A DNA stretch of 64,000 bases from Faecalibacterium prausnitzii (GTDB taxonomy: Bacteria; Bacillota; Clostridia; Oscillospirales; Ruminococcaceae): NCBI RefSeq assembly GCF_003324185.1, contig NZ_PXUP01000015.1:1-64000 (forward strand). The letters are read 5' to 3'. This document shows, one piece after another, positions 1 through 64,000 of the stretch (positions are counted from its first letter, which is position 1; each line of letters begins with the position of its first letter). The notes under the pieces were generated by a model. The model worked only from the letters and a program-made list of their open reading frames with translations. It did not search any database and was not told the origin of the DNA. Made by a program: the position numbers and the translations under genes.

Positions 1-58
1 GCGTCAGGGTGGGCACTGCGGGGGCATCCAGATCAAAGTTCAGAGTATTGTCAGCCAT
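1..58 (-). CDS. TelA-like toxic anion resistance protein, N-terminal end only
   Basis: The first 19 codons of a gene that runs off the left edge. The start ATG at 58 is preceded by a GGAAGGAA ribosome binding site, and the visible residues are MADNTLNFDLDAPAVPTLT. This kind of short acidic N-terminus is found in TelA (toxic anion/tellurite resistance) proteins, which are usually encoded directly after an XpaC-like gene, as here. The identification rests mainly on that neighbour, so it is tentative. It is probably co-transcribed with the XpaC-like gene. Confidence 0.5.
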   Translation of the reverse strand, partial: MADNTLNFDLDAPAVPTLT

Positions 59-101
59 AAGTGATTCCTTCCTTTCAAAATCCCGAAGGGATATTCTGGT
101 T

Positions 102-731
102 TTACTTGCTCAGACCCTGTCCTTTCAGCATATTCTGCAAAACGGTCAGGTCTGCGGACAGGTCCATGCTCTCTGCCGCGTACAGGGCATCCAGCTGGTT
201 TTCAAAAGCCGTGGCAATGGAGGCGGCGTTGTGCTCCACCTCGGCGCGGATGGCGGCGGCGTTCTCGCCCCGCACACCCTGCTTTGCAAGCTTTGCGTAC
301 TGCTGCAAAACGTTTACGGCGTCCGGCAGATAGTAGTTGGCAAACCGGCGCACCTGCTTTGCCTTGGCGGGGTTTGCTTCCACGGATTCCACGATGGAGC
401 GTCCCGCCTTTTCCATGCGGGTCATGGCGGCAGACAGCTGCGGATCGGGCAAAGCCTCGTTCAGTGCGTGCAGGGTGTCCAGCTTCTGCTGGATATCGGT
501 CAGCATCTGGTCCACATCCTCCACACCGGTGTGGAAGGGTACCTCGTGCTCCACCACCCGGGGCGGGCAGGTCTTTTTTGCCACACCAAAGGCCACGGCG
601 GCACCGCCCAGCGCCACCAGCAGCGCCCATAATTTGTATACCGGCAGCACCGCGCACAGCACCACAAACACCAGCGCCATAGCGTAAAAAGGCAGCACGC
701 TGGGCTTTTGGGTGCGGATGATCTTGCTCAT
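102..731 (-). CDS. XpaC-like membrane protein (5-bromo-4-chloroindolyl phosphate hydrolysis family)
   Basis: A 209-residue protein with two hydrophobic segments near the N-terminus (about residues 11-29 and 31-48) and a helical, charged cytoplasmic part. This is the layout of the XpaC family, named from indolyl-phosphate hydrolysis in Bacillus and usually paired with TelA in toxic-anion/tellurite resistance or envelope-stress operons. The biochemical role is not established. I chose the ATG at 731 rather than the upstream ATG at 737 because the AAGGAG site then sits 8 bases away instead of 2. It is followed closely by the TelA-like gene on the same strand. Confidence 0.7.
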   Translation of the reverse strand: MSKIIRTQKPSVLPFYAMALVFVVLCAVLPVYKLWALLVALGGAAVAFGVAKKTCPPRVVEHEVPFHTGVEDVDQMLTDIQQKLDTLHALNEALPDPQLSAAMTRMEKAGRSIVESVEANPAKAKQVRRFANYYLPDAVNVLQQYAKLAKQGVRGENAAAIRAEVEHNAASIATAFENQLDALYAAESMDLSADLTVLQNMLKGQGLSK

Positions 732-775
732 GGTCATTTCTCCTTGTCCGGGGCAGTGCGCCCCTTATGATATCC

Positions 776-803
776 ATAATACAACGTCCGCAAAAAAACG
801 CAA
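776..803 (-). promoter_or_regulatory. Promoter for the xpaC-telA pair
   Basis: On the minus strand a TTGCGT -35 box lies at 803-798 and a TATTAT -10 box at 781-776, with a 16-bp spacer, about 45 bp before the XpaC-like start codon. No operator is evident. Confidence 0.5.
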
Positions 804-834
804 GTATCCCGCAAAAGAATTTACAGCCTTGTCA

Positions 835-1323
835 TCATTTTACGATCCAGTCCGCCAGCGCAGCGCCCCAAATCTCCTCCAGCCGGGCGGGGCTGCAGGC
901 GGCGTTTGCGGGGCTTGTACTTGGCAGACGGACAGCCGGGATGCCGGTAAGCGGCTGCTGATATTTTGTGTAGATACGGTAAGCTGTGGCACCGTTGCAG
1001 AACACCGCCCGGATGGGCGCTTTGCGCAGCAGCCCGGCGATATCGTTGGGCACCACATCCCGGATGGAGGCATCCGATGCGCCGGTGATGGTGCAGCTTT
1101 CCAGCGTATCCCACAGCGCCAGCCCGTGGCGCAAAAGCAACTGCTTTTTGGCGGCGATATCCTCCCGCACGGGCAGCGGCTCCCCGGTCAACGCCGCCAG
1201 CAGCGGCCAGAACCGGTTTTGCGGATGGCCGTAGTAAAAGGCCATCTCCCGGCTTTTGGGGCTGGGCCATGTGCCCAAGATCAGCGCCCGGCTGCGGTCA
1301 TCGTACACCGGTGCAAAGCTCAT
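835..1323 (-). CDS. DNA-deoxyinosine/uracil glycosylase (UDG superfamily)
   Basis: A 162-residue single-domain protein of the uracil-DNA glycosylase superfamily, closest in motif to the hypoxanthine-DNA glycosylases that remove deaminated adenine. The active-site loop GTWPSPKS is at residues 17-24, the aromatic base-stacking segment NRFW at 36-39, and the DNA-intercalation motif LPSTSPAN at 133-140. It should start base-excision repair in the cytoplasm. Its ATG overlaps the stop of the upstream HAD gene as ATGA, so the two are translationally coupled. Substrate preference (inosine versus uracil) cannot be settled from sequence alone. Confidence 0.8.
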   Translation of the reverse strand: MSFAPVYDDRSRALILGTWPSPKSREMAFYYGHPQNRFWPLLAALTGEPLPVREDIAAKKQLLLRHGLALWDTLESCTITGASDASIRDVVPNDIAGLLRKAPIRAVFCNGATAYRIYTKYQQPLTGIPAVRLPSTSPANAACSPARLEEIWGAALADWIVK

Positions 1324-2213
1324 AAGCTGCCGCCTGCGCTTTCAATATTGCCCCATGCAGAGCCAAAGTCCTTGCCGGAGGGCTCCGCGCGGGGGCCGTC
1401 GAACCACAGCTCCTCGATCAGCGCCGCCACGCCGTCCTCCCGCACGTCCCCGATGATCCGGTCGGCAGCGGCCTTGGCGTCCGGGGTGCCGTTTGCCATG
1501 CAGGCACTCAGGCCCGCGACTTTCAGCATTCCCACATCGTTGGCAGAATCACCCACAGCCACGGCATCTGCCAGCGTAAGCCCCATCTGTGCACACAGGT
1601 CGGCAAGCCCTACGCCCTTATCCATGCCGCCGCGCACGATATCGTAGTAGCAGTAGCCGTCCGCGTTCTGCGCGCCCGTCTGCATCCAGTGCAGGCCAAG
1701 GTAGCCGTATTTTTCGTGGAAGCGCTCCACTTCCTGCGGCGGCATGGCGGCAAAGGCGGCGTGGGGCATATCCAAAAGATGCCTGTCCTGATCCTCGCCG
1801 TCCACGCAGTCCAGCCCGGGGCTATTCATCATCTGATAGCCGGTGTGCAGATACTCGTACTCGCAGTAGGCGTAATAGGCATCCCGGAAGTTGAATTGCA
1901 GCGGGTAGTTATAATCCTCACAAAAATCCACCAGCACATACATCTCCTCGCTGGTAAGCGGATGTTCGGCTATCACGTTGCCCTGCCCGTCCACCACGCA
2001 GGCACCGTTGCAGGTAATGGCGTAGTCGTACCGGATGCCGCCCAGCTGGTTTTTATCCCGGATACCCGGGTAGGAGCGGCCGGTGCTGAGCACAAACTTA
2101 CCCCCGGCGGCTTGCAGCTTTTTTACCGCCTTTACCACCGCCGGGCGGGGCTTTGCTTCCCCAAAGGGCATCAGCGTGTTGTCGTAATCGCTTGCCAGAA
2201 TCTTATATTGCAT
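1320..2213 (-). CDS. Cof-type HAD-IIB hydrolase
   Basis: A 297-residue haloacid dehalogenase-like phosphatase. The catalytic motif DYDNT (nucleophile Asp9, acid/base Asp11) is followed by the STGRS motif II near residue 43 and the metal-binding motif GDSANDVGML near the C-terminus. A large cap domain lies between, as in the Cof/YwpJ subfamily that dephosphorylates sugar phosphates or related metabolites. The substrate is unknown. I chose the ATG at 2213 because AGGAGAG lies 6 bases upstream; ATGs further up are badly spaced. It overlaps the glycosylase gene downstream by 4 bp. Confidence 0.85.
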   Translation of the reverse strand: MQYKILASDYDNTLMPFGEAKPRPAVVKAVKKLQAAGGKFVLSTGRSYPGIRDKNQLGGIRYDYAITCNGACVVDGQGNVIAEHPLTSEEMYVLVDFCEDYNYPLQFNFRDAYYAYCEYEYLHTGYQMMNSPGLDCVDGEDQDRHLLDMPHAAFAAMPPQEVERFHEKYGYLGLHWMQTGAQNADGYCYYDIVRGGMDKGVGLADLCAQMGLTLADAVAVGDSANDVGMLKVAGLSACMANGTPDAKAAADRIIGDVREDGVAALIEELWFDGPRAEPSGKDFGSAWGNIESAGGSL

Positions 2214-2292
2214 GGTCATCTCTCCTGTGTGCATCGTTTTCTCCCAGTATAACACATTTCAAAGTCCAGCGGGAGAGGGAGAAAAGAAAAAT

Positions 2293-2328
2293 GGGACAGC
2301 AGAATACCCGCAGGCATCCCACTGTCCC
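2293..2328 (-). terminator. Terminator of the metal permease gene
   Basis: GGGACAG and CTGTCCC arms enclose a second partly paired region. On the minus strand the hairpin is followed by ATTTTTCTTTTC. It lies just past the stop codon of the permease at 2352. Confidence 0.7.
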
Positions 2329-2351
2329 GAAATTCAAAATATCTTTCCTTA

Positions 2352-3239
2352 TCAGGCAAACACCGCCACGACCACCTGCATCGCCACGCCCACAAAGGCA
2401 CCGGCAGCCCATGTCAGGCCGGTGATGAAGAGGTTCTGCTTCCACGAGGGATTAGCGCGCCACAGCACAGCCAAGCCCACACCCGCACCGGTGCACAGAC
2501 CCGCCACAAGGCTGGAAAAGCGCAGCGCACCCTCCACATACAGCTGGGTCAGCAGCACGCTGGCGGCGCAGTTGGGGATCAAGCCCACCAGAGCCGCTAC
2601 CACCGGCTGGAAGAAGCCCATGCCGCCCAGCATTTCGGCGAATACGTCCTCGCCCACGCCCTCCACGATCATGCCGAACACCAGACTGAAGGCGAAGATG
2701 AACACAAAGATCTCCAGCGTATGGCGCAGCGCCGCCTGCCAGATGGGCTTTTCGTTGCCCTCGGCATCATTGTGCTCCTCGTGGCAGTCCACCTCGTCCG
2801 CATGGCCGGTGTAGCCGCCCCGCAGCCCCTTGGGCAGCACGCCCCGCAGCACAAAATCCAGCACAAAGCCCACCACAATGGCGTACACCACCTTGATGAC
2901 CATCAGGACGGCCAGCTTATCCCAGTAAGCGGGCATGGACACCAGCAGCGGGATCGCTTCGTCGCTGGTGGCAAGGTACACCGCCATCAGCGTGCCCAGC
3001 GTGATGACCCGGGAGGCGTAGAAGTTGGACGCAATGGCGGAGAAGCCGCACTGCGGCACACAGCCCAGTACCGCACCCGGCACAGCACCCCAGCGCCCGC
3101 CGCCCGCCAGCAGCGCCTCGATGCGCTCGCCGTGGCGGTGCTCGATATACTCGATCAGCAGGTAGGCCAGAAACAGAAAGGGCAGCATCTTGGCGGTATC
3201 CACCAAGGTTTCGCCCAGAACATCCAAAAACAATTCCAT
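2352..3239 (-). CDS. Putative heavy-metal/manganese exporter (ArsP_2-like, 10-TM family)
   Basis: A 295-residue integral membrane protein with many hydrophobic helices, a GCVPQCGFSA segment in the first half and a matching GLIPNCAASV segment in the second, giving an internal pseudo-repeat. The central cytoplasmic loop (about residues 140-165) is rich in His, Asp, Glu and Cys (HADEVDCHEEHND) and looks metal-binding. This matches the family annotated as putative arsenic efflux or manganese transporter. The ion is not proven. The ATG at 3239 is preferred over a TTG at 3254 because of a GGAG site 9 bases upstream. Its promoter lies in a cluster of TTGCAA motifs. Confidence 0.7.
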   Translation of the reverse strand: MELFLDVLGETLVDTAKMLPFLFLAYLLIEYIEHRHGERIEALLAGGGRWGAVPGAVLGCVPQCGFSAIASNFYASRVITLGTLMAVYLATSDEAIPLLVSMPAYWDKLAVLMVIKVVYAIVVGFVLDFVLRGVLPKGLRGGYTGHADEVDCHEEHNDAEGNEKPIWQAALRHTLEIFVFIFAFSLVFGMIVEGVGEDVFAEMLGGMGFFQPVVAALVGLIPNCAASVLLTQLYVEGALRFSSLVAGLCTGAGVGLAVLWRANPSWKQNLFITGLTWAAGAFVGVAMQVVVAVFA

Positions 3240-3283
3240 AAATAATCGCTCCAAAGACCCGCAGGGGGTCGTCTCTCAACAAT

Positions 3284-3368
3284 TTGCAATCAGTTTGCAT
3301 TTTCGTGCAGGGAAGATTATACACGATATCCTTCCCAATTGCAATACCAAATTGCAAATTGGTTGCAA
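3284..3368 (-). promoter_or_regulatory. Permease promoter embedded in TTGCAA repeats
   Basis: On the minus strand a TTGCAA -35 box (3344-3339) and a perfect TATAAT -10 box (3321-3316) are 17 bp apart. The -35 box is one of four TTGCAA hexamers (3284-3289, 3339-3344, 3352-3357, 3363-3368), with a TTGCAT at 3295. Such clustering around a promoter suggests a multi-site operator, perhaps for a metalloregulator. The regulator is not in this window. Confidence 0.6.
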
Positions 3369-3412
3369 TTTTATGTTATGGAACATTGCAGCGCGTAAAA
3401 AAGCGTGAAAAA

Positions 3413-3512
3413 GAGGTTCTGAAAAGCCCGCGGGCTTTTCAGAACCTCAAAATTTCAAATCGTTCTTTCGCTGATGATGCGCAGAGCAACGCGGAGCGCA
3501 TTCCAAATCGTC
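3413..3512 (-). repeat. 3'-UTR repeat element, copy A, with terminator palindrome (after tcdA)
   Basis: A perfect 36-bp palindrome (3413-3448, arms starting GAGGTTCTG) lies next to a roughly 50-bp block (3463-3512). The block is clearly homologous to blocks at 13101-13159 (inverted) and 13495-13545. In the tcdA direction the order is gene end, block, palindrome, then TTTTTCACG, so the palindrome acts as the tcdA terminator. The same order and the same TTTTCAC tail recur in the other two copies. Confidence 0.75.
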
Positions 3513-3540
3513 CCACGCAGCAAGGATGCTGCGGTCTGTT

Positions 3541-4311
3541 TTACCCCTTCAGCGGTACAAAGCCCACGAGGTCCTTGACGACCTCGCCGCCGATGATCAG
3601 ACCGGCCACCGAGGGTACAAAGGCGTTGGATCCCGGCACAGTGCGCCGTGCGGTGCACTTGCGCTGGGTGCCCGGGGGACAGATGCAGTAGTTCTTGCAG
3701 CTGATGGAGTCATCCTCGATGGGAGTCATGACAGGCTCCTTGGAGTAGACCACCTTCAGGTGCTTGATCTTGCGCTTGCGGCACTCGGTACGCATCACCT
3801 TGGCCAGCGGGCAGACCGAGGTCTTGTAGATATCGGTCACCTCAAAGCGGGTGGGGTCCATCTTGTTGCCTGCGCCCATGGAGCAGATGATGGGCGTACC
3901 CGCCTCCTTGCACTTCATCACCAGCGCCAGCTTGCCGGTAACGGTGTCGATGGCGTCCACCACATAGTCGTACTGGGTAAAGTCGAAGTCGTCCTGCGTC
4001 TCCGGGCCAAAGAAGCACCGGTGGGTGGTCACCTTGATGTTGGGGTCGATATCGTGGATGCGCTGTTCTGCCACATCCACCTTATACTGCCCTACCGTGC
4101 TGCGGGTGGCGATGATCTGACGGTTGAGATTGGTCAGGCAGACCTTATCGTCATCGATCAGATCCAGTGCGCCCACGCCGCTGCGTGCCAGTGCCTCCAC
4201 CGTATAGCCGCCCACACCGCCAATGCCAAACACTGCCACCCGGGCGTGGTGCAGCTTTTCCATAGCCTCTGCACCCAGCAGCAGCTGGGTACGGGAATAC
4301 TGATCCTGCAT
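3541..4311 (-). CDS. tcdA: tRNA threonylcarbamoyladenosine dehydratase TcdA
   Basis: A 256-residue E1-like (ThiF/MoeB superfamily) enzyme that cyclises t6A at position 37 of ANN-decoding tRNAs using ATP. The nucleotide-binding loop GIGGVGGYTVEALARSG is near residue 30, followed by the DDDKVCLTNLNRQ motif that contacts the adenylate. It lacks the ubiquitin-like partner context of true thiamine or molybdopterin enzymes. It lies 10 bp after mnmA on the same strand, so the two tRNA-modification genes form an operon. The repeat palindrome at 3413-3448 terminates it. Confidence 0.88.
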   Translation of the reverse strand: MQDQYSRTQLLLGAEAMEKLHHARVAVFGIGGVGGYTVEALARSGVGALDLIDDDKVCLTNLNRQIIATRSTVGQYKVDVAEQRIHDIDPNIKVTTHRCFFGPETQDDFDFTQYDYVVDAIDTVTGKLALVMKCKEAGTPIICSMGAGNKMDPTRFEVTDIYKTSVCPLAKVMRTECRKRKIKHLKVVYSKEPVMTPIEDDSISCKNYCICPPGTQRKCTARRTVPGSNAFVPSVAGLIIGGEVVKDLVGFVPLKG

Positions 4312-4321
4312 TTTGTTCTCC

Positions 4322-5425
4322 TTACTTTTCTACGCGGGTGATGGTGCCGCCGCCCAGCACCACATCGCCCTGATACAGCACGGCAGCCTGCCCCGGGGTG
4401 GGGGCACGCTGAGGCTGGTCGAATTCCAACCGGAAACCGTTCTCTGCGGGGTAGACGGTGGCCTGCTGCTCGGCCTGATGATACCGGGTGCGGGCGGTGA
4501 CCCGCAGCGGCTCGGTCAGCGCCGGAATGGCGATCCAGTTCACATCCTCTGCGTAAACGATGCGGTCGAACAGCTCGCTTTCCGGCCCGACGGTGACGGT
4601 ATTGGCCTGCATATCCTTGCCGCAGACGTACACCGGCGCACCCAGCGCAAGGCCAAGCCCCTTGCGCTGCCCCAGCGTGTAGCGCACTGCGCCGCTGTGG
4701 GTACCCACCACCTTGCCGCTCTGATCCAGAAAATCTCCGGCGGGGTAGTGCTTGCCGGTAAACTGCTCCATAAAGCGGGCATAATCGCCGTCCGGCACAA
4801 AGCAGATATCCTGACTGTCGTGCTTTTGGGCGTTGATAAAGCTGTGCTCCTGCGCGATCTTTCGCACCTCGGTCTTGTGCAGCGCCCCCAGCGGCAGGCG
4901 GATATGTGCCAGCTGCTCCTGCGTGAGGTTATACAGCACATAGCTCTGATCCTTGCCCTCGTCCAAGCCCTTTTTCAGCAGCCAGTGGCCGGTGGCTGCA
5001 TCCTGCTCCACCCGGGCGTAGTGGCCGGTGACCACATACTCCATGCCGTGTTCTTCCGCCCAGTCCAGCAGGTGGCGGAACTTCATATATTTATTGCAGT
5101 CGATGCAGGGGTTGGGGGTGCCGCCCGCCTCGTAGACGCGGATAAACTTTTCAATGATCTGCGCCCGGAAATCGGCGGTGAAATCCAGCACCTGATACGG
5201 CATATCCAGCGCAAAGGCCACCTCGGCGGCGTCCTCGATATCCTTTTCCGAGCAGCAGGTCTGGTAGCCGGACTGTCCCAGCGTTTCGTTGTGGGTAAGC
5301 CGCATGGTGATGCCGGTGCAGTCGTAGCCTGCCTGCTGCATCAGACAGGCCGCCACCGAGCTGTCCACGCCGCCGCTCATGGCAATGAGGGCGCGGGGAC
5401 GGTTTGCAGGGTTCTGAGTGGTCAT
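4322..5425 (-). CDS. mnmA: tRNA-specific 2-thiouridylase MnmA
   Basis: A 367-residue enzyme that thiolates U34 of the tRNAs for Lys, Glu and Gln. The PP-loop SGGVDSS (residues 17-23) binds ATP. The catalytic cysteine is in NPCIDCNKYMKF (about residue 104) and the partner cysteine in the DICFVPDGDYARF segment (about 199). Length and order fit the family (about 360 aa). Sulfur normally comes from a cysteine desulfurase not encoded here. Transcription starts from a strong promoter overlapping the end of cca, with a perfect palindrome over its -10 box. Confidence 0.95.
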   Translation of the reverse strand: MTTQNPANRPRALIAMSGGVDSSVAACLMQQAGYDCTGITMRLTHNETLGQSGYQTCCSEKDIEDAAEVAFALDMPYQVLDFTADFRAQIIEKFIRVYEAGGTPNPCIDCNKYMKFRHLLDWAEEHGMEYVVTGHYARVEQDAATGHWLLKKGLDEGKDQSYVLYNLTQEQLAHIRLPLGALHKTEVRKIAQEHSFINAQKHDSQDICFVPDGDYARFMEQFTGKHYPAGDFLDQSGKVVGTHSGAVRYTLGQRKGLGLALGAPVYVCGKDMQANTVTVGPESELFDRIVYAEDVNWIAIPALTEPLRVTARTRYHQAEQQATVYPAENGFRLEFDQPQRAPTPGQAAVLYQGDVVLGGGTITRVEK

Positions 5426-5460
5426 AGGTTCTCCTTTTATGGGTTCAACATACTAAAGCA

Positions 5461-5497
5461 GTAGTATAATACTACCGCAGCATAAACCGCTTGTCAA
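5461..5497 (-). promoter_or_regulatory. mnmA-tcdA promoter with palindromic operator
   Basis: A consensus TTGACA -35 box (5497-5492) and TAGTAT -10 box (5474-5469) are separated by 17 bp on the minus strand. A 15-bp perfect palindrome, GTAGTATAATACTAC (5461-5475), covers the -10 box and start site. That is the position expected for a repressor site. The -35 box lies inside the 3' end of cca. Confidence 0.65.
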
Positions 5498-6816
5498 GAC
5501 GCTATAATTTTCTGCGCCGCAGCCAGCAGTGCCGGTTTTTCGTTGGGGTACTCTGCGCGTATCACGCCGTCCAGCAGCGTCTCCAGCACCCGGCGCAGCG
5601 CAGGCCCTGCCGGGATGCCCGCCGCCATCAGGTCGCGTCCGTTCACCGCCAGCTGGCTCACCCGGCAGCATACGCCGTCAGCCTCCAGCTGCCGTGCCCG
5701 CTGCGCCGCAAGGGCGCACTCCGAGGCAGCTTGCGGGTGCAGCGCCGCGCACAGCGCACACAGCCGCTCCACGGTGCACAGCCCGTATCGGCCTAAAAGC
5801 CGCCGGATGGCAACCTCTCCCGCGTGTGCGGGAGTTTCTCCGAGGACCGTCCGCTGGGGTGGGACCCTGCTGCCGCAGGCAGTAGGGCGGGCGATGGAAT
5901 GGCCCGATTCGTGTCCGAGGAGAAAGCTCCCGCACACGCCCTCCCCTGCCGTTTCCCGCACCAGCACGGCGGTCTCCTCGATGCAGGCGTTGGAGCGGCG
6001 CAGCCGCTTGAGCACCCGGCGGGTATCGGCCTCGCCCAGAGTGCCCAGCAGCGCAGCCCAGCGCACCGGCAGGTTTTCCTCCCCTGCCGGGCAGGCATCC
6101 ACCACCGGCTTTGCGGCTTCAAGCGCCGCCGGGGTCAGCTCCGGCAGCACCACAGCCAGCACGGCGGGTTCCAGATACGCCCCCGGCTGCGGGGCAGCCA
6201 GCAGCTTTGCCAGTTCCTCCTGAATGCGCTCGGCAGAGATGCAGTCTAAGTGCAGTGCCATCTGCCGCGCCGCCCGGGCGGTGGCTGCGTCCAGTGCAAA
6301 GCCGAACCTTGCGGCAAAGCGGTACAGCCGCAGGATACGCAGTGCATCCTCAGTAAACCGCTGCTGTGGCTCCCCCACCGCCCGCAGCAGACCGTTTTGC
6401 AAATCTGCCTGCCCGCCAAAGGGGTCTACCAGCCCCTCGGCTTCATTATACGCCATGGCGTTGATGGTAAAATCCCGCCGGGCAAGGTCCTCCCGCACGT
6501 CCGGTACGAACTGCACCGCGTCCGGGTGACGGCCATCGGTATAGCTGCCCTCGGTGCGGAAGGTGGTGGTCTCGTACAGCTGCCCGCCGTATTTGATGGT
6601 GACCGTACCGTGCTGCAAGCCGGTGGGGATGCACTGCTCTGTCCCGAACAACTCCATCACCTGCTGCGGCAGGGCACTGGTGCACAGGTCCCAGTCGTGG
6701 GCGGTGCGTCCCAAAAGACTGTCCCGCACGCAGCCGCCTACGGCATAGGCTGCGTAGCCCGCCGCGTGCAGGGCGTCCAGCAGGGCAGCTGCCCCGGGGT
6801 CAAGTGTCAGCTTCAT
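5494..6816 (-). CDS. cca: CCA tRNA nucleotidyltransferase with in-frame insertion
   Basis: A 440-residue class II nucleotidyltransferase that adds or repairs the 3' CCA of tRNAs. The head domain shows VGGCVRD (about 27-33), the catalytic DWD in HDWDLCTSA (about 40-46) and RRDFTINAMAYN. The RNA-binding helical tail follows. About residues 293-332 (GHESGHSIARP region) have no counterpart in the family and coincide exactly with a palindromic element at 5822-5939, so the gene tolerates a roughly 40-residue in-frame insertion. It overlaps rnz by 4 bp (ATGA), so tRNA 3' trimming and CCA addition are coupled. Confidence 0.9.
   Translation of the reverse strand: MKLTLDPGAAALLDALHAAGYAAYAVGGCVRDSLLGRTAHDWDLCTSALPQQVMELFGTEQCIPTGLQHGTVTIKYGGQLYETTTFRTEGSYTDGRHPDAVQFVPDVREDLARRDFTINAMAYNEAEGLVDPFGGQADLQNGLLRAVGEPQQRFTEDALRILRLYRFAARFGFALDAATARAARQMALHLDCISAERIQEELAKLLAAPQPGAYLEPAVLAVVLPELTPAALEAAKPVVDACPAGEENLPVRWAALLGTLGEADTRRVLKRLRRSNACIEETAVLVRETAGEGVCGSFLLGHESGHSIARPTACGSRVPPQRTVLGETPAHAGEVAIRRLLGRYGLCTVERLCALCAALHPQAASECALAAQRARQLEADGVCCRVSQLAVNGRDLMAAGIPAGPALRRVLETLLDGVIRAEYPNEKPALLAAAQKIIAS
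5822..5939. repeat. Palindromic repeat element inserted in frame in cca
   Basis: Left arm 5822-5841 (GCGTGTGCGGGAG then TTTCTCC) and right arm 5919-5939 are reverse complements apart from one extra base. They bound 118 bp. The cca reading frame runs straight through. No transposase is encoded, so this is a MITE- or REP-like passenger, comparable in behaviour to the protein-coding palindromic elements known in Rickettsia. Short CTCCC/CCTCC stretches flank it but I see no clear target duplication. Confidence 0.7.
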
Positions 6817-7751
6817 TCCTCGTTCTCCTCGTAATGCAGGGTGATGCGTTTGCCGTCAAAACCACATTCTGCCGCCGGGAAGATGCTTTGCGCCTGTGCA
6901 AGATGCTCCTCCGGGTCGGTGATCATGGGGGAATAGTGCACCAGCCACAGCCGCTTTACACCAGCCTTTGCTGCCAGCGCCGCGCTTTGACCAAAGGTGC
7001 TGTGCCCCCACTGCGCGGCCTGCTCCTGCTGCTCCGGCAGGGCATAGGTGGCATCGCAGAGCAGCAGGTCTGCCCCCTGCGCTGCCTGTTCCAGCGCCGG
7101 GCAGGGCGCACTGTCGCCGGAAAAGACGAACCGCAGCCCCTTGCGGGGCGCGCCCAGCACCTCGGCGGGCTGCACCATACGCTCTGCCAGCGGGACAGCC
7201 TGTCCCCGCTGCAAAAGCCGCCACTGGGTCACCGGTACGCCCAGTGCCCGCGCCTTTTCCGGGTCGAACCTGCCTGCCCGGGGCAAGTCCAGCCGGTAGC
7301 CCAGACTGCGCACCCGGTGCTTTGTTGCCACCGGCAGCAGCGTTGCCCCGGCGAGCCATCCATCCGAAAGAGCATCCAGCGCCACAGGCTGCCCGGCGCG
7401 GCAGACCAGCGGCTTTACTGCGTAGGGCAGCGGCCCGGTCAGGGCATACACTGCCCGCCAGACCTCCAAAAGCCCCTCCGGCCCCAGCAGCACCAGCGGA
7501 CGGGTGCGCCCCTGCGCCCCAAGGGTCTGCAAAAGCCCGGGCAGACCAAAGATATGGTCTCCGTGGTAGTGGGTCAGGCAGATAGCGTCTGCGCGCATCA
7601 GGTTCACCCCGGCGCGGCGGGCGGCGGTCTGGGTGCCCTCGCCGCAGTCCAGCAGCAGGCTGTGCCCGCCGCACTCCGCCACAGCGGCGGTCAGGGCGCG
7701 CTCCGGCAGCGGCATGGTGGCAGCCGTGCCCAGCAGTGTAATGGTCAGCAT
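6813..7751 (-). CDS. rnz: Ribonuclease Z
   Basis: A 312-residue metallo-beta-lactamase-fold endonuclease that cuts tRNA precursors after the discriminator base. The zinc motif THYHGDH is at residues 60-66, and later ligands include His in ATKHRVRSLGYRL, Asp in FSGDSAPC and His in WLVHYSP. Length matches the bacterial short form (about 310 aa). The stop overlaps the cca start as ATGA, which fits the logic that CCA-less precursors are trimmed and then extended. Confidence 0.92.
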   Translation of the reverse strand: MLTITLLGTAATMPLPERALTAAVAECGGHSLLLDCGEGTQTAARRAGVNLMRADAICLTHYHGDHIFGLPGLLQTLGAQGRTRPLVLLGPEGLLEVWRAVYALTGPLPYAVKPLVCRAGQPVALDALSDGWLAGATLLPVATKHRVRSLGYRLDLPRAGRFDPEKARALGVPVTQWRLLQRGQAVPLAERMVQPAEVLGAPRKGLRFVFSGDSAPCPALEQAAQGADLLLCDATYALPEQQEQAAQWGHSTFGQSAALAAKAGVKRLWLVHYSPMITDPEEHLAQAQSIFPAAECGFDGKRITLHYEENEE

Positions 7752-7864
7752 AAGCAGTTCCTCCGTGGTTCTTCCCTGTTATCTTACCACAAACCCCGCC
7801 GGTGCACAATTCTTTCTGCCGCGGCATAAACTGGGCAAAGCCTTGAAAAAGGAGGGCACAGCCT

Positions 7865-8047
7865 ATGCAGCGTGACCGCAGAAAACGCTATTCCCCCGCC
7901 CGGCATCCGGTGCTTTTGCGCAGGGTGCTTTTGGTGCTGTGCATTCTGGCGGTGCTGTGGCTGGGGTACAGCTGCATGATGCCGCAGCTGCTTTTTTCTG
8001 CCCGGGGCACCATGATTTTTGTGCCCGACCCGCCGCTGCGGGGGTAG
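7865..8047 (+). CDS. Small single-pass membrane protein, unknown
   Basis: A 60-residue basic protein with one hydrophobic helix (VLLRRVLLVLCILAVLWLGY, about residues 16-35) after an Arg-rich N-terminus. An AGGAGG-like site stands 10 bases before the ATG. It sits between rnz and the pyrB terminator, divergent from rnz. No family is recognised. Confidence rests on the ribosome binding site, the coherent membrane topology and the absence of anything else in the gap. Confidence 0.5.
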   Translation: MQRDRRKRYSPARHPVLLRRVLLVLCILAVLWLGYSCMMPQLLFSARGTMIFVPDPPLRG

Positions 8048-8086
8048 CGGGAAAAATTTTCATTTCATGAATCACCAGACGCAAAA

Positions 8087-8124
8087 ACAGGGCTGCTGCA
8101 CGTTACTTTGTGCAGCAGCCCTGT
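8087..8124 (-). terminator. pyrB terminator
   Basis: ACAGGGCTGCTGCAC pairs with GTGCAGCAGCCCTGT. On the minus strand it is followed by TTTTTGCG. Similar GGGCTGCTGC hairpins recur at 11654 and 16215. Confidence 0.8.
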
Positions 8125-8131
8125 TCACAAC

Positions 8132-9088
8132 TTATATACTTTCCAGTACCTTTTTCCCGGTCAGCGGGTCGGGGATGCCCAGCAGCGCCAGTATAATGGC
8201 CATGCGGATATACACACCGTTATGCACCTGATCGAAATAAGCGGCGCGGGGGTCGTTGTCCACGTCCGGCTTGATCTCGTCGATGCGGGGGAGCGGATGC
8301 AGCACCGGCATGGTGGGCGGTGCCAGCTGCAGCAGCTTTTCGTCCAGCGCATAGCAGCCTTTCAACCGCAGATAGTCCTCTTCGTTGAAAAAGCGCTCCT
8401 GCTGGATGCGGGTCATATACAGCACGTCCAGCCCGGGCAACTCGGCCTCAAGGTCGGCGGTCTCCTTGTAGTTCTGGTGCAGCGGGGTCAGGGTCTCGTC
8501 CTTGACGTACTGCGGGATGCGCAGTTCCTCGGGCGAGATGAACACGAACCGGTTGCCCTCGAACTGGCTCAGCGCGGCGGTGAGGGAGTGCACCGTCCGG
8601 CCGAACTTGAGGTCGCCGCAGAAACCGATGGTCAAATGATCCAGCCGCCCTTTGCGCTGGCGAATGGTCATCAGGTCGATCATGGTCTGGGAGGGGTGGG
8701 CGTGGCCGCCATCGCCTGCATTGATGACGGGCACACGCGCATACATGGACGCCCGCAGCGGTGCGCCCTCCTTGGGGTGGCGCATGGCAATGACGTCTGC
8801 ATAGTTGCTCACCACGCGGGCGGTATCAGCCACCGTTTCGCCCTTGCTGGCGCTGGAAAGCTGCGCCCCGGCAAAGCCCAGCGTCTTGCCGCCCAGCCGC
8901 AGCATGGCCGACTCGAAGGAAAGGCGGGTGCGGGTGCTGGGCTCGTAGAACAAAGTGGCCAGAATGCGGCCGTCACACAGGTGGGCGTAGGGCGCGGGGT
9001 CAGCCTCCATCCGGTCGGCAAGGTCGAGCAGTGCCAGCTGCTCAGCCAGAGAAAAGCTGCCGGGCTCAATAAAATGTCTCACAGCCAT
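8132..9088 (-). CDS. pyrB: Aspartate carbamoyltransferase catalytic subunit
   Basis: A 318-residue transcarbamylase that joins carbamoyl phosphate and aspartate, the committed step of pyrimidine synthesis. The carbamoyl-phosphate loop FYEPSTRTRLSFE is at residues 47-59 and the HPLPR substrate loop near 265. No pyrI regulatory subunit follows, so the enzyme may act as a plain catalytic trimer unless pyrI is elsewhere. Its start lies inside the 3' end of purA (10-bp overlap), so it is translated as the second gene of a purA-pyrB operon. Confidence 0.93.
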   Translation of the reverse strand: MAVRHFIEPGSFSLAEQLALLDLADRMEADPAPYAHLCDGRILATLFYEPSTRTRLSFESAMLRLGGKTLGFAGAQLSSASKGETVADTARVVSNYADVIAMRHPKEGAPLRASMYARVPVINAGDGGHAHPSQTMIDLMTIRQRKGRLDHLTIGFCGDLKFGRTVHSLTAALSQFEGNRFVFISPEELRIPQYVKDETLTPLHQNYKETADLEAELPGLDVLYMTRIQQERFFNEEDYLRLKGCYALDEKLLQLAPPTMPVLHPLPRIDEIKPDVDNDPRAAYFDQVHNGVYIRMAIILALLGIPDPLTGKKVLESI

Positions 9089-10389
9089 TCTCCCTTCAGC
9101 ACAAACTTTTCGCGCTCGGCGCCGGTGGAAACGAACTGAATCTCGTGCCCCAGCTGCTTTTCAAGGAACTCCACATAGGCCTTGGCTTCCTTGGGCAGCT
9201 CTGCCCAGCTGCGGCAGCCGGAGATATCCTTGTTCCAGCCGGGCAGCAGCGTGACCACCGGCTGCACACGGTCAAGGTCGGACAGGGTGTCGAAGCGGGG
9301 GACTTCCACGCCGTCCAGCTTGTAACCGGTGATGACCGGGATCTGCTTCATGCTGCTCAGCACGTCCAGCTTGGTCAGCGCGATCTTATCCGCACCCTGA
9401 CATTGCAGGCCATAGCGGCTGGCAACGCAGTCAAAAGGACCCACCCGGCGGGGACGTCCGGTGGCTGCGCCGTACTCGCCGCCGGCCTTGCGCAGCTTTT
9501 CGTTCCACGCTTCGTCCATTGCATTCTCTGCTGCAAAGGGGCCAGCGCCCACACAGGTGGAGTAGGCTTTCAGCACGCCCACCACATGGTCAAGCTTGCA
9601 GTTGGGGATGCCCGCACCCAGCGGCGCGTAGGCTGCCAGCGTGTTGGAGCTGGAAGTGAACGGGAAGATGCCGTAGTCGATATCCCGCATTGCGCCCAGC
9701 TGCGCTTCCAGTACGATGCGCTTGCCGCTGTCGTGCGCCTGCTGCAAGAAAGCGCCTACATCACAGATGAAGGGCGCAAAGTACGCAGCCTGCTGCCTGC
9801 ACCAGTTCAGCAGGGCATCGTAGCTCATGGGCTCCTGATGATAGCAGCCCGCCAGCTCCATGTTTTTGGCGTCCAGGATCATGTGCAGACGGTTCTGGGT
9901 GCGCTCCTCGTCCAGATGCAAAAGGTCACCCAGCCGCAGGGTCTTTTTGCGGTACTTGTCGCTGTAAGCGTAAGCAATGCCGCGCCGGGTAGAGCCGAAC
10001 GCGCCGCCCTTTTTGGCAAGGCGGTCCTCTTCCAGCCCGTCCTGTACCTTGTGCCACGGCATGGAGATGGTAGCTTTATCGGAGAGCTTCAGGTTCTCCG
10101 GCTCCACCTTTACGCCGCGCGCTTCAATGGCCTCCATCTCTCCGGCCAGATGCTCGAGGTCGATCACCATACCGGTGCCCAGCACGCAGGTCACCTCCGG
10201 GTGCAGGATGCCGGAGGGCAGCAGGTTCAGGATGAACTTGCCCTTCTCGGTCACAACGGTATGACCGGCATTGTTGCCGCCCTGATAGCGCGCAACGATA
10301 TCGGCATTTTCGGCCAGCAGGTCGATGACGCGGCCCTTGCCCTCATCGCCCCAGTTGATTCCAGTAACAGCGGTCAGCATAAACTTCAT
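9079..10389 (-). CDS. purA: Adenylosuccinate synthase
   Basis: A 436-residue GTP-dependent enzyme that makes adenylosuccinate from IMP and aspartate. The N-terminal GINWGDEGKGRVIDLLAE carries the catalytic Asp and P-loop, GGNNAGHTVV binds IMP, and QCQGADKIALTKLDVL holds the guanine-recognition TKLD motif. The ATG at 10389 and one at 10380 are both possible; the second gives a longer but acceptable spacing to AAGAAGG. It shares a transcript with pyrB, so both aspartate-consuming nucleotide steps are co-expressed. Confidence 0.93.
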   Translation of the reverse strand: MKFMLTAVTGINWGDEGKGRVIDLLAENADIVARYQGGNNAGHTVVTEKGKFILNLLPSGILHPEVTCVLGTGMVIDLEHLAGEMEAIEARGVKVEPENLKLSDKATISMPWHKVQDGLEEDRLAKKGGAFGSTRRGIAYAYSDKYRKKTLRLGDLLHLDEERTQNRLHMILDAKNMELAGCYHQEPMSYDALLNWCRQQAAYFAPFICDVGAFLQQAHDSGKRIVLEAQLGAMRDIDYGIFPFTSSSNTLAAYAPLGAGIPNCKLDHVVGVLKAYSTCVGAGPFAAENAMDEAWNEKLRKAGGEYGAATGRPRRVGPFDCVASRYGLQCQGADKIALTKLDVLSSMKQIPVITGYKLDGVEVPRFDTLSDLDRVQPVVTLLPGWNKDISGCRSWAELPKEAKAYVEFLEKQLGHEIQFVSTGAEREKFVLKGEWL

Positions 10390-10428
10390 TTACCTTCTTT
10401 TCATTCTTGTTTCCTGTTCGCGGTGTCT

Positions 10429-10457
10429 ATTATACGAGCGTGCAGAGAATATGTAAA
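10429..10457 (-). promoter_or_regulatory. purA-pyrB promoter
   Basis: TTTACA at 10457-10452 and TATAAT at 10434-10429 on the minus strand, with a 17-bp spacer, 40 bp before purA. I see no PUR box or purine riboswitch in the short leader. Confidence 0.75.
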
Positions 10458-10542
10458 AAGTATCCTGTGTATAGCAGCAATATGTTTTTTACATTGCAGA
10501 GGCTGCTGCCCGCATCCGGCACAGCCAAGCCGTAAAAAGCGC

Positions 10543-10570
10543 TTGCAATTCCGGCGCGCCGTGCTATGAT
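10543..10570 (+). promoter_or_regulatory. LysR-type regulator promoter
   Basis: TTGCAA (10543-10548) and TATGAT (10565-10570), with a 16-bp spacer containing the palindromic GGCGCGCC. The start codon follows about 70 bp downstream. The divergent purA promoter is about 90 bp away, so the regulator could act on both. Confidence 0.6.
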
Positions 10571-10640
10571 ACAAGAAGAGCATAAAGCCGCTTCTGCCGC
10601 TGGCCGCGCCGGAAGCCCGACAGGAAAGAGGGCCGCACCT

Positions 10641-11552
10641 ATGTATGTGGACTGGGAATACTACAAAATCTTTTACTATGTGGCAAAGTATCAGAACTTT
10701 ACCCGCGCGGCGCGGGTGCTGGGCAATAATCAGCCCAACATCACCCACGCCATGAACCGGCTGGAAAGCCAGCTGAACTGCGTGCTGTTCATCCGCTCCA
10801 ACCGGGGCGTCACCTTAACGCCGGAGGGAGAGCTGCTGTATTCCCGCATTGCCTCAGCAGCGGTGCAGATACAGGATGCCGAGGAGGAACTGAGCGCCAC
10901 CGCCACGCTGGAGCACGGTGCCATCAGCATCAGCACCACCGAGACCGCTTTGAACATCTACCTGTCCGAAAAGCTGCGCGCTTTCCATACAGAGTACCCG
11001 GGCATCCGGCTGCGCATCTCCAACCACTCCACTCCGCAGGCGGTGCAGGCGGTACGCAACGGCGAGGTAGATTTTGCCATCGTGACCACCCCCGCAGAGG
11101 TGGAAAACGGGCTGAAAATGGTAGAGCTGATGCCCTTTTATGAAGTCCTTGTGGGCGGAAAGACCTTTACGGCGCTGGCCAGCCAGACCCTGAGCCTGAA
11201 GGAACTGGCCGGTTATCCCCTGATCTGCCTGAACGAGGAGAGCATGACCCGCAGCTTTTACCGGCAATTCTTTCTGGAACATGACGCAGTGCTGAAACCT
11301 GACACCGAGGCCGCCACCACCGACCAGATGCTCACGCTGGTCAAAAGCGAGTTGGGACTGGCCTTTATGCCAGAGCCCATGGCAGCACCCCTGCTGGCCA
11401 GCGGAGAGCTGGTACAGCTGCACTTGCAGGAGATCATCCCCTCCCGCTCCATCTGCCTTGTCTACGACCATCACCGCCCGCTGAACACCGCCGCCCGGAA
11501 ATTCCAGCAGCTGCTGACCAAGGCCGGGACACGGAGCGCAGAGCGTAAATAA
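10641..11552 (+). CDS. LysR family transcriptional regulator
   Basis: A 303-residue regulator. The N-terminal winged helix-turn-helix covers residues 1-60 (YYVAKYQNFTRAARVLGNNQ, then NITHAMNRLESQL), followed by a periplasmic-binding-protein-like effector domain (about 90-290). The effector ligand is unknown. The frame is open upstream to 10566, but those residues are unlike the family; the ATG at 10641 gives the canonical YVDWEYYKIF start. It is divergent from purA-pyrB. LysR proteins often control the adjacent divergent operon, but that is only inference here. Confidence 0.88.
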   Translation: MYVDWEYYKIFYYVAKYQNFTRAARVLGNNQPNITHAMNRLESQLNCVLFIRSNRGVTLTPEGELLYSRIASAAVQIQDAEEELSATATLEHGAISISTTETALNIYLSEKLRAFHTEYPGIRLRISNHSTPQAVQAVRNGEVDFAIVTTPAEVENGLKMVELMPFYEVLVGGKTFTALASQTLSLKELAGYPLICLNEESMTRSFYRQFFLEHDAVLKPDTEAATTDQMLTLVKSELGLAFMPEPMAAPLLASGELVQLHLQEIIPSRSICLVYDHHRPLNTAARKFQQLLTKAGTRSAERK

Positions 11553-11602
11553 AACCAATACTCCGGGCGTTATTACACGACTGCAATCCTAACGGTTTCT
11601 AC

Positions 11603-11635
11603 AAAAGGCTTCCCCCGGTCGGGGGAAGCCTTTTG
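11603..11635 (+). terminator. LysR gene terminator
   Basis: AAAAGGCTTCCCCC and GGGGGAAGCCTTTT form a long GC-rich hairpin ending in T-rich sequence. An almost identical hairpin follows yitT at 20710. Confidence 0.85.
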
Positions 11636-11653
11636 TTCCGACAGCTTTCAGCC

Positions 11654-11696
11654 AAAAAGGGCTGCTGCACCAATGATGTGCAACAGCCCCTTTTTT
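11654..11696 (-). terminator. DUF1275 gene terminator
   Basis: GGGGCTGTTGCACATC pairs imperfectly with the GGTGCAGCAGCCC arm, with T runs on both sides. The hairpin lies directly after the stop codon at 11698 and may serve both strands. It belongs to the GGGCTGCTGC hairpin family. Confidence 0.75.
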
Positions 11697-11697
11697 G

Positions 11698-12489
11698 TTA
11701 TTTCCGGGCGCTCTGCGTCAGCTCCCGCTGCTCCTCCTGCAGCTCCTGCTTCAGGGTGCGGTCGATCTCCCGGGTCTCCTGCCGGATGGCGGTCAGGTCT
11801 TTTTCGATGACCGGGTTCTCTTCCAGTTCCTCCCGGATGAACATCAGCGTAAAGCTGACCAGCAAAAAGCAACAGGAGAGCCAGATGGCTCTGCCGCCCA
11901 GCTGCGCCGCGCTCTTGCTGCCCAGCCCTGCCCCCAACGCGAACAGGAATATGATGCCGAAGTAGCGCACCATCCTATCCTTTGCGTGGGGTTCATGGGA
12001 CTTGCGCCAGATGCAAAAGGCCTCCACGCCGCTGCGCAGGTCGCCGATGCACATGGTACTGGCAAAGGCGTAGCCGTTCACCTTGCGGAAAGCCTGTACC
12101 TGCATGGCGCAGGAGAAGGAAACAATGGCGTTGGCCAGCAGGTTCTGCGATTGCGGCAGAAAGCCCACCGCGAACAGCAGCAGCACCTCGCCCAGCACCA
12201 CCAGCTGCCGCCAGTGCAGCCGCTGCATCGCCTGAAAGTGCTCCCGCATTTTTTCCGCAGCCAGAACCCCCAGCGCAAAGGCGCACAACGGCACCAGATA
12301 GTGCAGCACCTTATCCCACCGGCCATCCATGATATTGGTGCTCAGCAGCACGATATTGCCGGTCTGGGCATTGGCAAACACCTTGCCCCGGAACAGATAG
12401 GTGTAGGCATCCTGCAAGCCGCCGGACAGCGAAAGGAACACCGCCGTAAGAAAGGACTCGGACATTTGCCCGTGATGCTTTGTTTTCAT
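11698..12489 (-). CDS. DUF1275 (YoaK-like) membrane protein
   Basis: A 263-residue protein with about six hydrophobic segments. The conserved N-terminal pattern SLSGGLQDAYTYLFRGKVFANAQTGN and the later CAMQVQAFRKVNG...STMCIGDLRS are typical of DUF1275 inner-membrane proteins of unknown transport function. The C-terminal 60 residues are a charged coiled coil rich in Glu and Gln, beyond the usual family end. I chose the ATG at 12489, preceded by AAGAGGG. No operon partner. Confidence 0.8.
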   Translation of the reverse strand: MKTKHHGQMSESFLTAVFLSLSGGLQDAYTYLFRGKVFANAQTGNIVLLSTNIMDGRWDKVLHYLVPLCAFALGVLAAEKMREHFQAMQRLHWRQLVVLGEVLLLFAVGFLPQSQNLLANAIVSFSCAMQVQAFRKVNGYAFASTMCIGDLRSGVEAFCIWRKSHEPHAKDRMVRYFGIIFLFALGAGLGSKSAAQLGGRAIWLSCCFLLVSFTLMFIREELEENPVIEKDLTAIRQETREIDRTLKQELQEEQRELTQSARK

Positions 12490-12603
12490 ACTTGTACCCT
12501 CTTTTCGGGCTCTATTATAATACATTTTGCAGCAGTTTCTGATATCATTTTTACATACCGGCTATGTTTTCCGCTCCAAAAGGCACAAAAAGCGCGGGTG
12601 TCC

Positions 12604-12638
12604 TTCCCTATTTCACCGCAATCTGTTAGAATAGGGAA
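12604..12638 (+). promoter_or_regulatory. Inverted repeat upstream of the NifX-like gene
   Basis: Nine-base arms TTCCCTATT (12604-12612) and AATAGGGAA (12630-12638) bracket a likely TAGAAT -10 box. The spacing of the arms, 26 bp start to start, suggests a dimeric regulator. No regulator gene is adjacent. Confidence 0.4.
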
Positions 12639-12671
12639 AGAGAATATTGCATACAGGAAGGAGCTCTTATT

Positions 12672-13082
12672 ATGAAGATCGCAATTCCCTACGAAAACGG
12701 TCAGGTGTTCCAGCACTTCGGCCACTCTGCGCAGTTCAAGCTGTACACCGCCGAGGAGGGCCGCATCACCGGTGCCGAGGTGGTCTCCACCGACGGGCAA
12801 GGCCACGGTGCACTGGTGGGCTTTCTGGTGCGCAACGGCGTAAATGTGCTGCTGTGCGGCGGCATTGGCGGCGGGGCACAGATGGCGCTGGCACAGGCCG
12901 GCATCCGGCTGTGCGGCGGCATTACCGGCGACGCCGACAGCGCTGCGGCGGCTTATCTTGCCGGCACGCTGGTCTTTGACCCCAACGCCCGCTGCACCCA
13001 CCACGACCACGAGGAGGGCCACAGCTGCGGCTCTCACGCCTGCCACGCCGACAAGGGCGGCTGCACCGGCAATTGCCATTAA
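12672..13082 (+). CDS. NifX/NifB-type dinitrogenase cofactor-domain protein
   Basis: A 136-residue protein of the NifX/VnfX/NafY superfamily (iron-molybdenum cofactor carrier domain). The start MKIAIPYENGQVFQHFGHSA with the conserved FGHS, and the GGIGGGAQMAL segment, are diagnostic. The last 30 residues are rich in His and Cys (CTHHDHEEGHSCGSHAC...CTGNCH) and look like a metal-binding tail. With no nif genes nearby, a role in Fe-S or metal handling is more likely than nitrogen fixation. A GGAAGGAGC site precedes the ATG. Confidence 0.82.
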   Translation: MKIAIPYENGQVFQHFGHSAQFKLYTAEEGRITGAEVVSTDGQGHGALVGFLVRNGVNVLLCGGIGGGAQMALAQAGIRLCGGITGDADSAAAAYLAGTLVFDPNARCTHHDHEEGHSCGSHACHADKGGCTGNCH

Positions 13083-13100
13083 GAGCCGTTCCGCTTTCCG

Positions 13101-13206
13101 GGCTGGACGATTTTGAATGCCCTCCGCTTGCGCTCTGGGCATAAGCTAAGGAAAAAATATTTATAATTTCGGAATACCGGAGCGTCTGCGGACGCTCCGG
13201 TATTCC
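13101..13206 (+). repeat. 3'-UTR repeat element, copy B, with terminator palindrome
   Basis: Directly downstream of the NifX-like gene: a roughly 50-bp block (13101-13159) homologous in inverse orientation to copies A and C, then a palindrome (GGAATACCGGAGCGTC, 13171-13186, with its complement at 13191-13206) followed by ATTTTCAC. The order gene end, block, palindrome, TTTTCAC is the same as in the other copies. Confidence 0.75.
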
Positions 13207-13355
13207 ATTTTCACAGGTGGGTCGTGGCTGAAAACGGCATTCGCAGCGCCGCTTTCTGCGAAAGCGCGGCACTGCGGGTCAGCGTGCTAAATTTTCTTTA
13301 CTGAAATCAAAAGCTTTGCACCATCCTGAGAAGAGTGCTCCTTTCCCGTGAAAAA

Positions 13356-13545
13356 GGGGCTCAGGAAAGTCCGCGTTTGCGCAGCAATAAAAGCCCCAGT
13401 GAGGCTTTTAAGCGGCAGAGCGGTCTGCGCAAGCAGATGGAGGGGCTTTGCCCCGACAAGCTCCGCAGACTTTCCTGAGCCCCAAATTAAGAATAATTTT
13501 TCCGCTGACTATGCGCAAAGCAGCGCGGCGCGCATTTCAAATGGT
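13356..13545 (-). repeat. 3'-UTR repeat element, copy C, with long inverted repeat
   Basis: In the direction of the aldose epimerase gene: the conserved block (13545-13495), then a 128-bp structure whose ends are a perfect 16-bp inverted repeat (GGGGCTCAGGAAAGTC, 13356-13371, and its complement, 13468-13483), then TTTTTCACG. The interior contains further short complementary segments (AAAAGCCCC/GGGGCTTT, TTGCGCAG/CTGCGCAA). The rest of 13207-13355 shows a small hairpin near 13228-13262 and no gene. Confidence 0.75.
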
Positions 13546-13548
13546 TTT

Positions 13549-14430
13549 TCAGGCCTTCTCGATGGTGATGCTCCACTCGCTGGTCATGGCCTCGTCCGGC
13601 TCCAGCACCTCGTGCTTGCCGTCCTCGTTCACGCTGTTGGCCCAGCCGTTCCAAGGCTCCATGCAGACGAAGCTCTCGGCATCCTGCTGCCACAGCACGC
13701 CGTTTTCAAAGGTCTCGTCGGCGTCCACGGTCACCTTGTGGCCGTTGCCCTTGTCGGTCAGGGTCATGGGGAACTGCACGCCGGTCAGCAGACGGACAGA
13801 ATTGTCTGCGCCCTCCTTGCGGGTGAGGGTGATCTTTTCCGGGGCGGCGGGCTGCTCGCCCTTGGCGTTATCGGAGCAGGTGGCGCACTTGATGTCGAAC
13901 TCCACGTTCTCCAGCTTGGAGGCGGTAAAGTAGGGATGGTAGCCAAAGCTGAAGGGCATATCCGTGTTGCCCTCGTTGATGACGGTCAGACTGACCAGTG
14001 CCTTGTTGCCCTCCAGATTATAGTTGAGCAGCAGGGTGAAATCGAACGGGTACAGGAACTTGGTCAGCGGGGTGGACTCCAGTGCCAGCGTCACGCCGTC
14101 CGGGCCAACGCTTTCCACTCCCCATGCGCACAGGTCGGCAAATCCGTGGGTCTCCATGGGGTAAGCCTTGCCGTCAAAGATATGCACACCGTTATCCGGG
14201 TTGCCGCAGCTGGGGAACAGCACCGGCACGCCAAAGCGGGGACGGTTGCACTCGGAGAAATTGGGGCGGCGGGTCCAGACGAACTCCTCGCCGTCCAGCG
14301 TAAAGCTGGTGATCATACCGCCGCGCTCGGGGGTGATGGTGAGGGCGGTCTTTGCCTCGGGGTCGGTGATGACGTACTGCTCGTAGCAGGCGCCGTTCTC
14401 GGTGATGTACCGGGTGGTGATCTGATTCAT
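13549..14430 (-). CDS. Aldose 1-epimerase (mutarotase) family protein
   Basis: A 293-residue galactose-mutarotase-like beta-sandwich protein. Recognisable elements are RRPNFSECNRPRFGVPVLFPSCG, the catalytic His region METHGFADLCAW, FSFGYHPYF, and the C-terminal catalytic Glu region CMEPWNGW. It probably interconverts anomers of a hexose or hexose 6-phosphate. It lies next to the hexuronate genes on the same strand, which hints at sugar-acid metabolism. The ATG at 14430 has AGGAGG about 9 bases upstream. Confidence 0.85.
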   Translation of the reverse strand: MNQITTRYITENGACYEQYVITDPEAKTALTITPERGGMITSFTLDGEEFVWTRRPNFSECNRPRFGVPVLFPSCGNPDNGVHIFDGKAYPMETHGFADLCAWGVESVGPDGVTLALESTPLTKFLYPFDFTLLLNYNLEGNKALVSLTVINEGNTDMPFSFGYHPYFTASKLENVEFDIKCATCSDNAKGEQPAAPEKITLTRKEGADNSVRLLTGVQFPMTLTDKGNGHKVTVDADETFENGVLWQQDAESFVCMEPWNGWANSVNEDGKHEVLEPDEAMTSEWSITIEKA

Positions 14431-14473
14431 AAGTAAAAGCCTCCTATTATTACCGCAGGGTCGCCCCGGCGGG

Positions 14474-14623
14474 TCATTCCTTGTGCTCCGGCTGCTGTTC
14501 CAACTTCTGGAAGTAGTAATCAATGCCGTAGCGGATAAAATATTTGATCAATCGTACTGCACCATAAATGATAGCTGCATAAAGCAGCAGTGTCAACAGC
14601 AGTACCCCATTTGTGCCCAACAT
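14474..14623 (-). CDS. Small membrane protein, 49 aa
   Basis: A short gene between uxaA and the aldose epimerase. The start ATG at 14623 is preceded by GGGAAG. The product begins MLGTNGVLLLTLLLYAAIIY, one hydrophobic helix, followed by an amphipathic segment (RLIKYFIRYGIDYYFQKLEQ). The spacing and shared strand suggest it belongs to the uxaBA transcript or to a small unit with the epimerase. No family is recognised. Confidence 0.55.
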   Translation of the reverse strand: MLGTNGVLLLTLLLYAAIIYGAVRLIKYFIRYGIDYYFQKLEQQPEHKE

Positions 14624-14651
14624 TCCATACACTTCCCTTCTTTTTATGCAC

Positions 14652-14696
14652 AAAAAGGCCGCCGTACCGCTTTTTGCCGTACAGCAGCCCTTTTTC
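14652..14696 (-). terminator. Probable uxaA terminator
   Basis: On the minus strand an imperfect hairpin (GCTGTACGGC, loop AAAAA, GCGGTACGGC) after the uxaA stop is followed by CCTTTTTGTG. Readthrough into the small gene at 14623 is possible. Confidence 0.55.
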
Positions 14697-14698
14697 AG

Positions 14699-16189
14699 TT
14701 ACAGAACCACGCCGTCCTTGAAGATGGAGATCTCGCGGAAGCCGTGCTTTTCCGCCTTGGTCTGCTCACCGCTGGCCACGCGGATGACCAGATCCAGCAG
14801 ATCCTTTGCAGCCTCGTCGATGGTCTTTTCACCGTCTGCGATGACACCGGTGTTGAAATCGATCCAGCCGCCCTTCTTCTCTGCCAGCGGGGTGTTGGTG
14901 GAGATCTTCAGGGTGGGAGCCGGAGCGGAGAACGGGGTGCCGCGGCCGGTGGAGAACAGGATCAGGTGTGCGCCTGCTGCCGTCATGGCGGTGGCGGAGA
15001 CCAGATCGTTGCCGGGGCCGTACAGCATATTCAAGCCCTTGGTCACCACGGGGTCGCCGTAGCCGATGACGTCCATGATGGGGGCGGTGCCGCCCTTCTG
15101 CACGCAGCCGCAGCTCTTATCCTCCAGCGTGGTGATGCCGCCGGCCTTGTTGCCCGGAGAGGGATTATCGTACACCACCTCGTTGTGGCTGATGAAGTAT
15201 TCCTTGAAGCCGTTGATCATGTGCTCGGCCTTGACGAACACTTCCTTGTTGATGCAGCGGTCCATCAGGAAGCCCTCTGCACCGAACATCTCGGGCACCT
15301 CGGTCAGCACGGTAGAGCCGCCGCGCTGACCCATCATGTCGGAGAAGCGGCCGATGGTGGGGTTGGCGGTGATGCCGGACAGGCCGTCCGAGCCGCCGCA
15401 CTTCATGCCCACCACCAGCTCAGACACGGGGATAGGCTGGCGCTCAAACTGCCCGGCATAGGCAGCCAGCTGTTTCAGGATATCGCGGGCGGCGGCAAAC
15501 TCGTCCTCCACATCCTGACAGGTCAGGAACTTGACGCGGTCGTGGTCGTACTCGCCCAACTCCTCCACGAACTGATCGTGCTGCAGGTTCTCGCAGCCCA
15601 GATGCAGCACCAGAACGGCGGCAGCATTGGGGTGGCGCACCAGCGCAGCCAGCAGCTTGCGGGTCTGTGCGTGGTCGTGACCGGTCTGACTGCAGCCGAA
15701 GGGATGGGTGAAGCTGTACAGACCCTCGATGGAGCCGGTGACCAGATCCTGATTGTCGGCAACCATCTTCTTGGCGATATCGTTCACGCAGCCCACGGTG
15801 GGGATGATCCAGATCTCGTTGCGGATAGCGGCGCGACCATCCTTGCGGCGGAAGCCCATAAAGGTCTCCGGCTCGACCTTAGGCAGCGGAGCCAGATCCG
15901 GGGCGGGGTTATAGCTGTACTCCACCTCGCCGGACAGGTTGGTGTGCACATTATGGGTGTGCATCCAGGTGCCGGGGGCGGCGTCTGCGGTGGCATGACC
16001 GATGGGGAAGCCGTACTTGATGACGTTCTCGCCGTTCTTAATGGGCTTGACTGCCATCTTGTGACCCTGCGGGATATCCTCCCGTGCGGTGACGGCAAGG
16101 CCGTCCACCTCCACCAGCGTGCCCTTGGCAATGGGGTGCAGGGCAACGACCACATTGTCGATGGGGCTGATATGAATTGCCTGCGGCAT
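14699..16189 (-). CDS. uxaA: Altronate dehydratase
   Basis: A 496-residue enzyme that dehydrates D-altronate to 2-keto-3-deoxygluconate in galacturonate breakdown. An N-terminal SAF domain (about 1-95) is followed by the catalytic UxaA/GarD domain, with conserved cysteines in HPFGCSQTG, LGCENLQ, GMKCGGSDGLSG and KSCGCVQKGG that would bind iron. It starts at ATG 16189 behind GGAGAACAACT and is the second gene after uxaB, separated by a GGGCTGCTGC hairpin that may lower its expression. Confidence 0.92.
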   Translation of the reverse strand: MPQAIHISPIDNVVVALHPIAKGTLVEVDGLAVTAREDIPQGHKMAVKPIKNGENVIKYGFPIGHATADAAPGTWMHTHNVHTNLSGEVEYSYNPAPDLAPLPKVEPETFMGFRRKDGRAAIRNEIWIIPTVGCVNDIAKKMVADNQDLVTGSIEGLYSFTHPFGCSQTGHDHAQTRKLLAALVRHPNAAAVLVLHLGCENLQHDQFVEELGEYDHDRVKFLTCQDVEDEFAAARDILKQLAAYAGQFERQPIPVSELVVGMKCGGSDGLSGITANPTIGRFSDMMGQRGGSTVLTEVPEMFGAEGFLMDRCINKEVFVKAEHMINGFKEYFISHNEVVYDNPSPGNKAGGITTLEDKSCGCVQKGGTAPIMDVIGYGDPVVTKGLNMLYGPGNDLVSATAMTAAGAHLILFSTGRGTPFSAPAPTLKISTNTPLAEKKGGWIDFNTGVIADGEKTIDEAAKDLLDLVIRVASGEQTKAEKHGFREISIFKDGVVL

Positions 16190-16214
16190 AGTTGTTCTCC
16201 TTATCGTATCGCAC

Positions 16215-16246
16215 AAAAGGGCTGCTGCCCAAAGCAGCAGCCCTTT
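16215..16246 (-). terminator. Intercistronic hairpin between uxaB and uxaA
   Basis: AAAGGGCTGCTGC and GCAGCAGCCCTTT form a strong stem followed on the minus strand by TTTGTGCG. The tail is weak and the two genes work together, so it is more likely an attenuator or mRNA stabiliser than a full stop. Confidence 0.6.
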
Positions 16247-16273
16247 GTTGTGCGGGTAGGTTGATTTTTCAGC

Positions 16274-17788
16274 TTACAGGCAGCTCTTGTAAGCAGCCTC
16301 GGCACCCTGGGTGCGGATCATTTCCAGATCTGCCAGCACAGCAGCCTCCAGACCCTCGATCTTGGTCAGATCCTGATCCCACATCTGGGTGTTGGTCAGC
16401 ACAGCGTGCACCAGCTGCGCAGCGGTGTCGTCCTTGTGTGCGTAGTAGAAGTCCAGAGCCCATGCGTCGTCCTGGATCTTGTAGGTGTTGCCTGCGGGGC
16501 GCTTGCAGATCAGGCCGTCTGCGGTGCGCTCCTGAATATCGTTGGAGTAGAAGGCGATGTAGGCTGCCAGAGACATGGTCAGGCACTTGGGCAGCTGCTT
16601 CTGCTCCTCGATGTAAGCAAGGAAGGAGGGCATGTTGCGGGCCTTCCACTTGGAGGTGGAGTTCAGGGAGATGCTCATCAGCTCGTGGTTGACGAAGGGG
16701 TTGTTGAAGCGGTCCTCAACAGCAGAGGCAAAGTCCTCCAGATCCTTCTTGTCCAGCGGCAGGGTGGGGATGATCTCCTCATGCAGCATCTTGTTCATAA
16801 AGCCGCGCACGGTGTCGTTGTGCATGCAGTCGCGCACGATATCAAAGCCTGCCAGATAAGCGCCCAGCACAAAGCCGGTGTGTGCGCCATTCAGGATGCG
16901 GACCTTGCGCTTCTTGTAGGGGGTAACGTCGGGCACGACCATGACGTTGACGCCGGCCTTCTTGAACGGCAGCTTGTCCTCCAGACCTGCGGGGCCCTCG
17001 ATGACCCAGACGCCGAACACTTCGCCCACGTCCAGAGCGGTATCGTGGTAGCCGTTGGCCTCTTCCAGAGCAGCCAGCTCCTGCGGGTCACGGATGCGGC
17101 CCGGAACGATGCGGTCCACCAGAGTGGAGCAGAAGGTGTTGGCGGTGTTCATCCAGTCGATGAAGGCGGGCTCCAGATCCCAATCCTTAGCGTAGTTGTT
17201 GCAGCACTTCTGCAGCTCCTTGCCGTTGTTGTCAATCAGCTCGCAGCTCAGGATGACCAGACCCCTATCGGCAGCGCCGTTGAAGGCCTTGTAACGCTCG
17301 AACAGCACGCGGGTCAGCTTTGCGGGGAAGCTGTTAGGGGGAACCTGATCGAACTGGCTGTCGCCCTTGGTGTAGGCAATGCCGGCCTCGGTGGTGTTGG
17401 ATACAACAGTTTCCAGATCCTCAGAGCGAGCCAGAGCCAGAACTTCGTCCCACTTGCCATCGATGTAGGGGCACACGCAGTCGGACACGCAGGAGATCAC
17501 CCGCTTTGCGTCCACCTTCTGGCCCTTTTCGCTGCCGCGCAGGTACAGGGTGTACAGACCCTCCTGCTCGTTGATCCAGTCTGCCATCTGGGGGAAGTTG
17601 CCGATGGGCTGCACCAGCTTGACCTTGCCGTTGTAGCCGGCCTTCTCGTTTGCAATATCGTAGAAATAGTCCACGAAAGCGCGCAGGAAGTTGCCCTCGC
17701 CGAACTGCATCACCTTAACGGGAGCATCCTTCAGGATGTAGCCGTTGTAGCCAGTGCCTTCCAGAACCTTGTAGTTCAAAGTTTCCAT
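16274..17788 (-). CDS. uxaB: Tagaturonate reductase (altronate oxidoreductase)
   Basis: A 504-residue member of the mannitol dehydrogenase family that reduces tagaturonate to altronate with NADH. The N-terminal VMQFGEGNFLRAFVDYF carries the nucleotide-binding turn, and KKRKVRILNGAHTGFVLGAYLAG contains the catalytic Lys/Asn-Gly-His region. It begins at ATG 17788 with AAGGAG 10 bases upstream. First gene of uxaBA, divergent from uxaC, under a promoter that contains a TTGTATACAA palindrome. Confidence 0.92.
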   Translation of the reverse strand: METLNYKVLEGTGYNGYILKDAPVKVMQFGEGNFLRAFVDYFYDIANEKAGYNGKVKLVQPIGNFPQMADWINEQEGLYTLYLRGSEKGQKVDAKRVISCVSDCVCPYIDGKWDEVLALARSEDLETVVSNTTEAGIAYTKGDSQFDQVPPNSFPAKLTRVLFERYKAFNGAADRGLVILSCELIDNNGKELQKCCNNYAKDWDLEPAFIDWMNTANTFCSTLVDRIVPGRIRDPQELAALEEANGYHDTALDVGEVFGVWVIEGPAGLEDKLPFKKAGVNVMVVPDVTPYKKRKVRILNGAHTGFVLGAYLAGFDIVRDCMHNDTVRGFMNKMLHEEIIPTLPLDKKDLEDFASAVEDRFNNPFVNHELMSISLNSTSKWKARNMPSFLAYIEEQKQLPKCLTMSLAAYIAFYSNDIQERTADGLICKRPAGNTYKIQDDAWALDFYYAHKDDTAAQLVHAVLTNTQMWDQDLTKIEGLEAAVLADLEMIRTQGAEAAYKSCL

Positions 17789-17857
17789 CTTATTGATCTC
17801 CTTTATAAACTTGCTTTGCATGGCAGGCTCTCGTTTTCCCTGCCATCTTCTGCTCCT

Positions 17858-17887
17858 ATTTTATGCTGTTGTATACAAAGAAGTCAA
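17858..17887 (-). promoter_or_regulatory. uxaBA promoter with TTGTATACAA operator
   Basis: TTGACT (17887-17882) and TAAAAT (17863-17858) on the minus strand, 18-bp spacer. The perfect 10-bp palindrome TTGTATACAA (17869-17878) sits in the spacer, a repressor-type position. Related sites lie at 17943-17951 (TTTATACAA) and 17983-17992, as expected for one regulator of both divergent units, probably GntR-type (ExuR/UxuR-like), not encoded here. Confidence 0.7.
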
Positions 17888-17982
17888 GTGTTTTGTGCAA
17901 TGTTTTTAGTCCAAAAATGGCTATTCAGCGCATTTCCAGCGGTTTATACAATTCTGAGGGTGAAATTTTGGCAGTTTTTCAG

Positions 17983-18011
17983 TTGTATACATCGGCGTTT
18001 TCCGGTATACT
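17983..18011 (+). promoter_or_regulatory. uxaC promoter overlapping an operator copy
   Basis: TTGTAT (17983-17988) and TATACT (18006-18011), 17-bp spacer. The -35 box is part of TTGTATACAT, matching the uxaBA operator at nine of ten positions. The 5' leader is about 90 nt. The remainder of the 320-bp divergent region shows no gene. Confidence 0.7.
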
Positions 18012-18109
18012 AAGGATAAGGCAGCCTGCCCGTTCCAAGCAGGTGCAATTTCATGCCCGTTTTTGTCTAAATTTTAACAAATTTATCAGAGAAAAGGAGT
18101 TAAAATCCC

Positions 18110-19543
18110 ATGAAAGCATTTATGGATAAGGACTTCATGCTCCAGTCTGCTACCGCACAGCATCTGTATCACGACTATGCAGCTGCTATGCCCATCTGCG
18201 ACTATCACTGCCATATTCCTCCCCGCGAGATCTACGAGAACCGCCGCTTCGAGAACATTACTCAGGTGTGGCTGGGCGGCCGTAACCCGGACGGCAGCTA
18301 CTTCGGCGATCATTATAAGTGGCGCGTGATGCGTTCCAACGGCGTGCCCGAGGAGTACATCACTGGTGACAAGCCCGACCGCGAGCGCTTCCAGAAGTTT
18401 GCCGAGGCTCTGCCCATGGCCATTGGCAACCCCATGTACCACTGGACCAATCTGGAGCTGCACGTTTTCTTCGGCTACGACGGCGTGCTGAACGGCGACA
18501 CCGCTGAGGAAGTGTGGAACCTGTGCAACGACAAGCTGCAGCACGATCCCAAGCTGACCGTCCGCGGCCTGATCGAGCAGAGCAACGTGGCCTTCATCGG
18601 CACCACCGATGACCCCATCGACGACCTGTACTGGCACAAGAAGATCAAAGAAGATCCCACCATCAAGTTCACTGTGGCTCCCTCCTTCCGTCCTGATAAG
18701 GCCATCAACATCAACAAGCCCGGCTTTGCTGAGTACATGGCTAAGCTGGCTGCCGTTGTGGGCAAGGAAAAGCTGGCCTGCATCGACTGCGTGACCGATG
18801 CCCTGACCAAGCGCATCGAGTTCTTTGCCGAGATGGGCTGCCGCGCTTCCGACCACGGTCTGGACTATGTGCCCTACCGTGAGGCCACCAAGGACGAAGT
18901 GAACGCCATCTACCAGAAGGTGATGAAGGGCGAGAGCTGCACCGTGGAAGAGGCTGAGAAGTACCAGACCTACATCCTGATCCATCTGGGCAAGCAGTAC
19001 CATCGTCTGGGCATTGCCATGCAGATCCACTACAACTGCCTGCGCGGCGTAAACCGCAAGATGAACAGCCTGCTGGGCCCCGACACCGGCTTTGACATGA
19101 TCAACACCGCCACCTGCGGCGGCGAGATCGCACAGCTGCTCAGCGCCCTGAACGACACCGACGAGTGCCCCAAGACCATCATTTACAGCCTGAACCCCGC
19201 CGACGATGCACAGATCGGCACCATTCTGGGCTGCTTCCAGAACAGCGAGGTGCCGGGCAAGATCCAGCACGGTTCTGCATGGTGGTTCAACGACCACAAG
19301 ATCGGCATGGAGGATCAGATGATCCGTCTGGCAAGCCTTGGCCTGCTGGGCAACTTTGTGGGTATGCTGACCGACAGCCGCAGCTTCCTGAGCTACACCC
19401 GTCACGATTACTTCCGCCGCATCCTGTGCAACATCATCGGCCAGTGGGTCGAGGACGGCGAGTATCCCAACGATGAGAAGGCTCTGGAGAAGATCGTCAA
19501 GGGCATCTGCTTCGACAATGCAAAGCGTTACTTCAACCTGTAA
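18110..19543 (+). CDS. uxaC: Glucuronate (uronate) isomerase
   Basis: A 477-residue amidohydrolase-like isomerase that converts glucuronate to fructuronate and galacturonate to tagaturonate. Typical signatures are ICDYHCHIPPREI near residue 30 (metal His pair), the central FIGTTDDPIDDLYWH, the AMQIHYNCLRG segment and the C-terminal MLTDSRSFLSYTRHDYFRR. Length fits (about 470). AAAGGAG stands 12 bases before the ATG. With uxaB and uxaA it covers the galacturonate route to 2-keto-3-deoxygluconate. Confidence 0.95.
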   Translation: MKAFMDKDFMLQSATAQHLYHDYAAAMPICDYHCHIPPREIYENRRFENITQVWLGGRNPDGSYFGDHYKWRVMRSNGVPEEYITGDKPDRERFQKFAEALPMAIGNPMYHWTNLELHVFFGYDGVLNGDTAEEVWNLCNDKLQHDPKLTVRGLIEQSNVAFIGTTDDPIDDLYWHKKIKEDPTIKFTVAPSFRPDKAININKPGFAEYMAKLAAVVGKEKLACIDCVTDALTKRIEFFAEMGCRASDHGLDYVPYREATKDEVNAIYQKVMKGESCTVEEAEKYQTYILIHLGKQYHRLGIAMQIHYNCLRGVNRKMNSLLGPDTGFDMINTATCGGEIAQLLSALNDTDECPKTIIYSLNPADDAQIGTILGCFQNSEVPGKIQHGSAWWFNDHKIGMEDQMIRLASLGLLGNFVGMLTDSRSFLSYTRHDYFRRILCNIIGQWVEDGEYPNDEKALEKIVKGICFDNAKRYFNL

Positions 19544-19574
19544 GCGCTTTCCCCTTTTCCTGAACTGAATCTCC

Positions 19575-19610
19575 GCGCCGCCCGCAGACAATGCAGTCTG
19601 CGGGCGGCGC
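19575..19610 (+). terminator. uxaC terminator
   Basis: GCGCCGCCCGCAGAC and GTCTGCGGGCGGCGC form a 15-bp stem followed by TTTGTTTTG. Confidence 0.9.
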
Positions 19611-19710
19611 TTTGTTTTGCCCTTTTACGTTCAAAATGCACCGGGCATTCCTGTTTTTTCACCTTTTATCGGTTGTTTTCCGTCTTTTTCTACAACTTCT
19701 CCGTTATCCC

Positions 19711-19739
19711 TTGACTTCCCCGTATAAGGGGAGTATATT
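19711..19739 (+). promoter_or_regulatory. yitT-family gene promoter
   Basis: TTGACT (19711-19716) and TATATT (19734-19739), 17-bp spacer. The spacer itself is a short inverted repeat (TCCCC ... GGGGA), a layout like MerR-family operators, although those usually have 19-20 bp spacers. Confidence 0.65.
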
Positions 19740-19789
19740 TTTGCATGGCATTCAGGCCAAATTACTGTATTTTTTGATGGAGGAAACCC

Positions 19790-20674
19790 ATGAACGGTTT
19801 AAAAGAAGCCTTCAGCCGCGAGAATCTGCTGAAGGATCTAAATTTCTTTGCCCTGCTGAACCTCGGTCTTGTGCTCACGGCAGTGGGCATCGTATATTTT
19901 AAAAATCCCAACCACTTCGCCTTCGGCGGCACCTCCGGCCTGTCCATCCTGCTGGCAGACCTGTTCCCCCGCATCAACGTGGGCGGCTTTATGTGGATCA
20001 TCAACATCGTGCTGGTGGTGCTGGGCTTTATCTTTTTGGGCGTCAAGTGCATGGGCTGGACGATCTACTCCTCCTTTGCGCTCTCCTTTTTCGTGTCCTG
20101 CTGCGAGTGGCTGTACCCCTCCGGCGTGTCCCTGAGCGGCGACGCCATGCTGGATCTGGTGTTCGCGGTGTTCCTGCCCGCGCTGGGCGCTGCCATCGTG
20201 TTTGACATCGGTGCCTCCACCGGCGGCACCGACATCGTGGCACTGATCCTTGCCAAGTACACCTCCATGGAGATCGGCAAGGCGCTGATGGTCAGCGATA
20301 TCCTCATTGTGCTGGCCGCCGCCGTGCGGTTCGGTATGGGCACCGGTCTGTACTGTATCCTCGGCCTGATCGGCAAGTCCTTTGTGGTGGACGGTGCCAT
20401 TGAAAACATCCGCCTGCGCAAGGTGTGCACCATTATGACTGCGAACCCGCAGCCCATTCTGGACTTCATCATCCACAACTTGAACCGCTCTGCCACGGTG
20501 GAAAAGGCCTACGGTGCCTACACCCACCACGAGCTCAGCGTGCTGGTGACCGTACTTACCCGCCGTCAGGCTTTGCAGCTGCGCAACTTTCTGCGGGAGA
20601 ACGACCCCCACAGCTTTATCACCATCGTTAACTCCAGCGAGATCATCGGCAAGGGCTTCCGCTCCTTCAACTAA
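19790..20674 (+). CDS. YitT family membrane protein
   Basis: A 294-residue protein with five to six transmembrane helices (about residues 18-205) followed by a soluble DUF2179 domain (about 210-290, RLRKVCTIMTANPQPILDFI). The motif FAFGGTSGLSILL and DIGASTGGTDIVALIL are typical of the YitT/YvjA family, widespread in Firmicutes and of unsettled transport function. Single-gene unit between its own promoter and a strong terminator. Confidence 0.88.
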   Translation: MNGLKEAFSRENLLKDLNFFALLNLGLVLTAVGIVYFKNPNHFAFGGTSGLSILLADLFPRINVGGFMWIINIVLVVLGFIFLGVKCMGWTIYSSFALSFFVSCCEWLYPSGVSLSGDAMLDLVFAVFLPALGAAIVFDIGASTGGTDIVALILAKYTSMEIGKALMVSDILIVLAAAVRFGMGTGLYCILGLIGKSFVVDGAIENIRLRKVCTIMTANPQPILDFIIHNLNRSATVEKAYGAYTHHELSVLVTVLTRRQALQLRNFLRENDPHSFITIVNSSEIIGKGFRSFN

Positions 20675-20709
20675 GACTGCTTCGTATCCTTTTTCATCCA
20701 TTTTCCGCT

Positions 20710-20739
20710 AAAGGCTTCCCCCGGCCGGGGGAAGCCTTT
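20710..20739 (+). terminator. yitT-family gene terminator
   Basis: AAAGGCTTCCCCC and GGGGGAAGCCTTT form a near-perfect palindrome. It is the same hairpin type as after the LysR gene. Confidence 0.85.
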
Positions 20740-20778
20740 ATTCAGAGGATTGCCCCCGTGTTCCGCGCAACTCCGTAC

Positions 20779-20807
20779 TTGAAGAAAAACGCAAAATAGT
20801 GTATTAT
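20779..20807 (+). promoter_or_regulatory. glnS promoter
   Basis: TTGAAG (20779-20784) and TATTAT (20802-20807) with a 17-bp spacer, about 50 bp before the start codon. No T-box leader is visible. Confidence 0.6.
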
Positions 20808-20859
20808 ATAGTATTATGAGTAAAAGGGGGCACACTGTGCCCTGACAGGGGGAACCTAT

Positions 20860-22518
20860 ATGGCTGATAAAAACTTTCTGACAGATATCATCGACGCCGA
20901 CCTTGCCGAGGGCAAGGTGCAGCAGATCCACACCCGCTTCCCGCCGGAGCCCAACGGCTATCTGCACATCGGCAGCGCCAAGGCCATCTATATCAACTGG
21001 TCCATTGCCAACCAGTACGGCGGCAAATTCAACCTGCGTCTGGACGACACCAACCCCGCCCGCGAAGGCGAGGAGTATGTCAACAGCATCATCGAGGACC
21101 TGCACTGGCTGGGTGCCGACCCCAACGGCGGCATCTTCTACGGCAGCGATTACTTTGATAAGTGCTACGAGTACGCCGAGAAGCTGATCACCGAGGGCAA
21201 GGCTTATGTAGACGATTTGACCCGCGAGGAGATGCGCGAGTACCGCGGCTCCGATGCCGGCAAGCCCTCCCGCCCCTCTCCGTGGCGCGACCGCAGCCCG
21301 GAAGAAAACCTCGACCTGTTCCGCCGGATGCGTGCCGGTGAGTTCAAGGAGGGCGAAAAGACCCTGCGTGCCAAGATCGATCTGGCAAGTCCCAACATGA
21401 ATATGCGTGACCCGGCCATCTACCGCATCAAGTACGCCGAGCATCACCGTCAGGGCAACAAGTGGTGCATCTACCCCATGTACGACTTCGCCCACCCCAT
21501 TCAGGACGCCATCGAGGGCATCACCCACAGCATGTGCAGTCTGGAGTTCGAGAACCACCGCCCGCTGTACAACTGGGTCATCGAGAACATTTTCGGTGCC
21601 GAGTTCCCCAAGCAGCGCGAGTTCGCCCGCCTGAACATGACCAACACGGTCATGAGCAAGCGCTACCTGCGTGAGCTGGTGGAGATGGGCATCGTGGACG
21701 GCTGGGACGATCCCCGTATGCCTACTCTGTGCGGTCTGCGCCGCCGCGGCTACACCCCCACCTCCATCTTCACCTTCGTGCGGGAGGCCGGCATCTCCAA
21801 GTCTGACAACCTGATCGATATGCGTCAGCTGGAAGCCTGCATCCGCAGCGAGCTGGACCTGACCGCACAGCGCCGCATTGCCGTGCTGGAGCCGGTCAAG
21901 CTGGTGGTGGACAACTACCCCGCCGACAAGACCGAGTACTTTGACGTAGCCAACAACCCCAACCGCGAAGCCAACGATACCACCACCCGCAAGGTAGCCT
22001 TTACCCGCGAGCTGTGGATCGACGCCGAGGACTTTGCTGAGGTGCCGCCTCCCAAGTTCAAGCGCCTGACCGTGGACGGCGAGGTGCGCCTAATGGGTGC
22101 TTATATCGTCAAGTGCACCGGCGTGGACAAGAACGCCGACGGCAGCATCGCCGCCATCCACTGCACCGCCGACCTGGAGACCGGCAACGGCAACCCCGCC
22201 GACGGCCGCAAGGTCAAGGGCACCATCCACTGGGTAAGCGCCGCACACTGCGTGGACGCCGAGGTGCGCCTGTACGACAAGCTGTTCACCGAAGCCAACA
22301 TGAACGCCATCCCCGAAGGCAGCGATTACAAGGACTACCTGAACCCGGAAAGCGTCACCGTGCGCACCGGCTGCAAGCTGGAGGAGAGCCTGAAGGACGC
22401 AAAGCCCGGCGAAAAGTTCCAGTTCGTGCGCACCGGCTTCTTTACCCCGGACAGCAAGAACCCCGGCGTGTACAACCGGGTAGTCACCCTGCGCGACAGC
22501 TTCAAGCCCGCAAAATAA
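20860..22518 (+). CDS. glnS: Glutaminyl-tRNA synthetase
   Basis: A 552-residue class Ib aminoacyl-tRNA synthetase that charges tRNA-Gln directly. The HIGH-type motif is in FPPEPNGYLHIGSAKAI (about residues 27-43) and the KMSKS-type motif in NTVMSKRYLREL (about 263-274). The C-terminal anticodon-binding barrels occupy about 340-550. Many Firmicutes use the indirect GatCAB route instead, so a bacterial GlnRS is notable but common in gut Clostridia. The FMN-binding protein gene follows 27 bp later. Confidence 0.95.
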   Translation: MADKNFLTDIIDADLAEGKVQQIHTRFPPEPNGYLHIGSAKAIYINWSIANQYGGKFNLRLDDTNPAREGEEYVNSIIEDLHWLGADPNGGIFYGSDYFDKCYEYAEKLITEGKAYVDDLTREEMREYRGSDAGKPSRPSPWRDRSPEENLDLFRRMRAGEFKEGEKTLRAKIDLASPNMNMRDPAIYRIKYAEHHRQGNKWCIYPMYDFAHPIQDAIEGITHSMCSLEFENHRPLYNWVIENIFGAEFPKQREFARLNMTNTVMSKRYLRELVEMGIVDGWDDPRMPTLCGLRRRGYTPTSIFTFVREAGISKSDNLIDMRQLEACIRSELDLTAQRRIAVLEPVKLVVDNYPADKTEYFDVANNPNREANDTTTRKVAFTRELWIDAEDFAEVPPPKFKRLTVDGEVRLMGAYIVKCTGVDKNADGSIAAIHCTADLETGNGNPADGRKVKGTIHWVSAAHCVDAEVRLYDKLFTEANMNAIPEGSDYKDYLNPESVTVRTGCKLEESLKDAKPGEKFQFVRTGFFTPDSKNPGVYNRVVTLRDSFKPAK

Positions 22519-22545
22519 TCATCCCCAAGGAGAAGATACCATACC

Positions 22546-22935
22546 ATGACCGCAAAAATGACCCGTAATATCCTGCTCATGCTGGTGGCCACCGTGCTGA
22601 TGGGCATTGTGCTGAACCTGTATATCCACAACACCGGCACCGTACCCGCCGCCGACAACGCCGCTCCCCTGACCGATGGCAGCTACACCTCCTCTGCGCA
22701 GGGTTGCCTGAGTGAAGTGACCGTCACGGTCACCGTGACCGGCGGCAAGGTGACCGCCGTACAGGTGGACGCCTCTGCCGAGACCCCGGAGCTGGGCGGC
22801 AAAGCTGCCGAGACGCTGGCTGCCCAGCTGACACAGACCGGTTCCACCGCCGGTGTGGACGCCATCACCGGTTCCACCATGACCAGCGAGGCCATCTTTA
22901 CCGCCATGGACGCCTGCCTTGCACAGGCGCAGTGA
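22546..22935 (+). CDS. Membrane-anchored FMN-binding domain protein
   Basis: A 129-residue protein with an uncleaved signal anchor (about residues 6-26, ILLMLVATVLMGIVLNLYI) and an extracytoplasmic FMN_bind domain. The DAITGSTMTS segment near the C-terminus resembles the S/T-G-A-T site where RnfG/NqrC proteins take a covalent FMN on the last threonine. It therefore probably carries flavin on the outer face of the membrane for electron transfer. The ATG is preceded by AAGGAGAA. It is probably co-transcribed with glnS. Confidence 0.82.
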   Translation: MTAKMTRNILLMLVATVLMGIVLNLYIHNTGTVPAADNAAPLTDGSYTSSAQGCLSEVTVTVTVTGGKVTAVQVDASAETPELGGKAAETLAAQLTQTGSTAGVDAITGSTMTSEAIFTAMDACLAQAQ

Positions 22936-22956
22936 TGCTGTAAACTACAAAAACAA

Positions 22957-22986
22957 AAACTGCCGCACAATTGTGCGGCAGTTTTT
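22957..22986. terminator. Bidirectional terminator
   Basis: AAAACTGCCGCACAA and TTGTGCGGCAGTTTT form a perfect stem between two converging genes, with A and T runs suited to both directions. Confidence 0.88.
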
Positions 22987-22991
22987 GCTTT

Positions 22992-23984
22992 TTACAGGGT
23001 GCTTTGCAGCCGTGCGCCGCTGGCGTACTGGGTGCGGCGGTCCATCTGGTTATCCAGCGGCTGACCGGCGGCATAGCGCTTGAGGTTGTGTGCAAAAATA
23101 TCCACGATATTGTCCAGCGTCTTGGGCAGGCTGAAGCCGCCGGTAACGTGGGGCGTGATGATCACGTTAGGCTCCGCCCACAGGGGATGCTCCGGCGGCA
23201 GCGGCTCGGGGTCGGTCACGTCCAGCCCTGCACCGGAAAGCCGCCCGCTGTGCACGGCGGCTGCCAGCGCCTCGCCGTCCACGGCAGTGCCGCGTCCCAC
23301 ATTGAGCAGGATAGCACCGGGCTTGCAGAGCGCCAGCCGCTCTGCGCCGAACAGATGCAGTGTCTCCGGCGTACCGGGCAGGCTCAGCGCCACAAGGTCG
23401 GCCTGCGGCAGCTCTGCGTCCAATGCGCTCTGCGCCACCACACGGGTGCAGTAGTCCGGGCAGGGGGCGTCCGGGTGCACGGTGCGGCGCACGCCCACCA
23501 CCTCAGCACCCAGCGCATACGCCCGCCGGGCAAAGTTCGAGCCGATATCGCCCATGCCCACGCACAGCACCCGGCTGCCCGCAATGCTGCCCACAGAGTG
23601 GCCGGTGGGTGCCCAGCGGTGTTCCCGCTGGTTGTCCCGGTAGGCGGGCAGCTCCTTGAGCAGGCTGAGCCACATTGCCAGCATACACTCACTGATGGCA
23701 AGCCCATAAGCGCCGGTGGCGTTGGTCACGATGCACTTCTCCGGCAGCACCCCCGGCTCCAGATAGTTATTGGGGCCCGCTGCGTTGGACTGGAACCACT
23801 CCAGATGGTCGTTCTGCCGGATCAGCGGCACCGGCAGATTGCCCAGCACGGCATCTGCCCACAGGGCATCCTCCACCGTGGCAGTATCCGGGGTGGTAAA
23901 GCGATATGCAAAGCCCTGCACCGCCTCAATGCGGTTCCTCTGCTCTGCGCTGATGGGCAGACAGACAAGGATATGTTTGGACAT
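22992..23984 (-). CDS. D-2-hydroxyacid dehydrogenase (NAD-dependent)
   Basis: A 330-residue two-domain dehydrogenase. The nucleotide-binding turn GMGDIGSNFARRAYALG (about 142-158), the catalytic Arg in LNVGRGTAVD, the Glu in GLDVTDPEPLPPEHPLW and the His in IITPHVTGG fit the family. It would interconvert a 2-keto acid and a D-2-hydroxy acid such as lactate, glycerate or a phosphonate analogue; the substrate cannot be named. No operon partner. Confidence 0.88.
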   Translation of the reverse strand: MSKHILVCLPISAEQRNRIEAVQGFAYRFTTPDTATVEDALWADAVLGNLPVPLIRQNDHLEWFQSNAAGPNNYLEPGVLPEKCIVTNATGAYGLAISECMLAMWLSLLKELPAYRDNQREHRWAPTGHSVGSIAGSRVLCVGMGDIGSNFARRAYALGAEVVGVRRTVHPDAPCPDYCTRVVAQSALDAELPQADLVALSLPGTPETLHLFGAERLALCKPGAILLNVGRGTAVDGEALAAAVHSGRLSGAGLDVTDPEPLPPEHPLWAEPNVIITPHVTGGFSLPKTLDNIVDIFAHNLKRYAAGQPLDNQMDRRTQYASGARLQSTL

Positions 23985-24125
23985 AACAGGATCTCCTTTC
24001 CCCTTTTTTGTCTATCATACCGCAAACTGTGCGGCGGCACAAGGGGGCGGTTCTGTGCTTTCAGACGCATCCCGTAAAAGAACAATGCCGGGCAGCCCGA
24101 AAGCCGCCCGACACCGCATTCTATT

Positions 24126-24473
24126 TTAGTCCAGTGCACGGATGGCGTCCATCGTGCATTGATACTGCTCTTCCACCTTTGCAAACTGCTCCTGTGTGCC
24201 CTCCAGCTGCCCGGCGCGCAGGGTCTCGGTCAGGGTATAGGCGGGCGCATACAGGTTGGAAAAGCCAAGATTCTGGCAGACGCCCTTGAGGGTATGCGCC
24301 CCACGGAATGCCTCTTTTACGTCTCCCCTGCGCAGCGCTTCCTCCAGGATCTGAAAGCTGTCGTCCTGCAAAAACATCCGCACAAATTTGCCGATCATGG
24401 CTTCGTTGTGCAGCCGCCCCAGCACCTCCTGATAGTCTGCGCCCATCTTTTTATAGCATTCCTGTATCGTCAT
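24126..24473 (-). CDS. Orphan Hpt (histidine phosphotransfer) domain protein
   Basis: A 115-residue four-helix protein with the phosphorylatable histidine His60 in AHTLKGVCQNLG. Hpt proteins relay phosphate between response-regulator receivers, or occur as modules of hybrid kinases. No kinase or receiver gene is adjacent, so its partner is elsewhere. A perfect 15-bp palindrome lies about 80 bp upstream. Confidence 0.85.
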   Translation of the reverse strand: MTIQECYKKMGADYQEVLGRLHNEAMIGKFVRMFLQDDSFQILEEALRRGDVKEAFRGAHTLKGVCQNLGFSNLYAPAYTLTETLRAGQLEGTQEQFAKVEEQYQCTMDAIRALD

Positions 24474-24550
24474 CGCTTACGCCGTGCCTTTCTTTTCAGC
24501 CTCTGTCTAATTTCCCACCGCCACATCTCACTACGCTTCACGGCGATATA

Positions 24551-24565
24551 GTGCTATGATAGCAC
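24551..24565. promoter_or_regulatory. Perfect 15-bp palindrome upstream of the Hpt gene
   Basis: GTGCTATGATAGCAC reads the same on both strands around a single central base. The position, upstream of the start at 24473, fits an operator. No regulator is identified. Confidence 0.4.
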
Positions 24566-24756
24566 CTTTCCGGCTTGCTTGCAACTAGAGCGCAACAAAT
24601 TTTGTGTTCTGTCCAGTTTTTGCATCCGCTTTTCGGCAGTTGCACCAAAACCTCACCTTTTTGCAAAAGATGCCTGTCATCGCCCGCTTCCTCACTGCTG
24701 CTCTTATTGGCTGAAAAAGTCGAAAAGCACCGATGTCCCTAACTGCGGATTCTGTA

Positions 24757-24785
24757 TTGACGAACCGCGCAAAAAACGATATACT
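24757..24785 (+). promoter_or_regulatory. tRNA-Pro promoter
   Basis: TTGACG (24757-24762) and TATACT (24780-24785) with an exact 17-bp spacer, the strongest promoter match near a stable-RNA gene. Transcription should begin near 24792, at a small hairpin (24791-24814, CTGGCGG/CCGCCAG) that precedes the mature tRNA. Confidence 0.8.
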
Positions 24786-24818
24786 ATATTCTGGCGGTGC
24801 AGCTGTGCCGCCAGATGT

Positions 24819-24891
24819 CGGGGTGTTGCGCAGTTGGTAGCGCGCCTGCTTTGGGAGCAGGAGGCCGCGAGTTCGAGTCTCGCCACTCCGA
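24819..24891 (+). tRNA. tRNA-Pro (anticodon TGG)
   Basis: A 73-nt cloverleaf. The acceptor stem CGGGGTG pairs with CACTCCG (one G-T wobble), the discriminator base is A, and the anticodon arm CCTGC-TTTGGGA-GCAGG places TGG at positions 34-36. The T arm contains GTTCGAGTC. CCA is not encoded, so the cca product is required, as is RNase Z. Confidence 0.95.
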
Positions 24892-24897
24892 TACTGC

Positions 24898-24935
24898 AAA
24901 CGCACGTTGATTCGGTAAGGATCGGCGTGCGTTTT
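24898..24935 (+). terminator. tRNA-Pro terminator
   Basis: AAACGCACG pairs with CGTGCGTTT across a 19-nt loop and is followed by TTGTTTTG. Nothing gene-like is seen between here and the promoter at 25052. Confidence 0.8.
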
Positions 24936-25051
24936 TGTTTTGCTTGTGAAACTGCCGGTAAAAATCCGACTGTGCGCAAAAACTGCGCACACTGCAAGAC
25001 CGTTTTCCAAAAACAGAGCAGCCTTTTTCTATTTCCTCCCCTTTTGCGGGA

Positions 25052-25080
25052 TTGATAAAAGCCCACAAGTGCGGTATACT
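25052..25080 (+). promoter_or_regulatory. Promoter of the methionine synthase operon
   Basis: TTGATA (25052-25057) and TATACT (25075-25080), 17-bp spacer. The leader is only about 35 nt, leaving no room for a cobalamin or SAM riboswitch. Confidence 0.75.
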
Positions 25081-25120
25081 GAATAGTACTTTATTCGAGC
25101 GAAGTAAGGAGGTGCGGCCC

Positions 25121-25810
25121 ATGGCGATCGGTGTGCCCCGCCCGCTGGCGATAGAAAAACCGCAGGCCGTAGATCTTGTACAGGCGGCGCGGTATTTCGG
25201 CGCGCACGGCGAACCGGACGCTACCACGCTGGCACTGCTGCAAAAATGCGCCGTGCCGCTGCTGGCGGCGGCGATGCCCCGGGCGGTGTGGCTGCTGGCA
25301 GACACCCCTGCCCTGACCGAGGCCGGGCTTCTGCCCGGCGAGGATGTGCACAAGCACCTGACCGGCTGCGGGCAGGCCATTCTGCTGGCGGTGACGCTGG
25401 GTCCCGGGGTGGATGCCCAGATCCGCCGGGCGGGCGTGGGCGATATTGCCGCCGGGGTAGCCTCCGATGCCTTGGGCAGCGCACTGGCTGAGCAGGCCGC
25501 CGATGCCGCCGAGGCACAGCTGCGTCAGTGGGCGGCAACAGAGGGAAAGTATCTGACCGGGCGCTTTTCGCCCGGCTACGGCGATTGGGACATCGCGGTG
25601 CAGCCGCTGGTGGCAGCAGCGCTGGACACCGTGCGCAAGGCCGGGCTGTGCGTCACCGACACCAACCTGATGACCCCGCGCAAGAGCGTGACTGCCCTGT
25701 TGGGGGTCAGCGACCACCCGGTAAAAGGACAACTGGCCGGGTGCGGCCATTGCGTGCTGCGCACCCGCTGCGAATACAGAAAGAGGGGAAAGACCTGTGC
25801 AAGTGAATGA
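25121..25810 (+). CDS. Methionine synthase activation-domain-like protein
   Basis: A 229-residue protein resembling the SAM-binding activation domain of cobalamin-dependent methionine synthase, carried as a separate gene. The C-terminal GRFSPGYGDWDIAVQPLV and the TDTNLMTPRKSVTALLGVSD segment match the domain's SAM-binding core, and the end carries three cysteines (CGHCVLRTRC). It would reactivate oxidised cobalamin by reductive methylation. It starts at ATG 25121 behind AAGGAGG and overlaps metH by 14 bp, so both parts are made together. Confidence 0.78.
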   Translation: MAIGVPRPLAIEKPQAVDLVQAARYFGAHGEPDATTLALLQKCAVPLLAAAMPRAVWLLADTPALTEAGLLPGEDVHKHLTGCGQAILLAVTLGPGVDAQIRRAGVGDIAAGVASDALGSALAEQAADAAEAQLRQWAATEGKYLTGRFSPGYGDWDIAVQPLVAAALDTVRKAGLCVTDTNLMTPRKSVTALLGVSDHPVKGQLAGCGHCVLRTRCEYRKRGKTCASE

Positions 25811-28220
25811 ACTTTTCAGACAGAGCAATACCATCCTGCTGGACGGCGGCATGGGCACCATGCTGCAAGCTGCCGGGCTCAAGCTGGGCGCACGCCCGGA
25901 AGAGCTGAACATCACCGACCCGGCGCTCATCGAGGGCATCCATGGGCAGTACGCTGCGGCGGGCAGCCGCATCGTCAACGCCAACACCTTTGGTGCTTCT
26001 GCCCACAAGCTGGCAGGCAGTGCCTACACGCTGGAGCAGGTCATCACCGCAGGCATTGAAAACTGCAAGCGCGCCTGTGCGCCCTACGGTGCGCTGACCG
26101 CGCTGGACGTAGGCCCGCTGGGCGAGCTGCTGGAACCCAGCGGAACGCTGGCCTTTGAGGATGCTGTGGCTGAGTATGCCCGCATCGTCAAGGCAGGCGA
26201 AGCCGCCGGGGCGGACCTGATCTTTTTTGAGACCTACACCGACCTGTACGAGTTGAAGGCCGCCCTGCTGGCTGCCAAGGAGAACACCCACCTGCCCATT
26301 CTGGCCAGCATGAGCTTTGAAGCAGGCGGGCGCACCTTTACCGGCTGCACAGTGGAAAGCTTTGCCGCCACCGCCCGGGGCTTGGGGGCAGACGCCGTGG
26401 GCATCAACTGTTCGCTGGGACCCAAAGAGATCTTTCCTATGGCAAAGCGGCTGGCCGAGGCTGTACCCGGCAACTTCCCAGTGTTCGTCAAGCCCAACGC
26501 CGGTCTGCCCCGGGCGGACGGCAGCGGCTACGACATCACCCCGCAGCTGTTCGCCTTGCAGATGAAGCCCTACCGGGAGCTGCACCTGTTTGCCGCCGGC
26601 GGCTGCTGCGGCACCACCCCGGAGTTCATCAAGCTGCTCAACGGCACCTTTGCAGGCTGCACCCCGGGGCGTCCTGCGCACCGGATGCCCTCGGTGCTGT
26701 GCACCCCGGTGGACACCGTTACGGTAGACGGCATCACGGTGGTGGGCGAGCGCATCAACCCCACCGGCAAAAAGCGCTTCCAGCAGGCATTGCGGGAAGG
26801 CGACATGAACTATGTGCTGGAACAGGCCGTCAGTCAGGCAGAGGCCGGGGCGCAGATTCTGGACGTGAACGTGGGCGCACCCGGCGTGGACGAGCCGGTG
26901 CTGATGGAGCAGGTGGTCAAGGCTCTGCAAAGCGTGACCAGTCTGCCTTTGCAGCTGGACTCCTCCAACGTGGAGGCGCTGGCGCGGGGTCTGCGGGTGT
27001 ACAACGGCAAGCCCATCGTCAACTCCACCAACGGCGAGCCGGAAAAGCTTGCCACCATCCTGCCGCTGTGCAAGAAGTACGGTGCCGCCATCGTGGGACT
27101 TGCCATCGACGAAAAAGGCATCCAGCCCAAAGCCGCAGACCGCGTAGCCATTGCCCGCCGCATCACCGAGGCGGCGCTGGCAGCGGGCATTCCCCGGGAG
27201 GATATCTACATCGACTGCCTTACCCTGACCGCCAGCGCCCAGCAGGAGGATGTGCTGGCCACGGTACAAGCGCTGGAAGCCTGCAAAAAGGAGCTGGGAG
27301 TGCGCACCGTGCTGGGCGTGTCCAACATCAGCTTTGGTCTGCCATGCCGCACCTACCTGAACACCACCTTTTTGACCATGGCCATGTACGCCGGGCTGGA
27401 CCTTGCCATCATGAACCCCTCCAGCGAAGAGATGATGGCGGCGGTGTACGCCTACAACGTGCTGACCAACCGGGACAAGCAGAGCACAAAGTACATCGAG
27501 CGCTTTGCCGACCGTGTGCCCGCCAGCACCGCACTGGCACAGGCTGCAAAAGCCGCGCCTGCCGCCAGTGCTGCCGAAGCAGAACTTACCGGTCCCTACG
27601 CCGCCCTGATGAAAGCGGTGGAAAAGGGCTTGAAGGGTGACGCCGCCGCCCATACCCGCGCCCTGCTGGCAGAAAAGCAGCCGCTGGAGGTGGTGGACAA
27701 AGCCTTGATCCCCGCTTTGGACATCGTGGGTGCCAAGTACGAAAAAGGCACTCTCTTCCTGCCACAGCTGCTGCAGGCTGCCAGCGCCGCCCAGAGCGCC
27801 TTTGAGGAGATCAAAACTGCCATTGCCCAAAAGGGCGAGGGCAGCGCCAGCAAGGGGCGTATCGTCCTTGCCACCGTCAAGGGCGATGTACACGACATCG
27901 GCAAAAACATCGTCCGGGTCATTCTGGAAAACTACGGCTTTGAGGTACTGGACCTTGGCCGGGACGTACCGGTGGAGACGGTGGTGGACACCGTGCGGGA
28001 AAAGGACGTGCATCTGGTAGGTCTTTCGGCCCTGATGACCACCACCCTGAAAAGCATGGAGGAGACCATCGCCGCCCTGCACGCCGCTAAGCTCGACTGC
28101 AAGATCATGGTGGGCGGTGCCGTGCTGACCCCGGAATACGCCGAAAAGATCGGCGCGGACTGGTACGCCAAGGACGCCAAGCGCAGCGCCGACATCGCCA
28201 AGGAGTTCTTTGGAGTGTAA
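25797..28220 (+). CDS. metH: Cobalamin-dependent methionine synthase, lacking the activation domain
   Basis: An 807-residue enzyme that transfers a methyl group from methyltetrahydrofolate to homocysteine. Domains in order: homocysteine S-methyltransferase (about 1-290, with zinc cysteines including FAAGGCCGTTPEF), pterin-binding (about 305-560, beginning TVVGERINPTGKK), then cobalamin cap and Rossmann domains (about 590-807) with the base-off DVHDIGKNIV motif near 698. The usual fourth activation domain is absent and is supplied by the overlapping upstream gene. The start is GTG at 25797. Confidence 0.92.
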   Translation: MQVNELFRQSNTILLDGGMGTMLQAAGLKLGARPEELNITDPALIEGIHGQYAAAGSRIVNANTFGASAHKLAGSAYTLEQVITAGIENCKRACAPYGALTALDVGPLGELLEPSGTLAFEDAVAEYARIVKAGEAAGADLIFFETYTDLYELKAALLAAKENTHLPILASMSFEAGGRTFTGCTVESFAATARGLGADAVGINCSLGPKEIFPMAKRLAEAVPGNFPVFVKPNAGLPRADGSGYDITPQLFALQMKPYRELHLFAAGGCCGTTPEFIKLLNGTFAGCTPGRPAHRMPSVLCTPVDTVTVDGITVVGERINPTGKKRFQQALREGDMNYVLEQAVSQAEAGAQILDVNVGAPGVDEPVLMEQVVKALQSVTSLPLQLDSSNVEALARGLRVYNGKPIVNSTNGEPEKLATILPLCKKYGAAIVGLAIDEKGIQPKAADRVAIARRITEAALAAGIPREDIYIDCLTLTASAQQEDVLATVQALEACKKELGVRTVLGVSNISFGLPCRTYLNTTFLTMAMYAGLDLAIMNPSSEEMMAAVYAYNVLTNRDKQSTKYIERFADRVPASTALAQAAKAAPAASAAEAELTGPYAALMKAVEKGLKGDAAAHTRALLAEKQPLEVVDKALIPALDIVGAKYEKGTLFLPQLLQAASAAQSAFEEIKTAIAQKGEGSASKGRIVLATVKGDVHDIGKNIVRVILENYGFEVLDLGRDVPVETVVDTVREKDVHLVGLSALMTTTLKSMEETIAALHAAKLDCKIMVGGAVLTPEYAEKIGADWYAKDAKRSADIAKEFFGV

Positions 28221-28240
28221 CGCGGAATATTTCAGATTCA

Positions 28241-28272
28241 GACTGCTGAAAAGTGCGGACTTTTCAGCAGTC
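28241..28272 (+). terminator. metH terminator
   Basis: GACTGCTGAAAA and TTTTCAGCAGTC form a 12-bp stem followed by TTTTTTCA. Confidence 0.9.
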
Positions 28273-28448
28273 TTTTTTCATGGGCAGGGCGTTTATCGCA
28301 ATTTTCAAAAACAGTGCCTGTCAAAACGGCATATTTGCGATATGCAGTTTGCGGATGTTGCTCGGACATTATAAACGCAAACTGCAATATTTGCAAACTG
28401 TTCAAATTTACCACAAAGAATTGCCACGATTGTCTGGCATAATAAGGG

Positions 28449-28720
28449 TGCACTCAGGGAGAACGGAACGGACATCCCCCATAACCTCCGAAAGGTTCTC
28501 CCCGCAAAAACCCATGCAGGCACATTTCCCTGCGGGTGCGGCCGCAGCAGCGGCGCACAGCAGGCCCATAAAAAACTGTCTCCCGTTTCTATGCGAGGCA
28601 ATAGCCAGAACGGCGGACAGACTACCAAATCCCTCCTGATCAAGCCGCAATGTTCAGGGGTTCCTATACAGCAGGCAGTGTCGCTTTCCTCCTCCTTTCC
28701 ACGACACTGCCTGCTTTTTG
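28449..28720 (+). ncRNA. Candidate structured RNA ending in a strong terminator
   Basis: The 670-bp gap between metH and the CRISPR array has no convincing gene. It holds an extended -10 box (TGGCATAAT, about 28435), several short hairpins (for example GGAGAAC with GTTCTCC), a possible closing stem (TCAGG with CCTGA, about 190 nt apart), and a very strong terminator at 28670-28715 (AGCAGGCAGTGTCG and complement, then TTTTTGTTT). That terminator needs a transcript to end. A separate inverted repeat lies upstream (28344-28353 and 28376-28385). I could not match it to 6S, tmRNA, SRP or RNase P RNA. Confidence 0.3.
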
Positions 28721-28795
28721 TTTACGCATTTTCCCCTGAAATGCCAGAAAGCGCAAGGTCGGAGGAACTGCCCTTGCCCCCGGTCTCCTGCATAC

Positions 28796-28893
28796 AAAAC
28801 CGCCCCGGCTTCCATCACGGAAACCGGGGCGGTTCGTTTGCTTTATGGGTACTTTTTTCAGGCGCTCACGCAAAACCTTGCGAGGGGGCTTTT
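28796..28893 (-). repeat. Junction block J1 (terminator hairpin and tail) after the CRISPR array
   Basis: The hairpin AACCGCCCCGG ... CCGGGGCGGTT (28796-28834) has the loop TTCCATCACGGAA. It is followed toward the array by a decayed version of the tail also seen at 45217-45312 (GCGTGAGCGC and CCCCCTCGCAAG). In the minus direction it ends the CRISPR transcript. Members of the same family lie at 37185, 45176, 51491, 58321 and 62353. Confidence 0.7.
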
Positions 28894-29408
28894 GGTAAGC
28901 CCCGCGGATGCAGGGAAAAGGTCCGTAGGAGGAATAGACATCAAGAGGGTCTAGGATCACCCCCGCGGATGCAGGGAAAAGATAAGGCAGAGCATCTGGT
29001 ACAGCACCACGTAGGGATCACCCCCGCATATGCGGGGAAAAGCGGTTATCGCCGTAGCCAACCGGATGCAAGCCGGGATCACCCCCGCGCATGCGGGGAA
29101 AAGATTGCCGCGAGTATGTGCCCCATCTGGGTGCGAGGATCACCCCCGCGTATGCGGGGAAAGGGCCACCTGACGCTTGCAGTCAGCCATATGCATAGGA
29201 TCAACCCCGCGTATGCGGGGAAAAGTAGTCCATCATGCCGCGGAAGTTGGCGTTGCAGGGATCACCCCCGCGCATGCGGGGAAAAGATTTGTTGTTGCGT
29301 ATATCCACGCAATAACATAGGATCACCCCCGCGTATGCGGGGAAAATGCCGTTGCCATCATTCGATGATACTCGTGAATGGGATCACCCCCGCGTATGCG
29401 GGGAAAAG
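28893..29408 (-). CRISPR. Type I-E CRISPR array, nine repeats and eight spacers
   Basis: 28-nt repeats recur every 61 bp at 28893, 28954, 29015, 29076, 29137, 29198, 29259, 29320 and 29381, with 33-nt spacers. In the transcribed (minus) direction the repeat starts CTTTTCCCCGCATACGCGG and ends GGTGATCC, the I-E form with a hairpin CCCCGC...GCGGGG. The two repeats at the low-coordinate end are degenerate (the last has lost its 5' half), marking the trailer end. The leader is therefore at the 29408 side, next to the cas genes. Confidence 0.95.
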
Positions 29409-29443
29409 ACTAAAAAGATCCCGTAGCACCGTGTCTCCCGTTG

Positions 29444-29584
29444 CTATTGTACCGCTGTTCCCTTCAGTTTGCAATAAACCTGTTGTATCAAATGGCAGTC
29501 CGGCAGGGCGCGATGCTCCACTTTTTCTGCCAGCTGAAAATACTGTGCCAGCGCCTGCAGGTCCGGCCGGATCATGCCCGGCAT
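29444..29584 (-). pseudogene. Remnant of cas1 fused to the CRISPR leader
   Basis: Directly after cas6e, with GAGAGGGACGAG before the ATG at 29584, lies a 46-codon frame. Its first dozen residues, MPGMIRPDLQAL, look like the start of Cas1e proteins. The rest (from AQYFQLAEKVEH) does not, and runs into the leader promoter. A normal I-E operon would have about 1.2 kb of cas1-cas2 here. I infer a deletion that fused the 5' end of cas1 to leader sequence. The Cas1 match is short and from memory, hence moderate confidence. Confidence 0.5.
29446..29474 (-). promoter_or_regulatory. CRISPR leader promoter
   Basis: On the minus strand TTGCAA (29474-29469) and TACAAT (29451-29446) are 17 bp apart, directed into the array, whose first repeat is about 35 bp downstream. 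It overlaps the 3' end of the cas1 remnant, so the array can be expressed independently of the cas operon. Confidence 0.75.
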
Positions 29585-29594
29585 CTCGTCCCTC

Positions 29595-30227
29595 TCAGTT
29601 TCCTCCGCGCATAATGGTCATCAGCCCAAGGCCGTAGGCCTTGCCGCGCCCTATGCCCTGACACAGCAGCGCCCGGAACTGCTCTGCATCGGTCACCTGT
29701 AAAACGCCCTCGTAGGTCACTGCCAGCAGGGTCACCGGCCGGGTGCCGTGCTTGGCAAAGTGCTGCCACTGCACCCGGGTCACGGTAAATTCCTCCTCCC
29801 GCAGGGCAAAGCCGTGCTTTTCAGCGCGCTCCAACAGCCACTGCTTCTGGTACTGTGTTGTGCAGTGTGCGGCCACGGTCCCCCGCGCTGCGGGGTTTTG
29901 GGGGTCTTTGCAGCTTTTGGTGGGGTTTGCAGTCAGCCGAAACTGCCAGCAGCTGCCCGGCTCCACCCGCTGCAAAAGCGGGTCGTAGCTGCGGGTCTCC
30001 GCAGCCGCTCCGGTGCCAAACTGCTCCACCACGCCGGACAGCTCCGGCGCGTCCTCGCTGAGCAGCAGCAGATACAGCCGCTCTCCCAGACGATCCAACC
30101 GCCACAGCCTGCGGCGGCGCTCCCCTGCAAAAGCGCTTTCCACTGCGCCATGCAGTTTTTGCGGTGCCGCCAGCGCAGCCATCGTGCTGCGGCGGGTGAG
30201 ATCGAGTTCTACCCGTGATAAATACAT
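29595..30227 (-). CDS. cas6e: Cas6e (CasE/Cse3) crRNA endonuclease
   Basis: A 210-residue RAMP protein that cuts the repeat hairpin to give crRNAs with an 8-nt 5' handle. The N-terminal YLSRVELDLTRRSTMAALAAPQKLHGAVESAF holds the conserved His of CasE, and the C-terminal glycine-rich loop GIGRGKAYGLGLMTI is typical. It follows cas5e by 15 bp and is the last intact gene of the cas operon. Confidence 0.93.
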   Translation of the reverse strand: MYLSRVELDLTRRSTMAALAAPQKLHGAVESAFAGERRRRLWRLDRLGERLYLLLLSEDAPELSGVVEQFGTGAAAETRSYDPLLQRVEPGSCWQFRLTANPTKSCKDPQNPAARGTVAAHCTTQYQKQWLLERAEKHGFALREEEFTVTRVQWQHFAKHGTRPVTLLAVTYEGVLQVTDAEQFRALLCQGIGRGKAYGLGLMTIMRGGN

Positions 30228-30242
30228 TCTCTCGCCCCCTTT

Positions 30243-30905
30243 TTACAATTCCCGGAACGGATCGTGCTCCGTAGTCTCCGGGCTGTCCGGCATCTTCTGC
30301 CATAGTTCCCGTACCGAGCGGTAGCCGTACTGCCGATGATGCGGGTCAAAGCTCACCGGCACATCCCGCTGCGGAGCCGTGCCCGGCTCCAGCGGATCGG
30401 CGTCCAACAAGATCCGGCTCTGCCGTCCCGGGCACAGGGGCGGTTCCGCTTGCAGCACCTCCTGCAAGCTGCCCGGGCGTACGCCCAGACAGAGCGGCAG
30501 GGTAGGCGGGCAGCAGCGGCGGCCGAGATACAGCGGAAACGCCGGGTGCAGAAGCGCCTGCTGCAGTTGCTGCAAAAGGGCGGCATCCTCGCTTTCAATG
30601 CCGGCCAGAAACACGGCATCCTGCAAATAATGGCGGTAGGTCACATAAGAGGTCTTTTCGTCCTGCGTCTTTGCCGTGTGGTAGTCCACCAGCAGCTGCC
30701 CTTCCCGCTCCACACGGACACCGAACCGCAGCCCGGTCAGCCGGGTCAGCGCTTCGCTCTCGTCCCGCCGCAGCCCCAGAGCTGCCGCCAGCAGACCGAT
30801 CACGCCGCTCTTGGTGGGTTCCCGGCCCGTCTTGCGGGTCTCAAATTTAGAGTCCGCGCCCCACGCCTGCAAAGGCGCTGCCAGCCGAAGCAACAGCGTT
30901 GCCAT
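30243..30905 (-). CDS. cas5e: Cas5e (CasD)
   Basis: A 220-residue RAMP subunit of Cascade that caps the 5' handle of the crRNA. The start LLLRLAAPLQAWGADSKFETRKT and TKSGVIGLLAAALGLRRDE are diagnostic of Cas5. It overlaps cas7e by one base and is co-transcribed with the rest of the Cascade genes. Confidence 0.93.
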   Translation of the reverse strand: MATLLLRLAAPLQAWGADSKFETRKTGREPTKSGVIGLLAAALGLRRDESEALTRLTGLRFGVRVEREGQLLVDYHTAKTQDEKTSYVTYRHYLQDAVFLAGIESEDAALLQQLQQALLHPAFPLYLGRRCCPPTLPLCLGVRPGSLQEVLQAEPPLCPGRQSRILLDADPLEPGTAPQRDVPVSFDPHHRQYGYRSVRELWQKMPDSPETTEHDPFREL

Positions 30906-31963
30906 TACCCCACCTCATTTCCGGCAAGCGCATCCCGGACAGCCTTTTCCAGTGCGTCCAGCATCGCCTTTGCCGTCTGCGCCGGAGCCAGCACCTCCAG
31001 CCCGCTGCCCACGGTAAAGCTTTGCGCGGGAGCCTCGGCAAAGCTGCTGTACATCTGCTGCGCATACTGCGCCAGTGCCGCCTTGGAAGGTGCGGCGTAA
31101 CCCTGCGCACTGCGGGGCACGGCACGCTCGAATGCGCCGCACAGGTTCACCGGCTGATCCTCCCGCAGGGTCACATATACCGCGTCCGGCAGAGTGCGGT
31201 TTGCAAAGGTGTTCTGCTTGCCGGTGGGCATGGAGAAGAGGAACGCCTCACCAAAGGCCCGCACCGTCTCCGCTGCCTGCGCTGCACCCAGCTGCCCGGC
31301 CAGCTCCATCACGTTCACCGTAGCATAGCGGTACAAGGTGGAGGAGTTGTACTCCACCGTGCCCAGATGGCTTGCACCGGCGTTGTCCTCTGCCTGACAG
31401 TCATCCACGGCGGTAAAGTAATCGTACTCGTTCTGCACGGCATGGGTGGAGATGCTGTGCGCCACCTGCGCAGCGGCGTCATAGTTCAGAGAAGGGTCAT
31501 CTGCCACCATGCGGCCAAACAGCGCCATGTCCATCGAGGGCACTGCTTTCAGGGCATCCCGATACTGCTTTTTATCCGCAGAGCCCTCCACAGCCAGCTC
31601 TGCCAACGCCTTTGCCTGCGCAACGCTCATGAAGAACAGTGCCTTGGTGCCCTTATCGTCGCTCTTGATGCCCGCATTCTCCAGCGCTTTCTTTGCCAGC
31701 TTGTCCGCATCCAGCTCCGGAGCCAGTGCAAGGATCTGCGCCTTCACCAGTTCTGCGGCCTTTTTGGTGCGCTTGCCCACGTCTAGCTGAGCATTCTCCG
31801 CAAAGGCTGCGCGCATGGCGTGCTTCCATGCCTGTGAGGAAACTCTGGCGCGGAGCACACCGCCGTACACTGCCGTTTTGGGGCTGCCGGTATCGTCCCG
31901 GTTGATGCAGCTGGGCGGGACGGTCTGCAAAATGTGGAAATCAACATACAGGCGCTTATTCAT
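30905..31963 (-). CDS. cas7e: Cas7e (CasC/Cse4), Cascade backbone
   Basis: A 352-residue subunit that polymerises along the crRNA. Typical N-terminus YVDFHILQTVPPSCINRDDTGSPKTAVYGG, then RARVSSQAWKHAMR. The frame extends upstream, but the ATG at 31963 has the proper family start and AAGGAGAA 6 bases before it. The start is just past the cas8e-associated cse2 stop. Confidence 0.93.
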   Translation of the reverse strand: MNKRLYVDFHILQTVPPSCINRDDTGSPKTAVYGGVLRARVSSQAWKHAMRAAFAENAQLDVGKRTKKAAELVKAQILALAPELDADKLAKKALENAGIKSDDKGTKALFFMSVAQAKALAELAVEGSADKKQYRDALKAVPSMDMALFGRMVADDPSLNYDAAAQVAHSISTHAVQNEYDYFTAVDDCQAEDNAGASHLGTVEYNSSTLYRYATVNVMELAGQLGAAQAAETVRAFGEAFLFSMPTGKQNTFANRTLPDAVYVTLREDQPVNLCGAFERAVPRSAQGYAAPSKAALAQYAQQMYSSFAEAPAQSFTVGSGLEVLAPAQTAKAMLDALEKAVRDALAGNEVG

Positions 31964-31965
31964 GA

Positions 31966-32580
31966 TCAATTCTCCTTTTCTTTCTCTTCCGGTGCAGGCT
32001 TCGGGTCGCGGTACAGATCCTGCCCCCACCGCAGACGGACATTGGCGGGAATCTGTGCATACCGCGGGTCGGTGCATTGCAATTCATACAGGTCTGCCGC
32101 AAGCTGCGGATAGTCCAGCGGGATGCCGCCATCCTTTGCCGTGCTCAACAGCTGGATCATGCCCCGCAGATGGTGGCTGATCTCGGTAATTTCTTCTGCG
32201 GTGGCCAGCGCATTGAACCGCCGGAGCACACTGGCCTCGGTCCAGTCCTGTCCGGCACTGCTCCGCTCTGCCAGCTGCCGCACCGCACGCCCCAGCGTGT
32301 TGCCGGGGCAGTTCATGGGGCGGTCGTTCCCCTGCTGATGCATAGCATACAGGGTCAGGGCGAGGTAGACCGCCCACTCTGCCGCCGAGGGAGCACTGCG
32401 GCCCTGAAAGCTTTCCGGCATTCCCAGCAAAAAACTTCCCCACAGTTCCGGCAGCTCGCCGGGTGCGTGGCCGATACCCCGCCGCAGCTTTGCCAGTTCT
32501 GCCCGCCGCTGGTTGTCCGGCAGAGCCTGAAGCCTGTGCAGCTGCTGCGCCGCATACAGTTTGACATCCTGTGTTTTCAT
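31966..32580 (-). CDS. cse2: Cse2 (CasB), Cascade small subunit
   Basis: A 204-residue helical protein that stabilises the R-loop. The pattern RAELAKLRRGIGHAPGELPELWG near residue 28 and ISHHLRGMIQLLSTAKDGGIPLDYPQLAADLY are characteristic. It lies between cse1 and cas7e with very short gaps. Confidence 0.9.
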   Translation of the reverse strand: MKTQDVKLYAAQQLHRLQALPDNQRRAELAKLRRGIGHAPGELPELWGSFLLGMPESFQGRSAPSAAEWAVYLALTLYAMHQQGNDRPMNCPGNTLGRAVRQLAERSSAGQDWTEASVLRRFNALATAEEITEISHHLRGMIQLLSTAKDGGIPLDYPQLAADLYELQCTDPRYAQIPANVRLRWGQDLYRDPKPAPEEKEKEN

Positions 32581-32592
32581 ACAACTCCCCCT

Positions 32593-37030
<4,438 letters not shown>

Positions 37031-37184
37031 TCATCAAAACGAAAGTGTCCTTGCAAGGTAAAGAAAACTGCTATTTATGGCCCTGTTCTGCCTTCTGTTC
37101 CAAAGATACGCTTCTGCCCTTCTGCTGTCAATGACTCTGCGCCAATTCATCAAAGCTACAAAAAAACGATTTCTTTTTTGTATA

Positions 37185-37290
37185 AAAAACCGCCCCGGCT
37201 TCCATTGCGGAAACCGGGGCGGTTCATTCTGTTTATTGGTGTTCTTTCAGACACTCAATGCCTACCAACTGGCATTCAGTTTTTGAAGTT
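37185..37290 (-). repeat. Junction block J2 after the first XRE gene
   Basis: The hairpin AACCGCCCCGG ... CCGGGGCGGTT (37185-37224) has the loop TTCCATTGCGGAA, followed by a tail related to J1 and J3. It terminates the XRE gene in the minus direction. The rest of 36908-37290 contains no gene I can support. Confidence 0.7.
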
Positions 37291-37653
37291 TTAGTCATAT
37301 CTGTATTTAGAGGACTTTCCGTACACTTTTCGGAGCGATTTTTTCAGGCTGACCACCGTTTCTTTGATGATCTTTGCCTCATCGGCGGAGCAATCTGCAA
37401 GCTGTTCGGTCATCCAGCTGTCGAACACCGGCTTTGCTTTTTTGATCTCGATACACAGCAGCTCGTCCGCCGAACAGTCCAGCGCGTTGATGATGTCGAT
37501 CAGCGTTTTCAGGCTGGGCACGGAGTTGCCCGTCTCGATATGGCTGATGTGCGTGACCACAACGCCGACCTCATTGGCCAGCTGTTCCTGCGTCATGCCC
37601 TTTGCAAGGCGGCAGGCACGGATGCGTTTTCCGATGTCGGCGTAGTCCACCAT
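37291..37653 (-). CDS. XRE-family regulator, copy 1
   Basis: A 120-residue protein. The Cro/C1 helix-turn-helix (about residues 7-62, RACRLAKGMTQEQLANEVGV and THISHIETGNSVPSLKTLID) is followed by a short helical tail with a basic end. It is nearly identical to the gene at 62442-62804, differing at about four residues. It probably represses its own promoter or a neighbouring defence module. It lies between the CRISPR-Cas locus and the dynamin operon with its own promoter. Confidence 0.9.
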   Translation of the reverse strand: MVDYADIGKRIRACRLAKGMTQEQLANEVGVVVTHISHIETGNSVPSLKTLIDIINALDCSADELLCIEIKKAKPVFDSWMTEQLADCSADEAKIIKETVVSLKKSLRKVYGKSSKYRYD

Positions 37654-37690
37654 AGTACAAGCACCCTCCGTTTTGTGAAGTGATACTTGT

Positions 37691-37719
37691 ATTGTATGTG
37701 CAATCGACCGGGATTGTAA
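37691..37719 (-). promoter_or_regulatory. Promoter of XRE copy 1
   Basis: TTACAA (37719-37714) and TACAAT (37696-37691), 17-bp spacer. The sequence AAGTGATACTTGTATTGTATG just downstream is shared with copy 2 and contains a short palindrome (AAGTGATACTT), a likely autoregulatory site. Confidence 0.65.
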
Positions 37720-37776
37720 TAACCTGAAAGTGCAGTGGACCGATAAAGTATTTTCAAAAAACGCATCAGCAGATGC

Positions 37777-39150
37777 TCAAGGCATAAAGTTGAGGTACAG
37801 AAGGAGCGCGATGCCCAGAAAATTCACGATACCAAACGCCAGCGAGGTGCCCAGCAGCAGCTTGTATTTCTGCACTGCGAACTGCTGCTGCGTCTTTTGG
37901 TATTCTGCCAGCTCTGCCTTTGCATCATCGCGGTACTCCGTCATCTGGGTATCGCTGTCGCCCAGTGCTGTAAGCAACTGCTGCTCCAGCGCTGCAACTC
38001 TTTCCAGCACAGCCTTTTGATCGGCATCATTCTGCCTTGTAAGCTGGGCAGCGCTTTTCGCAAGGCTGCCGCACAGGTCATTCTTGAGCGTTCCCAGATG
38101 GCTCGTCAGGCTGCTTTCCAGCGTTTCGCTCTGGACGGTGAGTGTTTCCTGTATGCCAGCGTGGTACTCCGTCATCCGGGTGCTGCTGTTGCCAAGTGCT
38201 GTGAGCAGCTGCTGCTCCAGCGCTGCAACTCTTTTCAGCACAATCTTTTGGTCGGCATCGCTCTGCTGCGTAAGCAGGGCAGTGTTTTCCGCAAGGCTCC
38301 CGCACAGGGCATTCTGAAGCGTTTCCAGATGGCTCGTCAGGCTGCTTTCCAGCGTTTCGTTCTGGGCGGTGAGTGTTTTCTGTATGCCAGCGTGGTACTC
38401 CGTCATCCGGGTGCTACTGTTGCCAAGTGCTGTGAGCAGCTGCTGCTCCAGCGTTGCAACTCTTTCCAGCACAATCTTTTGGTCGGCATCGCTTTGCTCC
38501 GTAAGTTGGGCGGTGTTTTTCGCAAGGCTGCCGCACAAGGCATCCTGAAGCGTTCCCAAATGGCCTATCAGGCTGGTTTCCAGCGTTTCGCTCTGGGCGG
38601 TGAGTGTTTCCTGTATGCCAGCGTGGTACTCCGTCATCTGGGTGCTGCTGTTACCCACCGCTGTGAGCAGCTGCTGCTCCAGCGCTGCAACTCTTTCCAG
38701 CACAATCTTTTGGTCAGCATCACTTTGCTCCGTAAGTTGGGCGGTGTTTTCCGCAAGACTCCCGCACAGGGCATCCTGAAGCATTCCCAGATGGCTCGTC
38801 AGGCTGGTTTCCAGCGTTTCGTTCTGGTCGGTGAGCTTGTCCTCCAGTTCAAGATCTTCAAACTTCTCCTCAAGATTATTTAGTGCCCCTGACATCGCAT
38901 CCACTGTCTTTTTCTGCGTGCCAAGCGCCCAAAGCACATCATTCAACCTGCCATTTGTGCCGTCAAGTTTGGGTTTAAGGTCATTCTTGAGCGTATCTAT
39001 TTGTGTTTCTTCATCGGATTTGATCTTCGATTCAGCTTCCTTCAGCTCTTTGCCCAGCGGGTCGACCACATAATCATTGAACAGTTTTCTGACCTGCTCC
39101 ACGGATCCCTGATCCAGCTCCACTTCAGGTTTTTCCAGCACTGATTTCAT
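37777..39150 (-). CDS. Tail-anchored coiled-coil protein with four 77-residue repeats
   Basis: A 457-residue protein. About 100 unique N-terminal residues are followed by four near-identical 77-residue repeats (core QSDADQKIVLERVAALEQQL) and one C-terminal membrane helix (LLLGTSLAFGIVNFLGIALL) ending two residues after a Pro. Seventy-seven is exactly eleven heptads, so repeat number can change without breaking the coiled coil. I read it as a tail-anchored rod or tether on the cytoplasmic face. The ATG at 39150 has GGAGG 8 bases upstream and overlaps the second GTPase gene by 26 bp. No family is recognised. Confidence 0.75.
   Translation of the reverse strand: MKSVLEKPEVELDQGSVEQVRKLFNDYVVDPLGKELKEAESKIKSDEETQIDTLKNDLKPKLDGTNGRLNDVLWALGTQKKTVDAMSGALNNLEEKFEDLELEDKLTDQNETLETSLTSHLGMLQDALCGSLAENTAQLTEQSDADQKIVLERVAALEQQLLTAVGNSSTQMTEYHAGIQETLTAQSETLETSLIGHLGTLQDALCGSLAKNTAQLTEQSDADQKIVLERVATLEQQLLTALGNSSTRMTEYHAGIQKTLTAQNETLESSLTSHLETLQNALCGSLAENTALLTQQSDADQKIVLKRVAALEQQLLTALGNSSTRMTEYHAGIQETLTVQSETLESSLTSHLGTLKNDLCGSLAKSAAQLTRQNDADQKAVLERVAALEQQLLTALGDSDTQMTEYRDDAKAELAEYQKTQQQFAVQKYKLLLGTSLAFGIVNFLGIALLLYLNFMP
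37941..38864. repeat. Four tandem 231-bp repeats
   Basis: The landmark TCATCTGGG/TCATCCGGG recurs at 37941, 38172, 38403 and 38634, exactly 231 bp apart. The units differ at only a few positions, so the array is recent or kept uniform by recombination, and copy number is expected to vary between strains. Confidence 0.85.
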
Positions 39151-41164
39151 CCTGACATCCTCCAATCGCAGCCTTATAATCTTCCTCCAGCATTCCCAGC
39201 AGCAGGATCAGCTTGGTCTTTTCGGCAACACCCGGGGTCTGACGGATACGCCGTACGATCCCAGCATACTGCTCTGTGTACGCTTCTTTGGCTATCCGGC
39301 GGTAATCCTCCAGATTTTCTCTGTCCTGCCGGATCTCCTCAACAATGTGTTCCCGGGCTTTTTCCAGCACAGCCTTCTGCGCCTCTAAGGTGCTTTTCCG
39401 GGCCTTTGCATCATCGGCTTTTTTTCTTTTTTCTGCCAACAGCTGCTGGCCCTGCCGTTCCAGACGTTCCTCATTGCAGAGGACTTTTTCAAGCTCACCA
39501 AGCCATGTTGTTTCGTATTTCAGCAGCTCCTTTGCCACCTTTTCTACGATCTCGCCGTTCAGCTCCCGCACATCCTCAAGCCAGACCTTTTCTCTGTGGA
39601 ACAGCGACTGTTTGGGGTAGTACTCCTGATAAAAGTCCTCGTGGATGTCCTGCTCCAGCTTCTGCCAAAGCGCGTTTTTATTGTAGGATACCGACATCCC
39701 GGCATCCTTCAGTATCTTGACATATTGATCCAGATAGCCTTCATCCCCGGACACTTTCTCGCGCAGGTAATCAAGGAGCGCCGCAAACACCTTCCGGTCT
39801 GAGTCATTCTGCCTGAGCGCACTGACACGGTCCACAAGATAGCGGCCGCCGCCGGAGGTTCTGAACAGATGCTCATCCTTGATCAGCGTATCGATCTTCT
39901 CGTTCAGCTTCGGCTTGCAGCATTTCCCGAACCGTTCTACACAGCCCGTAAGCATATTCTTTGCCGCTTGCAGCCCTTTGATCTTCCGCAGACGTTCCTC
40001 CCGGTCTGTCTGCTTATCTCCGGTGGTCTCACTTTTTATAAAATCCTCGCTTTGCTTTATGATATTCTCCTCGGCCTTGATCTCCTTTTCCTTTTTATCA
40101 AGCTGCCCGTCGCTTTCTGCCAGCCTGCTTTTCTCGGCGATCTTCAGTTCCCCTTGCAACCGCTGAAGCGCTGCCTGAAAGCGCTGTCCCTCCCGCTGTT
40201 GGATGCTTTGCCGCAGTTCCTGAAGGATACGGTCCCGGGTTTCGGTCATCTCCTTCCGGTCTTCTTCCTCCAGACTCTCGCACAGCTTTTGGAACGAGTC
40301 CGCCAGCTCTACGGGAAACACCTCCACCTTGCTGGTCTCGCCCAGATATTTTCCGGTTTCGGTTTTATACGTTTCCATTACAAAGTCATAAAAACTTTTT
40401 TCGCGTTGCTGACGCGGCTTTTTAAAGTAATCCTTGACTGTTCCCAGCGAGAACGCCTTGGTCGCCGCCACGATGTACTGCCCCGGCTTGTCCCGCCAGT
40501 ACGGTTCCAGACCGTCCTGCACCTCCAGCGACTGGATGGTATTTGCCGTACATACCACAAGGCACACCTGTGCAACCGGCAGATACCTGCGCATCAACTT
40601 TTGCACATGAGCGGCCTCGCCCTCCGTTTTGCTGCCAACGCCGGGCAGATCCATCACATATAGATTTTCTGCCGCAGTTTTCGCTGTAAAAAACTTCCGC
40701 GGGATATCAATATGCAGGACACTGCGCGCGGATTCTCTGTTTTTTACCACCCGGCTGCGCACCTCTATAAGCTTTGCCTCCAGCTCTTTTTCGTCGCTGA
40801 AAAAGAGCTTTTCCGAAACTTTGCCCGGCTCATCCTCCACCGCAAGCGCATACTGCTCTGTATCGGAGCGGGCGTAGAGGATGGCAGTAGAGGTAGACGA
40901 GTTGCCCCGCGTGATCTCCTTGGTGCGCAAGGTCTGGCTGACCTTCTGGAAACAATCGTCGTCATCCCGTATCCCGATCAGCTTCAGGATCAGGCTGGTC
41001 TTGCCGATCTGGGAGGGGCCGTAAACAACGACCAGATAGCTTTCCTGCATTCCATCGTATTGCAAAAACGCGTTGTCCCGCGCCGTCAGCAAGCTGGCCT
41101 TTATCCGGTCAAATGCGTTCTTCTGCCAAAAGTTTCTTTCCTTAAAAAGTTCCTCACATCGCAT
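39125..41164 (-). CDS. Dynamin-like GTPase B
   Basis: A 679-residue large GTPase. G1 is GPSQIGKTS (residues 49-57), a Ser/Thr-rich switch region (TRGNSSTSTAILYA) holds the G2 threonine, G3 is DLPGVGS (about 170), and a G4-like ATKAFS follows. The rest, about 400 residues, is long charged helices, the stalk layout of bacterial dynamins. It has no clear transmembrane helix. The ATG at 41164 has AGAGAGG upstream and overlaps the end of GTPase A. Its partner is likely GTPase A, as in paired dynamin-like systems such as Eleos (LeoA/LeoBC). Confidence 0.75.
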   Translation of the reverse strand: MRCEELFKERNFWQKNAFDRIKASLLTARDNAFLQYDGMQESYLVVVYGPSQIGKTSLILKLIGIRDDDDCFQKVSQTLRTKEITRGNSSTSTAILYARSDTEQYALAVEDEPGKVSEKLFFSDEKELEAKLIEVRSRVVKNRESARSVLHIDIPRKFFTAKTAAENLYVMDLPGVGSKTEGEAAHVQKLMRRYLPVAQVCLVVCTANTIQSLEVQDGLEPYWRDKPGQYIVAATKAFSLGTVKDYFKKPRQQREKSFYDFVMETYKTETGKYLGETSKVEVFPVELADSFQKLCESLEEEDRKEMTETRDRILQELRQSIQQREGQRFQAALQRLQGELKIAEKSRLAESDGQLDKKEKEIKAEENIIKQSEDFIKSETTGDKQTDREERLRKIKGLQAAKNMLTGCVERFGKCCKPKLNEKIDTLIKDEHLFRTSGGGRYLVDRVSALRQNDSDRKVFAALLDYLREKVSGDEGYLDQYVKILKDAGMSVSYNKNALWQKLEQDIHEDFYQEYYPKQSLFHREKVWLEDVRELNGEIVEKVAKELLKYETTWLGELEKVLCNEERLERQGQQLLAEKRKKADDAKARKSTLEAQKAVLEKAREHIVEEIRQDRENLEDYRRIAKEAYTEQYAGIVRRIRQTPGVAEKTKLILLLGMLEEDYKAAIGGCQDEISAGKT

Positions 41165-43361
41165 AAAGCGCCTCTCTGGATCTGGCCGAGATCGTTTGCA
41201 GCAGTTCCAAAGCAGCATCCACCTGCGCCTTGGCGTTATACGCTTTCATAGGCTTTTTCACATCGCCGTTCCGATCCTCGAGGTTATTTTGGATGGTGTC
41301 CCGCAGCCTTGCCATCTGCTTGTCGAAGCGCTTCAGCTCCTCTTCCTTCAGTGCCGTATAGATCGAGTCGATCGCGGTGTTCGCCCTTCTCAGATTCTCG
41401 CACTGCACCCCGGAAAGATCCCGCAGGGCTGCAATCCCGCTGCCGCCCGCGATCAGCGCCATAGCTACAGCACCCACTACCGGTACCGAAACGCCAAAGG
41501 AGGCTGCGATCTGCGGGATCATGTTGATGGTCGCATCGCCCAGCATATCCATACCTGCCATGCCGCCCAGACCAACGGCGAATTTCCCCATAGAGGAGCT
41601 GTTCATTTTGGCGGGACGGCGGAACAGCTTATCTATACCGGTGCGCTTGGAGGCATCTGCCATATCCTTAAAGCCTGCTCCCGTTGTTCCGAGATCCACA
41701 AAGAGCTTCCATGCCTCTTGTGCACCATTCTGGATATGGTCCATTTCCAGTTTGCTTTCGCTGGGCGTGTAGCCCTCCACCTGTCTTCCTTCCGTACTGC
41801 ACACCATTGCCAGATCATCGCTGCTCAGCACGCCATAATAATAAACGGCAATATCCACCAGCGCGCTCATCAGCCTTCTGGTGTTTTGGGTTTGGATCTC
41901 GTAGTCCTTTGGGGGCTGCTGGCTGACCAGTGCACAGACATCATTCGTCAGCTGAAGGCTCTTTTCGCCCCCTGCCTTCAGAGCCTTTTTACTGTCCTTG
42001 TTCTCACTCTCAAGCAGCCGCTGAAGGTCAGTTTTTTTCTGCGGAGTATCCAGCGCTTTCATCGTGGTCGCCAGTGCGCTCAGCATACACTGATCCGACA
42101 GATATTTCGGCTGATCCGATGCACCGTCCCACACCTGTAACGAGCGCATCACATTCTTGCGTGCCGCCTGAACGTCTTTGATGCTGTTTCCTCTGGTGAA
42201 GATCATCGAGATAAGGCTTCGTCCCTTTTCCTTGTTGCTGTTCAGAATGTTCTCCATCTGCCGCTTGCTCTCGCCGGCACCCTTCTCAAACTCTTTTTCC
42301 AGCACCTCTTCATATTCTTTGCGCTTTTTTGCAAGCGCTAAGTCAAAATAGTTCAGGATGGTGTTATCCTTGTAGTCCGCAACAGCTGCGCTGTCGTCGC
42401 TTTTCAGTACTTCCTTGATGGAATACAGGGTATCCTTGATATGCTCCACTTCCTCATACAGGTAGCGGGTATTATCGCGGGCAGACTGATCCGTAGTGCT
42501 GGCGTACCGCTCAATGGCATTTTTCAGCTTTTCGATCCATGCCTCGTTCTTTTTCTCGTCATCATACTGTCCGGTACAGACCACGCGGTCCGCATTTGCC
42601 TGTGGGATCTCCAGCGCCTTGATGCAGGACTGCCGCACCTCCTCGTTGTCGTCCTTGCTGGCATCCGACTGGGTAATGGCGTAAATGATATTGTTGCCGA
42701 ACCGATCCGTCAGCTTTTTCAGCTGCTCAAAGTTATCCCCCTGCGAGAAACGGGACTCGTCGAACGCAAAGACCGCTGCATCCGAAGAGTTGACCGCAAA
42801 GTTGATCAACTCCCGCCAGTAGTCGTTATTTTTTTCAAAGCCGGGCAGCAGCATAAAGGAAACCGCCGAGTTATGCGTATGGCGATAGGGCACAAACATC
42901 TCCAGATACAGGATACTGTTGTCCTCACCTTTGGAGGCGTGGGCAAACTCGTTTGCCTCCATCCTGCACTCCACAGCCGCATACTCTCCCGCCTCGTTCT
43001 TCTGGACGCGGATCGCATTCATGACCGGCGCAGTCACATCCGTCTCCGTGATCAGCACAGGGATGCGCTCGCCGCGGCCCAGCTCGATGCTCAGCGCATC
43101 GTCCTTCAGGCCGTAAAAGTTCTTCATCAGGGTAGTCTTGCCCGCGCCCTGCATACCCGCAACGCAGATCAGCGTTTTGTTCTCCATCAGAGAGGCGATC
43201 TTCAGTTTCCGAATGGAGTTTTCCAACTCCTTAGCTTTCTCATAAGCCTGTTTCAGTGCTGTATCGTCCCGCAGTTCATCCGTATAGGTCAGGATCTTCA
43301 GGCAGTACTTCGTAAGTTCATTCACCTCATAGGGGCTGATCATCGATTTCTGGGCACTCAT
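41154..43361 (-). CDS. Dynamin-like GTPase A with C-terminal membrane region
   Basis: A 735-residue large GTPase. G1 is AGMQGAGKTT (residues 68-77), G2 lies in LITETDVTAPV, G3 is LLPGFE (about 173) with Leu in place of the usual Asp, and the G4-like TQSD is near 232. A helical stalk follows. Between about 590 and 650 there are hydrophobic, Gly-rich segments (VPVVGAVAMALIAGGSGIAAL) suited to membrane insertion, in the place of a dynamin paddle. Second gene of the WYL-regulated operon. An unusual G3 may mean altered hydrolysis. Confidence 0.75.
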   Translation of the reverse strand: MSAQKSMISPYEVNELTKYCLKILTYTDELRDDTALKQAYEKAKELENSIRKLKIASLMENKTLICVAGMQGAGKTTLMKNFYGLKDDALSIELGRGERIPVLITETDVTAPVMNAIRVQKNEAGEYAAVECRMEANEFAHASKGEDNSILYLEMFVPYRHTHNSAVSFMLLPGFEKNNDYWRELINFAVNSSDAAVFAFDESRFSQGDNFEQLKKLTDRFGNNIIYAITQSDASKDDNEEVRQSCIKALEIPQANADRVVCTGQYDDEKKNEAWIEKLKNAIERYASTTDQSARDNTRYLYEEVEHIKDTLYSIKEVLKSDDSAAVADYKDNTILNYFDLALAKKRKEYEEVLEKEFEKGAGESKRQMENILNSNKEKGRSLISMIFTRGNSIKDVQAARKNVMRSLQVWDGASDQPKYLSDQCMLSALATTMKALDTPQKKTDLQRLLESENKDSKKALKAGGEKSLQLTNDVCALVSQQPPKDYEIQTQNTRRLMSALVDIAVYYYGVLSSDDLAMVCSTEGRQVEGYTPSESKLEMDHIQNGAQEAWKLFVDLGTTGAGFKDMADASKRTGIDKLFRRPAKMNSSSMGKFAVGLGGMAGMDMLGDATINMIPQIAASFGVSVPVVGAVAMALIAGGSGIAALRDLSGVQCENLRRANTAIDSIYTALKEEELKRFDKQMARLRDTIQNNLEDRNGDVKKPMKAYNAKAQVDAALELLQTISARSREALYAM

Positions 43362-43380
43362 TTTACTTCCTCCGTTCTAT

Positions 43381-43707
43381 TTATTTCACGTCTCGCACTG
43401 TGTCTGCAACTACTTTTACTGCGTCCTCCACGGTCCGCCGCCATTCCGGCACAAGGTACAGCGCAGTCCCTGTCAGGATCGCCGCACCCGCCGCCTTACG
43501 CAAAAGCGAAGGCTTGCGGGGCGTTTTCTGCACGGTATACTGCCCCAGCAGCTCCAGTGCACTGCTGGCAATGTTTTGAGCTTGCTCCAGCAGCTGCTGC
43601 ACCGCTTCCCCGGCGGCACCGCCTGCCAGCATTTCCGCTGCCGTTCCGGCAAGCTCCCCGGAGCGCTTTAACATTTCTGCTGCGTGTTTTGCATTTTCTG
43701 CCTGCAT
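43381..43707 (-). CDS. Small Ala-rich membrane-associated protein of the dynamin operon
   Basis: A 108-residue protein. An amphipathic, alanine-rich N-terminal half (AAEMLAGGAAGEAVQQLLEQ) precedes a basic stretch (KTPRKPSLLRK), one short hydrophobic helix (AAGAAILTGTALYLVP) and an amphipathic tail. It is the first structural gene after the WYL regulator and 19 bp before GTPase A. No family is recognised. It could recruit the GTPases to the membrane. Confidence 0.6.
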   Translation of the reverse strand: MQAENAKHAAEMLKRSGELAGTAAEMLAGGAAGEAVQQLLEQAQNIASSALELLGQYTVQKTPRKPSLLRKAAGAAILTGTALYLVPEWRRTVEDAVKVVADTVRDVK

Positions 43708-43778
43708 AATGGTTCCTCCTGTATTACAAAATATTTTATTATCGCTGTGCAGCTACTGCACATTTGTTTTCTGTCCGC

Positions 43779-44711
43779 TCAACCGATCACCTTCACATAA
43801 TCTCCCTGACTTCTCACCCACATCTGGATGCCCGTGCCAAACACCTCGGCTTCCACGATCCAGCCCTTTTCCGTCACCTGCAAAACCTTTGCAGTGGGCA
43901 GTCGGTCGAGCACGGATTCCAGACTTGGCCCGGTATACTCGAACCGGATGGTCTGCAACTCGCCGCCGTACATGAACTGGATGCGCTTGCGCATCTCGCC
44001 CTCCTGAAAGCGGTCGGTATAGCGCTGGGCAAAGTGCCGGTCGAGGGTCTTATAGTTCTGGATACGGTCGATGCGGTAAATGGTGGGGGAGTTATCCTGC
44101 GGGTTCCGGAAGTGCTTATCCTTGTCGATGCCCTCGATGAACGCTGCCAGATAGAAATAATACTCGCTGAACAGGATGCCCACCGGCTCAATGGTGCGCA
44201 CGCGGGTCTCGCCATCATGGGTGCGGCAGTAGGTAATCTCCATAACATTGTGATTTTCTACTGCCGTGCCGATGTCCCACAGGCTTTCAATGAACTTCCG
44301 GCCGTGCTGCGGCTCAACGTAATGGAAGCGTTCGTTGCTGATGAGGTCTTTCACTTGATTCAACCTGTCCAGTGGTGTACAGGCCAGAATGAGCTTATCC
44401 AGAATCGGGAACATCTCTTCCTTGACCATGGAGCGGCTTTCCAGCAAAATTTTGCACACTGCCAGAATCTCGCTGCTGGTGAGGAAACGGGAAAGCGTAT
44501 CATCCAGCAGGTAGCCGCCCTTTGCGGAGTTGTATAAGATCTCCCGGCGCGGCTCGCTGTCTGCAAAATAGCTGCGCAGGGTATCAAGATCGCGCTGGAT
44601 GGTTTTCTCACTGACACCGAAGCGGTCAGCCGTTTGCTGTTTGTTCAGCACACCGCCCTGTACCAGAATCTGCTGAATATAGAGTATACGGTCTAATCTA
44701 CTATTACGCAC
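43779..44711 (-). CDS. WYL-domain transcriptional regulator
   Basis: A 310-residue regulator. The DeoR-like winged helix at residues 1-60 (QQTADRFGVSEKTIQRDLDTLR) is followed by a WYL domain (about 150-230) and the WCX C-terminal extension. WYL proteins commonly repress defence operons and sense nucleic-acid or nucleotide signals; BrxR and CapW are examples. It is the first gene of the dynamin operon and reads from a region holding a long inverted repeat, so it is probably its own repressor. Confidence 0.9.
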   Translation of the reverse strand: MRNSRLDRILYIQQILVQGGVLNKQQTADRFGVSEKTIQRDLDTLRSYFADSEPRREILYNSAKGGYLLDDTLSRFLTSSEILAVCKILLESRSMVKEEMFPILDKLILACTPLDRLNQVKDLISNERFHYVEPQHGRKFIESLWDIGTAVENHNVMEITYCRTHDGETRVRTIEPVGILFSEYYFYLAAFIEGIDKDKHFRNPQDNSPTIYRIDRIQNYKTLDRHFAQRYTDRFQEGEMRKRIQFMYGGELQTIRFEYTGPSLESVLDRLPTAKVLQVTEKGWIVEAEVFGTGIQMWVRSQGDYVKVIG

Positions 44712-44773
44712 GGTTCATTCTCCTTCTCTGCTCATTGTAACACAGTGCAACAACAGTCGCAATTCTTTGTGTG

Positions 44774-44808
44774 AAATTTTGTTGTTTTGTGAAACAACTA
44801 CAAAATTT
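44774..44808. promoter_or_regulatory. Probable WYL-regulator operator
   Basis: GTTGTTT and AAACAAC (44781-44787, 44792-44798) form a 7-bp inverted repeat around TGTG. Outer arms AAATTTTG and CAAAATTT extend it to 35 bp. It lies about 65 bp before the WYL gene, the usual place for autoregulation by BrxR-like proteins. Confidence 0.6.
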
Positions 44809-44839
44809 TTGTCTCTTTTGCACAACCCCAGTATACAAA

Positions 44840-44868
44840 AAAAGATGGACAGCTTGTCTGTCCATCCT
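44840..44868 (-). terminator. Terminator of the small 54-aa gene
   Basis: GATGGACAGAC and its complement form a hairpin that on the minus strand is followed by TTTTTTTGT. It separates the small gene at 44890 from the WYL operon. Confidence 0.75.
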
Positions 44869-44889
44869 CCAAAAAGCCAAGTGCTTTTC

Positions 44890-45054
44890 TCACAAATTCC
44901 ATCTGCGGTTCAGCCGGTAGATCACATCCCATACATCATCCTTAAAAGTGTACATTACCTGACGCGGTGATGCACTTCTGCTTGCCATGCAGACAACCAG
45001 AAACAGTTCGGCGGCAAATGCCGCGCCCAGCAGAAACATCCATATTTTTTTCAT
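44890..45054 (-). CDS. Small exported or membrane protein, 54 aa
   Basis: Starts MKKIWMFLLGAAFAAELFLV, a basic start and hydrophobic helix, followed by a short polar tail ending NRRWNL. GGAGAG lies 6 bases before the ATG at 45054. A TTATAAT -10-like box is about 55 bp upstream, right after junction block J3. It is a single gene with its own terminator. Function unknown; its isolation in the defence island makes it a possible regulator, toxin or immunity factor. Confidence 0.5.
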   Translation of the reverse strand: MKKIWMFLLGAAFAAELFLVVCMASRSASPRQVMYTFKDDVWDVIYRLNRRWNL

Positions 45055-45175
45055 TGCGCACTCTCCTTTGATGGCGTTTATGCCCTTTTGTCTGTCTATT
45101 ATAACGATCCTGTTGGACAGTTTGCTTGTCCTTTCTGTAAAAGATATTTTCTGCTTTTCCTGTACGTTGCAACAC

Positions 45176-45312
45176 AAAAACCGCCCTGGCTTCCTGTTAC
45201 GGAAACCGGGGCGGTTCGTTTGCTTTATTTGTGCTTTTTCAAGCGCTCACGCAATTACTTGCGGGGGTTCTTGATGGCAGCCTGAGCGGGTGCCAAAATT
45301 ACAGGGCGTTCG
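45176..45312 (-). repeat. Junction block J3 (hairpin and coding tail) after the HEPN-like gene
   Basis: The hairpin AACCGCCCTGG ... CCGGGGCGGTT has the loop TTCCTGTTACGGAA. Upstream in the minus direction the block contains a short reading frame for ERPVILAPAQAAIKNPRK and a stop, shared with J4 and J5 almost residue for residue with largely silent base changes. Confidence 0.75.
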
Positions 45313-45329
45313 GAACAACAGTATGAAAT

Positions 45330-46291
45330 TCAGGAACTACTGTTTTCGCCTTTTGCAATTGCTTCAACCTGATACTGTAATAGGTCCTCCGGCAACATTG
45401 AACACTTCTTCTCATCAAGTGTTTTGCGTAGCTTTTGTTCCAATTCCTTAAACAAAAGGTCTTGAAAACACCATGGGCTTGCGCTATTCGAGTACTCTTT
45501 AGCTTTTCTCTCAGCCAATGCTTTTTCTTCCCGTAGTTCAGCAATTTTATCTTCCAACTTTGGTGCCCGGCCTATGCACTCTAGCAAACCCTCCAATCGT
45601 TTGATTTTCTCTCCTTTTGTATAATATTCTTCAATCATGCTCGCCGCATCCCGTTTCAATGTAGTCTTTGAACGTCCTTCAAATTTAGGATCTGCTGCAC
45701 ACCAAGCATATAACTGATTTAAAAAAATCGCTTGATTTGCAGAGCTTGTATACCATTCAAATGTAGCATTTTCCCAGCTTTGAATCAAATACATCCTTTG
45801 AGGATTTTTTTCTAGAGACTCAATGCATTTACAGAGCATTTCATAAGTCTCACCCCCTAATTCTTCTAAGCTTTTTAGAAGTACTGCATAGTCTTCCGTC
45901 GTTGTTGGTTTTTCTTTTCTTAGGTGGCGCTGCACCCATTGATCGTATTTTTGTTTCTCAATGTCGTTTGTCTCTTCGGATTGATTGTGCGCCCAAGCCG
46001 TTCTCAATACTTTAATCGTATCAACACATGCCCTTAAATCTTCAGATGCTTCACACGGATACTCATTATTCTTCAACCAACCTTTTTTCGTTAGCTTACG
46101 AATATAATACAGCTGCTGTCTATTACCGCCTTATACAAATTCAAACAGCCTGCCACAAATTTTGCATCTTCACTAAATACATCCACACATGGCTCATAAT
46201 GACATATCAGAAAAAGATGCTCTGCTATTTTTGTTCGGACAAGTTTATTCAACTCTTCTGCAGGAGTATTTGAAAACAGAATATTTTCCAT
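45330..46291 (-). pseudogene. HEPN-like protein gene split by a one-base frameshift
   Basis: The gene begins at ATG 46291 (MENILFSNTPAEELNKLVRT) and stays open to about 46130, where the sensible protein continues in the -1 frame (NRQQLYYIRKLTKKGWLKNN) to a stop at 45330. Together they give about 315 residues. The second part holds LRTAWAHN, an R-x4-H motif of the HEPN ribonuclease type, then coiled coil. It follows the STAND-like gene by 4 bp, so it may be that sensor's effector. A one-base deletion, a programmed -1 shift or a sequencing error all fit; no classic slippery heptamer is visible. Confidence 0.6.
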
Positions 46292-46294
46292 TTT

Positions 46295-49200
46295 TTACCT
46301 CCGCTCCTGCCCATTATCTTTATATGCCGAGAATCCATTATAGCCAATTCCCAAAATCAGCCCACGCAGATATTCGTTTTCCCGGGGTGGATTGTTCATA
46401 CTGGTTACACCAACCATACGGTAACGAACCTTGTGCATCCCACTCAAGTAAGGGTCATCTGTTTCCAAATGGATCCAAGCTGTCCTCCCTTCCAGCTTTT
46501 CAATCATACCATTATAATGAATTGGACCATCCTGGTCACAATAAATAAACGGAACTCTCATTCTAGGAGATCTAGTAAAGAGATCCACTCCAATACCTTG
46601 AATAATCTCCTCACATTTTTTGAAATCGCGAGTACATTGCAATACCGCCAGCGCTCGAATCAATGAAAAAATCGGCCGTGCGCGATTTCCAACAGTGTTG
46701 CTCTGCGCAGCTTCACAGCACAACTCGCTGATACGCCTTATCTCTTTCCATTGAGTTGGTAAGAGTTGAATTTTCTGTCCTTCTTTTTCCATCAGGCGGT
46801 AACCTGTGGCGTTCATCCATACCGCTCTTAGGAGAAGACTCAGTGCAAAGTAATTTCCCTGAATGCATGTTTTATTGGGTTCCTCTTGCATAAATTCTGC
46901 AACTTTTCGGCAAGTATTACGCTGCTCTTTCGTAAGTTCTAAGTCGCCAAGCTTCCTGTTTTCTCCCGTAACACCTGCCGCATCCAGTTCTTGCTGGCAA
47001 ACAAATGTAACCGCCGTTGCCTGATTCGTTTCAATCATCTCATGATATAGCTGTGCAAACTCCGGTTTCATTGTATTTTTCTGAACATCTCGAATTGTAA
47101 CTTTGTACTCCGTAGCGAACTCTTGAATTTTGAGAAGGTGTTCTTGGATCTCATCGTGGTCATCCGCACCCCTGTTTTGAATCTCAAGAACTGCACAATC
47201 ATCTGCAATTAGCTTTGTTTCACTTAAGTATTTCAGTTTTTGCTGTTCATTCAGATCTCCGTGTTCATATACTTCCTCAAATGCATCAAAGAGTGCATTA
47301 TAAACATGGCCATTCTCTGGACTATAAAGGATTGCCTTATAGAGTTGCTCATAGATATCTCTATAATTCAATCCCGGCAACATGCCCATGGTTTTACCAA
47401 ACTTATCGCGATATCTTCGATAATTTTTCTGCAGCCAAATATTGCAGCGAGTTATTTCAACAATCAAACCGTTTTTCTGATCCGAAAGGTATTTTTTCTC
47501 TCTGGTACCTGTCGGCACTTCATCAATTCCTCGTTCAAGATATTCCAGTTGACGATTTGCAAAAGTAATGGTCTCTTCCAACTCTTTAATTCGCTTTTCA
47601 TAACTTTCTTCTGTGTAAGTCTCCGGCTTAGACTTATAAAGTTCTTCCCACTTTTTTCCATAATATTCACGAGAGTATGTTACTAACAGTGTAGCAAATC
47701 CTGCATCCCTGTCCGGAACAACATTGCATACCGTTCTCAATGTTTGAACAATTTTTTCACTTTGCCGTAAAATGTCACTATGTTCCTGCCTTTTTTCACC
47801 GTTTTCACGAAATGCTGTATACTGTGAGTTCGGCCCCATCAGTCGGATAAGTTGCTGTAGGTTTCGTGCAAAAGAAGACGGAAGTTCTTCCCAATGTTCT
47901 TGATATACTCTCAGAATTTCGCACAGTAGTTCAACCTGTTGATTTGCATTAATTCCATTCCGACTCAAAAAAATCTCTGCCTCTAATGGGTTACGGAAGC
48001 TAAATGCGTAATCACTTCCATCTTTCATTTCACTGTAATGAATCCATGGAATTCTTGTTGTAAGAACATTATACAATTCCACATTGATAGGTTTATCTTT
48101 TTCATAACTATTTTCTTTTAGCATCCATACCGCAATCGCATATGGAACTTCCAGTTTAAACCGTCCAAACAGCGCAATGCACGCATTAAATTTTTCCAAG
48201 TTATATTCGCTCGAACTTTCCTCGGCCTGTTTTTCAATCCGTTGCCGGATACTTTCCATTTCCTCCCTCGAAAGCCCCGCTTCTATAAACGCCTGCGCGA
48301 TTGAACCCAAATTATTCGTGTTTTCTTGTGAGAACGTCTTGTCCAGTTGTTTCACCACATAATGATTGACCATTAATTCTTCTCGACCAAGTGCTCTTTC
48401 CAGATTTGGTCGTAGCAAATTTATGATTCGATAAAAGCATTGGAAAATGTCCATCTGATCCTGAAGATTTTTCTTTTCCAACTGTAATTTCTGATTTTCA
48501 ATCCCTGAGTATGTCTTAATTTTTTCCCAGAAATCATTTTTTTCCTTGGTATTCATTTCACGGTCAGTGTTAATATAGCAACAGCCATTCTCCAAAAACA
48601 TTTGTGATGTCACATCTGTACTTTGCACAAAATGTTTTTTTCCATCCTCTATATAAGAGAAACATCTTCTCTTACTTGTTTTCTCAACAGGTGTTTCATA
48701 TGCACTGCATACCAAAACAAACCTCCGCCCTCGATTCAGTAGCATCTGTGAAAGATGCTGTGCGTTGGAGGTAACATTTCGATACGATGAGCAATCCCAA
48801 ATCAAAAGAATTCGGGCATCTCCATCACAAGCATCAATTCTTTCCATCAAAGTTTTCAGCGCATCACCTTCTTCGCTTTTATCAGAGAACAGTAGCGTGT
48901 CATTGTCAATAAAGATAACAGGATTATTATGCTCACTATAAATTTCATACGCCAATGCTGCAAGAGCAACACTTTTACTGCTACCAGGCGCTCCACACAA
49001 AATAATAGGCATTTCCTTATCAGCACCAGCAATTGCTTCTCCTAACAGTTCCCGTTTTACGGCACACTTTAATACTATTTCAAATTCTCGTGAAACATGA
49101 AAGTCCGAATTTTTCAAATAACCATACCACTGTGGTCCATCCGCAGAACTTCTTATCAAGAAATTATAGAACCATTTTGCTTGCATTACCTTTCCATAAG

Positions 49201-49978
49201 GTCGCACTGCAAAAACTTTCTGCTCGGTCAAAACAAATGCTAGTTTTCGATATGGTAAGAATTCTCGGCTAGAAATTGTAACTGCCTTTCCATTTTTATA
49301 GAAAATTTCATATTGCGCATCAGAGTCGTTAGATTTCACCTCGTCAGATTGATTCCATTCATATCTCGCCTTAAGTACTTCATCCAGCGACTCCGTATGA
49401 AATTCTATTCCTTTCAAATCTGCCAATTTTTTCAGTTTTGTTTCTTCACTTTTTTCACTCCAAAACTGAATATTGTCTGCGATTGCGCAATCATTATAGA
49501 CTGCTGTAGCAAAGGCGCGATACGGCATATCATTGTCTGTTTCTGGGGCATATCCAACAACTACCATCGCGTTATGATTGTCAATCATTTTGCACAGTCT
49601 CTTCATCATTCCCTGCGCACGCCGAACACGGTATTCTTCTTCACTCTCTCCAGTAATTTCAAGCGTTTGGCATTCTTCCTCATTTAACGACTCATCTTTT
49701 TTCCAAACGTACACAACCGGAAATTCATCATTTTTCCATAGATTTGCCGCCGTAATGTCGCCTTCATCGCTGTAGATCTTAATATGGATACCTTGAAGTT
49801 CTTCCAACGGAAGTGTGTTTCGACTTGTTGCAATAATTTTCCAAGGGTACAAACCTATGATTTGTCTTACTACATCCTCTTTCATATTCCGTCCAATGAA
49901 CAGGATTGCGTTTTTCATTCTTAACTTGCCTTCAAAATCCGCAGCAAGTCCCACAAATCGTTCTTCACCAAGAGCCAT
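46295..49978 (-). CDS. STAND-like ATPase with degenerate SIR2-like N-terminus, 1227 aa
   Basis: A giant protein. The first 230 residues look like a Rossmann-type SIR2-like domain (ILFIGRN near 26, PWKIIATSRN, then AMVVVGYAPETDNDMPYRAF). A P-loop ATPase follows with Walker A CGAPGSSKSVAL (about 326-337) and Walker B RILLIWDCSS (about 390). About 700 helical residues make up the rest, as in the sensor arms of STAND/Avs proteins. That layout suggests phage-sensing with NAD or RNA-targeting output, but the SIR2 resemblance is weak. GGAGAACCTTTA precedes the ATG. The base composition is strikingly AT-rich against the core genome. Confidence 0.6.
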   Translation of the reverse strand: MALGEERFVGLAADFEGKLRMKNAILFIGRNMKEDVVRQIIGLYPWKIIATSRNTLPLEELQGIHIKIYSDEGDITAANLWKNDEFPVVYVWKKDESLNEEECQTLEITGESEEEYRVRRAQGMMKRLCKMIDNHNAMVVVGYAPETDNDMPYRAFATAVYNDCAIADNIQFWSEKSEETKLKKLADLKGIEFHTESLDEVLKARYEWNQSDEVKSNDSDAQYEIFYKNGKAVTISSREFLPYRKLAFVLTEQKVFAVRPYGKVMQAKWFYNFLIRSSADGPQWYGYLKNSDFHVSREFEIVLKCAVKRELLGEAIAGADKEMPIILCGAPGSSKSVALAALAYEIYSEHNNPVIFIDNDTLLFSDKSEEGDALKTLMERIDACDGDARILLIWDCSSYRNVTSNAQHLSQMLLNRGRRFVLVCSAYETPVEKTSKRRCFSYIEDGKKHFVQSTDVTSQMFLENGCCYINTDREMNTKEKNDFWEKIKTYSGIENQKLQLEKKNLQDQMDIFQCFYRIINLLRPNLERALGREELMVNHYVVKQLDKTFSQENTNNLGSIAQAFIEAGLSREEMESIRQRIEKQAEESSSEYNLEKFNACIALFGRFKLEVPYAIAVWMLKENSYEKDKPINVELYNVLTTRIPWIHYSEMKDGSDYAFSFRNPLEAEIFLSRNGINANQQVELLCEILRVYQEHWEELPSSFARNLQQLIRLMGPNSQYTAFRENGEKRQEHSDILRQSEKIVQTLRTVCNVVPDRDAGFATLLVTYSREYYGKKWEELYKSKPETYTEESYEKRIKELEETITFANRQLEYLERGIDEVPTGTREKKYLSDQKNGLIVEITRCNIWLQKNYRRYRDKFGKTMGMLPGLNYRDIYEQLYKAILYSPENGHVYNALFDAFEEVYEHGDLNEQQKLKYLSETKLIADDCAVLEIQNRGADDHDEIQEHLLKIQEFATEYKVTIRDVQKNTMKPEFAQLYHEMIETNQATAVTFVCQQELDAAGVTGENRKLGDLELTKEQRNTCRKVAEFMQEEPNKTCIQGNYFALSLLLRAVWMNATGYRLMEKEGQKIQLLPTQWKEIRRISELCCEAAQSNTVGNRARPIFSLIRALAVLQCTRDFKKCEEIIQGIGVDLFTRSPRMRVPFIYCDQDGPIHYNGMIEKLEGRTAWIHLETDDPYLSGMHKVRYRMVGVTSMNNPPRENEYLRGLILGIGYNGFSAYKDNGQERR

Positions 49979-50003
49979 TAAAGGTTCTCCTTTCGTATAA
50001 TGA

Positions 50004-50966
50004 TTAATCTATCTTTAATTTTCCCATCTGTCTCAAAATCGCATTTTTCGTACCATCATTCAAATAAGCCTCGTTCAGTGTTTTCTTAGTATAATTCAAA
50101 TACGTTCTAGAAGTTTTTTCTGTCAGAAGTTCTGTAAAGTAACGCTCCCAACTAAAATATTTCTTACTATCGATGTAGTTAGATGGTGTTTGCAAAATCT
50201 GTGTGGTCTCTGCATCTTTCAAAATTCCAGAGGAAAGTATCAGCCATTCAAAAGATTCCGGCAGATATAGTGCCAGATTTTTTCTTGTCTGCACCAACTG
50301 CAACACTCTATCCATTTCCGGGCCAAAGGCAGCGCCATCTGCAATTACCAAGATTTTTTCATCCCTATGAGCTTTCAAATAGGAAAACACATTTGACTTT
50401 CCGTTTGCAGTGTCACACTGCATTTGATGCTCTGCGCAGACCGCATCAAAGAATTGATAACCCGAATTGCTGTCCTCAGTCAAGATCTTCTCCAGCTTAA
50501 TATTCTCAGTCGTACTATCCGGGTAAATTCGATAGAACGAATGATAGCTCTGTTTCAGCGAGCCATACTTTCCAGAGGTTCGGATTCCATACACTTCTTC
50601 CACACTGTATGGCAAGGCCGGCAAACCCTCTCTGGTCACGATGACATAATAGTTGTCGGTCTGCTGAATCGCACGTGCAAAATCTTTGGTCTTGACAAAC
50701 TCGTTTCCTTCGTCGATAAAAACAATGCTGTCCTGAATATTGTCAAGTTGTCCCTTCCAAAGATTTCCTTCTACCACATAGCAACCTTTGTCACAATTCA
50801 GAGTGACCGGTCCACTTTCTCCATCGTTCATATGTGTACGAATCATATCCACGAGGGTCGTTTTACCCGTTGCGCTATCCCCGCGAATGATAGTTAAGTT
50901 GCGCCGCAGTTCAAATTCATATTTCAGGTACTTTGTGCCAACGACCACTTTATGAATGCCTTTCAT
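50004..50966 (-). CDS. Small P-loop ATPase of the DUF4869 module
   Basis: A 320-residue protein. Walker A GDSATGKTTLVD is at residues 29-40 and a Walker B-like IVFIDEGNEF near 81-90. It resembles AAA-type proteins that sit beside DUF4869 genes in gut Firmicutes, whose role is unknown. It lies 14 bp after the DUF4869 gene and 25 bp before the 1227-residue ATPase, in one transcript. It may load or regulate the larger protein. Confidence 0.65.
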   Translation of the reverse strand: MKGIHKVVVGTKYLKYEFELRRNLTIIRGDSATGKTTLVDMIRTHMNDGESGPVTLNCDKGCYVVEGNLWKGQLDNIQDSIVFIDEGNEFVKTKDFARAIQQTDNYYVIVTREGLPALPYSVEEVYGIRTSGKYGSLKQSYHSFYRIYPDSTTENIKLEKILTEDSNSGYQFFDAVCAEHQMQCDTANGKSNVFSYLKAHRDEKILVIADGAAFGPEMDRVLQLVQTRKNLALYLPESFEWLILSSGILKDAETTQILQTPSNYIDSKKYFSWERYFTELLTEKTSRTYLNYTKKTLNEAYLNDGTKNAILRQMGKLKID

Positions 50967-50980
50967 TTTTGTCAGCCCCT

Positions 50981-51418
50981 TTACACAAACTCACCTGCGA
51001 CCAAAATCAGCTCTTCCATACTGTGAACGATTTGATTCGTATTCAGCACTTTTACTGTAAATGGCTTTTTGCCAAAATCCATCAGGTGACGCAAATTCAC
51101 CGTGCGATCCTCCTGCTCTGCAATTTTGAGCAGCCACTTTGCACAGTTGTTGCCACAAGTCGATACATTGAACACTTTCTCCGGCTCAAACTTTACCAAA
51201 ATCAGTGTCTTTACGCCACCAGACAAACCAATCGGTGGAATTTTACCCAAGACCGGGCTGTCAATGATACCACTGTCAATCACAGTGGATCTATCTACAT
51301 CCTGAATCATTTCCTTGACCATCGGGTCAACGATCCAGCCTTCCTCGTAATCATATTTGAAATAGGAAGCTGTATTATACACAGCTTCCTTCATATCACC
51401 GTAAAAAATGTTCAGCAT
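50981..51418 (-). CDS. DUF4869 domain protein
   Basis: A 145-residue protein matching the DUF4869 pattern: the start MLNIFYGDMKEAVYNTASYFKYDY, then WIVDPMVKEMIQDVDRSTVID, SPVLGKIPPIGLSGGVKTLILV and FNVSTCGNNCAKWLLKIAE. The function of this family is not known. It is the first gene of a four-gene unit with the small ATPase, the STAND-like protein and the HEPN-like gene. AGGTGATAAG precedes the ATG. Confidence 0.75.
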   Translation of the reverse strand: MLNIFYGDMKEAVYNTASYFKYDYEEGWIVDPMVKEMIQDVDRSTVIDSGIIDSPVLGKIPPIGLSGGVKTLILVKFEPEKVFNVSTCGNNCAKWLLKIAEQEDRTVNLRHLMDFGKKPFTVKVLNTNQIVHSMEELILVAGEFV

Positions 51419-51453
51419 CTTATCACCTCATCGATGTGCGTACTTCTGCTATC

Positions 51454-51482
51454 ATTGTACCCTCTTTCAGCCTACAAAACAA
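51454..51482 (-). promoter_or_regulatory. Promoter of the DUF4869-STAND operon
   Basis: TTGTTT (51482-51477) and TACAAT (51459-51454), 17-bp spacer, beginning 8 bp after the hairpin of junction block J4. The same promoter-hairpin arrangement stands before jetA. Confidence 0.7.
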
Positions 51483-51490
51483 GATGCAAA

Positions 51491-51606
51491 AAGCTCTTGG
51501 CCTCCATTACAGAAGCCAAGAGCTTTTATCTTCTTTGTCCTACCAGATTTTATTTCCGGGGAGACTTAATTGCAGCCTGAGCGGATGTCAAAATTGCAGA
51601 GCGTTG
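51491..51606 (-). repeat. Junction block J4 after jetD
   Basis: The hairpin AAGCTCTTGGC ... GCCAAGAGCTT (51491-51527) has the loop CTCCATTACAGAA, then a tail encoding QRSAILTSAQAAIKSPRK and a stop. The stem sequence differs from J1-J3 yet pairs fully, while loop and tail are conserved. It terminates the Wadjet operon. Confidence 0.75.
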
Positions 51607-51663
51607 GAAAGAATAATAGTACGTTTTTATGGGGCAACAAGCGTTTTTATCTTCGCATGAATT

Positions 51664-52902
51664 CTACTCCAGAAATGTTTCTTGTTCGATTGTGACCCCA
51701 TATTGCAAAATCTTATCAATTGCATCAACAAACAGCGTATGTCTTCCCGCATTCCGCTCTTCCTTCAGCTTCTTCAGATACTGCTCCGGCCGCTTCAGGC
51801 CATTTTTGTGGTACTGTTCCACAAAGCGCCCTTCCATACGCATGGGTTCAAGCTGTGGAAACACCGTTTGCAGGTTTTCAAACATACAAAAACCGCCCAG
51901 ATCAATATCCGCCCAGAATCGAATTTGCATAGTTTCCCCTGCCGCAGCAGCCAGTTTTTCAAAAAGTTTTTTCTTCCGCGGGCTCAGAAAGCCGCCGTGA
52001 TAAACAACAAGTTCTTCCGGCTGTTTTTCCGCCAGCAAATATTCATCATAGTTCGTTTTATTTTCGATAAAGGTAATGCAGCAGATGTTTTTTAGTTCAA
52101 TGTCCACAATCTCTGACACAAGTGTACTGGGCAAAGCCAATCCATAAGGTTCTGTTGCGCTGAGCCGTAGTTCTCCCTTCTTCAAGCAGATTGCGCCATC
52201 GCCCGAGAGTTCGTAAAGCTCCGGGCGGGCATAGATTCCCAGAAATGCAAGCTGATCCCGCTCACCAAGTTCCGCTTCTGTACAGGCCGCCGACAGTTGG
52301 GTATTGTACTTTCGTGCAATGGTAAGAAACAGCTCCCGTACATTTCGCTCAAAATACTTGGTATCGTGAAAACACTGGCTGCTGAATGCACGCATCGTCA
52401 CACTGCCGGACAGCTCCGCATACCGTTGAAACGTGAGCAAAAGCTCCTGCAGCAGACCGTCGTTTTCCCTGCAATACGTCGGCACTTTCATGCTGTTCCG
52501 CACCTGAGCACATACAGCATCCCTCCATGCCGCGATCCATGGAACGGGATTGTCTTCCAGCTTCTGCATGATGATGTTTGCAACCTCTTCTGCCTTTTTT
52601 CGCGGATGCACTCTGTCGGCGCATTCATAGCACTGTGCGACCCGTTCCAGATCCAGCACAATGCAGGAGAGAACGCTCTGCTTTCTCGCCCATTCCAGAC
52701 GCACCAAAGCCTGCTGCTCCAGCTCCCGCGCTGCAATATTGTAAGCATCCCGAACCACCGCATCTTCGTATTGATACTCCGGCAACTCCCTTTTATCAAT
52801 GCGCAGCATTACCCGACGTCTGGATGTGTTGGGTTCAGAAAGATGCTTACTGTTTTCAAACTTATCCAGCAGACGATTCAGGATCACCTGTGCTTCCTTC
52901 AT
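51664..52902 (-). CDS. jetD: Wadjet JetD nuclease subunit
   Basis: A 412-residue protein of the DUF3322/DUF2220 type. The C-terminal TOPRIM-like nuclease shows the acidic residues in ITFIENKTNYDEYL and FWADIDLGGF. In Wadjet, JetD cleaves circular plasmid DNA after JetABC extrudes it into a loop. The ATG at 52902 has AAAGGAG 7 bases upstream and overlaps jetC by 41 bp, as usual for the last gene of this operon. Confidence 0.88.
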   Translation of the reverse strand: MKEAQVILNRLLDKFENSKHLSEPNTSRRRVMLRIDKRELPEYQYEDAVVRDAYNIAARELEQQALVRLEWARKQSVLSCIVLDLERVAQCYECADRVHPRKKAEEVANIIMQKLEDNPVPWIAAWRDAVCAQVRNSMKVPTYCRENDGLLQELLLTFQRYAELSGSVTMRAFSSQCFHDTKYFERNVRELFLTIARKYNTQLSAACTEAELGERDQLAFLGIYARPELYELSGDGAICLKKGELRLSATEPYGLALPSTLVSEIVDIELKNICCITFIENKTNYDEYLLAEKQPEELVVYHGGFLSPRKKKLFEKLAAAAGETMQIRFWADIDLGGFCMFENLQTVFPQLEPMRMEGRFVEQYHKNGLKRPEQYLKKLKEERNAGRHTLFVDAIDKILQYGVTIEQETFLE

Positions 52903-55900
52903 TCTGCATCTCCTTTCCAAATGGAATGATATGCATCCGGTATCCGGATTTGTCCACTAATAATGTACGGTCTGCAATGGGCATAATGTCCGAGACCTTA
53001 TCCGGCGGCGTACAGATGATCGCCTGCAGCCCCATCTTTCGGAGAAGGAGTACACTCTCCGTGATCCGGTCACTATCCATTTTATTGAAAGCTTCATCGA
53101 ACACCACCAGACGCACCGTATTACCAAAACGGGTAGCGTCGTTGACGCGGTACAGCTGGGCAAACGAGGCCAGCACCGCAATATAGAATGGCGTTTGTGT
53201 TTCGCCACCGGACTTCATATTCAGTGTTTGAGAAAGCAGCTGCTTGGAACCATTCTGATCGGTCGTTTCCAAATCAAACTTCAGATATGTCCGGAAGTCT
53301 GTATAGCGGACGATATTCTCCTGCAGTTCGCTCTGTTTGCGGGCATTGAGCTGCGTATCGTCTGCCATTGTGATCTGGCTGAACAGTTTTTCGATCAATG
53401 GGCCGTATTTTTGCTGAAAGGGCAGTGCGAATAGACCGGATTCGCCTTCCATCAGTTCATCTGCCGTGATCATGTTATAGTAATCCAGATAATCCGGGTT
53501 TGGCCCTACGCGGAATTGGTACTTGTCTGTGCCAAATTGTGCCTGACGCAGAGCCTTGTTCAGATTGTGCACCTGGTCTTGCACCTGGTCGATGCTGGAT
53601 TTCAGTTTGGCAAGGAAATCGTTCTGGAATTGCTCCATTGCGCTTTCCCGTGCCGCCCGGATCTTTTCTTTGTATCGGGGCAGCTCGCTTTCCCGCAGAG
53701 TGCGCCGTTCTTCCTCGTATTCGGTGTTATCCATCACCTCGATCTGGAATGCACAAGGTTTGAACCGTTCTGCATATTCTCTGCGTGCTGCAAGCAGTTT
53801 CTTCTGAGCCCCGTCCATCGCCTTTGTGCTCTGCGCCAAACTGTCGCCGAAGTTCTTGCGGATGACATCTGCCTTTTTCAAGCGGACAAGCTCCTGCCGA
53901 TAGCGGGGAATGCCGATGGTTTCTCGGTATTCCTTCGTGAACTCCTCGTTCAAAATATCTTCGATGGCCTCATACCGTTGGTATTTTTCCGGCAAGATCT
54001 CATATTCCAGCTGATGGATGCGGCCTTCCAACTTCCCTTTTTGCACATTTTTCGCATCTTTTTCCTTATTGAATGCAAGGATCTCTTCTTTCAACTGTTC
54101 AATGATGCGCCGCTGCTCATCCAACCAGAACAGATTCAGCTGGGAAAGCTGATTTTTGACTTCTGCGATTTCCTTGATGATCGTCTGGACGCGCTGGTAG
54201 TCCTCCTGCTTTTGCGCCACATCGATTCGGACAAATCTTTGGGTAAAAAGCGGCTCCTGCAGGCCGGTCAGCTGCTTCTGGAGCGGCTGCCAATGCCGCA
54301 GCTCTTCCTGCAGACAGGCCAGTTCCTTTTCCAGATGGTCGATGCGGAGCTGCACCGCACGCCGCCCGATGAAGGCGTCTTCCATCCAGCCCTTCCGAAG
54401 TGCGCGGGCCACATAGCCCTGATACAGCATTCCCTCTGCCGTAATTGCCGTCTTATAGCAGCGCAACTGTTCTGCCATGTCGCAGCATATCACCCGACCC
54501 AGAAGATAGTCCACATAGCTGCGTGCCAGCTTGTTTTCTGTCTCCACCTTTTCTGCCAGACTGCCGGGCAGCGGGCGAAGTGTTTCTTTTTCCCGCAGTT
54601 TTCCGATATCTACCAGACCAAACGCACGGTACTCTGCTTCCTGCTTCAGCCGGTCGTAAATGTTAAGTGCATCCTGATAACGTCCCGGCTCCACCAGCAG
54701 ATAATATTTCTGGTTATTTAGGTAGCCTTCTACCGCTCCACGCCAGCGCTCATCTGCCATTTCCAGCACATCAGCCAGAATATAAACGGGAACCGCATGC
54801 CCCGTTTTATCCGCCAGATCCTTTTCCAGCCGGTCTTTGAACAGCAGAAGCCCATGGGGATAATCTTTGATGTTCCTGCGCAGATTTGCAAGCACCGCAC
54901 TTTTCTGGTCGGCTTGCTTCTTCAGCTCTACAATACGATCCTCTGTTTTATGAGCCGCACTGCGGACAGCATCCGACAATTCAGCCGCTGCCTGCTGCCC
55001 CGTTTCAAACAACTCCACAGGCCGGGCAAACAATCCCTTCTCGTCCCCAGTAAATACAGCATATGCTTTCTGCACAGTGTTCGCCGCTTCCTGCACCGGT
55101 ATGAGAAGTTCTTCCGGTTCCAGTTCTTGTATCTCCCCACAGAATCTCTGCAAATGCCGTGCTTCCCGCTTAATCTCCACTTCAAGATTTTGCAGACCCT
55201 GTTCCAGCTTTTTCTGCTCATCTCTCAGAGCCTTTTCCGTGTTGAGCAGACGCTCTTCCTCCTGGAAAACGTTGCTCTGCCTACAGGCCAGCTCCAGCTC
55301 ACTGCGGCGCGTTTCTTTCTGTTCGATCTGCCGCTCAAGCTCCTTCAGTTGCTCATTCACATTTGCAAGGTTCTCCTTGCATTCAGTTCGTTCCAATTCC
55401 CTCTGGTCGATCTCTGTCTGCGCAGCTTCTTTTTCGGCCCACCGTACCAGAAACTTCTGGATCTGGCAGCGGTCTATGGCTTGGTTCATCTCCTGATACA
55501 GCCTGCTGATTTGCTGCAGTGCATCCAGCTTTTCCTGCTGACGCTGCGCCAGCAATTCGTGCCGTTTATAATCCCGGATGTTTTGCTGCATCAGCTCAAT
55601 ATTGGGTTTATCCGGAATATCGCAGATGTTCTCCGTAATAAATTTTTGGATATCCACAATTGGCCGGAACGAAACAGCCTTCTTCATCATCCGTAAGACC
55701 TGCTCGTTGTGGACGTTCCACTTTGCAAGCATGTTGCAGCGATACTCTTTTTGAGTATCGTAAAATTCTGCCCGTGCATAGTTCTGCTTCAAAAAACGGC
55801 GAAGTGCAGAAGTCTCCATTGCCTCACCCTGCTCAATAAAGCAATTTTCCGGCAGTGTCCCCGTGTAAATAAAGAATGTATCACGGTAACTTCCATCGCT

Positions 55901-56245
55901 GCGGCAGTCAAAGGTAACGCCCGTCACAAAGCTGCTGCCCTCCATCTCATCCTGAAATTCGCAGACAATATAGGTGGAAAAGTCCTTACCACGACGGGAA
56001 TACGGGCTGTTATCATCCATGTCGGCGCGCAGATAGCCTTCCAGTGTGCGCTGCGATTTTTCGTTGGCCGCCTGATTAAAGTTGCGGGCGTTGGTCTCGC
56101 CCAGCAGTACGATCTGCAGTGCATCGATGACCGTTGACTTTCCGGCGCCGTTCTTGCCTGTCAGAAAATTGATGTCGCCCACTTCAATCAGTTCCTTACT
56201 GAAATAGAGCCAGTTGATCAGCAGGATCTTCTTCAGCTTCTTCAT
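52862..56245 (-). CDS. jetC: Wadjet JetC SMC-like ATPase
   Basis: A 1127-residue SMC/MukB-like motor. The N-terminal Walker A TGKNGAGKSTVIDALQ (about residues 29-44) and a C-terminal signature and Walker B region (LNMKSGGETQTPF, then RLVVFDEAFNKMD) are joined by two long coiled-coil arms with a hinge near the middle. It extrudes DNA loops for JetD to cut. It starts behind GGAGG and overlaps jetB by 50 bp. Confidence 0.92.
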   Translation of the reverse strand: MKKLKKILLINWLYFSKELIEVGDINFLTGKNGAGKSTVIDALQIVLLGETNARNFNQAANEKSQRTLEGYLRADMDDNSPYSRRGKDFSTYIVCEFQDEMEGSSFVTGVTFDCRSDGSYRDTFFIYTGTLPENCFIEQGEAMETSALRRFLKQNYARAEFYDTQKEYRCNMLAKWNVHNEQVLRMMKKAVSFRPIVDIQKFITENICDIPDKPNIELMQQNIRDYKRHELLAQRQQEKLDALQQISRLYQEMNQAIDRCQIQKFLVRWAEKEAAQTEIDQRELERTECKENLANVNEQLKELERQIEQKETRRSELELACRQSNVFQEEERLLNTEKALRDEQKKLEQGLQNLEVEIKREARHLQRFCGEIQELEPEELLIPVQEAANTVQKAYAVFTGDEKGLFARPVELFETGQQAAAELSDAVRSAAHKTEDRIVELKKQADQKSAVLANLRRNIKDYPHGLLLFKDRLEKDLADKTGHAVPVYILADVLEMADERWRGAVEGYLNNQKYYLLVEPGRYQDALNIYDRLKQEAEYRAFGLVDIGKLREKETLRPLPGSLAEKVETENKLARSYVDYLLGRVICCDMAEQLRCYKTAITAEGMLYQGYVARALRKGWMEDAFIGRRAVQLRIDHLEKELACLQEELRHWQPLQKQLTGLQEPLFTQRFVRIDVAQKQEDYQRVQTIIKEIAEVKNQLSQLNLFWLDEQRRIIEQLKEEILAFNKEKDAKNVQKGKLEGRIHQLEYEILPEKYQRYEAIEDILNEEFTKEYRETIGIPRYRQELVRLKKADVIRKNFGDSLAQSTKAMDGAQKKLLAARREYAERFKPCAFQIEVMDNTEYEEERRTLRESELPRYKEKIRAARESAMEQFQNDFLAKLKSSIDQVQDQVHNLNKALRQAQFGTDKYQFRVGPNPDYLDYYNMITADELMEGESGLFALPFQQKYGPLIEKLFSQITMADDTQLNARKQSELQENIVRYTDFRTYLKFDLETTDQNGSKQLLSQTLNMKSGGETQTPFYIAVLASFAQLYRVNDATRFGNTVRLVVFDEAFNKMDSDRITESVLLLRKMGLQAIICTPPDKVSDIMPIADRTLLVDKSGYRMHIIPFGKEMQNEGSTGDPESSAG

Positions 56246-56843
56246 CTGTTTCCTCCTTTTTCAAAACAGACACCACCAAGTTCAGCTTTTCGCTGGAGAC
56301 CGCAGAGAGAATGGTGGGCAATATTGCGATCCTGCAGCTGCCCTGGTTGAATTTTCCTTCCAGTCTTTGAATCACAGAATGGTTTTCCAGTACCGTAAAC
56401 GCGCGTTTGACCTCTTCCATATTCGGCTTAGCCGGAAAAACGGGATAGTCGGTCACCACTTTTTCCAGCACATCCCGCACAGTACACACGGCATCCTGCT
56501 CCAAACCCAAACGCTCCATATTTTCTTCGTAGATCAGCCGTAATGCCAGCAAAATCGCCGTTTCTTTTTTATTGAGGTTGCAACGGTTAGCCTCGTCTGT
56601 GTTCAACACATAAAAGTATCCGTTCAGTTCATCCCTGCGCAAATCCCAGTCCAGCAGGCTCAGGTACTCCTGTACAGCCTCATAGTGCCGTGATAGAAAA
56701 AGATAGTCTGGGTTATCCACCCTGCCTTTTCCCGGCTGGTAGATGGTTCGCACAATGTATGTGCGGCTGAGCAGCTGATTGCAGACAGATTTGAATTGTT
56801 CCAGTTCTTTTGCCGTTGCATTGGTAACAAAATCAAAATTCAC
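56196..56843 (-). CDS. jetB: Wadjet JetB (DUF4194, MukE-like)
   Basis: A 215-residue winged-helix kite protein of the DUF4194 family that links JetA to JetC. The core FVTNATAKELEQFKSVCNQL and NRCNLNKKETAILLALRLIYEE are typical. The frame is open to a TTG at 56900, but I prefer GTG at 56843 because a GGAGGAAGGAG site stands just before it and the GTGA overlap with the jetA stop gives tight coupling. Confidence 0.87.
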   Translation of the reverse strand: MNFDFVTNATAKELEQFKSVCNQLLSRTYIVRTIYQPGKGRVDNPDYLFLSRHYEAVQEYLSLLDWDLRRDELNGYFYVLNTDEANRCNLNKKETAILLALRLIYEENMERLGLEQDAVCTVRDVLEKVVTDYPVFPAKPNMEEVKRAFTVLENHSVIQRLEGKFNQGSCRIAILPTILSAVSSEKLNLVVSVLKKEETDEEAEEDPADQLALFQ

Positions 56844-58240
56844 GGCTTCTTCTCCTTCCTCCGGATCTGCATTTGCGGGATCGAATAGCCATTTTTGCAA
56901 AAAATGCCACCGAGTTCCTGGACCACATAACCGGCAGATGCATCCTTGCTTCCAAGGATTGCCAGCAAACTCATGATATAATCCTTGTCTTCTTCAAGCG
57001 AGAGCTCCTCCGAGCAACGAATGTCAGCGTCTCCCAGCCATCCCTGCACGTAATCATTTACTGCTGCCCGGCCATATTTCGATTGCAGTAACTGTGCCGC
57101 TCTGACCTGTTCTTCCGTATTCGGTGCCTGATCATCTTGTATCAGCACCGACGCGGTTTTTGTCCGTTTTTCGGGGCGCTTACGGTACCACAGACTTTTT
57201 TCTGACAAAAAAGACTGCTCATACAATTGAAATGCCGGTTGTATCTGGTCCACCAGCTCAGACGCCCTGCGGTTTCTGGACAGTGCCGTCAGCAAAACAT
57301 TCAAATTGCCGCGCACGCTTTGATCTCGGTTCGTCAGGTTCTCGATTTTCTGTGTTGCTGCCCTGGTATAGCGCCGGACCTGCGTATCAATTTCCTCAAG
57401 ATAGTCCTTCTCTAAATTGTCATAGCGTTCTTCGATCCAGAAAATTTTCCTCAGCAGATCGGCACGGCAGTCTTCCAATGTCTTGCCCCGCTTATCACGC
57501 AATGCTTCATTTGCCATCGCCATCAGCAAGGTGTCATCCTCTTCCCAGCGCCTAAGCACAGACTGAATGGGCACACGATACTTCGGCACTGAATCTTTGA
57601 TTTTCAGCGGACGGATATATGCCTCCACAACCTTTTGTCCGAAGTCGTTAAAGTGTGCAGCCAGCACCTGGTTGATATCCTGCATATCGATCTGCGTCTG
57701 AAAATAATGCTTCACATTATGATAGACCATTTGCAACAAGCTAATCAGCGCCGTTGTGTTATCGTAGGCACTATAGAGAGCCGTCATTTTATCGTAAGCA
57801 TTGTTGCTGTCGTCGGCGGTCTTTAAGACTGAGAAAGTTCCGAACACATAGGAATATCCACGAGCCGGACTATCATCCCTGAGTTGATGAAATAGTTCCA
57901 GCAGGCGACTGCTGTAATTAGGAATCGTGATGTACTCTTCAAAGTCGTCCCCGCGTTCTTTCTCAAACCACCCCTTACTACACAGCTTGCGGATCAAAAA
58001 ACGAGCGCGGCCAGAGATATCCCTCAGTTCCTCTTCGTCAATGTCTTCATCTTCAAACGTAGCATCCGCCAGTTCCTGCTCCAGCCTGCCGCGCAGCATG
58101 GAATACAAGACATCTTCCCGTATTTTCAGGTTTTCTTGGTATGCTGCGTACAGTACGTCCAGCGCATCCGCATATAAAATACGGTTGGGCGAAGCCAGCG
58201 GCGAGAAAAGTTCGCTTGGAACCGCTTCAAAAAACTTCAT
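56840..58240 (-). CDS. jetA: Wadjet JetA (DUF5716-like, MukF-like kleisin)
   Basis: A 466-residue kleisin-type subunit. The start FFEAVPSELFSPLASPNRILYADALDVLY is characteristic of the JetA form I associate with Wadjet type III. It should dimerise and bridge JetC heads. First gene of jetABCD, behind a clear promoter and junction block J5. Assignment to type III rather than type I rests on this N-terminus from memory. Confidence 0.85.
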   Translation of the reverse strand: MKFFEAVPSELFSPLASPNRILYADALDVLYAAYQENLKIREDVLYSMLRGRLEQELADATFEDEDIDEEELRDISGRARFLIRKLCSKGWFEKERGDDFEEYITIPNYSSRLLELFHQLRDDSPARGYSYVFGTFSVLKTADDSNNAYDKMTALYSAYDNTTALISLLQMVYHNVKHYFQTQIDMQDINQVLAAHFNDFGQKVVEAYIRPLKIKDSVPKYRVPIQSVLRRWEEDDTLLMAMANEALRDKRGKTLEDCRADLLRKIFWIEERYDNLEKDYLEEIDTQVRRYTRAATQKIENLTNRDQSVRGNLNVLLTALSRNRRASELVDQIQPAFQLYEQSFLSEKSLWYRKRPEKRTKTASVLIQDDQAPNTEEQVRAAQLLQSKYGRAAVNDYVQGWLGDADIRCSEELSLEEDKDYIMSLLAILGSKDASAGYVVQELGGIFCKNGYSIPQMQIRRKEKKP

Positions 58241-58284
58241 AGGCCTACCACCTTATTCGACTGATATACGCTTTCTTTTCTATT

Positions 58285-58313
58285 ATTGTAACCTCTTTCC
58301 TCTTACAAAACAA
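58285..58313 (-). promoter_or_regulatory. Wadjet promoter
   Basis: TTGTTT (58313-58308) and TACAAT (58290-58285), 17-bp spacer, placed 8 bp from the J5 hairpin, just like the promoter at 51454. Confidence 0.7.
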
Positions 58314-58320
58314 GATGCAA

Positions 58321-58440
58321 AAAGCTCTTGGCCTCCATTACAGAAGCCAAGAGCTTTTATCTTCTTTGTCCTATCAGATTTTATTTCCGGGGAGACTTAA
58401 TCGCAGCCTGGGCGGGTGCCAAAATTGCAGAGCGTTCAAA
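58321..58440 (-). repeat. Junction block J5 upstream of jetA
   Basis: The hairpin (58321-58357) is identical to J4, followed by a tail encoding ERSAILAPAQAAIKSPRK and a stop. No gene of the same strand precedes it, so the module it once ended has been lost or replaced by the plus-strand gene at 58578. The remaining 58441-58577 holds that gene's promoter. Confidence 0.75.
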
Positions 58441-58496
58441 TCAGCTTGAATTTTCATTTCGAATGTGCTAGATTCTCTTATATTTCTCCATTGTTC

Positions 58497-58526
58497 TTGC
58501 CAAAGGCCCCGTATTTGATGTAGAAT
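58497..58526 (+). promoter_or_regulatory. Promoter of the OLD-like gene
   Basis: TTGCCA (58497-58502) and TAGAAT (58521-58526), 18-bp spacer, about 50 bp before the start codon. Confidence 0.5.
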
Positions 58527-58577
58527 ACCTATAGAATTGCAGTTAAATTTACTTTCTACCATAACTGAGGTTTCTAC

Positions 58578-60281
58578 ATGGTTAAGCAAGTCAAAATTGA
58601 GCGTTTCAAGTCAATCAGTAGCGCCACCCTTGATTTAAGCAAAATAAATGTTCTTGTCGGTACTAACAATGCTGGGAAAAGCAGTGTCCTTCAAGCTCTT
58701 CAATTTGCAACATCTGTTGCTCAAACCGCTAAGACCTATTCGCAAAATGTAAAGTTTGATAAAAATGGAGTATGGGCAACTTCTGTCTATCCGGATCAAT
58801 TAGTATACTCTCCTGTAAAAGATCCTTATACACTCGCCCAAGGCGGTGTTCTTAAAGAAGACTCAGATTTAGGCATTGCAGTTTCTTTTTTAGAAGATTC
58901 CGGTGATATTGCTACTGCAACTTTTCGAAAAGGCAGAAATAAAAATATTGCTGCTCGCTTTGAGGGTGCAAATGTAGGTCAAAAGCTTGCATCCCTCGAG
59001 GCTCCTTTTTGTATGTATGTCCCTGGTCTTGCAGGAATTCCTTTTGAGGAAGAAATTCGAACCGTCGGTGTTGTCCGCCGAATCGCGGCTAAAGGTGACT
59101 CCAATACGGTGTTTCGCAATGTTATCAATCTTCTGAGTCAAGACCATGAAGGCTGGTGTAGATTTTTAACCGATATAAAAGTTATTTTTCCAGAAATCGA
59201 ATTTGAAATCAACGCTAGACCTGAGGTCGATGGTTTTATTGATATAAAATTCAGACTAACATCTTCTGCGCCACTATTGCCTATTGATCTCGCAGGAACA
59301 GGCGTTCTTCAAGCAACACAAATTGCTGCATATGTTAATTATTTCAAACCCGCCCTGCTTCTTCTTGATGAACCCGATTCTCATCTGCACCCCGACAATC
59401 AACGCGCTCTTGCAACACTTCTGGTTTCTATCTCTGATAAAACACAAACTACCGTCCTTATTTCTACTCACTCACGGCATCTGATGGCTGCTCTTCAAGA
59501 AGATGCCAAATTTTTCTTGGTAAAGAACGGAACTGTTTCTGATTCCGAGTATAATCACTATATCGGACTTTTGGAATTGGGTGCTTTAGATGAATATGAT
59601 CATATTCGAAACGGAGACTTGAAGTACATTATCCTTACTGAAGACTCATCAGAAACCAGTCATAAATATTTACGAGGAATATTAGAAGCATCAGGATATG
59701 CGCGAGATGAATTTCAGATTTATTCATATAACAGTGTAACCAAGATTGACTCCGCAAAAATGTTTGCTCAGTTCTTATTAGATATCAATCCAGACTTAAG
59801 GATTATTGTCTATCGTGATCGTGACGGATTATATGATGATGAGGTTTCCGAAACTAAAAGAGCTATCGAATTCGATTCTCGAGTCACTTGTGTTATTTCA
59901 AAATTCAACGATGTTGAAATGTATTATTGCGATGAAAATCACGTGTGTGAAATTTGCAATCGTTTAAGTCTTCCTTTAACAATTTCAGAAGCACAAGAGT
60001 TCTTGCTTTCCTCTATTAACGAGCAGGATGAAAAATCCAAAAATAAATTTTTTACGCATCGACTAAGTTTAAATAAAAACAAGAGTGATGGTAGTTTCAT
60101 AACGATTGCCCAGAGCAAATACGATGAAAACAAGCGCGTTTATGCCTATGGAAAAACTATTGCAGGCGTCTTGAAATCCAAATTACAACAGAAGTTCGGA
60201 AGAAACATCGATTTATATCAAGTAACGCCTTACCTTTCAGAATCGCAATTTTCTGCTGTTGTCGCAAGCAATCACTCATAG
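58578..60281 (+). CDS. OLD/PARIS-like ATPase-TOPRIM protein
   Basis: A 567-residue fusion. An ABC-type ATPase has Walker A GTNNAGKSS (residues 28-36), a long middle, Walker B LLLLDEPDSHLHPD (about 262-275) and the H-loop STHSRHL (about 295). A TOPRIM-like nuclease follows with acidic residues in IILTEDSSE (about 350) and VYRDRDG (about 412-418), then NDVEMYY. This is the organisation of OLD-family nucleases and of fused PARIS-type (AriA-AriB) systems. It stands alone, opposite in strand to its neighbours, and is AT-rich, indicating separate acquisition. Confidence 0.75.
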   Translation: MVKQVKIERFKSISSATLDLSKINVLVGTNNAGKSSVLQALQFATSVAQTAKTYSQNVKFDKNGVWATSVYPDQLVYSPVKDPYTLAQGGVLKEDSDLGIAVSFLEDSGDIATATFRKGRNKNIAARFEGANVGQKLASLEAPFCMYVPGLAGIPFEEEIRTVGVVRRIAAKGDSNTVFRNVINLLSQDHEGWCRFLTDIKVIFPEIEFEINARPEVDGFIDIKFRLTSSAPLLPIDLAGTGVLQATQIAAYVNYFKPALLLLDEPDSHLHPDNQRALATLLVSISDKTQTTVLISTHSRHLMAALQEDAKFFLVKNGTVSDSEYNHYIGLLELGALDEYDHIRNGDLKYIILTEDSSETSHKYLRGILEASGYARDEFQIYSYNSVTKIDSAKMFAQFLLDINPDLRIIVYRDRDGLYDDEVSETKRAIEFDSRVTCVISKFNDVEMYYCDENHVCEICNRLSLPLTISEAQEFLLSSINEQDEKSKNKFFTHRLSLNKNKSDGSFITIAQSKYDENKRVYAYGKTIAGVLKSKLQQKFGRNIDLYQVTPYLSESQFSAVVASNHS

Positions 60282-60293
60282 TTTTTTTACATA

Positions 60294-60332
60294 AAGCCCC
60301 GAAACTTATTTGAGTTTCGGGGCTTTTATTCA
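60294..60332 (+). terminator. OLD-like gene terminator
   Basis: AAAGCCCCGAAACT and AGTTTCGGGGCTTT form a strong stem followed by TATT. It may also serve the converging RloB-like gene. Confidence 0.85.
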
Positions 60333-60362
60333 TGTGGCATCACTCAATGCCATATTACAAAG

Positions 60363-61037
60363 CTACTTCAAATACGGCTTCAGCATCTCAACCAGTTCGT
60401 AAACTTTTGTTCCGGGTGCTGATTCAGACGGCTTCCGTCCTTCGTTTTGCTTGTCCAATCGCTTTGCATTGGCAATCGCAATGTCCATGTAAGGTCGCAG
60501 CACTTCATACATATCCGGGCGGTTCTTCTCGTAACTCCCTGCACCAATGTTTTTCAGCCAATCGCTCAGCTTCGGCCAGTAACGAGATCTGTCAATATCA
60601 GTATCCATATACATAAAATGCAGCAAATACCACAGTTCTACGCACTGGTTCGACCATACAGCATGGTAAATCGTCTCACCTTGTGCACTGTATTCTTCGC
60701 ACAGCTGTGCTACCATGTCGATATTTTCTGCCGGAAAATCATCTGTGTCATAGACAATCCAGACGTGCTTAAACACAATGCCGTTATTCTGAACGTATTG
60801 ACGAGCTTTCATCAACAAATTCACCGTATTGTCGCCAATGCCCTCTACCTTTAGCTGGATTCTATCACGGTATTTAGAATTGATAATCCGTTGAATTGCG
60901 CCAAAATACTGCGGCTCGGTTTCTGTACCTTCAGATGCAATTAAGTGGTATTCCGGCTGAATCATCCTCGCCTTATCACGGCGATTCTTCATCCAGCTTT
61001 TTCCAAGGTCGCTCTTTTTCGGAGGTTTCAGACTCAT
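60363..61037 (-). CDS. RloB-like TOPRIM protein (AbiLii-like)
   Basis: A 224-residue protein of the RloB family. Signatures are SEGTETEPQYFGAIQ (acidic residue of the nuclease fold), IVYDTDDFP (second acidic site) and SNQCVELWYLLHF. RloB is the partner of an RloA-type ATPase in AbiL abortive-infection systems. I chose ATG 61037, which overlaps the ATPase stop as ATGA; a TTG 6 bases upstream is less likely. Confidence 0.85.
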   Translation of the reverse strand: MSLKPPKKSDLGKSWMKNRRDKARMIQPEYHLIASEGTETEPQYFGAIQRIINSKYRDRIQLKVEGIGDNTVNLLMKARQYVQNNGIVFKHVWIVYDTDDFPAENIDMVAQLCEEYSAQGETIYHAVWSNQCVELWYLLHFMYMDTDIDRSRYWPKLSDWLKNIGAGSYEKNRPDMYEVLRPYMDIAIANAKRLDKQNEGRKPSESAPGTKVYELVEMLKPYLK

Positions 61038-62239
61038 GCCCAATCCCTCCCTGTCAGCATATTAGAAAGGTAGGGGTCTGCACCATATCGGCCTTCCAGA
61101 TACTGCTTGTCAAAGGCCGCTGTGCTCTTGACGCGAGTATTGTCCTCCTGCCGGAATTCGTAAAGCGAATAAATCTCGCTCTCATGATTATCATTCATCG
61201 CAGCAAACCAAATTTCATCACGGCGGAAAACAGTGTTTTTCATCGTAGTCAGGTCGTGAGAACTGAATAACAGTTGTGCGCCCTTCTTGTTCAGTTCTTG
61301 GTTCTTGAACATCTGAATCACATACCGGAGCAGCTTCGGATGCAGCTTGGCATCCAGCTCGTCCACAACCACTGTGCGGCCTTCCTGCAATGCTACCATC
61401 AGAACCGGCAAGGCTGCAATCATTTTCTTGGTTCCATCCGACTCTGCTTCAAAGGGAAGCTCGTAGACCTTGCCGTTGATCGTTCTTTGCGTAAACAGGT
61501 GCTTGCTATCTTCATCATAGCGATAACCGGACAAATCAATACCCACATCATTCAGTGCATGAATCAGGCTTTCCTTAGTCGTCTCACTCTTGGACACCAG
61601 CACAATGTTTTCTACTCTGGGGTTTGCGTAGCTCTGTGTAATACAGGATTCAAACCAATTCTGCACTTCTGCAATCACAGGGATATTGTAGTTGATTGCC
61701 AAAAAAGAAAGATACGGCATCTTCGGGTTGACGTCCAAGTTGATGCTTGCCTTATTGATACTTGCACCCAATTCAATCTTCTGGCCGTCTCGCTCAAAAA
61801 TCAGGCCCGTCTTCTTGCCGCCAAGAGTACGCCACAGCAGCGACTCAAAAACAATTTCTTCCTTGAGAGAAATATAATACTGGTACTCCTTCTCGCCTAC
61901 ACGGAAAAACACCTGAAAAATCGTAGGCTCATTTACAGAGTTTTCATCCAGCATAAAAGGAGCCACACTGCTGCCCTGCTGGAAGATCATAGGCTGTCGA
62001 TTCTTCTCCAGCGCATGGATTGGCTTTACGACAAGGTTAATCAGGCAAAAGAATGCCTGAAGCAGATTTGTCTTACCGCCACCATTGGGGCCGTAGACTG
62101 CACTGACCGGAAGTAGGTCTTCTGCCTTCTCCTGTCGGATCAATGCATCTTGAAACTCCGGAATCGCCATTGCACGGAAATCAAATGTTGTTTCATCCTT
62201 ATAAGACTTAAAATTCTGAAAAGAAAACTGGCAAAGCAT
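61034..62239 (-). CDS. RloA-like AAA ATPase (AbiLi-like)
   Basis: A 401-residue ATPase of the AAA_15/21 type. Walker A YGPNGGGKTNLLQAF (about 49-63) and Walker B VVVDELDAKLHPKLLRYV (about 290) are clear, followed by an H-loop SSHDLTTMKN. With the overlapping RloB-like gene it forms an AbiL-type pair in which the ATPase controls a toxic nuclease. Single transcript, reading away from the second XRE block. Confidence 0.88.
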   Translation of the reverse strand: MLCQFSFQNFKSYKDETTFDFRAMAIPEFQDALIRQEKAEDLLPVSAVYGPNGGGKTNLLQAFFCLINLVVKPIHALEKNRQPMIFQQGSSVAPFMLDENSVNEPTIFQVFFRVGEKEYQYYISLKEEIVFESLLWRTLGGKKTGLIFERDGQKIELGASINKASINLDVNPKMPYLSFLAINYNIPVIAEVQNWFESCITQSYANPRVENIVLVSKSETTKESLIHALNDVGIDLSGYRYDEDSKHLFTQRTINGKVYELPFEAESDGTKKMIAALPVLMVALQEGRTVVVDELDAKLHPKLLRYVIQMFKNQELNKKGAQLLFSSHDLTTMKNTVFRRDEIWFAAMNDNHESEIYSLYEFRQEDNTRVKSTAAFDKQYLEGRYGADPYLSNMLTGRDWA

Positions 62240-62352
62240 TCTTTCAACTCCTTTCTGTTATTATTATAGCTCATTTTCAGTTTTTATTCCAGTATTCTGG
62301 AAATTTTATTTCTCAAATGCCGCTTAAAAGCATTCTTATGTCATCAACCAAA

Positions 62353-62441
62353 AACCGCCCCAGATGCCTGTTACGGAATCTGGGGCGGTTAATTCTGTTT
62401 ACTGATGCTTTTCAGGCTCTTAATATTAGCCTTTTGAGATT
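62353..62441 (-). repeat. Junction block J6 after the second XRE gene
   Basis: The hairpin AACCGCCCCAGAT ... ATCTGGGGCGGTT (62353-62390) has the loop GCCTGTTACGGA. Compared with J1 and J2 two stem pairs have changed on both sides, keeping the pairing. The region 62240-62352 before it shows no gene. Confidence 0.7.
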
Positions 62442-62804
62442 TTAGTCATACCGATTCTTAGATGGTTTCCCATACACTTTTCGGAGCGATTTTTTCAGGC
62501 TGACCACCGTTTCTTTGATGATCTTTGCCTCATCGGCAGAGCAATCCGCAAGCTGTTCGGTCATCCAGCTGTCGAACACCGGCTTTGCTTTTTTGATCTC
62601 GATGCACAGCAGCTCGTCTGCGGAGCAGTCCAGTGCGTTGATGATGTCGATCAGCGTTTTCAGGCTGGGCACGGAGTTGCCTGTTTCGATATGGCTGATG
62701 TGCGTGACCACCACGCCAACCTCATTGGCCAGCTGCTCCTGCGTCATGCCTTTTGCAAGGCGGCAGGCACGGATGCGTTTTCCGATGTCGGCGTAGTCCA
62801 ACAT
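62442..62804 (-). CDS. XRE-family regulator, copy 2
   Basis: A 120-residue protein nearly identical to the one at 37291-37653, including the helix-turn-helix and basic C-terminus. At the DNA level about 15 of 340 bases differ, nearly all silent, so both copies have been kept functional. It sits between the AbiL-like pair and the toxin/immunity genes and has its own promoter. Confidence 0.9.
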   Translation of the reverse strand: MLDYADIGKRIRACRLAKGMTQEQLANEVGVVVTHISHIETGNSVPSLKTLIDIINALDCSADELLCIEIKKAKPVFDSWMTEQLADCSADEAKIIKETVVSLKKSLRKVYGKPSKNRYD

Positions 62805-62841
62805 AGTACAAGTACCCTCCGTTCCATGAAGTGATACTTGT

Positions 62842-62870
62842 ATTGTATGTGCAATCGATTCAGATTATAA
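62842..62870 (-). promoter_or_regulatory. Promoter of XRE copy 2
   Basis: TTATAA (62870-62865) and TACAAT (62847-62842), 17-bp spacer, with the same AAGTGATACTTGTATTGTATG downstream segment as copy 1. Confidence 0.65.
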
Positions 62871-62916
62871 TAACTCAAAAGTGCAATAGACTCATAAATT
62901 ATAGTTTTTAACCATT

Positions 62917-63324
62917 TTATTTGATTGGGTGCAGCCCTTTCAGGAAGCTTTCCAATTCATCGCCCGCAACTGTCATTTCATCCGTTTCATGGCTCCAGAA
63001 TAAAATTTTTCCATTTTCCATCGAAAGGCAGATATAGTTTCCAAATGGGTCTTCTGCAAATGGAATCACCGACTTGTTCTGAACGGTATCCATCGCCTGA
63101 TATATAGTTGTTTTGCAAGTTTCTCCGCTGTCAAAAGACAGTACTGCACCAAACAAATGTTCCCCACCCTCCGAGTCGAACACACACTCGCTCGGGCTGG
63201 CACCATTATGTTCTGCCACAAAATCTTTCAATTTTTCCGGGATTTTGATGTCATACTGTTTTTCAATTTTTTCAAAGGCTTCCGGGTCTTGTAAATCTTC
63301 CTTATAGTTCCATGTGTTGTTCAT
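62917..63324 (-). CDS. SMI1/KNR4 family immunity protein
   Basis: A 135-residue protein with the SMI1/KNR4 pattern: FEKIEKQYDIKIPEKLKDFVAEHNGASPSE at the N-terminus, VIPFAEDPFGNYICLSM in the middle and FWSHETDE near the end. Such proteins commonly neutralise nuclease toxins encoded just upstream, and this gene lies 11 bp after the WHH-type nuclease gene. The ATG at 63324 is preferred over an upstream start at 63345, which would overlap the toxin. Confidence 0.87.
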   Translation of the reverse strand: MNNTWNYKEDLQDPEAFEKIEKQYDIKIPEKLKDFVAEHNGASPSECVFDSEGGEHLFGAVLSFDSGETCKTTIYQAMDTVQNKSVIPFAEDPFGNYICLSMENGKILFWSHETDEMTVAGDELESFLKGLHPIK

Positions 63325-63335
63325 CGTTGCTCTCC

Positions 63336-63860
63336 TTATCTGCATTCCGTACCACCGCCCCAGATATTCCGGCCTCCCGTATGGCGACAGCTATCATGAA
63401 TTGTGCGGTCTACAAGCTGCATTTTACCCGGGTGCTCCGTATGATGCCATGTATAGCCATCTATCGTCGGATTTTTGCCAAAAATCTGTTCCAGCTGGGT
63501 CTTATTGAATTTTTCTGCAAACTCCGGGTGCCGGAGCGCATAATCCGCCAGACTGTCCGTGCAATATTTGAACTGTGCCACATCGGACATTTGCCGCATA
63601 TCTTTAGGCAGCGTCGTTTCAAATACTGGACTAAATTTCGGGAAGACGCCTTCCTTTAATCTTCCATCCTGTACAAATACGCTTTTCCGATATGACACAT
63701 CCGTGCCCGGGTAGGTCTGCCCTTCCCATTTCTGGTTTCGCGTTTCGATATGTTCTGGTTTGAGAACTTTTTCTGGAACGCTTTCTATTGTTTTTACCAC
63801 CGCACTTTCAATCTTCTGCTTAATTTCCAGATTTCGTCCTACCTCATGAAAACCGCTCAC
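63336..63860 (-). CDS. HNH/WHH-type nuclease toxin
   Basis: A 174-residue protein whose C-terminus carries DGYTWHHTEHPGKMQLVDRT and HDSCRHTGG, the WHH variant of the HNH/endonuclease VII fold found in polymorphic toxins. The N-terminal half lacks a secretion or repeat domain, so this may be a toxin cartridge cut from a larger protein or an orphan. It starts with GTG at 63860, overlapping the previous gene, and is followed by its SMI1-type immunity gene. Confidence 0.8.
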   Translation of the reverse strand: MSGFHEVGRNLEIKQKIESAVVKTIESVPEKVLKPEHIETRNQKWEGQTYPGTDVSYRKSVFVQDGRLKEGVFPKFSPVFETTLPKDMRQMSDVAQFKYCTDSLADYALRHPEFAEKFNKTQLEQIFGKNPTIDGYTWHHTEHPGKMQLVDRTIHDSCRHTGGRNIWGGGTECR

Positions 63861-64000
63861 ACTTGTTCACTCCTTTGCTCATTGTATTTCTTACGAATGG
63901 CTTCTACGCCCTCTTTGTTTTTTGCTTCTTCCAGACCTGTTGTCATGATACAGTCCAGAATTTCTTTTGCGATTTTCTCGCTCAACCGGTAACGGCCGCA
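63857..64000 (-). CDS. Unidentified protein, C-terminal end only
   Basis: The last 47 codons of a gene entering from the right edge, reading LSEKIAKEILDCIMTTGLEE and ending NEQRSEQV. Helical and charged. Its stop TGA overlaps the GTG start of the toxin gene (GTGTGA), so it belongs to the same operon. Too little is visible to assign a family. Confidence 0.6.
   Translation of the reverse strand, partial: CGRYRLSEKIAKEILDCIMTTGLEEAKNKEGVEAIRKKYNEQRSEQV

Follow-up and report, generated by a model that had tools for sequence, protein, structure and literature searches.

A rare, mobile three-gene module of paired bacterial dynamin type with a tail-anchored helical rod

The conserved part of a five-gene operon

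We find that three adjacent genes in Faecalibacterium prausnitzii, encoding two GTPases (A and B) and a tail-anchored helical rod (C), make up a real, conserved and mobile module of the paired bacterial dynamin type. In the window (the whole 64,000-nt stretch of DNA that was analysed) they are the last of five co-directional genes, which were predicted from the sequence and confirmed as minus-strand open reading frames between 44711 and 37777, in the order WYL regulator, 108-aa small protein, GTPase A, GTPase B and rod C. GTPase A (41154–43361, minus strand, 735 aa) has a P-loop, LLPG in place of DxxG and a C-terminal hydrophobic, paddle-like region. The dynamin-like GTPase B (39125–41218, minus strand, 697 aa as listed) has a P-loop and DLPG, lacks the G4 aspartate and continues into a long helical C-terminal half; rod C occupies 37777–39165 on the same strand (462 aa as listed). 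Judged by eye from the alignment and the gene overlap, B is likely to start at Met19 (41164, giving 679 aa), and the rod, also by eye, at Met6 (39150, giving 457 aa). These starts give an 11-nt overlap between A and B and one of 26 nt between B and the rod, so that translation of the three genes is probably coupled.

The original prediction described all five genes as one system. When their co-occurrence was checked (tblastn, E ≤ 1e-3, on fetched flanks), A, B and the rod recurred in distant bacteria, but relatives of the WYL regulator and the small protein were confined to two close relatives, L003 and L008; the 12 proteobacterial loci in which some or all of the cassette is present yielded neither. 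A five-gene system is therefore not borne out; these comparisons narrow the conserved unit down to A-B-C, the last three genes. L003 and L008 show the same gene order up to the limits of their contigs (that of L008 starts within the last 22 residues of the WYL protein), GTPase A being 92–94% identical. L008 is filed as a phage; as an unverified 6.7-kb faecal contig bearing the same operon, it was not treated as one. Across the genes tested, dN/dS ranged from 0.04 to 0.43, except for the small gene against L003 (0.88, from very few changes). The values against L008 (small gene 0.20, A 0.19, B 0.30) and for the WYL gene against L003 (0.064) indicate purifying selection.

Two diverged G-domains and a helical rod

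GTPase B is dynamin-like, with a G-domain of dynamin type. Pfam Dynamin_N matched 5/5 B proteins at E ≤ 0.01, and among the four with scores those of L005 (33.3 bits) and L004 (30.0 bits) pass the cut-off of 27, but those of the window (21.2 bits) and L006 (20.4 bits) fail; membership thus holds for the family and not by the window protein alone. All top 12 Foldseek matches of B belong to the dynamin superfamily, with BDLP first (9.8e-8) and IniA third. PDB sequence searches gave nothing significant for B (the best non-significant match being OPA1, E 0.093), and a DLP_helical family search was uninformative, with no match anywhere including the controls. The P-loop of B reads GPSQIGKT, and its proteins keep G1 and DLPG; the canonical G4 [N/T]KxD is absent, being replaced by TKAF, TYSF or TYSY in 5/5, so that the G4 aspartate is missing from all. 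Some dynamin relatives (e.g. GBPs) have other G4 forms, and hence B may still bind GTP despite this loss, which is compatible with dynamin membership. With a best hydropathy window of only 1.42, B has no membrane region, as predicted.

GTPase A is a distant relative of B. The two G-domains are homologous according to hhalign (probability 87%, E 3.8e-6), and window B also matches the A proteins of L007 and L027 (E ~1e-4). Dynamin_N matched 2/6 A members, weakly, and reached 16.4 bits in the window against the cut-off of 27. Thus, of the two dynamin-like GTPases originally proposed, B stands, on the Dynamin_N and Foldseek matches, while A is related only distantly and both window proteins stay below the Dynamin_N cut-off. 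The best Foldseek match of A is LeoA (E 7e-4); in PDB sequence searches nothing was significant, Sey1 (E 0.031) coming closest. The AlphaFold models of A and B are poor (mean pLDDT 43 and 58, respectively; TM-scores ~0.2 for both), and their fold matches are therefore indicative only. A has the P-loop GMQGAGKT, a G4-like motif (TQSD, TKTE or SKTE) and LLPG at the DxxG position in 6/6 sequences, all of which lack the G3 aspartate. The expected C-terminal membrane region is found as well, the most hydrophobic 19-residue windows beginning at residues 618–628. As the motif counts include the near-identical pairs window/L008 and L006/L007, the six A and five B sequences represent four lineages. With the G3 aspartate missing from A and the G4 aspartate from B, a single functional nucleotide site may be shared between the two.

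Two further assignments of A were rejected. PHROG matches to a 'terminase small subunit' (1.5e-7) were set aside as presumed P-loop-type similarity. DO-GTPase2 was matched by 3/6 A members (best E 2.5e-5), window A being absent among the matches listed, and the match of L006 covers only profile positions 2–26 of 226 at 19.7 bits against a cut-off of 27. The partner GAP1 had no Pfam match among eight window proteins, and the accessible text of Kaur et al. 2020 (PMC7159879) does not mention dynamin. Given the partial L006 match below the cut-off and no GAP1, we rejected a DO-GTPase system as described there.

The rod contains about four tandem repeats of 231 nt (77 aa; 37932–38835, minus strand), in agreement with the four repeats predicted; TRF reports 3.9 copies with 89% match in the window and 1.9 copies of the same 231-nt unit in L008. 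The repeats had been described as 11-heptad units, and this is refuted by their hydrophobic periodicity, which peaks at 3.67 residues (power 46.4, against 1.7 at 3.5 residues and a shuffled 95th percentile of 6.5), so that each 77-aa unit consists of seven hendecads. Strong hydrophobic residues lie mainly at positions 1, 5 and 9 of 11, and their modulo-7 distribution is nearly flat. The L008 rod has the same period as that of the window, but proteobacterial rods differ (3.56–3.70) and show no strict 11-residue period.

A C-terminal hydrophobic segment at residues ~436–460 agrees with the predicted tail anchor of the window rod, and each of the four lineages has a rod with a C-terminal hydrophobic helix. 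The best 19-residue hydropathy, which spans 1.61–2.58, is 2.05 in the window (457 aa) and L008 (298 aa), 1.61 in L005 (310 aa), 1.79 in L006, L009 and L013 (325 aa) and 2.58 in L004 (168 aa). Sequence similarity of the rods across phyla is 17–23% and may partly reflect helical composition. As A, B and the rod recur together in distant bacteria, the tail-anchored rod is, on this comparative evidence, part of the A-B system.

The rod might instead be a lipid-binding amphipathic helix, akin to the 11-mers of apolipoproteins and synucleins, that would lie along the membrane and bring the GTPases to it. The 11-residue periodicity speaks for this, as does a match to Pfam Apolipoprotein (E 2.2e-10, 41 bits against a cut-off of 90), but the hydrophobic stripe is narrow (1, 5, 9 of 11), as in a hendecad coiled coil, and the strict period is not common to the proteobacterial rods. 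We regard this possibility, which is compatible with the other readings given below, as doubtful. Like the ZorA tail of Zorya, rod C is a long helical rod bound to the inner membrane, with weak coil matches; unlike ZorA, it has no motor domain, and the match probably reflects helical composition only.

Distribution and genomic setting

Besides Clostridia, the A-B-C order is found in Enterobacteriaceae and Pseudomonas luteola. Gluconobacter has it in broken form, with B divided between two frames and an IS5 element in front of the rod; A and B proteins from Proteobacteria show 20–26% identity to those of the window. In tblastn searches of 72,556 plasmids, A occurred in 11 records and B in 12, with 11 common to both, and in 11/11 records with A, B lies 2.1–2.2 kb downstream on the same strand. 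Four of these 11 records were inspected by annotation (some gene tables being incomplete), and their loci comprise A, B and, as third gene, a helical protein ending in a hydrophobic segment. A match of any kind was seen in 18 of the 5,426 complete genomes of E. coli: five hold the full cassette, one holds 30% of it, ten the 3' end only (7%) and two 1%. A full cassette was also present in a contig of a viral collection (L013), where it adjoins a GajA gene.

A-B-C is very rare. In overlapping genome draws, A was found in 1/297 genomes of the family, 1/394 of the order and 1/391 of the class, each time only in the window's own genome, and in 2/398 of the phylum, the second being a 61-position P-loop match; the small protein was found in 1/247. 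Scanning genome contigs with a single A protein, which reaches close relatives only, yielded L003 as the sole relative of A. No relative was confirmed when viral contigs were scanned with B, as alignment and as window protein, or with the A proteins of P. luteola and Gluconobacter, and a scan with the B protein of L013 returned only the L013 contig again; because one of the B scans missed the B protein of L013, these nulls are not evidence of absence. The labels 'sugar kinase' and 'tektin' in public records were rejected as mis-annotations. We found no description of the A-B-C cassette in a literature search of mainly open-access main texts, and it may have been predicted earlier. The main text of DefensePredictor mentions neither dynamin nor GTPase. 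The 'Dynamins' of a Pseudomonas island hotspot, as given in the accessible text of PMC12629846, may be either the A-B-C cassette or Eleos.

The window is a defence island. Downstream of the operon lies a type I-E CRISPR-Cas system (Cas3e, Cas8e) with nine repeat copies at 61-nt spacing, and upstream are genes for a 1,227-aa P-loop protein, an AAA protein, Wadjet type I (JetA-D) and AbiLi/AbiLii. Elsewhere, genes flanking the cassette match GajA, HamA, AbiTii and PADLOC candidate families: 8/10 hand-picked flank proteins from six loci had a PADLOC match at E ≤ 0.001, several of these being to broad families of ATPases or to candidate families still unproven. Defence neighbours do not accompany every copy: six E. 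coli loci (one with part of A only) were compared, and clear defence annotation was seen at three (H28, H29, H30), ambiguous annotation at one (H25) and none recognised at two (H26, H27). Two E. coli cassette loci lie beside sugar-use genes and one between heat-resistance and TerD/TerY-type genes. In three control stretches ~2 Mb away on three of the same E. coli chromosomes, a small sample, no established phage defence was recognised; they hold mostly housekeeping genes, one with rpnA and one with a prophage and a Panacea-domain gene. As for plasmids, 6/11 of those bearing A are predicted to be conjugative, and on the P. luteola plasmid the 9 kb upstream of the cassette include genes for TraG, a transglycosylase, an FlhC-type protein and MobI, all in the same orientation as the cassette.

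Related systems, possible function and regulation

Eleos (LeoA and LeoBC), to which the original prediction had likened the GTPase pair, also comprises dynamin-like GTPases in defence settings and is present in Rhodococcus, as the accessible text of PMC10482375 states. A profile check showed that A and B do not fall squarely within Eleos: the window proteins matched neither the PADLOC LeoA nor the LeoBC model at E ≤ 1. Among the proteobacterial A and B proteins, 5/6 matched LeoA or LeoBC at E ≤ 0.1, always partially. The best of these matches (9.6e-7) spans 42 residues around the P-loop, another spans residues 23–204 of B, and L006 A matches LeoBC (2.9e-6) over residues 335–421 only. Together these results point to kinship at the level of the superfamily, short, for the pair in the window, of membership in the Eleos families. 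To our knowledge a tail-anchored rod is not a component of Eleos, in contrast to A-B-C with its conserved third gene. That A-B-C is a divergent Eleos system we therefore consider very improbable, despite the partial proteobacterial matches and despite LeoA being the top Foldseek match of A, which rests on a poor model.

Two further systems invite comparison. Cj-DLP1 and Cj-DLP2 of Campylobacter are likewise encoded by two adjacent dynamin-like genes; both partners are needed for GTPase activity, and they tether membranes (PMC6104087). The accessible text of that paper reports no tail-anchored rod and a non-defence setting, and in A-B-C each partner lacks a different G motif. DynA of B. subtilis, in which paired dynamin G-domains act together, protects against phage by delaying lysis, according to the accessible text of PMC8844932; phage protection is a property of DynA, which is a single fused protein as against a three-gene mobile cassette.

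The reading we favour, at about even confidence, is that A-B-C is a mobile three-protein membrane machine of defence islands and plasmids that tethers, remodels or seals the membrane when phage infects or the cell suffers some other insult. It is built on the observed gene order and conservation across phyla, on the G-domain of B, the motif losses, the C-terminal helix of the rod and the defence-island setting; from them we infer complex formation, membrane action, an anti-phage role and WYL repression. In such a machine B would be the dynamin-like GTPase with the catalytic DLPG motif and A its diverged partner, inserting into the membrane through its C-terminal region and bearing a nucleotide site without the G3 aspartate; by analogy with Cj-DLP1/2, the two would work as a heterotypic pair. 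The C-terminal helix of C would anchor it in the inner membrane, and its rigid rod, here built of 11-residue repeats, would keep the pair either on the membrane or a defined distance away from it; the rod could change its length by gain or loss of 77-residue units. At sites where the membrane is disturbed, by phage infection or otherwise, the pair would assemble and tether, remodel or seal it, and the outcome might be delayed lysis, as with DynA, or a disabled infected cell. An anti-phage role is a reasonable proposal. A more specific version, which we think rather unlikely, sees A-B-C as a so far undescribed system against phage: two dynamins, each half degenerate, would constitute one GTPase, and the rod would be a length-adjustable ruler setting the distance from the inner membrane at which the target is engaged; A would then have retained the guanine-reading motif and the membrane paddle while losing catalytic G3 (and mostly G2 too), and B would have kept catalysis and lost base reading.

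The setting can be read in other ways. The cassette could be a membrane-stress or antibiotic-tolerance module, a housekeeping function like that of IniA or DynA, that travels with accessory DNA and is a passive hitch-hiker among defence genes. IniA as third Foldseek match of B fits this, as do the E. coli loci, two by sugar-use genes with no recognised defence annotation and one between heat-resistance and TerD/TerY-type genes. However, CRISPR I-E, Wadjet and AbiL flank the window cassette, GajA, HamA and AbiTii occur near it elsewhere, and WYL regulators are described as a class that frequently accompanies defence genes (accessible text of PMC9122601); we hold such a module to be unlikely. 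Alternatively, the cassette could serve the mobile element instead of host defence, in plasmid or island maintenance, entry exclusion, transfer or membrane anchoring of DNA. Its presence on large plasmids, of which 6/11 are predicted conjugative, and in a viral-collection contig would agree with this, and in P. luteola it lies near conjugation genes. Against it, the cassette of the window belongs to a defence island, the proteins scanned there included none for conjugation, remnants of the cassette persist on E. coli chromosomes, and the other three plasmid loci have no annotated transfer genes in their incomplete gene tables; service to the mobile element is, in our estimate, decidedly unlikely.

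A-B-C bears on why most bacterial dynamins are paired and on their role in phage defence, and since an E. coli-borne form is compact, the motif losses are complementary and the rod repeats vary, both questions become directly testable with it: one can ask whether A and B catalyse at a shared site and whether the length of the rod adjusts what the module does.

In the F. prausnitzii lineage, a WYL repressor would keep the operon low until induction. The regulator (43779–44711, minus strand, 310 aa, GTG start; HTH and WYL) is the first gene, as predicted, matching Pfam WYL above the cut-off (E 1.2e-9) and PADLOC WYL models down to 1.5e-24; its best HTH matches are HTH_DeoR (21.0 against a cut-off of 21) and HTH_11 (22.1 against 25 bits). 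In L003 it occupies the equivalent position and is 91% identical. CapW (accessible text of PMC9122588) and BrxR (that of PMC9122601) are WYL proteins that repress defence operons, and the present regulator resembles them as an HTH and WYL protein adjoining a defence-island operon with a palindrome near; it differs in that the WYL gene was seen beside A-B-C only in this clostridial lineage and in that repression here is putative. The palindrome, a 17-bp TGTGCAG-TAG-CTGCACA (43746–43762) found by a stem-loop scan in the gap between the WYL and small genes, is a candidate operator for the WYL protein; it is conserved in the close relatives, its arms carrying one mismatch in L003 and being 6 bp long in L008. 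The small Ala-rich protein that follows (43381–43707, minus strand, 108 aa) had no family match above a cut-off in family profile scans including Pfam, PADLOC and PHROG, and its proposed membrane association is weakly indicated, by a possible short membrane segment at ~68–86 and a best hydropathy window of 1.3. Upstream of the WYL gene, in sequence not conserved in L003, a consensus scan gave a weak promoter-like site (TTGCGA-17-TACAAT with a TG extension; 44734–44762, minus strand), one of three such sites in the stretch, for which shuffling predicts 1.4; together with a terminator-like hairpin it lies 5' of the WYL gene, and sites of these kinds are only ~2x as frequent in the stretch as in shuffled sequence. 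At the other end, downstream of the rod, an HTH_3 regulator gene (37291–37653, minus strand) is present, as it is in L008. A second copy at 62442–62804 makes it a direct repeat that bounds a 25-kb stretch; the two copies show 98% protein identity, and eight other matches in the genome 32–46%.

Possible recombination around and within the operon

The A-B-C operon lies, together with the defence genes Wadjet and AbiL, in a 25-kb stretch between two near-identical HTH_3 genes of the same orientation (window 37291-37653 and 62442-62804). As the remaining eight matches to these genes in the genome are just 32-46% identical, the stretch bounded by the pair may constitute a recombining unit. Comparison with L003, a close relative of the window operon, points to recombination inside the operon: the synonymous divergence from the window is 0.47 for the WYL gene (L003 186-1133), but only 0.02 for the adjacent small gene. 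Protein A of L003 (L003 1551-3755) differs from that of the window by 40 amino acids, 12 of which fall within residues 601-650, i.e. the membrane region, where L008 (another close relative, from a faecal contig filed as phage) has 1 difference. Judging from these sequences, it is possible that the membrane segment was locally exchanged in L003.

Candidate accessory systems

Adjoining the operon, the genes for a 1,227-aa P-loop protein with a weak nSTAND5 match (window 46295-49978) and for a neighbouring 248-aa protein (window 45330-46076), for which the family search gave no convincing match, have a low GC3 (about 0.35); the two proteins are possibly an undescribed defence pair. GC3 is also low (0.30) in an OLD/AriA/NsnB-like ATPase gene situated between Wadjet and AbiL on the opposite (+) strand (window 58578-60281). 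On the Sphingomonas plasmid of L012, a phospholipase D family gene is followed by one whose 1,250-aa product (L012 7000-10752) has a B-like G-domain; this is perhaps another dynamin-based accessory system. Near the cassette of Gluconobacter pGOX1, LmuA/MBL-like, E1-E2/JAB-like and patatin-like phospholipase genes (L004 13510-17102) perhaps form a CBASS-like or ubiquitin-like conflict operon.

Cassette remnants in Escherichia coli

Only the final 359 bases of the cassette are left, at 95% identity, in 10 E. coli genomes, including NZ_AP022245.1 (L010), and these genomes outnumber the full cassettes (5). Going by their sequence, and with the genomic context looked at in 1 of the 10 genomes, these remnants look like traces of cassette loss.
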